30,905 nt of DNA from a virus: the IMG/VR virus record IMGVR_UViG_3300047563_000169, positions 1 to 30,905 of that record. One strand, written 5' to 3'. Both the position numbers and the translations under genes were made by a program. Under the pieces are notes generated by a model, which saw only the letters and a program-made list of their open reading frames with translations, did no database searches and had not been told where the DNA came from. Below are positions 1 to 30,905 of this stretch, one piece after another; the first letter of the stretch is position 1; every line of letters begins with the position of its first letter.

Positions 1-50
1 GATACTTTAGCTTCCGTTAGTATAAACCACAATACTTTTCATTACGCCTT

Positions 51-114
51 TGACAAAAAAATACTGACTATAATCGCAAAAACGAAATTTCCCTTACTTT
101 AAAACGAAATTTCC
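51..114. repeat. Putative phage right end with two transposase-site-like direct repeats
   Basis: The 14-mer AAAACGAAATTTCC occurs at 79-92 and again at 101-114, exactly 22 bp apart (about two helical turns). Both copies lie outside the last gene and beyond a strong terminator. A TGAC begins at 51, followed by A-rich sequence. Mu-family elements end in TG/CA and carry tandem subterminal transposase-binding sites. I infer that position 51 is close to the phage right terminus and that 1-50 may be host DNA. The other phage end is not in the window, so this cannot be confirmed here. Confidence 0.35.
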
Positions 115-155
115 TTTTTTTATGATGCATTGGAACAAATATACCATAATAATTT

Positions 156-188
156 AAAAGCCCTTTAAATGATGTTTAAAGGGCTTTT
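156..188 (-). terminator. Intrinsic terminator at the end of the late region
   Basis: A perfect 14-bp stem (156-169 with 175-188) has a 5-nt loop and AAAA/TTTT at its base, so it could work on both strands. On the minus strand it lies just beyond the TAG at 194-196, which would be the natural stop of the methyltransferase gene if its frameshift were repaired. It probably ends the leftward late transcript. Confidence 0.8.
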
Positions 189-193
189 CTACA

Positions 194-1017
194 CTATTTA
201 AACACCATGATATCCGTATAGTTTGAATTAAAGTTCACAGAGTTCGTAACAAACGACCTATTAGCCTCTTTGAATGGGTTACCAACTGTACTATTCTCAA
301 TCCACTCGCACAGCTCAATGATGGATGACTTGTTACTGTGAAGTAAAAGAACCTAGTCCCATCAAGAACTGTCAGCACATCCAAATAGTCAGCCAGCTTC
401 CAATAGCCTTTATATGGCGTGGTGTCAGTCGATAAGTATGGAGGATCAACCAAGAACACCACACACTCATTATCCTTATACTGTTGGAATATTTTCTTAT
501 AGTCATCTGATACACGCTCAACACCCACAAGATAGCCATCAGCGTTATAGTCACTCATCCGCATAGTATTATACATAGTTGCTTTTTGGAACTCCTCCAG
601 GTTCAAATGATATTTACCACTAAACAATATCGAACTACTAACGGTTATCCAATCAACAAAACCCGCCTTATCTTCCTGCTCCAATCGCTTAATGATAGCC
701 GATTTATAGGGTGCATCAATTTTTTTATCTTTTGGATACCCGTCTAAAATCACCCGTAAATCAGCCAACAAAGCATTGGTTTTGTCTACATTTTGAAGCC
801 TTAGGGAATAATTATCGAAATCATTATAAATAACTGTTGCCTCTGGGTAATGTTGCTTAACGGTGTGGCTCAATAGCCCCGAACCTCCAAACAAATCCAC
901 ATAAACAGCCTCAGGCGGATAGTTCTCTAATGCGCTGACAAAACTTTTCAAAAAGTTTCTTTTTTGCCCCATAAATGGCAGCGGTGCGGTGTTAAATTTT
1001 CTGCTTTTTTTCTGCAT
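194..1017 (-). CDS. D12-class DNA adenine N6-methyltransferase (Dam-like), frameshifted near its C-terminus
   Basis: The enzyme would transfer a methyl group from S-adenosylmethionine to adenine N6 in DNA. Motifs seen are FMGQK (residues 15-19), DLFGGSG (41-47, SAM binding) and DPPY (191-194, catalytic). The literal open frame is 235-1017 (260 aa), but after FFYFT (about residue 227) the sequence stops looking like the family. Reading on after one missing base near 334-340 gives NKSSIIELCEWIEN, then FVTNSVNF, and ends at TAG 194-196 just before a terminator. The intact protein would be about 274 aa. This is either a recent one-base deletion, a phase switch or a sequencing error. It sits beside a thymidylate-synthase-like gene at the phage right end, where Mu keeps its mom modification gene. 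The family call is firm; target site is unknown. Confidence 0.85.
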
Positions 1018-1084
1018 TTTTTTGATTTAAAATTTGTTTAATTGATTGATGATTTGTATATTTATAGTGTATTCAAAGGGTGAT

Positions 1085-1726
1085 TTATGCCCCAACGTTA
1101 AGGTTAAATTTTGGTGATTTCCCTTCGAGCAATTCCTTTGTTGCCTCGAAGTTATTTTCATAAATATGAACGTTGCCCAAGTACAACGTTATGCTCTTGA
1201 GCTGAACATCGATTTGTTTACTAATCAGATACAAATGATATATGTCACAAGGTAAACCAAGCGAAGCATCCGAGCTTCTTTGATAAGCAGTAACAACCAA
1301 CTTATTGTTTTCTATTTGAAACTGTATTAAGCTTAAACACGGCTGCTGATTGCTCTCGGTGTTGGTAGAACCAAGAAACAAAACATAATTCTTAGATGGC
1401 CGCTTTTCTCTATTAATCTTCTCAATAAGCTTTGGCAACTGCTCAAAGTAAGTAGGATAGCTGTTAACCAATATAGGACCGCAATAGTCCCACCAGTTTA
1501 CGCCTATATTCCGATAAGCTTCTGTCGAACGTTCTCCACTCATAAATAAGTTCAGTTCATCCTTAAGTTTCTTCTTTACTAGCGCATGCCCTTCAAACAG
1601 CTCCAATAAGTCAATTGGCTTTAGTTCAAGAGCTTGGTTCAACAGATAAGTAATAGCTCCTTTTTTGTTAGCCTGATGTTTACCTTTATTGACTATTTTA
1701 GTCAAAATTTGATGGTATTTGTTCAT
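1085..1726 (-). CDS. Thymidylate-synthase-fold pyrimidine (hydroxy)methylase, possibly dCMP-specific
   Basis: This 213-aa protein matches the ThyA fold. It has PC-x4-QF around Cys130 (active-site nucleophile; the usual His after it is Leu), QRSSD at 149-153 (compare QRSCD, dUMP phosphate binding), LGLPCD at 156-161 (compare LGLPFN) and GNVHIYE at 184-190 (compare GDxHxYxN). It is about 50 residues shorter than E. coli ThyA, and the N-terminal RTGTGT loop is not recognisable. The Asn that reads the uracil ring is Asp161. In T4 dCMP hydroxymethylase the equivalent residue is Asp179, and this change favours dCMP. I infer a phage nucleotide-modifying enzyme that makes a modified cytosine precursor; plain thymidylate synthase or an inactive relative are alternatives. 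It is co-oriented with the adjacent methyltransferase gene. Confidence 0.7.
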   Translation of the reverse strand: MNKYHQILTKIVNKGKHQANKKGAITYLLNQALELKPIDLLELFEGHALVKKKLKDELNLFMSGERSTEAYRNIGVNWWDYCGPILVNSYPTYFEQLPKLIEKINREKRPSKNYVLFLGSTNTESNQQPCLSLIQFQIENNKLVVTAYQRSSDASLGLPCDIYHLYLISKQIDVQLKSITLYLGNVHIYENNFEATKELLEGKSPKFNLNVGA

Positions 1727-1769
1727 GTTTTTGATTGATGATTGATGATTATTATTTTATATTTGCGCC

Positions 1770-1894
1770 TCTCAGGGATTTTATAAAATAGCGAAGCCAC
1801 CATCAGAAGACTTATGTCCTCCAACGGTGGCTTTGATGCTTAATTTAAAATTCCCTGAGAAGTTTTTTAAATGTTGGAGGACTTTTTTCCTCCT
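1770..1894 (-). promoter_or_regulatory. Structured leader with mutually exclusive hairpins upstream of the modification genes
   Basis: Three inverted repeats overlap here. TCTCAGGGA (1770-1778) pairs with 1852-1860. AAGCCACC (1794-1801) pairs with 1826-1833. GTCCTCCAAC (1816-1825) pairs with GTTGGAGGAC (1873-1882), which overlaps a further small hairpin, GGAGGA with TCCTCC (1877-1894). The second and third pairings compete. The element fills the 173-bp gap between the small membrane-protein gene and the thymidylate-synthase-like gene. It could be an attenuator, a translational control element or a processed small RNA. No known riboswitch class was recognised. Confidence 0.45.
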
Positions 1895-1899
1895 ATGAA

Positions 1900-2079
1900 C
1901 TAAGCAGTTCCGGTTACGTCATGATCCTTTGACAAAAAACCAAAAGTTGCAATCCCAATTGCGATTAAATATCGCATCCAGTCTCTTTTTAAATCAAAAG
2001 TTCCCGTTTCTGCCAATGGCTGTATTGCCAATAAAATGGCTAAAAAAAATCCAGTAAGTGATGTTTTCCAGTTTCTCAT
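1900..2079 (-). CDS. Small membrane protein, 59 aa
   Basis: An ATG at 2079 lies 3 nt after the stop of the fibre gene and opens a frame to TAG at 1900-1902. The product starts MRNWKTSLTGFFLAILLAI and contains two hydrophobic stretches (about residues 9-22 and 38-49) separated by a charged linker, ending KDHDVTGTA. It resembles the short two-segment membrane proteins often found near lysis or tail-fibre genes in Bacteroidota phages, but no function is established. A holin-like or antiholin role is possible, although a better holin candidate exists at 15125. It is the last gene of the late structural run before the structured leader. Confidence 0.7.
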   Translation of the reverse strand: MRNWKTSLTGFFLAILLAIQPLAETGTFDLKRDWMRYLIAIGIATFGFLSKDHDVTGTA

Positions 2080-2082
2080 AGT

Positions 2083-2697
2083 TTATATATTTGTGATTTG
2101 AATACTATTTAAGTAAGTGGTATTAGTACTTACTGCTAACGTTGCGGTGATATACAAATAGTTCACCACCGTAGGATCAAAAGCTTGAGAGGATATAGTC
2201 ACCGTTTGATTACCATTATCATTCGCTAATGAAGTTGTAAATGATACCCCTTGTATTGTTCCCGATTTTATAGTAAACACTCTATTCATCTTCGTAACCA
2301 AAGAAGTCGATAAAGCTTGAAACGTGGCAATTTGTCCCGTCGTGCCGCTCGGCATAGTATTGGATGTAGATAATTTAATTTTAAAAGTGATTCCACTAGT
2401 AGAGCCCCCATTAACAAAAGTTAACTCCGGTATTTTTAGTATATCCGATGAACCAAATGTATTAGCGGGAATGGTAACCTGCAATAACTGCGTTTCCGAA
2501 AGAGTACCTGTTAAAGTAGTAGACGAAGTAATATTTTTATAATTGAAAATATTTAAACTCAGAGACTTTACTGCACCTAAAGCATCAGGATAAAATAATA
2601 ATTTATCCGCTTGGTTAACACCAATCTGACCATTTACCAAAGAGCTTGGTATATGACCTGTCGTATTAGAGTATAATATCTTAACTATATTAGCCAT
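2083..2697 (-). CDS. Tail fibre / receptor-binding-like protein
   Basis: This 204-aa protein begins with a motif typical of fibre N-termini, GHIPSSLVNGQIGVN with DKLLFY after it (residues 14-36), as in phage proteins that attach through a short N-terminal beta segment. The rest is rich in Ser, Thr, Gly and Asn with alternating hydrophobic residues, as expected of a beta-structured distal domain. It starts 3 nt after the neighbouring fibre gene, is the last of the fibre cluster, and so is the best candidate for the distal, host-contacting protein. There is no DGR variable repeat in it. Confidence 0.6.
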   Translation of the reverse strand: MANIVKILYSNTTGHIPSSLVNGQIGVNQADKLLFYPDALGAVKSLSLNIFNYKNITSSTTLTGTLSETQLLQVTIPANTFGSSDILKIPELTFVNGGSTSGITFKIKLSTSNTMPSGTTGQIATFQALSTSLVTKMNRVFTIKSGTIQGVSFTTSLANDNGNQTVTISSQAFDPTVVNYLYITATLAVSTNTTYLNSIQITNI

Positions 2698-2700
2698 CGT

Positions 2701-3144
2701 CTAAAATGTACCTCCGTCAATCGTCGAATTTGCGTCTAATTTTGTACCCAAAGCAGTAGTAATAGTAGCCGCAAAATTAGCATCATTACCAAGAGCATTC
2801 GCTAATTCTTGCAATGTGTCAAGTGCTCCAGGAGCACTATTAACCAAAGCATTAATTGCAGCAGTTACACTTGCTGTTGTGGCATAATTCGATGCTAAAA
2901 CACCTCCTAGCTTCAAAGCATTATCAGCTGTATCTGCATTGCCATTGTTATTAGTATCATAAACTGCTTTAGTCATGTCACCTGTTGATAAATTTACCGT
3001 AAATGGACCAACAATCGTTCCTGTATCCTTTTTGATATAAAAGGCATTGTCCGGTACAACAAAACACATCTCACGAACGGCTAAGTCTGTCAATGCAGGC
3101 GCACCAGTCGTTAATTTTCCTTTGATTTTAATAATATTACTCAT
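2701..3144 (-). CDS. Tail fibre protein with collar-type repeat
   Basis: The 147-aa product has an N-terminal segment like that of the neighbouring fibre gene (MSNIIKIKGKLTTGAPAL, then a FYIKKDTG strand). Its C-terminal half contains DTADNALKLGG and ALVNSAPGALDTLQELANAL, a motif recurrent in phage tail fibre and collar proteins. It ends abruptly in STIDGGTF, which suggests a short or modular fibre completed by the following gene product. It belongs to a contiguous run of fibre genes downstream of the baseplate genes. Confidence 0.7.
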   Translation of the reverse strand: MSNIIKIKGKLTTGAPALTDLAVREMCFVVPDNAFYIKKDTGTIVGPFTVNLSTGDMTKAVYDTNNNGNADTADNALKLGGVLASNYATTASVTAAINALVNSAPGALDTLQELANALGNDANFAATITTALGTKLDANSTIDGGTF

Positions 3145-3153
3145 GTTTTTTAT

Positions 3154-3375
3154 TTAAAAAATTAATCCTCCGTCAACATTTTCTAATCTGTTAATCCATT
3201 CAGCTTCATTACCAATAAAGCCATTTTCAACAGCTGACTGATATGCCGATTTACCGTCTCTTGTAATGGTTACCGAAACATTAACCGGTTCCGCGCCAAC
3301 TACCTCAATGATATCGGGTTTGTCACAACTAACGGTAACATTCATTGGCGCATCAGCTGTTATAATTACATCCAC
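3154..3375 (-). CDS. Small tail-fibre-associated protein
   Basis: This 73-aa protein has an N-terminal beta-rich half and a C-terminal segment GKSAYQSAVENGFIGNEAEW, a motif I recognise from the linker regions of phage tail fibres. The last residues DGGLIF resemble the DGGTF end of its neighbour. It shares its boundary base with the upstream gene (3375), consistent with translational coupling. It is probably a fibre component or connector. Confidence 0.5.
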   Translation of the reverse strand: MDVIITADAPMNVTVSCDKPDIIEVVGAEPVNVSVTITRDGKSAYQSAVENGFIGNEAEWINRLENVDGGLIF

Positions 3376-3692
3376 TATTTAATAATGTTTAAAGCGCCTT
3401 TAAAAACGACACGTTTATCTTCAACTTTCGTTATCTCATAATAATACTCATTCGCTATTATTGCCTGAGCTGTTGGATCAATCGTTAACGTCATAAGCTT
3501 TTCAACTATAACAATTGGGTTTGCGCCAGGCAGCGTAGTTTTTGTATTTTTTTTATCAGAATTCCACAGGCAAAAATCATAAGTTCCTACCCAATTTTCA
3601 CTTGCGGTAAAGTAAATGGGAACTATTTCTTTTTCACCAATAGGATTAATATTGACTTCCGCCGCAATAGATGGATTAATTGTTACTCGCAT
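3375..3692 (-). CDS. Hypothetical protein of the fibre cluster
   Basis: The 105-aa product is soluble and beta-rich with no motif I recognise. It lies between a 259-aa putative fibre protein (gap 2 nt) and a 73-aa fibre-linker protein (boundary shared), so it is co-translated with fibre genes. A compact structural domain or small fibre adaptor is likely, but this is inference from position alone. Confidence 0.5.
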   Translation of the reverse strand: MRVTINPSIAAEVNINPIGEKEIVPIYFTASENWVGTYDFCLWNSDKKNTKTTLPGANPIVIVEKLMTLTIDPTAQAIIANEYYYEITKVEDKRVVFKGALNIIK

Positions 3693-3694
3693 AA

Positions 3695-4474
3695 TTATAT
3701 ATAAGCTTCAATTTCGATTACACCGTTAAGAACTCCGTTTGTAAGACTGCCTGCTATGTATGGTCCAATCGTTAATAAGCGAGTTGTCGTTATATTTAAC
3801 ATCGAGCTATTTGGAAAATTAGCAGAAATGCCCCAACAATAACTACCATATTGATTATTTCCATAACTTGGATAAAATTTACCTATTAATTTACCCTCAT
3901 TAGTACCAGATTGATAAAGATCAGGAAATTCAATAAAAAAATTACCCGTCGAAGAAAATCCACATATTGGAATAATATTCATCTCATTTTCTAAAATCAA
4001 TCCAATTTCTGGAGCATTCGTGCCGATTTGAGTAACATAAGCTTTGAAGATTCTTTTAGCTAAAATCGGCTGATTGTCACTTTTATATAGCAATAAAAAA
4101 TCAGATTCGATGAATTGAGCTTCGCCGATACCATAAGTTCTATTATCACCAACAAATGCCTGTACATAATCAACGCCATCAATCGTATAAGTAATTAATA
4201 CCGGTGATAAATAGTTACTAGGATTTAAAAAATTCAAAGCTGTAATAAAGCTTCCTGTAATGATTCCTAATTCAACTTTAGTATTATTTCCAAGAATATC
4301 ATATATATTATGACGATTCAGGATTATCATATAACGCAAGAGATTAACATATCGCTTCATGCTATTAAACTCTGATGCAAATAAAAATTGATTATGAGGC
4401 TTTCCTATGGTTTGAGCTAACTTAGCAGCGCTATCTACTTTGTCTTCTATATTTAAAAAAACTTGTGAATCCAT
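3695..4474 (-). CDS. Hypothetical tail-associated protein, probable fibre component
   Basis: The 259-aa protein has a short N-terminal helical region with a possible coiled segment (residues 1-60) followed by a region rich in Asn, Gly, Tyr and Ile (for example LYQSGTNEGKLIGKFYPSYG) typical of distal fibre domains. I do not recognise the family. It shares its first base with the end of the preceding gene (4474) and lies mid-cluster among fibre genes. A receptor-binding role is plausible but unproven. Confidence 0.5.
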   Translation of the reverse strand: MDSQVFLNIEDKVDSAAKLAQTIGKPHNQFLFASEFNSMKRYVNLLRYMIILNRHNIYDILGNNTKVELGIITGSFITALNFLNPSNYLSPVLITYTIDGVDYVQAFVGDNRTYGIGEAQFIESDFLLLYKSDNQPILAKRIFKAYVTQIGTNAPEIGLILENEMNIIPICGFSSTGNFFIEFPDLYQSGTNEGKLIGKFYPSYGNNQYGSYCWGISANFPNSSMLNITTTRLLTIGPYIAGSLTNGVLNGVIEIEAYI

Positions 4475-4959
4475 TAGTCAGGTTTTAAAATTTCTTCTAA
4501 TTTGTTATAGTATTCTTTAATAAAATCAGCAACATGTTCATTGGCCGTTAATGTATAAATATCATTTTGCGTGGTCAACACACGATAGTCATGTGCCGGG
4601 GATTTATCAATTTTTTGATAATAAAGCCTCGAGCTTTCATCCATCGGAAACTCATAATCATTGTACGTAAAACTGCTCGAGTTAACAACGTTGATTTTTG
4701 ATTTTTGCGAGTTAAGCCCCTGCTTAATTTTATCACTCACACGAATTGCATCCATTTCTTCACTCGTTCTACTTTCAAGTGAGCCATCTACAATTTTAAG
4801 CGGACAAGCATTATGTTCTAGTGTCGGAATATCTTCCTCCGCTAATATTAATGGGTTAGATAATTCACCCATTGCATCAATTTCTTGTTTACTATGTGCC
4901 CACAAATCCCATTGAATGAATGGAGCAACATCTATTTTAAAAGCTTTGAAATATTTCAT
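4474..4959 (-). CDS. Tail fibre assembly-like protein (DUF4376-like C-terminal half)
   Basis: The 161-aa product has a Lys/Glu-rich central part (DKIKQGLNSQKSKIN) followed by FTYNDYEFPMDESSRLYY and a segment ending in DFIKEYYNKLEEIL. This layout (short beta strand carrying a bound residue, then a helical region) resembles DUF4376-type proteins found beside tail fibres, which are thought to act as fibre chaperones or attachment factors. It overlaps the following gene by one base. The family assignment is by pattern only. Confidence 0.5.
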   Translation of the reverse strand: MKYFKAFKIDVAPFIQWDLWAHSKQEIDAMGELSNPLILAEEDIPTLEHNACPLKIVDGSLESRTSEEMDAIRVSDKIKQGLNSQKSKINVVNSSSFTYNDYEFPMDESSRLYYQKIDKSPAHDYRVLTTQNDIYTLTANEHVADFIKEYYNKLEEILKPD

Positions 4960-5756
4960 TATACAGCTACTATTATATAATTAAACGATACGTTTTGAGT
5001 GCCGCCAAATTCACGCCCCATCAAACTGAAGCTTGAGGAGTTTATCACTCTGTAAGTCCATACTATCGGGTCATTACCACCAATAGGTAAATTGTTAGAT
5101 TTAAATTGTCCTATCACCATGTAATTCTCAGTCCCCACATCCGGAAAGTTTATCACTCTAGTTTCAACCGTGTCATTAGGAAAGTCACCCATTGCTATAG
5201 AACTACCAGTATGCAATACATTAATGATATTAGGCTTATTCAGCACTTCATTAGCAGCTCCAGCAGGAGCCGTCCAACTTGGTTTAATATTTACTTGAGC
5301 GCCAGCTTCAATATTAGCGAGCTTTGTAGAGGCAGCATTCGAATAATTATTGTCAGTATGAACATAGTTACCATCAAATACAGGAGAAACTCTTGTGAAA
5401 TCAGAAAGAGCAGCACCATCAATCAAATCAACCTGAGCATTAACAAACCTAAAGACGTTTTCGTTATTCCCATTTTTAAAGCCCAACGATTGAATGACAA
5501 CATTTTTTTTAATCAACGTGGCCGATGTACCGGCTGTCTGTTCAAATCGACATAACTCACCATCTATATAACAATAGCCCGCAGTTATGTTAGCGCCTGA
5601 AATTTTCATCCCGCTAATGATAAAGTTTCCAACTTCCGGAACATTACAGAAGTCAACAAACATTTTCAATATTAGTATATAAGCCTCCTGCATTTTTCGC
5701 AATGTAAATTGCTTAAAGCGGTAACCTCCGTTTTTTGTAAAATCTATTAAATTCAT
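4959..5756 (-). CDS. Tail fibre protein, proximal
   Basis: The 265-aa product is the first large protein after the baseplate genes, where the proximal fibre is expected. Its N-terminus (MNLIDFTKNGGYRFKQFTL) resembles baseplate-attachment segments of Bacteroidota phage fibres. The middle has TDNNYSNAASTKLANIEAGA, a motif shared with many tail fibres, followed by NVLHTGSSIAMGD and a beta-rich C-terminal domain. It overlaps the upstream gene by 4 nt. Confidence 0.65.
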   Translation of the reverse strand: MNLIDFTKNGGYRFKQFTLRKMQEAYILILKMFVDFCNVPEVGNFIISGMKISGANITAGYCYIDGELCRFEQTAGTSATLIKKNVVIQSLGFKNGNNENVFRFVNAQVDLIDGAALSDFTRVSPVFDGNYVHTDNNYSNAASTKLANIEAGAQVNIKPSWTAPAGAANEVLNKPNIINVLHTGSSIAMGDFPNDTVETRVINFPDVGTENYMVIGQFKSNNLPIGGNDPIVWTYRVINSSSFSLMGREFGGTQNVSFNYIIVAV

Positions 5757-6247
5757 GGTGTATAAATTTCAATTGTATATTTTTTTCCAATATATCGGTA
5801 GCTATCTACCAAAGCTCTCAAGCTGTATTCATCAAAGGTTATAGTGTCAGGCATATAAATTATCCAACTATAAGCCTCTGTAGCTTCACTATCTCCATCC
5901 AAGAAAGTATCATTCTCATTGTCATCACCATCATCTTCTAAAAAGCTACTGTCGGGTTCTAAATCCTGCCACACATATAACTGTGGTACCTCGGGTATAT
6001 CGTCAATATAAATTAGCTTTGTGACCTCATGGTTCTGGTTATCATAACCTGCTACAGCAAAAGACTCATTCAACATTTTTTCAAGATAAATCTTGGTGCC
6101 ATTGTGCTGCATCTTATACAGCGTTTCATCAACAATAGTCTGTAAAGTCAAATTCAAAGCATTCAAAAACGGAACTTGACCATCTCTTAAAAAAGTAGGC
6201 AAGTACAGCTTTGATGCTGTGTTGATATTAATTGTTGACCAAAGCAT
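5753..6247 (-). CDS. Baseplate-adjacent tail protein (Mu gp48 position)
   Basis: The 164-aa protein follows the baseplate J-like gene (20-nt overlap) and precedes the fibre genes. That is the place of Mu gp48 / P2 gpI, which connects the wedge to the fibres. The sequence shows a helical N-terminal part (FLNALNLTLQTIVDETLY) and a very acidic central stretch (DDGDDNENDTFLDGD, about residues 105-119). No family motif is certain, so the assignment rests on gene order. Confidence 0.5.
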   Translation of the reverse strand: MLWSTININTASKLYLPTFLRDGQVPFLNALNLTLQTIVDETLYKMQHNGTKIYLEKMLNESFAVAGYDNQNHEVTKLIYIDDIPEVPQLYVWQDLEPDSSFLEDDGDDNENDTFLDGDSEATEAYSWIIYMPDTITFDEYSLRALVDSYRYIGKKYTIEIYTP

Positions 6248-7085
6248 ACGGCAAATAATTTATGGTTAAGTCTGCATCTTCAATTTTAAAATGTCCGGCT
6301 TGAGCAACTTTCCAACCTGTTACAGCTTCAAAGTCAAAATCAGCATACTTCCATTGTATTAATTCAACCTCACACAAATTGATTCCTGCTTTATCTTCAA
6401 TGGCTTTTGTGAAAAAATTAGTTACAAAGGCGCCATTAAATTCTAAAGCTCGCAAGTATTCAGCAATGGCTACTTTAACAGGATAGATAGTTTCTGTAGT
6501 ATTCAATTGCTTGCCAGTGATTAAATCAATTTGCAACGGATCTACATAAACATTTAAAGTAGTTTTAAGAGAATCTGCTTCTTGATTTATCAAACGAATT
6601 TTTACACCTGGTACTTTCATTTGCTTCAAGTAAAAAACCAAACGAGTAGCTTGATCGTCCGCTAAAGGTTCAAGGCTACCATTATTATCGTGTGCTACCT
6701 TAACCACAAGCTCTCCGTCTTCACTTTCAAGAACCGCACAACGCGAAACTAACTTTAAAGTGTCAGGATTATCAACAGCACTCAAATCATACTGAAACTG
6801 CCCTTCTAACCATACTAATGGCAAACCATCGTGAAAGTTTAAAATAGTCTCTATAAAATTTGGCAAGTTTTGAGGTCGTGAATTAGCAGCATTAGCACTA
6901 ACAATTTGCTCGTGTTCAAACAATGAATTCACATAATTTTCAATTGTGATCATCTCTAATGATGCGGTCGAAAATTGTTCGTCAAACGTTTGTCCAGCCA
7001 CCAAAGAATATAATGCAATATTCCCAGGATCATTTACAAAAGCCGTTTTGACAAGTTCTCTTATTTGTGCTTTATTTCTACTCAT
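6228..7085 (-). CDS. Baseplate J-like protein (Mu gp47 family)
   Basis: The 285-aa protein matches baseplate wedge J-like proteins in length, gene order and layout. It has an N-terminal helical region, a middle part with PGVKIRLINQEADSL and LNVYVDPLQID, and a C-terminal domain with a segment ending in GINLCEVELIQW. The upstream neighbours are gp45- and gp46-like genes and a LysM-like protein. It is shorter than Mu gp47 (about 360 aa) but in the range seen in Bacteroidota phages. Confidence 0.7.
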   Translation of the reverse strand: MSRNKAQIRELVKTAFVNDPGNIALYSLVAGQTFDEQFSTASLEMITIENYVNSLFEHEQIVSANAANSRPQNLPNFIETILNFHDGLPLVWLEGQFQYDLSAVDNPDTLKLVSRCAVLESEDGELVVKVAHDNNGSLEPLADDQATRLVFYLKQMKVPGVKIRLINQEADSLKTTLNVYVDPLQIDLITGKQLNTTETIYPVKVAIAEYLRALEFNGAFVTNFFTKAIEDKAGINLCEVELIQWKYADFDFEAVTGWKVAQAGHFKIEDADLTINYLPYALVNN

Positions 7086-7090
7086 TGTTA

Positions 7091-7387
7091 TTAAAAGCTA
7101 AATGGAAATTCACCTTCGGGAAAACCATATATTTCTTGATTTTGTGATCTATTATTTAATCCAGTTGCCGGAATAATATTTCTGGCCGCATAATATTGCA
7201 AAGCTTTTGCATCCTTCGTAATAACATTCGGTATAACTAATTGTTGACCATTAGTAAGCTTATCACTAACTGCAATTTGATTAGCCTTAGCAATCAAAAA
7301 AGCATTGTCTGCAGTTCCGGTTACTTGAATGCTGATATCATATATAGATTGATTCGATAATACACTAACTACCATAATTTGCATCAA
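7091..7387 (-). CDS. Small LysM-like baseplate/tail protein
   Basis: The 98-aa product contains SIYDISIQVTGTADNAFLIA followed by NGQQLVIP, a LysM-type beta-alpha-alpha-beta pattern used in phage tails to bind peptidoglycan or brace the tail hub. It ends in an extended segment, FPEGEFPFSF. Several in-frame ATGs lie at the N-terminus (MMQIMVVS), so the start may be MVVS. It overlaps the end of the gp46-like gene by 23 nt. Confidence 0.6.
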   Translation of the reverse strand: MMQIMVVSVLSNQSIYDISIQVTGTADNAFLIAKANQIAVSDKLTNGQQLVIPNVITKDAKALQYYAARNIIPATGLNNRSQNQEIYGFPEGEFPFSF

Positions 7388-7655
7388 CTATTAATTCACC
7401 TGGGCTATCAATCTTAATACTATTCACAGTCATTCCATCAGTGATAAACTCCGTTCTAATTTCCCTAGCCAATTCATCCCCTTTTGAGGTCTCAATAAAT
7501 CGCTTGGCACCAACACCTCTCATCGGACGAAACTTAAACTCTCCCTTTTCGGCCAACAACAAAAGCTTCTGATTTTGGTAAGTAGTATCACCAATAACCA
7601 AAGAACCATTTTGCAGCTGCAGCCTTAAGTTTTCGTTTAAAATTATTCCTATCAT
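7365..7655 (-). CDS. Baseplate protein, GPW/gp25-like (Mu gp46 position)
   Basis: The 96-aa protein sits between the spike-like and J-like genes, as Mu gp46 does. It has a beta-rich N-terminus (LRLQLQNGSLVIGDTTYQN) and the segment GEFKFRPMRGVGAKRFIETS, which fits the small wedge proteins that link spike and wedge. It begins where the preceding gene ends (position 7655). Confidence 0.55.
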   Translation of the reverse strand: MIGIILNENLRLQLQNGSLVIGDTTYQNQKLLLLAEKGEFKFRPMRGVGAKRFIETSKGDELAREIRTEFITDGMTVNSIKIDSPGELIVDANYGS

Positions 7656-8146
7656 TATTCTAGCAATTGGTTAAACCGTTGTTTTATAGCTTCAAATTCT
7701 GTTGCATTTATAAGCGCTGTTGTTACTCCGTCTGGAGTGGAAAATGACATATTTCCAATCGCCGTAAATAAGTCATCAATTAAAGTGGCCAGATTTTGTC
7801 CGTTTGCTTTGACATGAACCTTTTCTTTAAATTCAATTTCAACATCATTTAAATAGTATCCTATTTTGGTTATTTCTTCATAACCGATAATCATCCAGTC
7901 GTCATCGTCTTCAACTCGGACAGCCAACACAAAACTTCCAACCTTTGGCAGTATCAAAATACTTTTACTATCTGTCAGAACCGGCTTAAGTCTTACGTCA
8001 AATATTTCTTGTCCGTCTTCATCTTCCATGACACAAGTTGCTTTAGTTTCATTAACCGATTTTACTTTTGCAATATTGCTGACAGCAGGGCCATGACTTT
8101 CAGCTATTTTTTTAAAACCCTCTCTAACTGTAGCAAACGTTGTCAT
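7655..8146 (-). CDS. Baseplate spike protein, gpV-like (Mu gp45 position)
   Basis: The 163-aa protein has an OB-like N-terminal region (KVKSVNETKATCVMEDEDG through PKVGSFVLAV) followed by a strand-rich stretch with KVHVKANGQN and a C-terminal helix (residues 148-163). This layout, an OB fold then a beta-helical tip, fits the membrane-piercing spike of contractile tails. It overlaps the upstream gpD-like gene by 4 nt. Confidence 0.65.
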   Translation of the reverse strand: MTTFATVREGFKKIAESHGPAVSNIAKVKSVNETKATCVMEDEDGQEIFDVRLKPVLTDSKSILILPKVGSFVLAVRVEDDDDWMIIGYEEITKIGYYLNDVEIEFKEKVHVKANGQNLATLIDDLFTAIGNMSFSTPDGVTTALINATEFEAIKQRFNQLLE

Positions 8147-8598
8147 AGTTGTTGTAAAAAGCTTAATGTTATTGTTTGTCTGCCACCACTTTTACTAAAT
8201 GATCCTTTCACAGCTTCAACAAAATAATTTCCGGACTTTTCTGGAAATTTGAAACCATCAATTGCAGCCACATAACCTTTATTGAAGGTTGGCTCAAGAA
8301 ATATTTCTATGTCGCCTTGATAACCTTGATAATTTGAAGTAGTCTGCAAACGGTTTACAATTTGTTTTAAAAGTGCTTGCGGTATTCCGGCTTTTACTTT
8401 TATATCTTTTTCGTTACTGTATTTTTTCAAGTCCGACGGCGTGCGTTTTACTTCACCCTTTGCATTTTTAACCCGGACGTTAATCTTCACATTTTTATCA
8501 ATCTCACGTTGCTTAAAATCATCATCTTTGATGGTGTTCCAACCTAATTTTAACTTAACGGTTTGTTGCGATTTTCCAAAAAGAGTACCAACATACAA
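8143..8598 (-). CDS. Late control protein D-like tail hub, C-terminal fragment of a frame-disrupted gene
   Basis: This fragment (151 aa from a TTG at 8598) continues the gpD-like protein encoded just upstream in another frame. The same frame stays open upstream of the TTG as SKCELAVYFNFDEL, directly before YVGTLFGKSQQTVKLKLGWN, which is the normal family order. The sequence CAAAATGTGAG at the break could join two repeats in a small deletion that also removed about 15-20 codons; an indel error in the read is the alternative. Beyond the break, the family's middle and C-terminal beta domains are intact (IKDDD, residues 23-27). The tail hub would be defective if the break is real. Confidence 0.65.
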   Translation of the reverse strand: MYVGTLFGKSQQTVKLKLGWNTIKDDDFKQREIDKNVKINVRVKNAKGEVKRTPSDLKKYSNEKDIKVKAGIPQALLKQIVNRLQTTSNYQGYQGDIEIFLEPTFNKGYVAAIDGFKFPEKSGNYFVEAVKGSFSKSGGRQTITLSFLQQL

Positions 8599-9080
8599 CT
8601 CATCAAAATTGAAGTAAACCGCAAGCTCACATTTTGAAGCGGAATATTTGGCATTTCACTTGAAAGCTTAATCTCAGTTCCGCTGCACAAATCGGTCAAG
8701 AGTTGCTTAACGGTAACTGAGGCATAGCTTTTATTAAATATGATATCATAAAGCAAATAAGCATAACCCTCACATTCAACCTTTACAGGAACTCCTTGCA
8801 CTACTCGTTTTACAAAACCTTGAAACCTTCTTGTGTTTCTACCATTGTAGCCAACTAACAAATCAACTTTATCATTCTCTTTTATTATATACTCTTGGCG
8901 CTCATTGGCTTCAGACTTGTCTTCGGTCTGATTTTTTACAGTTACCAAATATTTAATTCTGGGTAATTCAATCGTAGCTGTATCAACAAAACTGGTGACA
9001 TCTGTTTTCCAGGTTACTTTGGCTGCTTTTACTTTTTTTAAATTGCCAATAGTAATGTCGCTTGTCATTACAAATCCCAT
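8550..9080 (-). CDS. Late control protein D-like tail hub (Mu gp44 position), N-terminal fragment
   Basis: The first about 155 of 176 residues look like the N-terminal half of a gpD/gp27-like hub protein, which trimerises between tube and spike. They show IGNLKKVKAAKVTWKTDVTS, VDLLVGYNGRNTRRFQGFV and VKVECEGYAYLL. After NIPLQNV the sequence becomes SLRFTSILMSCMLVLF, an unlikely continuation. The expected continuation is found in the -1 frame in the next entry. An intact protein would be about 330 aa. The preceding gene shares its boundary base (9080). Confidence 0.65.
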   Translation of the reverse strand: MGFVMTSDITIGNLKKVKAAKVTWKTDVTSFVDTATIELPRIKYLVTVKNQTEDKSEANERQEYIIKENDKVDLLVGYNGRNTRRFQGFVKRVVQGVPVKVECEGYAYLLYDIIFNKSYASVTVKQLLTDLCSGTEIKLSSEMPNIPLQNVSLRFTSILMSCMLVLFLENRNKPLS

Positions 9081-9685
9081 TATTCGAGTATTAAATCTTG
9101 TACAAAATCACTAATGCAGGACAAACTAAATGGCTTAATCCACTGCGCTTTACCCTCAACCTCTGGAAACTCTAGCGCTGTTATAATTACTTGGCCAGTT
9201 TCTTCCAGAAATAATTCTGGATAACCGCCTTTTAAAAAGACCGGTTGAGTCGTTTCAAAAAGATTTTTAAGCATTGTTATATCATCCTCAGGAAAAAAAC
9301 GGTTTTTACCAATCAAAAAACCTTTTATGTTGAAACGATAATCATCAATGTTGAATGTTTCATGAACGGCTCCTTTTCTTTCACTAACTGCCGTTGTAAT
9401 AACTGTTTTTACTAAATTGACACCAATAGTACAAGCATCAATTTCAATATTAGAATTGGCACTTTCCCAAAACGTAACTGGATGCCAAATGTCTTTACCT
9501 AATACTGATTTCTTATTTAAAGCAATTTGCTTCGTGGTATAATCAATCGAGTATTTATTGCGATCACTTTCAGGAATTTGATAAACGATTTTCTCGGTTG
9601 TTCCTGGTTGATTTTTAATAAAATAAGGTGTGGTACCAAACTGATTTTGATAAAGCTTGTATAAATCGAATATAGTATTTGCCAT
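9080..9685 (-). CDS. Phage tail protein, DUF6046-like (Mu gp43 position)
   Basis: The 201-aa protein lies between tape measure and gpD-like hub, where Mu has its gp43 circulation-like protein. Its C-terminal half (FNIDDYRFNIKGFLIGKNRF, then a helix and a segment ending PFSLSCISDFVQDL) resembles the DUF6046 family, common in Bacteroidota phages. It may be a baseplate hub component. The start is coupled to the tape measure stop (shared base). Confidence 0.6.
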   Translation of the reverse strand: MANTIFDLYKLYQNQFGTTPYFIKNQPGTTEKIVYQIPESDRNKYSIDYTTKQIALNKKSVLGKDIWHPVTFWESANSNIEIDACTIGVNLVKTVITTAVSERKGAVHETFNIDDYRFNIKGFLIGKNRFFPEDDITMLKNLFETTQPVFLKGGYPELFLEETGQVIITALEFPEVEGKAQWIKPFSLSCISDFVQDLILE

Positions 9686-11523
9686 TATATCAATTTTGAA
9701 CCATTAGCGACAACTCTTGCCAAACATTCTAATACAATTTTCTCCAACTCTGCTGCGCTTTCTTGCCCATTCATAGTGGTAAACTGTATGTTGTCAAAGA
9801 ACTTACTTACAATAATATTGACAGTTTTAGGACCGCCACCTGCAACCGTATCACCTGCAGCTGCTCCTGCAGAACTATTACCAGCCATTGCAGCAGCTGT
9901 ACGATTAACTGTAGACTCTTTCTCTTTCTTTTTAGCTAATTTGCTATCAAGTAAAGATTTGTTTCGTGCTTTAGAATAAGCATCTCCAACACCTTTGGTT
10001 GCTTCAGTAAAAACCATAGCACCTAAACCAGTAACTGGATTAGTCTTTAATATATTACTACCTAAGTTTTTAAGAATTCCCGGTATTTTAGAAAAATTAC
10101 CACTGAAAATGGCAGAAAATAAATCGCCAACACCTGAAAAAACATTTGCAATAGCTTTTGGAATTTGAGTAAATGCCTTGATAACCATATCAGGTATTTT
10201 GGTAAACATATCCATGATATTAGTACCAATTTGTTTCAAGCTAGCCCAAACACCATCTACCAATGCTCTAAAACCATCAAACTTTTTATACGCCATTACT
10301 AAACCTCCAATCAACGCTGCTATAGCTACAACAATAAGACCTATCGGGTTAGCTGTCAAGGCGGCATTCCATAACCATTGTGCTGCAGTAACTACACCTG
10401 TAACTAACGCAACACCTCCCATTATAGCTTGATATGCTAAAAATGCTGCTCCTAAACCAGAAATAACAACTAAAAATATATTAGCTCCTGTTGAACCTGA
10501 TTGTAGCCATTTTATAAAGGTACCTATGTATGAAAAAGTTGTTTTAAAGCCTTCCGCAATACTCATTAATGAAGGTGCAAGAGCGGATTGAATGCTAATA
10601 GCTGCTTCTCCAAGTCCCATTTTCATTGAACCTATTACTTTATTGTATTTAGCCAAAGGATCGGCATCAAAGGCAGCTTTAGCAGCTCCTCCAACTTTCG
10701 ATTCTACAATACTCAAAAGCTCCAATCTTGCCTGAGCTTCGTGTCCACTTTTCGCTAGCTTCTGAAGATGATCCTGAATAGCGGGGTCAATTTTTAATTG
10801 CATCGCAAGCCTTCTTAACATCTCTGGATTATTAACCGCTTTAGCAATTGAATTTCCAGCTTCACTCATTCCTATGTCAAACTTAGTTGCCATGTCAGCA
10901 CTAGCTTTTGTCATTCGAATCATTTCCTTTTCACCAATGTTACCAACGAGGCGCAATTGACTTTGTAAACCAATCACATCTACGGATGTAAATTTCATCC
11001 CCGAAGCTAATTCCTTACTGTCTTTAATTACTTTTTCAAATAATGCTGGATTGAAGGTGCCATTATTTTGCATGGTGTTTTTCAACTGTGCTTCTGAAGC
11101 ATGTAAGCCATGTGCTTTTTCCATACCGTCGGAAATTCCACTTCCAACAGAACTTATAGCTCTTATACCTAAACCACCCATTATTGTTCCGAGAGTTACT
11201 CCTCCAAGTATTCCAGAACTACCAGAACTACCACCATTCATATTACCCGAATGACTACTTGCTTGTTTCTGAAGAGAAGCCAGTTCTTTACGAGCAAAAG
11301 CAATTTGACTTGGTATATTTGAACTCTTAATTGTGTTTTCAGTTTCTCTAATACGATTACCAAGCTCGCTGTATGACATACTTAAAACCTTATTTCTTGC
11401 GTTTACCTGGTCAGCGTGTTTAGACATCTTACCAAAAGAAGTTTGAGCGGTGGAACTCAGCTTACCAAGTTCACCGCCCATAAGGTTTTTCATTCGTACA
11501 ACAAACTCAATTGTATTGTTCAT
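9685..11523 (-). CDS. Tape measure protein
   Basis: The 612-aa protein determines tail length and fills the tail lumen. It shows a helical, coiled-coil-prone N-terminus (residues 1-95), a Gly/Ser-rich linker (SGNMNGGSSGSSGILGG) and a long Ala-rich helical section. Around residues 345-415 there is a hydrophobic block with several membrane-spanning-like segments (for example ANPIGLIVVAIAALIGGLVM), typical of tape measures that insert into the host membrane. It ends in a Ser/Ala-rich C-terminal region. Its ATG overlaps the stop of the preceding chaperone extension (TAATG), as is usual for this position. Confidence 0.85.
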   Translation of the reverse strand: MNNTIEFVVRMKNLMGGELGKLSSTAQTSFGKMSKHADQVNARNKVLSMSYSELGNRIRETENTIKSSNIPSQIAFARKELASLQKQASSHSGNMNGGSSGSSGILGGVTLGTIMGGLGIRAISSVGSGISDGMEKAHGLHASEAQLKNTMQNNGTFNPALFEKVIKDSKELASGMKFTSVDVIGLQSQLRLVGNIGEKEMIRMTKASADMATKFDIGMSEAGNSIAKAVNNPEMLRRLAMQLKIDPAIQDHLQKLAKSGHEAQARLELLSIVESKVGGAAKAAFDADPLAKYNKVIGSMKMGLGEAAISIQSALAPSLMSIAEGFKTTFSYIGTFIKWLQSGSTGANIFLVVISGLGAAFLAYQAIMGGVALVTGVVTAAQWLWNAALTANPIGLIVVAIAALIGGLVMAYKKFDGFRALVDGVWASLKQIGTNIMDMFTKIPDMVIKAFTQIPKAIANVFSGVGDLFSAIFSGNFSKIPGILKNLGSNILKTNPVTGLGAMVFTEATKGVGDAYSKARNKSLLDSKLAKKKEKESTVNRTAAAMAGNSSAGAAAGDTVAGGGPKTVNIIVSKFFDNIQFTTMNGQESAAELEKIVLECLARVVANGSKLI

Positions 11524-12102
11524 TATTCTGATTGCTTCTTATTCTTCCAAATTTCTAGGGCTATTCCTGTTCTATAATAAAAGACATCATCTCCCCATTC
11601 CTTCTGAGCAGTTGCTCCAAATTGCATCATGCCAAAGACCGTAATAAATTCTAGGCCTGCTTTGTTGTTTTGAGCATCTAATTGACCTCTCTCACTAACC
11701 GCGAAAAAACTCTCCTTTTTTGCCCTCCAGCAAGTTGCTCATCTGAAGGAAAACCGAACACCAGTTATCTTCATCCTGGATTAGATCAAGGTCACCATCG
11801 AGCCATAATTTATCTACGATTTGAGCTCCTGCTTTAGCCATTCCATTTTCAGCAATTGCCATCATGTACTCACCTAAATCGTCAGCGGTTGGAGGTCTTA
11901 AAACTGCCAGTAAGTCATCCACTTTAATGTGAATTAATTTTCGACCCTCAGCCATTGTTTCAAACTCCTTATATTTTACTTCAGTAAATCTTTTAAGAAA
12001 AAGTTCTTTTACTTCTGCAGTCAATTCAGGAACTCTTGTTTCCTTTTTTTTCTCTTGCGCTATTCTCTTAGAGAAAACGCCTTCTTTTGATGGTTTTGTC
12101 AT
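11523..12102 (-). CDS. Tail assembly chaperone with probable programmed frameshift extension
   Basis: The first frame (11695-12102) gives a 135-aa chaperone rich in Lys/Glu ending GEFFRG-stop. Near its end are six T residues (11704-11709 on the other strand, read as TTT TTT C). A different frame opens there and runs 59 codons (AVSERGQLDAQNNKAGLEF ... NKKQSE) to a TAA that overlaps the tape measure ATG. The second frame is reached by a -2 or a +1 shift, not -1. Tail chaperone genes directly before tape measure commonly have such extensions, and as I recall Mu itself uses a -2 shift. The extended product would be about 194 aa. Confidence 0.65.
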
Positions 12103-12131
12103 GTGTTTTAAATTTTAAATTATTATAATAA

Positions 12132-12155
12132 CCCCCAATTAAGGGGGCTTTTTTT
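12132..12155. terminator. Short GC hairpin between tube and chaperone genes
   Basis: A 5-bp C/G stem (12132-12136 with 12143-12147) has an AATTAA loop. On the plus strand it is followed by seven T; on the minus strand, the direction of the operon, the T-run is weak (TTATTATA). A partial terminator or mRNA-stabilising hairpin after the highly expressed tail tube is the likely role. Confidence 0.45.
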
Positions 12156-12582
12156 AATAAATACTCATTGCTTTAAATGGCAATGTAGTTTCTCTATGCT
12201 TGGCACCCTGTTCCAGTTCTGCTCCCCATTCTGTAAATTTCAAACCCCTAACAGTATAGGTTGTAATTGGATCAGTAAGTTTCTTTTTGAATGAAAGTGT
12301 TAAAATGGTTACCTCGTGAGGCACTTCTGTTAAATCATCATAACCTGCAGTTTTTGCAGCTGCATTCATGGCATCAACTTCAAAACCTAACAATTTAATA
12401 CTACCAGAATATTTGTTGTTTCCTTCATTCAAGTCTAAAGGGTCAGGACCTGATCCGTAAACCTCTTCAACATCTTTTTCTTTTTTAAGTCCAAAACCAC
12501 GCAATCCCTTGATTACACGCCCTAAAACTTTCACTTCAAAATTTGCCCAGGCACACTCTGAAGATGTTACATTTATATTCAT
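12154..12582 (-). CDS. Tail tube protein
   Basis: The 142-aa protein lies between the sheath gene and the tail chaperone, as tube genes do in Mu-like phages (Mu gpM). It has a beta-rich composition with KVLGRVIKGLRGFGLKKEKD, a loop with YGSGPDPLDLNEGN, and a C-terminal ELEQGAKHRETTLPFKAMSIY typical of a tube-forming beta sandwich. Length is usual. The sheath stop is 2 nt away. Confidence 0.75.
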   Translation of the reverse strand: MNINVTSSECAWANFEVKVLGRVIKGLRGFGLKKEKDVEEVYGSGPDPLDLNEGNNKYSGSIKLLGFEVDAMNAAAKTAGYDDLTEVPHEVTILTLSFKKKLTDPITTYTVRGLKFTEWGAELEQGAKHRETTLPFKAMSIY

Positions 12583-12583
12583 A

Positions 12584-13732
12584 CTATGATAAGTTTGAGG
12601 TTAGTCCCATTTGAATGGTTATCCACGTTAAATAGCCGTCAGGCAATATTTTTACGGTCTGCCCTAAATTGGATGTTTCAATCAGGTTTTGATTAGTAGG
12701 AACGATTACTTCAGCTCCGCTAATTTGTCCAGCCATTTGTGCTAATAATTGGTGAGTTTCTTGCTCTTCAAGATATTTAGCATCTGCATCGTTGATAGTT
12801 CCGTCTCTCGCAATTCTGACTTTAGTTTCCAATAAAGGAGTACTGGTGGCGGTGGCAATTCTTTGCGCTTTGTCAATCAAACTACCAAATACCAGAATAT
12901 GAAAGTCATCGTTTCCTGCCATGTTATCGCGGGCAAAATAATAACCCCCTAAACCATCACGTTGATGAATTAAGCAAAATCCAGCATCTGCAAACTCATC
13001 CAGTTGCTCTGGATAAAAGTCCTCAATCTTGGTATCACCAATGTAAGCTTCAGCAATTGACAATGGTCCTTTTAAACCGTCACCAATTTTAACGTCAGCA
13101 CCATACTTCACAGTTCTGGCCAAAGCCAAAGCTCCTAATGAATTTCCATCTACATCGTTACCTAAAATAACCATTGAATAGGTATTATCGGCTGTATTTG
13201 GTTCGTATAAATCAGCGGTAATGTTGTTTAATCTACCATCGATAATAGATCTAAATGGTCGGTTTACCGTTTGTTGATATTGATGTAAAGTTTTACCTGC
13301 TAACAAAGCTGCAGGAATATCTTGATCCAAAAAGTCTTCTCCAGGATCATATCCATCTACAGGTTTACGAGTTAGAAAAACATGAGTTATGTCTTTACCA
13401 GCTAACAATAGTTTTTTGATACCGTTAGCATTACTTGCTGTCAACATTTGGGTAATCGTCATTGTCTCTTCAACTCCCATTACATAAAGCTTAGTGCTTC
13501 CGCCAAGCTCGTTGTAAAATAGTTTTAAGGCTTTGTAGATGTTTGGAGCATCTTCCAAAGTATAGCCTTTATTAACTGCGTCAGTTAATGAATAGACCTT
13601 ATTGACAACTCCAATGTTAGCTGCAGATGTACCAACAATTGCTCCAACCGCGTCAATTTTATCAATTTGGCGTTGTAGGTTGTTAGCGCTTACATCTACG
13701 CTTACTGAAGGTGTTCCTGTTCCTTGTCCCAT
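12584..13732 (-). CDS. Contractile tail sheath protein (DUF2586-type)
   Basis: The 382-aa protein has the layout of DUF2586-type sheath proteins found in Bacteroidota Mu-like phages. The N-terminus (MGQGTGTPSVSVDVSANN) is an arm, then comes the core with AVGAIVGTSAANIGVVNKVY, followed by a central variable part and a C-terminal domain with a GLTSNLS tail. Sheath subunits stack around the tube and contract on infection. Its presence with tube, J and spike genes shows a myovirus. The downstream tube gene is adjacent. Confidence 0.75.
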   Translation of the reverse strand: MGQGTGTPSVSVDVSANNLQRQIDKIDAVGAIVGTSAANIGVVNKVYSLTDAVNKGYTLEDAPNIYKALKLFYNELGGSTKLYVMGVEETMTITQMLTASNANGIKKLLLAGKDITHVFLTRKPVDGYDPGEDFLDQDIPAALLAGKTLHQYQQTVNRPFRSIIDGRLNNITADLYEPNTADNTYSMVILGNDVDGNSLGALALARTVKYGADVKIGDGLKGPLSIAEAYIGDTKIEDFYPEQLDEFADAGFCLIHQRDGLGGYYFARDNMAGNDDFHILVFGSLIDKAQRIATATSTPLLETKVRIARDGTINDADAKYLEEQETHQLLAQMAGQISGAEVIVPTNQNLIETSNLGQTVKILPDGYLTWITIQMGLTSNLS

Positions 13733-13734
13733 GT

Positions 13735-14112
13735 TTACGTTTGTGAATTTGCGGTTTTAGCTGCTGAAAGCGCTGCGAAAATGTCAACCTTACTATTGGA
13801 CGCTGCTGTCAAGCCTAAAGTTTTAAACAACTCTTTTGCTTTTCCATAGTCTGATGTTTCTGGATCAAATGTTTCTAAAGTGATAGGAGCATCATCTTCA
13901 GCACCAGTTGCGCCAACAACTTCTGTTCCACTCACAACCTCCTCACGCGTGAATGATTCTACAGTATTGTCTTTTAGCGATAAAGCAAAAGAGTCAGCTG
14001 TTGATTGTTGGTGAAATATTCGGTTATCACTTGTGATGTGACATTCCTGGCTTTCTGGGTATCTTGTGAAATAGTCCAATGCCAACACTAATAATATTTT
14101 GGTCTTTGCCAT
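13735..14112 (-). CDS. Hypothetical protein preceding the sheath gene
   Basis: The 125-aa protein is found between lysis and sheath genes. It begins with a hydrophobic residue run (TKILLVLALDYFT) and contains YPESQECHITSDNRIFHQQS, a pattern recurring in small proteins that precede the sheath in Bacteroidota phages. Its C-terminal half is acidic and low complexity, then helical. Function is unknown; a tail terminator or structural adaptor is possible. It is 2 nt from the sheath gene. Confidence 0.5.
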   Translation of the reverse strand: MAKTKILLVLALDYFTRYPESQECHITSDNRIFHQQSTADSFALSLKDNTVESFTREEVVSGTEVVGATGAEDDAPITLETFDPETSDYGKAKELFKTLGLTAASNSKVDIFAALSAAKTANSQT

Positions 14113-14136
14113 TTTTAAATAGGTTTTAAATGATTA

Positions 14137-14670
14137 TTAAATTATATTTTTGTACCTTAAAATTCCGGCACCGATAAACAGAATTAGTAATGCCAGGAAT
14201 ATGCGGCCACACCATATTTGAAAACTCTGCCAATCAGACAATGGAACTTTAACCGGATAAGGAATTTTGATTGTTGTTTCCTTATGATCACTAATCCATT
14301 TTTCTTTCCATTGCCAGAATATTTTCTGTGCTTCAGCGACACAATCCACCTCAAGGACGTTATCTTTAATATTGACTTTTGGCGCATTGAGGTTTTTACC
14401 TTTTTGAGAGCTTGGCGGTTTGGCTCCCAGAGGAGTTTCTTTAGGTGGCTTAATTTGAACCTTGCCATTTACACACTCTAAGTAAGCACGATAGAAACTG
14501 CTATCTTTTTCAACTACTTTTAAAGTGTCATGAACGATTTCCTTTTCAGAATGTAGATTTTTGATTTCAGTTGTGGTTGGCGGTATTACACCGGCAGAAC
14601 TCTTACATCCAGCCAGCGTAATAGCCAAAACAACACAACATATCGTTAGTAGTAGTTTTATTGGTTTCAT
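14137..14670 (-). CDS. Lipoprotein with C-terminal membrane anchor; candidate unimolecular spanin
   Basis: The 177-aa product starts with a lipoprotein signal, KLLLTICCVVLAITLAGC, with the lipobox Cys at residue 22. The middle is a soluble periplasmic region including a long charged part (residues 30-145), and the end is a transmembrane helix (IFLALLILFIGAGIL) with a short positive tail. Having both an outer-membrane lipid anchor and an inner-membrane helix is the architecture of u-spanins such as T1 gp11, which fuse the two membranes in lysis. Position next to endolysin and holin genes supports this. It overlaps the endolysin stop by 4 nt. Confidence 0.65.
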   Translation of the reverse strand: MKPIKLLLTICCVVLAITLAGCKSSAGVIPPTTTEIKNLHSEKEIVHDTLKVVEKDSSFYRAYLECVNGKVQIKPPKETPLGAKPPSSQKGKNLNAPKVNIKDNVLEVDCVAEAQKIFWQWKEKWISDHKETTIKIPYPVKVPLSDWQSFQIWCGRIFLALLILFIGAGILRYKNII

Positions 14671-15122
14671 GATCTTATAAATGCTTTAATTGTGTTAATG
14701 TTTCTTTCTCGTTTGCACACTTCGTAACCTTCACGGCTACCATCATCGTTAGTATTCCCTTCGATTGTATGAATGATGTTTCCTGCTACTGACTCTACAA
14801 AACCTGTATGTCCTTGCCCTTTGCCAAAATCCATTATAAAAATGTCTCCTGGTACCGGAACTTTCGTAACGAGGCTTTGTCTTGAATTCAGCTGATCTAA
14901 AACACCGGCTGTTTTCTTTAATGGGTTGTTTGATGCAATTTGAATTGATGCTTGATTTGTACACCAATAAACAAAAGCCATACACCACGAGTAACCTTTA
15001 CCAAGTCCGACAGACTTTAAGTATGCTTCAACTTCTGGTCCTGCATTGCTGCCTTTTGGAACTTCCGTAACACCTAATTGAGTTACAGCAACTGCAAGTG
15101 CTCTTTCAGATAAATGGCTCAT
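14667..15122 (-). CDS. CHAP-domain endolysin
   Basis: The 151-aa protein contains the CHAP catalytic pattern. WCMAFVYWC holds the nucleophilic Cys at residue 47, GDIFIMDFGKGQGHTGFVES holds the His at residue 110, and HTIEGNTNDDGS lies at about residues 118-129. CHAP enzymes cut peptidoglycan amide or peptide bonds. There is no signal peptide, so export would need the adjacent holin. It lies between holin and u-spanin candidates, giving a compact lysis cassette in the late operon. Confidence 0.85.
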   Translation of the reverse strand: MSHLSERALAVAVTQLGVTEVPKGSNAGPEVEAYLKSVGLGKGYSWCMAFVYWCTNQASIQIASNNPLKKTAGVLDQLNSRQSLVTKVPVPGDIFIMDFGKGQGHTGFVESVAGNIIHTIEGNTNDDGSREGYEVCKRERNINTIKAFIRS

Positions 15123-15124
15123 TC

Positions 15125-15457
15125 TTACTCTTCGTTTTTAGTAATTCCTAATTTTTTCTTCACGTATGCGGGTGCCAACTTTATAATTTGCTCTAATTCG
15201 TCCAGGATAATTTTACTGAAGGTTCCAGAAATTCCACACGCTACGAAAATGATGTTCTCATTTTCAACTTTCAAATAGTCCTTGCATAAAATACCCACAC
15301 ATATTGAAATGAATATTGATATAACAATCGATTTAAAGAAAGTAAGTAATGACATCTCTGTACGCATTCTGTGAATTATGGAGCCTATTGCGCCTCCCAA
15401 AATGTATGGACTGAATTTTTTAAGAAAGTCCATTAGTAAGTCAATTATGTTTTGCAC
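15125..15457 (-). CDS. Holin-like membrane protein
   Basis: The 110-aa protein has an N-terminal amphipathic stretch, two strong hydrophobic segments (about residues 38-55, FKSIVISIFISICVGILC, and 68-84, NIIFVACGISGTFSKII), and a positively charged tail (KKKLGITKNEE). This fits small phage holins. The position next to an endolysin supports the call. Pore type and timing are unknown. Confidence 0.65.
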   Translation of the reverse strand: MQNIIDLLMDFLKKFSPYILGGAIGSIIHRMRTEMSLLTFFKSIVISIFISICVGILCKDYLKVENENIIFVACGISGTFSKIILDELEQIIKLAPAYVKKKLGITKNEE

Positions 15458-15471
15458 TGGCGTTTAGATAA

Positions 15472-15499
15472 AAAGCCGCCATCGTTAAATGACGGCTTT
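15472..15499 (-). terminator. Intrinsic terminator after the major capsid gene
   Basis: Minus-strand hairpin AAAGCCGTCAT / ATGGCGGCTTT with a loop of about 6 nt (one mismatch in the stem) is followed by TTTTT. It lies just after the major capsid stop. It may tune capsid mRNA levels with partial read-through into the lysis and tail genes. Confidence 0.75.
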
Positions 15500-15519
15500 G
15501 TTTATAAATAAGATTGGTT

Positions 15520-16473
15520 TTAACCCTGAATAACTACAGCGATACCTTTCCAGTCTTCTCTACGGCAACGACCACCCATTTTGATTAAAGCGGAATGAAT
15601 GTCACCATAGTACAATGGGTTTTTAAAGTCTTGGAACAACTCAGTATCTCCCATCGCTTTAGTCACACTTTGTTTTTGCCATAACAAACAAGCTAAGTTG
15701 TCTGTAGCTCCTAATGCTTCTCCAGGTACTCTTGGAGTTCCTGTTGTTGCAAATGCCAATACAAGACTTCTTTCAAGAATTGTAAACCCTGCATATCTAC
15801 CAACGATGCCGTTGGCCAAGTCTGCAGTTTGTTGGAACGCTGCCATTTGGTTAGCATTCAAAGAGTTTTGAAACTCTTTCAACATGTAACTTTCAAACAT
15901 AGCATAACGCTCTGTTTTTGGCACATTGTCTTTGTTGAATTGAGCCTGCGCTTTATCCAATTCAGCATAAGTACAACCTTTACGGGTTCCTGTTTGTCCA
16001 TCAATTGCATTCACAGCTGTATCAGCTCCAGTTGTTGCAATTCTTCTTGCTACTGGAATATAAGCGGTTGTAGTTCCACCGCCAACGGCTGGTGATACAC
16101 CTCTAATCCATGAATAAATCAATTCGTCACCAACTGCTTCAGCAAGGGTATCGGTGTGATCTGCCAATACTGAGTCGGTTTTCTCGTAGCTGATTTCCAT
16201 TGCTTCACTCCAGGTGATTGCAGTTGGATCAGTTGTGAATACGTCAAGCGCATACATAACTGCAGTATCAGCTCTTTGTACAGCTGTAGCAGCTCCGAAA
16301 CCTCTGTTTTTAACAGTTGTCGGTCTTGCACCTGCTTGTGGCAAGTAAACAATAGAACCGCCTTTTACATACTGACTTTCGTCAATACACAAAGCCATAT
16401 GTGGATTTGTTCTACGTAGTTTTTCTACGATGTAAGAGCTCCATAACTCTTGTGGTACTTTTGGATTTGCCAT
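15520..16473 (-). CDS. Major capsid (head) protein
   Basis: The 317-aa protein is directly downstream of the protease/scaffold gene, is followed by a strong terminator, and has the size and beta/alpha mix of a HK97-fold capsid protein. It shows PQELWSSYIVEKLRRTNPHM at the N-terminus and a middle helix region (TYAELDKAQAQFNKDNVP) typical of the capsid spine, followed by MFESYMLKEF and a C-terminal CLLWQKQSVTKAMGDTELF. In Mu-like phages the gpT-family major head protein has this position. Confidence 0.8.
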   Translation of the reverse strand: MANPKVPQELWSSYIVEKLRRTNPHMALCIDESQYVKGGSIVYLPQAGARPTTVKNRGFGAATAVQRADTAVMYALDVFTTDPTAITWSEAMEISYEKTDSVLADHTDTLAEAVGDELIYSWIRGVSPAVGGGTTTAYIPVARRIATTGADTAVNAIDGQTGTRKGCTYAELDKAQAQFNKDNVPKTERYAMFESYMLKEFQNSLNANQMAAFQQTADLANGIVGRYAGFTILERSLVLAFATTGTPRVPGEALGATDNLACLLWQKQSVTKAMGDTELFQDFKNPLYYGDIHSALIKMGGRCRREDWKGIAVVIQG

Positions 16474-16475
16474 TT

Positions 16476-17483
16476 TTAGTCTTCTTTTAGATCAGGATAT
16501 TTTTGTTTTTTCAATTTTGCGTACAAATCAGGCATTTTCTGCTTTATAGCTTCCAATTTACCATTGTTGTATAGTTCGTCCCAAGACTTACCTTCAACGT
16601 CTTTCAGATCAGACAAATCTTTGTCTTTGTCATCACCAGTTACCTTTGTCTGCGCTGGCATAACATCGATAAGGTCTTTCAATCCTTTTGGATTTTTACC
16701 GTAAGTTTCTTTCAACTTGGCGCTGGTTTCAACGGTTAATTTTCCAGCATTAACTCCCGCATCCAAAAGGTCTTGAACTTCTTTAACTACGGTTGAATCC
16801 TGCAAGTCTTTCAACTCTTTTTCTTTTTTGCCTAACTCATCAGTTTTATCGGCAAGGTCTTTTTCAAGTCCCGGAACTTTGGCAGCGTTATCAACTAAAT
16901 CCTGAAAAGCTTTTGAAGCATCCTCCGAAGTAGAATTGTCGCTTAAGTTCATCGCCGTTAACATAGCGGCAGTTAACATTACTTTACTCATATCTGGGTT
17001 TTTTAATTTTACAAAGTCTGCAAGGTCAAGCTCGTTGTCTTCCAAGTCATATAGATTTGCAACTGCGTTGTAGTTTCCTGGTATATCAACAAGCGAAATT
17101 TCTCGAGGAAACCACTCAGTAACTGTTGGTCCAGTCTGACCTTTTATTTTTAGGCTCGGATCATCCGTTGCGGCAAGACAGACAATTTTACCTACTGATG
17201 CCGCATTTAAAAATCCATTTTCAATCTGAGACACTATATCAGCACCTTTAGGATGTGATAAATTGACAGTCGGTTTGGCGTAAACCTTATCGCCATCAAC
17301 TCGAAATTCTTCCCAACGAACTGCAACACCCTCATCTCGGTTATGCATCAAAAAACCAATTGGATTTTTTTTGACTTCATTAAGCATTAATCCAGCGGTA
17401 AGCAAACGGTATTTGTATACGTTAAGCGTTCCATCAGTGATGCAAAATTCTTTGTCGATTTTTTTAAATTTCTCGTCAGCCAT
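16476..17483 (-). CDS. Head maturation protease / scaffold (Mu gpI-like)
   Basis: The 335-aa protein joins a protease-like N-terminal domain and a scaffold-like C-terminal domain. The protease part has MHNRDEGVAVRW, VNLSHPKGADIV, ENGFLNAASVGK and EISLVDIPGN, which fit prohead proteases. The C-terminal half is a charged Lys/Glu/Asp-rich coiled coil (DLADKTDELGKKEKELKDLQ) ending with acidic repeats, as in scaffold domains cleaved during head maturation. In Mu, gpI is protease and gpZ the scaffold made from the same gene. It is the first gene of the leftward late operon. Confidence 0.75.
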   Translation of the reverse strand: MADEKFKKIDKEFCITDGTLNVYKYRLLTAGLMLNEVKKNPIGFLMHNRDEGVAVRWEEFRVDGDKVYAKPTVNLSHPKGADIVSQIENGFLNAASVGKIVCLAATDDPSLKIKGQTGPTVTEWFPREISLVDIPGNYNAVANLYDLEDNELDLADFVKLKNPDMSKVMLTAAMLTAMNLSDNSTSEDASKAFQDLVDNAAKVPGLEKDLADKTDELGKKEKELKDLQDSTVVKEVQDLLDAGVNAGKLTVETSAKLKETYGKNPKGLKDLIDVMPAQTKVTGDDKDKDLSDLKDVEGKSWDELYNNGKLEAIKQKMPDLYAKLKKQKYPDLKED

Positions 17484-17620
17484 TTATGAGGTGAATCATT
17501 TTGTTGGTACAAACATCCGCAGTTTGCTAACTGCTTCAAAATAAGTGTGCAATCCTTGCGCGACTTTTTTATTTACGGGGCTTTTTCATCCAATTTTGCC
17601 CTAATCAAACCACTCAAAAC
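17484..17620. promoter_or_regulatory. Divergent regulatory region between late operon and packaging module
   Basis: This 137-bp non-coding stretch separates the leftward protease gene from the rightward terminase gene, so it must carry both promoters unless they are transcribed from farther away. The inverted repeat GCAGTT-TGCT-AACTGC at 17519-17534 is a candidate operator or activator site. AT-rich CAATTTTG near 17594-17601 is close to the Bacteroidota -7 element TAnnTTTG. Exact promoters cannot be set from sequence alone. Confidence 0.5.
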
Positions 17621-18055
17621 ATGGGTTTATCAAAAGACAAGGAAAGAGAATACGCCCGCATTTTGTATGTGAGCGAACGCATTACTGCGAAAGAAATTGC
17701 TGAGCGTGTTGGTGTGAGTGAAAAGACAATTGGAAAGTGGATTGAGCTTTATGGTTGGGATAAGCTTCGCCAAAGCTTATTGACTACACGCCAAAATCAG
17801 TTAGTCCACTGGTATAATCAATTGGACGCAATGAATAATGAAATCGCCCAAAGAACCCCTCCGGTTCCTATATCAAAAGAAGCTGATACTATGTCGAAGA
17901 TAACAGCAAATATTCAACGTCTGGAAACTTCAATTGGTCTTGGTGAATATGTAGAAGTAGGGACAAAGCTTTTAACCTTCATACAACAAATAGACCTGGG
18001 CGATGCCCGGACTTTTAAAAATTATTTAGATGAGTTCATAAACTCGATGCTGTAA
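17621..18055 (+). CDS. Small terminase subunit (Mu gp27 / DUF1804-like)
   Basis: The 144-aa protein begins with a helix-turn-helix (ARILYVSERITAKEIAERVG through EKTIGKWIELYGWDKL, residues 12-49), as expected of DNA-recognising small terminases. The rest is helical (DTMSKITANIQRLETSIGLG) for oligomerisation. It is directly upstream of the large terminase gene, whose ATG follows its TAA with no gap. Gene order matches Mu gp27-gp28. Confidence 0.75.
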   Translation: MGLSKDKEREYARILYVSERITAKEIAERVGVSEKTIGKWIELYGWDKLRQSLLTTRQNQLVHWYNQLDAMNNEIAQRTPPVPISKEADTMSKITANIQRLETSIGLGEYVEVGTKLLTFIQQIDLGDARTFKNYLDEFINSML

Positions 18056-19609
18056 ATGGCGAAGAAAGTAACAGACAGGGAATATTTAGAAAAATGGCGG
18101 GAGTATTGCGAAAATCTCGACAATGCAACTCCTATTGATATAACCGAAACGGCAGCACAAAAACTCAAAAGAATTAAAGAGCTTGAGGCTGATGATGAGA
18201 AATGGTTTGCCTATTATTTTCCAAACTATTATACCAGTGAACCAGCAGGCTTTCATAAGAAGTCCACCAAATTGGTAATGTCAAAAGCAGAGCTTTATAT
18301 TGTTCGTTCCTGGGCGCGTGAGCTGTCAAAGTCAGCGCGAACCATGATGGAAGTTCTGAAACTTACAATGACTGACAAAAAAAGTAATATTCTATTAGTT
18401 TCCAATAGTGCTGACAATGCCGAAAGATTACTATTACCATATAAGGCAAACCTCGAAAGAAACAACCGTTTAATTAATGACTATGGAACTCAAAGGCGTA
18501 TTGGTTCTTGGGAAAGTAATGAATTCAAAACACGTAAAGGAGTTGCCTTTAGAGCAATCGGAGCAGGACAATCTCCGCGTGGTACCCGAAATGATGCCAA
18601 ACGTCCGGACGTTATATTAATTGATGATATCGACACAGACGAATTATGTCGTAACCAGGAGCGAGTAAAAGAATTAGTTAAATGGATTGAGCAAGCACTT
18701 ATACCAACACGATCTATTTCTGCTGGCTTATTGCTTATTGTCTGTGGTAACATCATTGCAAAGTACTGCTGTATTACTGAAATGGGTAAAAAGGCAGACA
18801 AGTGGGAAGTTATCAATGTTCGTGGAACCGACGGCAAAAGTACTTGGCCACAAAAAAATACTGAAGAGGCAATCGACAGGGTTCTTAGTTCGATATCCTT
18901 TGAGTCCGGACAAAAAGAATACTTCAACAATCCTATGGATAATGGCGACACGTTCAAGGAGCTTATTGTCGATAATTTGCCGCAGCTACGTCATTGTGAT
19001 TATGTAGTTATTTATGCTGATCCAGCAACATCAAATAAAGATCGTCCCAGCGCAAGCAGTAAAGCAAGCGCAAGCAGCAAATCAATTGTTATAGTGTCCC
19101 TGAAAGGCCGTGAGTACGGCATACATAAAGCATGGGTTGATCAGATGAGCAACGCCAATTTTTGCGAATATTTATTCGAGGCCTATCTGATTTGTTTAAG
19201 CGCTGGGGTTGATCCTATTTTTATTTACATAGAAAATAACACTCTTCAGGATCCATTTTATGAGCAGGTTTTATTACCACATATTTTCAGGATTGGCGAA
19301 GAGCGAAAAGTAGCGCTGCCAATTCGTCCGGACGATCGTAAAAAGCCGGAGAAGTATTCACGTATTGAAGGTAACCTGGAGCCGTTAAACCGACTTGGCC
19401 AGTTGAAATTTAATAAAGCGCAGCAAGATAATCCACATATGATTCGATTAATGGCTCAATTTTTAAGCTTTAACATCAAATCAAAGCTTATGGACGGACC
19501 GGATAGTGTCGAAGGTGCTGTGGCCATCATCAAAAATAAAGTAGCCACAAGAGCAACTGGTGGTATTGAAATGATAAAAAGAAAACCAAGCAGCAAATAC
19601 AAATTATAA
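18056..19609 (+). CDS. Large terminase subunit (Mu gp28-like)
   Basis: The 517-aa packaging motor has an ATPase N-terminal half and nuclease C-terminal half. RELSKSART at residues 88-96 stands where the Walker A loop is expected but is not a canonical GxxxxGK[ST]; VILIDDID (186-193) is Walker B; GTRN at 176-179 is typical of this family. YADP at 320-323 marks the RNase-H-like nuclease domain. The sequence SASSKASASSK (332-342), encoded by an 18-bp tandem duplication (19049-19084), lies just after that motif. It is an odd, possibly expanded loop. The following gene starts 3 nt after its stop. Confidence 0.8.
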   Translation: MAKKVTDREYLEKWREYCENLDNATPIDITETAAQKLKRIKELEADDEKWFAYYFPNYYTSEPAGFHKKSTKLVMSKAELYIVRSWARELSKSARTMMEVLKLTMTDKKSNILLVSNSADNAERLLLPYKANLERNNRLINDYGTQRRIGSWESNEFKTRKGVAFRAIGAGQSPRGTRNDAKRPDVILIDDIDTDELCRNQERVKELVKWIEQALIPTRSISAGLLLIVCGNIIAKYCCITEMGKKADKWEVINVRGTDGKSTWPQKNTEEAIDRVLSSISFESGQKEYFNNPMDNGDTFKELIVDNLPQLRHCDYVVIYADPATSNKDRPSASSKASASSKSIVIVSLKGREYGIHKAWVDQMSNANFCEYLFEAYLICLSAGVDPIFIYIENNTLQDPFYEQVLLPHIFRIGEERKVALPIRPDDRKKPEKYSRIEGNLEPLNRLGQLKFNKAQQDNPHMIRLMAQFLSFNIKSKLMDGPDSVEGAVAIIKNKVATRATGGIEMIKRKPSSKYKL

Positions 19610-19612
19610 GTT

Positions 19613-20089
19613 ATGCTAGTACAACCTAAAGAACTGGAAACCGAGTTATACGCTGAAATCATTGGCGAAATCACTAGAGGTGATGAAACTGAGACAGTCA
19701 TTCAAATAAAAGCAGCTGAAGCTTTCTGTAAATCCTATTTGTTTAAATACGATTTAAATGCTCTTTTTGGTGTTGATGCAGCTGAAGGAGTTGAAGCTGT
19801 TGCTCCAACACTTGTAGATGAAAATTTAAAGAAGTGCATCAAAGTCATTGCTGCCTATTGGTTGGTTCGTAAATCAAGCCCTAATGTTAATGTTGATTTG
19901 TTTCGAGAGGATTATGAAATGATGATTGGCAATAAAGAAAACCCTGGTTGGTTGGTTGAAATTAGAGACGGTTATCTTAATCCTGCTTGGCCATACAAAA
20001 TTGATGATCCGGGAACACCAGATGTTGACGAAAGCCAACCTACATCAGTAAGCTGGTCGTCAAACAAAAAACTAACTCAAAGATTTTAA
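19613..20089 (+). CDS. Head-tail/capsid accessory protein, DUF1320-like (Mu gp36)
   Basis: The 158-aa protein resembles Mu gp36 (DUF1320): an N-terminal helical region (LETELYAEIIGEIT then IQIKAAEAFCKSYLFKYDLN), a central IKVIAAYWLVRK helix and a C-terminal extended part rich in Pro and Asp. In Mu, gp36 lies after the head genes; here it lies between terminase and portal. It probably takes part in head-tail connection. Confidence 0.65.
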   Translation: MLVQPKELETELYAEIIGEITRGDETETVIQIKAAEAFCKSYLFKYDLNALFGVDAAEGVEAVAPTLVDENLKKCIKVIAAYWLVRKSSPNVNVDLFREDYEMMIGNKENPGWLVEIRDGYLNPAWPYKIDDPGTPDVDESQPTSVSWSSNKKLTQRF

Positions 20090-20092
20090 AAA

Positions 20093-21421
20093 ATGGCAAT
20101 TAAAAAGAATAACCCGGATACAAAACAGCAAGGCATCATTATCAATGATATTACCCTAGTTGCTCCTAATCGCCAAGCTAAAGATATTGGAAAACTAAAG
20201 ACTGATATTGTATCGGCTGAGTCTGTTTACTTTCCTAATAGAGCCGATTTATATGACCTTTATTGGGATGTTTACTCAATGGATGGTTTCCTGCGTGGCA
20301 TCATTCGTAAGAGGATTGATAACGTCCTAAACAAAACGTTGAAGTTTGTTGACAAATCCGGAAAGGAAATTGACGACGTTACTGATTTAATTAACGGCAA
20401 ACATGGTAGAGAGTTAATCACAAAAATACTGGAAAGTAAAATTTGGGGGATTTCTGGTGTGGAGTTCATCATTGGAAAGAACTTTTGTTTTAATGAAATT
20501 CCGCGTAAACACATCAAACCTGAAAAGGGCATTATCTCAAAATCACAGTACAGTGTATCTGCGGAAACAGGATATAAAATTGACGATTTACCAATGGTTT
20601 GGGTTATTGGAAAAAGCAATGATTTAGGGCTGCTTTTGGCGTGCTCTATGTATGCTATATACAAACGTGGCAACTTTGCAGATTGGGCTCAGTACGTTGA
20701 GATTTTTGGGCAACCGGTGCGTGTTATAAAGTATGATGCTTTCGATACTCAAACTCGGAACGAATTAAAAACCGTACTTGACGAAAGCGGTTCATCATTA
20801 GCCATGATGATACCAAAGCAAGCCGACTTTGAAATGCTTGACGGTAAAAACACCAACGGTGACGGAAAGCTTCAGATGAACTTAAAAGATGCCTGTAACT
20901 CCGAAATGGCTATTGCAATACTTGGTAACACCGAAACCACTTCGAGTTCTGAGGGTTCTGGTTATGCTCAGGCAAAAGTGCATAGCGACGGACAGGCAGA
21001 AATCATTAAAAGTGATTTAAAGGACGTTGCAAACGAATTGAATTGCGATAAGTTCTTGAGTATTTTGAAGTCATACGGTTTTAATACTGAAGGAAAATTT
21101 ATCTACGAAAAAGAGATTGATCTAACGGAGTTAGAAACAAGAACTAAAATAGACACATTTGTATCTTCAAAAGTTCCGGTTAGTGATGAATATTACTATG
21201 AAACTTATGGAGTTCCAAAGCCCGATAATTATGATGAACTGAAGGCAAAAATGGAAGCCGACAAGGTTCCAGTAGTACCAGAACTAGAAACACAAGTACC
21301 AGGACAAAAAACAAAAAAAGTAAAAAAGTCTGGTGATGGATTGACAGATACTAAAAAGAAAAAACCACTCAATCTATTCTTTCAAAACTTAGCCGATTTT
21401 TTCGACCAAGCCCAACGTTAG
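20093..21421 (+). CDS. Portal protein (DUF935, Mu gp29-like)
   Basis: The 442-aa protein has the DUF935 portal layout. It shows NRADLYDLYWDVYSMDGFLR (47-66) near the start, then an alternating beta/alpha core with WGISGVEFIIGKNF, a middle part KRGNFADWAQYVEIFGQPVR and a helix region with GYAQAKVHSDGQAEIIKSDL. The portal forms the dodecameric DNA entry vertex. The C-terminal tail is Lys-rich and ends in NLFFQNLADFFDQAQR. The slippery heptamer T TTT TTC at 21397-21403 lies in its last codons. Confidence 0.8.
   Translation: MAIKKNNPDTKQQGIIINDITLVAPNRQAKDIGKLKTDIVSAESVYFPNRADLYDLYWDVYSMDGFLRGIIRKRIDNVLNKTLKFVDKSGKEIDDVTDLINGKHGRELITKILESKIWGISGVEFIIGKNFCFNEIPRKHIKPEKGIISKSQYSVSAETGYKIDDLPMVWVIGKSNDLGLLLACSMYAIYKRGNFADWAQYVEIFGQPVRVIKYDAFDTQTRNELKTVLDESGSSLAMMIPKQADFEMLDGKNTNGDGKLQMNLKDACNSEMAIAILGNTETTSSSEGSGYAQAKVHSDGQAEIIKSDLKDVANELNCDKFLSILKSYGFNTEGKFIYEKEIDLTELETRTKIDTFVSSKVPVSDEYYYETYGVPKPDNYDELKAKMEADKVPVVPELETQVPGQKTKKVKKSGDGLTDTKKKKPLNLFFQNLADFFDQAQR
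21397..21403 (+). promoter_or_regulatory. Candidate -1 frameshift heptamer at portal-MuF junction
   Basis: The portal frame reads GAT TTT TTC here, placing T TTT TTC in the exact X XXY YYZ arrangement used for -1 slippage, with the portal stop 6 codons later. The -1 frame runs without a stop straight into the MuF frame, which has no ATG upstream. A fused portal-MuF minor product is therefore possible. No strong stem is obvious just downstream, which weakens the case. Confidence 0.4.
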
Positions 21422-21486
21422 TTGGGCAGCTGAATGACTTATATGATTCAACATGTAAAGTCTGTGGTGGAATACATCTGGAAGAT

Positions 21487-22671
21487 TTGGCTGATGACTC
21501 TTTTGAGGCGCTGTATAACGATATCGCCAAGCAGCTTCTTGATGACCCCAACGCAGAATTTAATCCCGAAATATACAACGAAACGGCCAAAAAGTTAATT
21601 GATGCTATTGCCGATGGATTGGGAGGTACTTCATTTGAATATAATGATGATCGGAATTTATTTTCAACCCAATTAAACCAAAACATTTATAAGTTCTCTG
21701 CTGCTAAGTCATTAACAGAAATGTTGCACTTTAGAAGTTTAATGACTGACGAAAAAGGAAGTCTTTTAAGTTTTGATAGCTTCAAAGCAAAAGTAGCCAA
21801 CGAAGGAAAATTTTTCAATAACACGTATTTGCAATCGGAGTTTAATGTCGCTAAGATGAGTGCAATCAATGGGAACAAATTCAACACTATTGAAAGTGAG
21901 TATCTGCAGTTTAGTACCGTTGGGGATAATAGGGTACGTGAGAGCCATCAATTACTTGATAAAATAACATTACCTAAAGACAGCCCGGCTTGGAGTAGAA
22001 TGATGCCACCGTTAGACTTTGGCTGTCGTTGTACTATTATACCAGGAAAGAAAGAACTGATTACTAAGACTGAATCGCAAGCCGGAAGCTTGGCTAAAGA
22101 AATCGTTACTGACCCATTATTTTTTAATAACCCTGGAGTAAGCAAAGTAATTTATAAAGATGATCATCCCTACTTTCAGGCAAGTAAAGGAAAAGAAAGT
22201 CAGTTGAGCTTTGAGCAATATGGGCTTGATGGATTGGGTAAAATTTTAACCCGGACTGACCTACCAAGCTGGAGTGAAAAGTCAATGCCGGAATATCTAG
22301 GTTGGTGGAAAGATAACGCCAATCACGATGGAAACATAATTGTAAAAGACAATAGTGGTAAGAGCATCTTATTTACTGAAAAGTTTAAAGAGCATATAAA
22401 CGACAATCCATTAGAAAAGCGGTTTCAGTTTGGCTCTGAATTAAAAAACATAGTTGAAAAGCCAGATGAAGTATGGTCTTTTAAAGACCCAAAGAATGGT
22501 GAAATAAATAAGTTATACATTCGGTATTACGATCCGAAAGACTTGAATAATGGCACAGGCGCATTAATGGTTATTACCAGGAATAATGAGGCGCATTCGC
22601 TTTATGAAATTACTGAAGAGCGACGATTGAAAGAAGTGCGTCGTGGTATTCTGGAATATGCAAAAAAATAG
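21487..22671 (+). CDS. Minor head protein, MuF-like (Mu gp30)
   Basis: The MuF family protein is injected or binds the portal and is needed for head assembly. The hallmark is VGDNRVRESHQLLDKITLPK (152-171) followed by WSRMMPPLDFGCRCTIIPGKK. The first ATG-independent start is TTG at 21487 (394 aa), but the frame is open upstream to 21355 and continues with protein-like sequence: VGQLNDLYDSTCKVCGGIHL. So the true N-terminus probably lies upstream, reached by a rare start or by the -1 frameshift in the portal tail. The C-terminal part (EYLGWWKDNANHDGN onward) looks like an added domain after the MuF core, as in MuF proteins that carry toxin or other cargo domains. Confidence 0.75.
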   Translation: MADDSFEALYNDIAKQLLDDPNAEFNPEIYNETAKKLIDAIADGLGGTSFEYNDDRNLFSTQLNQNIYKFSAAKSLTEMLHFRSLMTDEKGSLLSFDSFKAKVANEGKFFNNTYLQSEFNVAKMSAINGNKFNTIESEYLQFSTVGDNRVRESHQLLDKITLPKDSPAWSRMMPPLDFGCRCTIIPGKKELITKTESQAGSLAKEIVTDPLFFNNPGVSKVIYKDDHPYFQASKGKESQLSFEQYGLDGLGKILTRTDLPSWSEKSMPEYLGWWKDNANHDGNIIVKDNSGKSILFTEKFKEHINDNPLEKRFQFGSELKNIVEKPDEVWSFKDPKNGEINKLYIRYYDPKDLNNGTGALMVITRNNEAHSLYEITEERRLKEVRRGILEYAKK

Positions 22672-22692
22672 CGAAGGGGTTACCTTCGCTAT
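22668..22692 (+). terminator. 10-bp perfect hairpin overlapping the MuF stop codon
   Basis: ATAGCGAAGG pairs perfectly with CCTTCGCTAT around a GGTTA loop. There is no T-run after it on the plus strand, so it is not a classical terminator. It probably shapes mRNA ends within the packaging operon. The remaining gap to 22770 holds no other feature I recognise. Confidence 0.5.
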
Positions 22693-22770
22693 CTTGGAAC
22701 TGATTATCTCATCGCAACCGGTTAAGGGGCATGAGTTCCTTTCCATTACAAATATACAAAGTTTTCTATT

Positions 22771-23334
22771 ATGATACCTCATGAGTTTGAATTATTGCTT
22801 AAAAATAAAGCTAGCGAGCTTGAGCAGTATGCTATGACAAAATTCTCGAGTACTGCCGGAAACATTACTTTGAGGTTTATAGACGGGAACTTTCGCGCAG
22901 GAGGATATCAAGGCGCCACATTTAAACGTTGGAAAAAAAGCAAGAGTAAAGGTACTACATTGGTTAACACAGGTGCTCTTCGTGCCGGAACCTATTACAC
23001 TTCACAACCAGGACAGGCAACAATAATAAATAACATTGCCTATGCCAAAGTTCACAACGAAGGGTTTAAAGGAACTGTGACGGTTAAAGCGCATACCAGA
23101 AATAAATATACTAAGGCTAAAGTAGGCACAGGAAAATTTACCAAAACCGGCAAAGAACGCACTCAAACGCTTACTCACAAAAGTGGCCAGCACGGAGTTA
23201 AATCACATATTCGAAAAGTAGATATACCGCAGCGCCAATTTATGCCGATTACAAGTAATGACAGCCCCGTTTTAAACCGAGCCATTGAGCGTGAAATATC
23301 AAAAGATTTACTAAACATAATGAAAAAACTATGA
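22771..23334 (+). CDS. Virion morphogenesis protein, gpG-like (Mu gp31)
   Basis: The 187-aa protein fits the phage virion morphogenesis family. It shows an N-terminal helix, a Lys-rich basic middle (KRWKKSKSKGTTLVNTGALR), then YAKVHNEGFKGTVTVKAHTR, a pattern like the NEG-F motif of gpG-type proteins, and PQRQFMPITSND near the end. In Mu the equivalent gp31 follows the MuF gene. It probably acts in tail completion or head-tail joining. It overlaps the next gene by 4 nt. Confidence 0.75.
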   Translation: MIPHEFELLLKNKASELEQYAMTKFSSTAGNITLRFIDGNFRAGGYQGATFKRWKKSKSKGTTLVNTGALRAGTYYTSQPGQATIINNIAYAKVHNEGFKGTVTVKAHTRNKYTKAKVGTGKFTKTGKERTQTLTHKSGQHGVKSHIRKVDIPQRQFMPITSNDSPVLNRAIEREISKDLLNIMKKL

Positions 23335-23849
23335 ATTCATTTGAAGCAAAATTTATAATTGACCTGCAGGCATTGCTTAAAAGTAAAATGCCGGAGATTA
23401 AATTTGTTGACCAGAACTTAGGGCAATGGGGCGAAAGTAACTTTGCAGTTGCAACAGGTTTTCCTGGTCTACTAGTTGATTTTCCGGATACTGATTACAG
23501 TCCGCTTCAGGGTGATGATGATTTGGCATTAGATAACATTAAAATAACCTTGTTTTTCAATGTTCAAAGTCAAAGTTACAACTTAGCACCATTACCAGTT
23601 AGAATGAAGGCTTTGGACTATTATGAGATTAAACATAAGTTGGTTGGCATCCTAAAAAAATGGGAGACGGATTATTTTAGAAAACTAACTAGAACAAAAG
23701 CAATAAACCGTAATCAAAATGAATTAAATCTTCGCATTTTAGAACTCAATTTTACGACTGAACACGAAGAGTGCTTTGAAGCTGAAGAGGAAAGAGAAAT
23801 TACTTTTGTTTTTAACGGTCAAATTCAGCAAACAACGCCAACTGATTAG
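23331..23849 (+). CDS. Head-tail joining protein, Mu gp37-like (DUF1834)
   Basis: The 172-aa protein begins with FEAKFIIDLQALLKSKMPEI and continues with alternating strands (KITLFFNVQSQSYN, LNLRILELNFTTEHEE), matching DUF1834/gp37-like proteins, in line with its place after the gpG-like gene. It probably functions in head completion or tail terminator assembly. It is the last gene of the rightward module and its 3' end overlaps the convergent 74-aa gene by 38 nt. Confidence 0.6.
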   Translation: MNSFEAKFIIDLQALLKSKMPEIKFVDQNLGQWGESNFAVATGFPGLLVDFPDTDYSPLQGDDDLALDNIKITLFFNVQSQSYNLAPLPVRMKALDYYEIKHKLVGILKKWETDYFRKLTRTKAINRNQNELNLRILELNFTTEHEECFEAEEEREITFVFNGQIQQTTPTD

Positions 23850-24036
23850 TGGGTATTTCCGAAGGTATAGGGGTGCCTTTTATATTCATCCATTGGCGAT
23901 AGGATAAAAAAACATTATGCTGCGGAAATATACGACGTACAATTTCAGTATCAGGAACATCATCGTTCTTGACTGCTTTGTAAAGAGCTATTATAATGCG
24001 TGCTCTTTTATTGTAATTAATCTTATTGTAAGCCAT
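23812..24036 (-). CDS. Small conserved protein of Bacteroidota mobile elements
   Basis: The 74-aa product (MAYNKINYNKRARIIIALYK through FLSYRQWMNIKG) resembles a family of short basic proteins found in Bacteroidota phages and conjugative elements, all with an N-terminal NKRARII-like helix and a C-terminal FLSYRQW segment. Function unknown; a DNA-binding role is possible. The 3' end lies inside the convergent gp37-like gene. Confidence 0.6.
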   Translation of the reverse strand: MAYNKINYNKRARIIIALYKAVKNDDVPDTEIVRRIFPQHNVFLSYRQWMNIKGTPIPSEIPTNQLALFAEFDR

Positions 24037-24090
24037 ATCACAAAGTTATAGGAAAATATCAATACGATGCAACCCCAGTTTTTGAGCATA

Positions 24091-24118
24091 AAAAAACCCG
24101 CAAATTAGCGGGTTTTTT
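24091..24118. terminator. Strong bidirectional terminator
   Basis: An 11-bp stem (24091-24101 with 24108-24118) with an AAATTA loop is flanked by AAAAAA and TTTTTT. It works on both strands: it ends the leftward cargo-gene transcript and stops readthrough from the rightward module. Confidence 0.85.
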
Positions 24119-24119
24119 G

Positions 24120-24692
24120 TTATTCATTAATTCTGTACGTGTAGTTTTTAATGTACCAATAAGAGCCATCAGATGACCTTGAAAAATTGTACCAATATCC
24201 TTTTTCATTATTCCGAATTGAACTTATTCCTTTAGCCGTTATTTTTTCTTTGTCTGCTAATGGATCAACATTCTTTTGCCAAAAATCGAATAAATCTAAA
24301 AACTTATTTTGAACAAATTCAAATTGATATTTAGGCGTTCCCTTTATTTCAAGGTCTTTATTAGCTCCTTCATATATAATTGAAAAATGAACACATAAAT
24401 TACCTTCACTTTCAAAATTTGTTTGACTTTCACCATAAACCATATGAGCTTTCAAACTCTTTTTGTCTTCTTCTGTTGCGTCTATTGGTACATAAATGAA
24501 TGTTGAATAATTTTCTTTAAGTGTTTTTAGTTCCTTAAAAAAAACATATTTAATTCTTGAACTGCTTGCAATATCATCCGAAAATTGTCTTGCAAAATTA
24601 GCATCACAATTATTTGCATGTTTTAAATATTCAACATTTTGTGCATTGGTAAAACCGTAAGATAACAGTAATAGTAAAAATAGATTTTTCAT
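24120..24692 (-). CDS. Secreted cargo protein with signal peptide
   Basis: The 190-aa protein has an N-terminal signal sequence, MKNLFLLLLLSYGFTNAQ, likely cleaved after TNA, followed by a mature domain of about 170 residues with Cys at 29 and 118. Further features are TFIYVPIDATEEDKKSLK and a segment of aromatic residues near the end (GYWYNFSRSSDGSYWYIKN). No domain family is recognised. It precedes a strong terminator and lies between the packaging module and the early genes, the place where temperate phages carry moron genes. It is likely expressed by the lysogen and acts outside the cytoplasm. Confidence 0.65.
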   Translation of the reverse strand: MKNLFLLLLLSYGFTNAQNVEYLKHANNCDANFARQFSDDIASSSRIKYVFFKELKTLKENYSTFIYVPIDATEEDKKSLKAHMVYGESQTNFESEGNLCVHFSIIYEGANKDLEIKGTPKYQFEFVQNKFLDLFDFWQKNVDPLADKEKITAKGISSIRNNEKGYWYNFSRSSDGSYWYIKNYTYRINE

Positions 24693-24694
24693 TT

Positions 24695-24940
24695 TTAAAA
24701 GATTTTAATTGTGTTAATTTGTATATCAGTTGTTCTTACTAGCGTTAGGCCATTGTATTTTGGTGATAACGCAAAATTGTTTTCAGGATACAATGCCATT
24801 ATTCCAGTTATATGGTCTCGTAAAGCTTTAAAATCATCTAAATGAATAACAATTCCTTCTGGCTTTTTATTTGGATTTTCTTTTTTCCAGTAATATAATG
24901 CCTCATCAATTATCTTGTGTGTTATTACTTGAGTTATCAT
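24695..24940 (-). CDS. Hypothetical phage protein of Bacteroidota
   Basis: The 81-aa protein contains ALYYWKKENPNKKPEGIVIH followed by FALSPKYNGLTLVRTTDI. The pattern is familiar from short proteins in Bacteroidota phages and resembles parts of encapsulin or capsid E-loop sequences, but it is too short for a capsid. Function unknown. It stops 3 nt from the secreted protein gene, so it is probably co-transcribed with it. Confidence 0.55.
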   Translation of the reverse strand: MITQVITHKIIDEALYYWKKENPNKKPEGIVIHLDDFKALRDHITGIMALYPENNFALSPKYNGLTLVRTTDIQINTIKIF

Positions 24941-24982
24941 ATATGTTGTTTTTAAGTTGTTAAAAATAAGAATTAAATTTAT

Positions 24983-25297
24983 TTAAATGGATAAGATATC
25001 TTCATTATACTTATCTATCATTGCTCCAACTTGAATGGCTTCTTTTATAAGGTTAAAATTGTGAGTTCTCATCAAGTCCAATGCCTTTTTTTGCTCCTCT
25101 AAGTTATCGGTCTTTACATTTTTCCAAAGAACATCTTTGATAACTCTTATAATATCCATTTCCTCGTCCATTTCCTCAATTTCTTCTAGCAAAACAGCAA
25201 ACCCTTCATGTGGTGAGTTTGTGGGTTGTGGAAATTTTTCTCGTGCTCTTTTTAATTCATCACTGATAAGAGCCTCTATTTGTTTATTGTTTTTCAT
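24983..25297 (-). CDS. MazG-like nucleotide pyrophosphohydrolase-type protein
   Basis: The 104-aa product shows ELKRAREKFPQPTNSPHEGF and LLEEIEEMDEEMD, matching the MazG-like all-alpha NTP pyrophosphatase family with its Mg-binding EExxE-type motif at about residues 37-45. Phage versions often adjust host nucleotide pools. It lies between the OB-like gene of the DGR cluster and accessory genes. Activity is inferred from the motif only. Confidence 0.6.
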   Translation of the reverse strand: MKNNKQIEALISDELKRAREKFPQPTNSPHEGFAVLLEEIEEMDEEMDIIRVIKDVLWKNVKTDNLEEQKKALDLMRTHNFNLIKEAIQVGAMIDKYNEDILSI

Positions 25298-25309
25298 TTT
25301 TTCTTATTT

Positions 25310-25606
25310 TTAAGTGAATTCTGGGTAATCATTATTTTTCACGATTGTAGTTGTAAAAGGGAATTTATCTTCGGGGACTTCTTTAATCATTTGCATCAGT
25401 ATTTTAGAGCCAGTGAAAACAACAAACTTTGTTTCGTTCCTTTCTATTTGAAGTGTTAAGTAATCTGTGTTTTCTTTTTTTGTAGACTTGTCGATTTTGA
25501 AGCCGGTTACTTTTATTTCTTGATTTAATATTTTATCGATTTTCATTTTGTCTCCAACAAAGCAGTTGGGTTGAGCTTTTATTCCTAAATCTTTAAATTT
25601 TGTCAT
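25310..25606 (-). CDS. OB-fold-like small protein coupled to the DGR reverse transcriptase
   Basis: The 98-aa protein has a beta-strand pattern (KIDKILNQEIKVTGFKI, DYLTLQIERNETKFVVFTGS) that resembles OB-fold or ssDNA-binding-type small proteins of Bacteroidota phages. Its ATG lies inside the reverse transcriptase gene, 14 bp before its stop, so translation is probably coupled. A role in cDNA handling is possible, but the same kind of protein also occurs in phages without a DGR, so linkage may be incidental. Confidence 0.55.
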   Translation of the reverse strand: MTKFKDLGIKAQPNCFVGDKMKIDKILNQEIKVTGFKIDKSTKKENTDYLTLQIERNETKFVVFTGSKILMQMIKEVPEDKFPFTTTIVKNNDYPEFT

Positions 25607-26555
25607 TTGGTAATAATTTTTTTAATAAGTTTTTTGTATTGGCGTGTTTAGTCCAGCCTTTATAGGCTGCGATTGTGGCTTTGTTTTTGTTTTTGGATAC
25701 TGCTTTAGCAAATCTTCTTTTGATTGATGGACGAAGTAATGTGTGCGTGTGAAAGTGAACATAACCAACAAAGTCAATCCCTCTTTTGGCAACTGGGAAT
25801 ACTTGATAATTTTTCTTTACCAGTAGCTTTAAATTATTATTTAAATACTGTTTAATATCAAATAAAATTTCATGTAAATGTGGTTTGTTGTTTGAGAGTA
25901 TCACGATGTCATCAGCGTATCTGAAGTAATATTTCACTTGTTTTGTTTCTTTGATCCAGTGGTCAAAATAGGTGAGGTAAAAATTGGCAAAATACTGACT
26001 CAAATAATTACCTATTGGTAAACCCTCAGCGCTGTCTATAATTTCATCAAGTAACCAAAGAAGGTCGTTGTCCTTGATTTTTTTTCGTAGCAAGTGCTTT
26101 AAAATATCATGATTAACATTTGGATAAAATTTAGTGATGTCGAGCTTGAGGCAATAAGTTGTATCCTCCTGGTCCTGCAATGCAATTTTTATATTATTGG
26201 AAGCTTGGTGAATACCTTTTCCTTTGATGCTACTATAGGTGTCATTAGTAAACCACTTTGTAAATAATGGCTCTAAGACGTTCATAATAGCATGATGAGT
26301 AATACGGTCGGGAAAGTATGGAAGTCTGAATACAAGCCGCTCCTTTGGCTCAAAAACCTTGAAAGTTTGATATTCAGAAGTTCGATAAGTTTTTAATTTT
26401 AAAATCTCATGAAGCATCTCTAAATTATACTCCTTATTTTTATCAAACTGTCGAACACCATACTGATTTGACTTGCCTCTTCTTGCTTTCAACTCAGAAG
26501 CTTCGAGGTTTTCGGGTGATATTATTTTTTCGTATAAATTGCCTATTCTTTTCAT
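25593..26555 (-). CDS. DGR reverse transcriptase
   Basis: The 320-aa RT makes mutagenised cDNA from the template repeat RNA. Motifs seen: N-terminal basic region with RRGKSNQYGVRQF; FRLPYFPDRITHHAIMNVLE (76-95); KLDITKFYPNV with the first catalytic Asp (139); GLPIGNYLSQ (178-187), matching the DGR-specific motif [ILV]GxxxSQ; YADD (213-216), the polymerase centre; and GIDFVGY (259-265). No maturase or endonuclease domain exists, so this is not a group II intron. Start ATG at 26555 lies 104 bp from the template repeat, with the usual order target-TR-RT. Confidence 0.95.
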   Translation of the reverse strand: MKRIGNLYEKIISPENLEASELKARRGKSNQYGVRQFDKNKEYNLEMLHEILKLKTYRTSEYQTFKVFEPKERLVFRLPYFPDRITHHAIMNVLEPLFTKWFTNDTYSSIKGKGIHQASNNIKIALQDQEDTTYCLKLDITKFYPNVNHDILKHLLRKKIKDNDLLWLLDEIIDSAEGLPIGNYLSQYFANFYLTYFDHWIKETKQVKYYFRYADDIVILSNNKPHLHEILFDIKQYLNNNLKLLVKKNYQVFPVAKRGIDFVGYVHFHTHTLLRPSIKRRFAKAVSKNKNKATIAAYKGWTKHANTKNLLKKLLPNDKI

Positions 26556-26658
26556 GCCTTGTTATTGTAGCTCTCTTTCAATTATTTACTAAAGAACTGT
26601 TGTTCAAATTTGTTTTTTGCTATGTGAGCAAGGTCTGCAACGCCTATTGTAACAATTT

Positions 26659-26730
26659 GGGCACTGACATTCGAGTTCGTATTCCAGTTATCGTAGTCGT
26701 TGTACGAAAACACGGGACCCGACGAAGAAC
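26659..26730 (-). repeat. DGR template repeat (TR), 72 bp
   Basis: On the minus strand it reads from GTTCTTCGTCGGGTCCC to GTCAGTGCCC. It lies in the gap between the last target gene and the RT gene and is not inside a gene. It contains 16 adenines, all in the last 45 nt; the first 27 nt have none. In frame with the targets it would encode YNDYDNWNTNSNV, a series of Asn-, Asp- and Tyr-type codons typical of mutable DGR templates. Each variable repeat matches it except at adenines. Confidence 0.97.
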
Positions 26731-26759
26731 TACAGTATTGCATTGCACCACCGGTATTA

Positions 26760-27137
26760 TTATTTAATCTTTCTTTGGTAAACCATCATTTTTTCATAGA
26801 GTTCTGGGAACGCTTCAAAAATATGTTTGCTTGCTTCTATTGATTCCGAAACAAGGCGGGCACCGACATCCGAGTGCGCAGCCCAGCAACCGTAGCCGTA
26901 GTACGAAAACACGGGACCCGACGAAGAACCGAGCTGCACAACTGGATTGTACTTCCGCTGAGTAAAATCACTAAAATCAGGATTAAACTCATTATTGACA
27001 AAATCATTTACCATGCATAAATGTGCAAAAGCTTTCACAGCTTCAATATGTCTTTCAGGAATTCCGGTTACTGATACTGCATTGGCATCAAGACCATCAG
27101 CATCATATGCTTGTTGTATGTTTTTAATTTTTTGCAT
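26760..27137 (-). CDS. DGR target protein 1
   Basis: The 125-aa soluble protein has an N-terminal helical part (IPERHIEAVKAFAHL), a conserved connector SDFTQRKYNPVVQLG, the variable segment (residues 71-92: SSSGPVF constant, then SYYGYGCWAAHSDVG) and a 30-residue helical C-terminal tail after GARL. It belongs to a family of small Bacteroidota proteins with a highly variable aromatic- and Asn/Asp-rich core ending VGSRL or VGARL. It is not linked to a tail gene and has no signal peptide. The variable repeat is not at the extreme C-terminus as in many DGR targets. The TR follows 29 bp after its stop. Confidence 0.85.
   Translation of the reverse strand: MQKIKNIQQAYDADGLDANAVSVTGIPERHIEAVKAFAHLCMVNDFVNNEFNPDFSDFTQRKYNPVVQLGSSSGPVFSYYGYGCWAAHSDVGARLVSESIEASKHIFEAFPELYEKMMVYQRKIK
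26858..26929 (-). repeat. Variable repeat 1 (VR1)
   Basis: The 72-bp segment differs from the template at 11 positions, all template adenines (changes to T, G and C), and is identical at all 56 non-adenine positions. It encodes SYYGYGCWAAHSDVG where the template would give SYNDYDNWNTNSNVS. Confidence 0.97.
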
Positions 27138-27149
27138 TTCTTTTGATTA

Positions 27150-27521
27150 TTAAGTTCTTGATTTTTCGAATTGTGGAAGGAATTTCGTAACCGCATCTAT
27201 CATATTATCATAAGCATCTTTGCCATGAAAAACTTGGCGGGCACCGACACCCGAGCCCGTACACCAGTAATCGCAGACGTTGCACGAAAACACGGGACCC
27301 GACGAAGAACCAAGTTGAAAACATGGATGATACTTAGGAGTTCCATCGCAAAAGTCCGGTAGCTTTCCATCATTGTAGTAAGCAACAATCATTTTTTCTT
27401 CGCGATAGCCAATTTCATCACTGGTTAAGCCTTCGCAAAATTTTTCAAACGCTTCTTTTGTAGTGTTGTGAAAAGCATAGATTTCATCCATGCTTTTGAT
27501 TTCTGTTTTTTTCTTTGTCAT
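27150..27521 (-). CDS. DGR target protein 2
   Basis: I choose the ATG at 27521 (123 aa, MTKKKTEIKSMDEIYAF) rather than an upstream one at 27584, because the longer form would overlap target gene 3 and begins with unlikely sequence. The protein has an N-terminal helical part, the connector YNDGKLPDFCDGTPKYHPCF, the constant SSSGPVF, then the variable part SCNVCDYWCTGSGVG and a tail YDNMIDAVTKFLP shared with target 3. It has four Cys in or near the variable loop, all but one produced by A-to-G or A-to-T changes. Confidence 0.85.
   Translation of the reverse strand: MTKKKTEIKSMDEIYAFHNTTKEAFEKFCEGLTSDEIGYREEKMIVAYYNDGKLPDFCDGTPKYHPCFQLGSSSGPVFSCNVCDYWCTGSGVGARQVFHGKDAYDNMIDAVTKFLPQFEKSRT
27239..27310 (-). 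repeat. Variable repeat 2 (VR2)
   Basis: Differs from the template at 11 positions, all at template adenines, with full identity at the 56 other positions. It encodes CNVCDYWCTGSGV in place of YNDYDNWNTNSNV. Confidence 0.97.
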
Positions 27522-27531
27522 TTTGAGTGTT

Positions 27532-27984
27532 TTAAGATGTTTGTAATTGTTCGTAGTATGGTAAGAATTTAGTAACGGCATCAATCATATTGTCATAAGA
27601 CAAATAATCAAGGCGGGCACCGACAAACGAGCCCGTACGCCAGAAATCGTAGTCGTGGTACGAAAACACGGGACCCGACGAAGAACCAAGTTGAAAACGT
27701 GGATGATACTTTCTTTGATTAGTATCACTATAGTCTGGTAACTGACCTTCATTATATGCTGCCACAATAAGTTTACAGCTTTCATAGGCAGCTGTGTTAG
27801 CAGAACGCCCTTTAATTAATTCCTGATACTGTTGCTCAGTCATGTTGTTTTCTCTCAGTACATCAGCGAATGTATTGACGCGTTCTTTGATGTCTTTTGG
27901 TAATTCAACAAAGGTGATTTCTCCTTTTGTCTCATCGAAAAGAGCTTTGTGTCCTTTCGGAATGTCAATTTTAATTTTGTTCAT
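27532..27984 (-). CDS. DGR target protein 3
   Basis: The 150-aa protein begins with MNKIKIDIPKGHKALFDETK, then strands and helices (DIKERVNTFADVLRENNMTE), the connector YNEGQLPDYSDTNQRKYHPR, the constant SSSGPVF, the variable part SYHDYDFWRTGSFVG and the tail YDNMIDAVTKFLPYYEQL. The N-terminal DIPKGHKALFDETKGEITF-type region is shared with many Bacteroidota proteins of this kind. Targets 2 and 3 are close paralogues at both flanks of the variable part. It is the first gene of the target-TR-RT transcript. Confidence 0.85.
   Translation of the reverse strand: MNKIKIDIPKGHKALFDETKGEITFVELPKDIKERVNTFADVLRENNMTEQQYQELIKGRSANTAAYESCKLIVAAYNEGQLPDYSDTNQRKYHPRFQLGSSSGPVFSYHDYDFWRTGSFVGARLDYLSYDNMIDAVTKFLPYYEQLQTS
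27615..27686 (-). repeat. Variable repeat 3 (VR3)
   Basis: Differs from the template at 10 positions, all template adenines, with full identity at the 56 other positions. It encodes YHDYDFWRTGSFV in place of YNDYDNWNTNSNV. Confidence 0.97.
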
Positions 27985-28011
27985 TTTATTGTTGTTTTAA
28001 ATTTTACGTTT

Positions 28012-28086
28012 AATAAACCGGAAGGATGTAGCGGTCCAATTTTAGTATGTTGTTAGTTTTTTATTTTGCTAGGCCTCCCGGTTATT
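28012..28086 (-). promoter_or_regulatory. Stem-loop leader upstream of the DGR target operon
   Basis: AATAA-CCGG-AGG-type arms at 28012-28025 and 28074-28086 pair with one bulge and one mismatch, enclosing an unpaired A/T-rich loop of about 48 nt. It lies directly after the stop of the 174-aa gene and before target gene 3 (gap 28 nt between stem and ATG region is A-rich). It could be a weak terminator for the upstream genes, or a control element for the DGR transcript. Confidence 0.4.
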
Positions 28087-28087
28087 T

Positions 28088-28612
28088 TTAAAGTTTTGAA
28101 TAGTCGTCTAAATAACTCCTTTGAGTTATATAGGTTGATGGATATTTTTGAGCGATATTCTTTCTCTGACAGAACTTTTTGTACTCAGGTATAGAAAGGA
28201 ATAGTTTTATAATATCTGCCTCTTTTAGCTTCTTGAAATACTTCTCAGCTTGGAACTTGTCTACTTTGTAATCGTATAGTTTCCAAAAAGATTCAAAGGA
28301 TAAATCAGCGGGAGATTTTTCAATTTCAAATTTCTTAAGCATGTCCTTTTTATTAAGCCACATCGCTTTGAACATTGCTTCTGTTGCTGGAAAACGAACA
28401 AGTAAGTAGTGATTTAATTCTTTCTTAGTTGTGAAAGGCAACGTTTCGATATCTTGGGGCAAATAGCCCATAAAAAGCCAATTGATTTGCTTTTCGTCAA
28501 GAATTCCATCAACAACATGAAACTCTCTTAAATTGCCGTTTAAATCATATTTAAAAAGAAATTCAAGTCCGATGTCTTTTCCTTTTGCTCTATATGTTGT
28601 GTGTTGGTTCAT
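28088..28612 (-). CDS. Putative early phage protein with replication-protein-like C-terminal domain
   Basis: The 174-aa protein ends with FESFWKLYDYKVDKFQAEKY, then helices and KYPSTYITQRSYLDDY. The pattern FW-x2-Y-x-K and a final W/Y-L-x2-x2-Y unit resembles the C-terminal domain of phage replication initiator or helicase-loader-type proteins. The N-terminal half is not recognised. In a Mu-like phage the role is unclear, and DNA binding is the most I would infer. It overlaps the DUF4406 gene by 4 nt. Confidence 0.45.
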   Translation of the reverse strand: MNQHTTYRAKGKDIGLEFLFKYDLNGNLREFHVVDGILDEKQINWLFMGYLPQDIETLPFTTKKELNHYLLVRFPATEAMFKAMWLNKKDMLKKFEIEKSPADLSFESFWKLYDYKVDKFQAEKYFKKLKEADIIKLFLSIPEYKKFCQRKNIAQKYPSTYITQRSYLDDYSKL

Positions 28613-28914
28613 AGGTCTGCTATTTCACTATAGATATCAATATTTAAATCAATTGCTGTTTGTAATTCTAATTGCGCACCTGGGCTATCTTTTGAGCATG
28701 GCATCATAAAAATACCATCAACAGTTTTGAGAGCTTCAAGACATTTATCCATTGCTACATGCCAGTTTTCGCTTGGATTGTTAATTAGCTTTATAGGGTT
28801 TATTACGTTATACCCTTTGGCTGATATAACTTGCTCCATTCGTTCAAATTTGATTTTACAAACTGATGGTTGAAGTCCGGTTACTTTGCCAGCGATGTAG
28901 ATGGTTTTTTTCAT
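28609..28914 (-). CDS. DUF4406 protein (nucleoside deoxyribosyltransferase-like fold)
   Basis: The 101-aa protein shows TIYIAGKVTG at its start, FERMEQVISAKGYNVINPIK in the middle and DGIFMMPCSKDSPGAQLELQ, which match DUF4406. That family shares a Rossmann-like fold with nucleoside deoxyribosyltransferases. Substrate unknown. The SPGAQLE motif contains the Glu typical of that fold's active site. Confidence 0.8.
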   Translation of the reverse strand: MKKTIYIAGKVTGLQPSVCKIKFERMEQVISAKGYNVINPIKLINNPSENWHVAMDKCLEALKTVDGIFMMPCSKDSPGAQLELQTAIDLNIDIYSEIADL

Positions 28915-29249
28915 GCTAATTGTTGATTTAACTTGTTTTTGATAAACAGAATTACATTTCTATCATAATCGTTCAAACTATAATCTTCAGCCATTAAAAG
29001 AAATTGTTCTAGACAATTGGCTTCGTAATATTTGAATGTGAATTTTGGCTTTTTAGGTTTGTTAAAAAGTGTGTTGCTACTACTTTCTATTTCCAAATGC
29101 TTTTTTTTTATCTTGAGTATAATTTCATCCAGTATAGACTTCATTACTTTTTCATTGCGGGTTTTGGGATAGACATAATTGATAAAATTGAAACAATACA
29201 CTAAAGTGTTTAATTGTCTAGCCGTAAGCTGTATTTCTATTTTTTTCAT
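28911..29249 (-). CDS. Hypothetical early protein
   Basis: The 112-aa protein is basic and helical (LNTLVYCFNFINYVYPKTRN, then a Lys-rich segment KKHLEIESSSNTLFNKPKKP). No family recognised. It lies in a tightly packed early operon, overlapping the DUF4406 gene by 4 nt and separated by 1 nt from the Cys-rich gene. Confidence 0.5.
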   Translation of the reverse strand: MKKIEIQLTARQLNTLVYCFNFINYVYPKTRNEKVMKSILDEIILKIKKKHLEIESSSNTLFNKPKKPKFTFKYYEANCLEQFLLMAEDYSLNDYDRNVILFIKNKLNQQLA

Positions 29250-29250
29250 C

Positions 29251-29442
29251 TTAACAATCAGTTTTTGGTTTAGTTAATTGTTCGTTACAATCAGCACATT
29301 CTATAACGCTAGTTTCACAGATTCCAAAGGTTTCCAAAACACGAGTAAGCTTGTTTGGGTGGTTACATTCTTCTGCAATAGAATAATCATTCAAGCAACT
29401 AAAATCACAATGATCAATATGTTCACAATTACACTTTGGCAT
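29251..29442 (-). CDS. Small Cys-rich putative zinc-binding protein
   Basis: The 63-aa product contains nine Cys and four His, arranged as CNCEHIDHCDFSC near the start and CETSVIECADCNEQL near the end. This suggests one or two zinc sites. Mu's Com, a small zinc-finger activator of mom translation, has a similar size, but no sequence similarity can be claimed. The gene shares its boundary base with the preceding gene. Confidence 0.55.
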   Translation of the reverse strand: MPKCNCEHIDHCDFSCLNDYSIAEECNHPNKLTRVLETFGICETSVIECADCNEQLTKPKTDC

Positions 29443-29786
29443 TACTTAAATGTTGATAGTACAATTCCTTTGAAAGCTTGAATGATTTTTTTTAGATCAT
29501 CAATTTCCATATCAATTAGTTTCTTTTTTACTGGTGATTTTTCACTTTGTAAAAAGTTGCTCAATCGTTCCAAATCAGGAACTTCACCTTTATATGTTTC
29601 TTTAGTCCATTGGGCTTGATACATCAGTGAAAACAAAACTTTTCGCTTTGCTGGGTTTGGCTTTGTATTAGTAAAACTTGCCCAATTACCCTGATTTGGC
29701 TTTTCTGACAAGTAGTTAGCAATGGCAGAACCACTGCCAGAGTAAGCTATTGGTTTTCGAGGTTCTTGTTTAGTTGTTGTCGTCAT
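29442..29786 (-). CDS. Putative GemA-like early regulator
   Basis: The 114-aa protein has a Ser/Gly-rich N-terminus and a helical C-terminal half (KRKVLFSLMYQAQWTKETYK, then LIDMEIDDLKKIIQAFKGI). That is the size and final helix pattern of Mu GemA / DUF1018 proteins, which modulate host and phage gene expression. I see only partial likeness. The location between the DUF3164 gene and early genes fits. Confidence 0.35.
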   Translation of the reverse strand: MTTTTKQEPRKPIAYSGSGSAIANYLSEKPNQGNWASFTNTKPNPAKRKVLFSLMYQAQWTKETYKGEVPDLERLSNFLQSEKSPVKKKLIDMEIDDLKKIIQAFKGIVLSTFK

Positions 29787-29958
29787 GTTCTATGAATTTT
29801 TGACAATTTTTATCTTCAAAGCGAATGGATGAGGTTATACTCTCTTCACGAGTTCCTGCATCATTAAGCATCTGTAAGTATCGTTTGCAAATCATTCTTT
29901 TTTTGCAGCTGTTGTTATTGCAACGCGATACATTATTTGGTATTAATTTTTGTGTCAT
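29770..29958 (-). CDS. Small Cys-containing phage protein
   Basis: The 62-aa product has CNNNSCKKRMICKRYLQML near the start and DKNCQKF near the end. A pattern CNN-x-SC-x5-C-x-RY occurs in short proteins of many Bacteroidota phages, possibly metal-binding. Function unknown. It overlaps the following gene by 17 nt. Confidence 0.55.
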   Translation of the reverse strand: MTQKLIPNNVSRCNNNSCKKRMICKRYLQMLNDAGTREESITSSIRFEDKNCQKFIEHDDNN

Positions 29959-29975
29959 GTGTTTTTGTTTTTTGT

Positions 29976-30043
29976 TCCCGGAGCAGGTTTCGAACCTGTC
30001 TTACACCCCAACTGTAAGCTGCGCCAATTATCGCTATCCGGGA
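29976..30043 (-). tRNA. tRNA-Pro(UGG)-like sequence, degenerate
   Basis: The minus strand gives a perfect 7-bp acceptor (TCCCGGA with TCCGGGA), D-arm GCG/CGC with GG in the loop, anticodon arm TTACA/TGTAA with 7-nt loop GTTGGGG (U33, anticodon TGG, G37) and a T-arm AGG-TTCGAAA-CCT. It spans 68 nt and the variable loop is almost absent (1-2 nt), so it is shorter than normal. No CCA is encoded. A phage tRNA, a tRNA mimic or a decayed attachment copy are all possible. Confidence 0.5.
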
Positions 30044-30063
30044 GACCCAACCTAACCAATTTT

Positions 30064-30219
30064 TTAGCCTTTATGTTTTTGGTTTAACTTCTCCATTTTG
30101 GTTAAAAACCAATTTCTGAATACTCCAATCCACATAATAATTAGATAGCCACAAAAGACAAATCCAACTATCATAATTAGCAGCAGAATAATGTGTAAGA
30201 GCTGTATAATCTTTTCCAT
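30064..30219 (-). CDS. Small membrane protein, 51 aa
   Basis: ATG at 30219 starts one nucleotide beyond the stop of the DUF3164 gene and runs to TAA at 30064-30066. The product (MEKIIQLLHIILLLIMIVGF, then VFCGYLIIMWIGVF) has one or two long hydrophobic segments and a basic C-terminal tail rich in Lys. Tight coupling to the DUF3164 gene argues that it is real. Function unknown. Confidence 0.65.
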   Translation of the reverse strand: MEKIIQLLHIILLLIMIVGFVFCGYLIIMWIGVFRNWFLTKMEKLNQKHKG

Positions 30220-30220
30220 A

Positions 30221-30868
30221 CTAAATACTTGAGAAATTCAACAATAGGGTTTGCCATTTACCATCAGCTGCTTTGGTTTTGAACTCATAGCCAAAGCCTT
30301 TTAGATGATTTGAGAAGCCTTCTTTTATCAATCGTAAGCCCTCTTTCCAACGATCATCTTGGAATTTATCCTCGTGTTTGTATAATTCCATTACACGAGC
30401 ATACTCAAGATCGCCTTTGTCGTTTCGCTCTAAGAAACCAATTAGAATTTCATAAAGCTTTACATCACGCTTTTTGATGGCATCACCTAAGAATTCTTTC
30501 ATCAGTTCAACTCCTTTTCCTGCGCGTTCGTCCCAAACTGGCTCTGTATCTCGACGACGAGTTACACGCATAGTATCATCTGCATTAGTGATACTGAAGC
30601 CACCTTTTGAATTAGAGCGAATCTTACCATAACCTTCAAGCTTAACCGCTTGATTCTCCATTTCGATATGGCAAAATGTTTTAAACTCTCCCAACTCTTT
30701 GAAGAGGGTTTCAGCAGTATTAATAATCTTGAAAATCGTTTCATCGCGATTGGCTTCATACTGCTGTTTTTCCTTTTCTAGTTTTGAAGCTTCAGATGAT
30801 TTTCTTTTTGCCAATAATGCCTCAATTTCTTTTGTTGATAGGTTGCTTAAATCTGTTTCTGTGTTCAT
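30221..30868 (-). CDS. DUF3164 protein (Mu-like early protein)
   Basis: The 215-aa protein shows KTFCHIEMENQAVKLEGYGK, then RVTRRRDTEPVWDERAGKG and a helical region, and near the end IKEGFSNHLKGFGYEFKTK. These match DUF3164, a family typical of Mu-like phages (encoded near gam and the transposition genes). The N-terminal part is a charged coiled coil (residues 1-45). Its biochemical role is not established. Because DUF3164 genes lie downstream of MuA/MuB, the transposase operon should be found to the right of the window. Confidence 0.85.
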   Translation of the reverse strand: MNTETDLSNLSTKEIEALLAKRKSSEASKLEKEKQQYEANRDETIFKIINTAETLFKELGEFKTFCHIEMENQAVKLEGYGKIRSNSKGGFSITNADDTMRVTRRRDTEPVWDERAGKGVELMKEFLGDAIKKRDVKLYEILIGFLERNDKGDLEYARVMELYKHEDKFQDDRWKEGLRLIKEGFSNHLKGFGYEFKTKAADGKWQTLLLNFSSI

Positions 30869-30905
30869 TTTTTTTTCTTTAGATGTTATAGAGTTTATAA
30901 ATTTT

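Follow-up and report, generated by a model that had tools for sequence, protein, structure and literature searches.

A three-target diversity-generating retroelement with a predicted OB-fold gene coupled to its reverse transcriptase in a Mu-like phage of Bacteroidota

Introduction

In the diversity-generating retroelement (DGR) of the Bordetella phage BPP-1 (bRT, Avd, mtd), changes from the template repeat (TR) to the variable repeat (VR) are adenine-specific, the IMH of the VR differs from the IMH* of the TR, and the spacer between TR and reverse transcriptase (RT) is structured. Avd, which lies between target and TR, is required (PMC12875486), and because BPP-1 needs it, Avd is regarded as a core DGR component. 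BPP-1 has one target, a tail protein with the VR at its C-terminus, and tail proteins make up most of the targets of phage DGRs (PMC8144416).

Here we analyzed the whole of one IMG/VR record of 30,905 bp, referred to as the window. It is a Mu-like phage of Bacteroidota with a genuine DGR, whose three targets, all small proteins, would be rewritten over short segments at TR adenines. This DGR is a member of a widespread, recently active family in which two paired targets are the normal plan. The locus shares with BPP-1 the three features named first above, but lacks an Avd, has a gene with a predicted OB fold after the RT, and has three small targets outside the tail module.

Three further groups of described systems are close to this locus. 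The Bacteroides hankyphage p00 (PMC6199706) is likewise Mu-like, with a homologous RT, the same OB-fold domain and a similar VR segment, and both phages carry thymidylate synthase and methyltransferase genes. In hankyphage, however, the OB-fold domain lies inside the RT polypeptide, the TR and VR are about 116 bp, and there is a single, very large target whose VR lies near residue 2200 (PMC6199706). The archaeal virus ANMV-1 (PMC4372165) has an OB-fold homologue immediately after its RT, as in the window, but its RT is only 37% identical and its single, larger target, adtA, is located beside tail-fibre genes; that study depicts an Avd in the ANMV-1 DGR. Tentaclins (PMC10743442) and Bacuni phages (PMC8143477) provide precedents for one TR serving more than one target in a phage. 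Their two targets are dissimilar or far apart and have C-type lectin domains, and Bacuni phages have Avd, whereas the targets in the window are small tandem paralogues.

Results

The cassette lies on the minus strand, in the order of ORFs of 150, 123 and 125 aa, then TR, RT and a 98-aa ORF (Table 1). The TR and three VRs, of 72 bp each, align in register. An earlier note, made from the letters of the window, had counted 11, 11 and 10 VR differences, every one at a TR adenine, and had proposed this alignment as a check; realignment returned the same counts, with each of the 32 differences falling on one of the 16 TR adenines and none in 168 comparisons at other bases. The adenines were changed to G (19), T (9) or C (4). 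The probability that random mismatches would all fall on A is approximately 3e-26, or 3e-24 without column 65, where an A>G change is common to all three VRs and the equivalent change is a fixed feature of almost every VR in related loci. Column 65 is thus better read as an IMH/IMH* mark than as an independent mutation, leaving 29 of the 32 changes informative. Directly 3' of the 72 bp, AAA in the TR is replaced by GCC in all three VRs. An IMH in the VRs and a differing IMH* in the TR are therefore both present, marked by the fixed A>G and AAA/GCC differences and conserved across loci.

Table 1. Positions of the DGR components in the window.
Feature	Position	Strand	Description	Basis
98-aa RT-coupled protein, predicted OB fold	25310..25606	-	overlaps RT 3' end by 14 nt	phrog_19665
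DGR reverse transcriptase	25593..26555	-	320 aa; GLPIGNYLSQ, YADD	PF00078, phrog_1423, 8ub7, RT tree
Spacer hairpin 2	26569..26598	-	between TR and RT start	covarying pairs in 32 loci
Spacer hairpin 1	26617..26631	-	TTGCT-CACAT-AGCAA	covarying pairs in 32 loci
IMH*	26652..26669	-	3' end of TR, GTCAGTGCCCAAATTG; VR copies GTCGGTGCCCGCC	
TR	26659..26730	-	16 adenines, mostly within AAC/AAT codons	repeat alignment
Target B (proximal)	26760..27137	-	125 aa, contains VR; groups with proximal clade	
VR of target B	26858..26929	-	11 differences from TR, all at adenines	
Target A' (middle)	27150..27521	-	123 aa, contains VR; distal clade, not proximal	
VR of target A'	27239..27310	-	11 differences from TR, all at adenines	
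Target A (distal)	27532..27984	-	150 aa, contains VR; groups with distal-target clade	
VR of target A	27615..27686	-	10 differences from TR, all at adenines	

The RT matched PF00078 (RVT_1, 1.1e-19) and phrog_1423 (9e-119). Its best match among solved structures was 8ub7 (E 1.4e-41), the BPP-1 DGR RT, which scored roughly double the bits of the matches ranked after it. Both sequence motifs reported earlier are present, the first including the SQ motif. In a tree of 32 RTs, the window RT grouped with those of BPP-1, hankyphage, ANMV-1 and other DGRs, and the DGR RTs were split from group II-type RTs with a support of 100. The RT thus falls inside the DGR clade, a position outside which would have contradicted the DGR reading of the note.

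Two hairpins are predicted in the spacer that separates TR from RT. Over 32 loci, 97.9% of the cells at their paired positions were paired, compared with 78.4% in shuffles, with 89 double changes versus 23 and a covariation score of 0.678 versus 0.263; pairing collapsed when the partners were slid against each other. No Rfam family matched the spacer RNA.

Taken by its sequence, this is a functional-looking DGR. The earlier description of it as complete has to be qualified, since it comes without an Avd and the conserved 98-aa gene, which may stand in for Avd, had been overlooked; the left limit, put at 25593, has to be moved, as the cassette also takes in 25310-25592. The label of Mu-like prophage stands in its first half, given matches to Portal_Mu, Phage_Mu_F, a Mu-like protease, Phage_tail_S, DUF3164 and a tail sheath; its second half finds no support, the record being an isolated IMG/VR contig. 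Elsewhere in the window, a Mu F-like head protein (21487-22671, plus strand) carries a C-terminal PBECR2 nuclease-type domain (PF18810), like MuF polymorphic-toxin fusions. DNA methyltransferase and thymidylate synthase genes (235-1726, minus strand) have their functional counterparts at the right end of hankyphage p00. A tRNA-like stretch (29976-30043, minus strand), in which 7 bp pair like an acceptor stem and a loop reads GGTTCGAAACC, was called by neither ARAGORN nor Rfam.

Related loci were collected by an RT similarity search of viral contigs and genomes, giving 147 loci, mostly from Bacteroidota, and 148 with the window. An HMM search found the gene for the 98-aa protein, hereafter the partner gene, in 141 of them. 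It directly follows the RT in 123 (start -10 to +33 nt from the RT end), is in frame with the RT in two, lies between target and RT in eight, and is slightly downstream in another eight. The seven loci with no match comprise two contig ends and five lacking the gene, four of these five with RTs of less than 50% identity. A script had flagged eight loci as fused; the flag was rejected because the partner gene there sits between target and RT, so that L082 and L115 are the only true in-frame fusions among the 148. In addition, the OB-fold domain occupies residues 327-434 of the hankyphage p00 RT itself, G453 and G571 encode RT and partner as a single ORF, and the archaeal viruses ANMV-1 and vir525 have a separate partner gene directly after the RT. 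No partner was detected in BPP-1, Perkons, LBR48, Arawn or ACA1, and the match in a crAss-like RT was marginal only. In the LoVEphage record (L158, 2799-4342), the RT is apparently split: the annotated RT ORF is without its end, and a later ORF carries the RT C-terminal part together with the OB-fold domain.

An AlphaFold2 model of the 98-aa protein (pLDDT 90.5) has OB-fold topology, its predicted order of strands and helix fitting a five-stranded barrel with a helix between strands 3 and 4. Structural neighbours were chiefly OB-fold proteins, SSB, RuvBL DII, LEF-3 and Teb1 among them, at modest Z-scores (at most 6.9, below 8); the SSB 3pgz gave a Z of 6.0 and an rmsd of 2.4 over 67 residues. 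A Foldseek search returned no hit passing an E-value of 0.001.

The alternative that best survives is an ordinary DGR whose RT happens to be followed by a neutral neighbour, such as a single-stranded DNA-binding protein of the phage. The OB fold is common and is shared with general SSBs, and the high linkage of partner and RT must in part be inheritance within one RT clade, as RT similarity was the criterion by which the 148 loci were collected. Against a neutral neighbour stand the in-frame fusions in hankyphage, G453, G571, L115 and L082, and a partner adjoining the distant RTs (about 35-37% identical) of ANMV-1 and hankyphage. No partner hits were found away from RTs in two further genome sets: all six hits in 395 Bacteroidia genomes were within 13 nt of an RT, and the three hits in 349 Flavobacteriaceae genomes were the three RT loci, among a limited number of candidates scored per genome and with some genomes already the source of loci. 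We therefore consider a neutral neighbour unlikely, and favour an RT-coupled cofactor. In one further genome, a second partner hit fell in an ORF of 451 aa, as long as an RT fusion would be expected to be.

bAvd (PF22296) was not detected in the window, with the BPP-1 control scoring 123 bits. Nor was it found in 22 of 23 cassette-bearing virus records (window included), or in a further set of nine virus records. In the sole exception, the L073 phage, bAvd is some 30 kb away from the cassette and adjoins a second, distant RT, near which no partner gene was seen. This record (G019:C1:3757-5276) thus encodes two different DGR RTs: the first is of the OB-fold type, and the other, 30% identical, is the one next to bAvd. 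As bAvd is found at this second RT and not at the cassettes, Avd and the OB-fold gene look like alternatives in this limited sample. Some bacterial host genomes encode bAvd-like proteins elsewhere, which could act in trans; these chromosomal hits were rejected as a DGR Avd, and none among the hits listed falls at the RT and partner positions. Small ORFs near the RT have sometimes been called Avd in earlier papers from their size and charge. A gene of about 138 aa that follows the RT of gut loci (phrog_11557) was also considered and rejected, its sequence being unlike Avd and one homologue being annotated as DUF4376.

Adenine-biased TR/VR pairs were detected in 137 of the 148 loci, and 3708 of 3854 mismatches family-wide are at A, a proportion to be read with the detector itself having demanded at least 75% of mismatches at A. 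Among the 116 loci with the A/B target family, 99 have two VRs, 12 have three (window included), one has four and four have one. Three targets, described as unusual by the earlier note, are so only mildly: the lineage norm is two and about 10% of loci have three or more, making the window a modest variation on a two-target plan. In the four-VR locus (L113, 3020-15156), two VRs lie several kb from the RT, so the lineage can reach distant targets too.

In a tree built on non-VR columns, the terminal targets of 104 loci (208 in all) separated by position in 202 cases, into a distal group A of about 150 aa and a proximal group B of about 125 aa. Judged from this tree, the targets are two ancient paralogous families that occur together in a fixed order, with A present twice in the window phage. 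The middle target A' starts at the ATG at 27521, compared with 27584 from the ORF caller. An imperfect inverted repeat (ACCGGAAGG ... CCTCCCGGT) is located at 28009-28075, just upstream of the first target.

A recent tandem duplication, giving three targets without separate roles, would fit the sporadic occurrence of three-target loci and the grouping of extra copies sometimes with A and sometimes with B. It fits poorly with a single non-VR split that separates A and B as clades in the same order across so many loci. A' falls in the A clade but has its nearest relatives in the A targets of L040, L099 and L044 rather than in its own A, which argues that it is not a fresh copy. This explanation is thus improbable, and the paired A/B plan is preferred.

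In the relatives, the cassette neighbours are primase, helicase, transposition, HNH nuclease, methyltransferase and terminase genes, not tail genes, and in the window the targets adjoin DUF3164-type early genes, with the tail genes far away. The A/B targets, sited in the early/replication region outside the tail module, depart from the tail-protein rule. A Pfam scan of 135 targets returned no family, and NCBIfam yielded no name specific to DGRs. As modelled by AlphaFold2, target A is helix-rich, with low confidence across the VR. No fold was assigned to target A, as this model gave no PDB match worth naming and its viral structural neighbours are uncharacterised. On the question of a C-type lectin domain around the VR, a segment modelled at low confidence, there was no Pfam family and no clear PDB fold match; the VR segment of the window targets resembles that of the hankyphage tail target (hhalign E 1e-5).

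The search for adenine-specific changes between related loci, suggested by the earlier note, was run on relatives of the window phage and revealed adenine-only VR differences. Over 12,945 bp, a metagenome virus (L037) and a Chitinophagaceae MAG (L089) differ at just 21 positions, every one of which lies inside one of the two VRs and at a TR adenine. In a second pair (L054 and L056), RT, TR and proximal VR are identical and the distal VR differs at 11 adenine sites; with changes in one VR and none in the other, the targets are rewritten independently. The cassettes of both pairs have the partner gene, with no Avd detected in the phage records. Going by these natural pairs, the cassette family is recently active. 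The search turned up no close relative of the window phage, whose own activity is therefore presumed from that of relatives. A decayed or static remnant, with old VRs and rewriting ended in the window phage, would suit the single available copy of this phage and the absence of the exact TR 5' sequence from the other viral contigs searched, but is highly improbable given the intact RT, partner gene, TR and three target ORFs and the very recent adenine-only changes in both VRs of relatives.

Discussion

The best overall explanation, to which we assign a probability of roughly 80%, is a three-target DGR with an RT-coupled OB-fold cofactor in the place of Avd and with paired A/B targets. From homology to BPP-1, backed by the natural locus pairs, we infer adenine-specific retrohoming. 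In analogy to BPP-1, a leftward transcript would carry the TR and spacer, the spacer hairpins would recruit the RT, and the RT would misread TR adenines as it copies the TR. In any of the three targets, the cDNA would then take the place of the VR adjoining the IMH.

The 98-aa protein with the predicted OB fold, whose translation is coupled to that of the RT and which relatives carry as a fusion with it, would be the nucleic-acid-binding partner of the RT. It may hold the TR/spacer RNA or single-stranded cDNA, doing the job that Avd does in BPP-1. Linkage, fusion, predicted fold and the lack of Avd all point to such a cofactor role. A search of the open-access literature returned no description of an OB-fold or SSB-like DGR accessory; subscription papers lay outside its scope, and an earlier description is possible.

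A broader proposal is a second biochemical class of DGR. Its essential cofactor for templated adenine mutagenesis, in place of Avd, would be an OB-fold protein coupled or fused to the RT, and in Bacteroidota phages it would diversify a conserved heteromeric pair of small non-tail proteins. We put this forward tentatively, at slightly below even odds. A complex of A and B, and a role for them away from the tail, are guesses suggested by their pairing and by where they lie.

The lineage described here is a large, recently active group of DGRs with a conserved OB-fold partner and no detectable Avd, which makes the cofactor question directly testable; in a cultured gut phage lineage, that of hankyphage, the partner is fused to the RT. 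DGRs of this OB-fold lineage may offer a compact alternative for targeted mutagenesis in vivo. For the phages themselves, a conserved A/B pair in the early region suggests that DGRs are put to a use besides tail-fibre variation.
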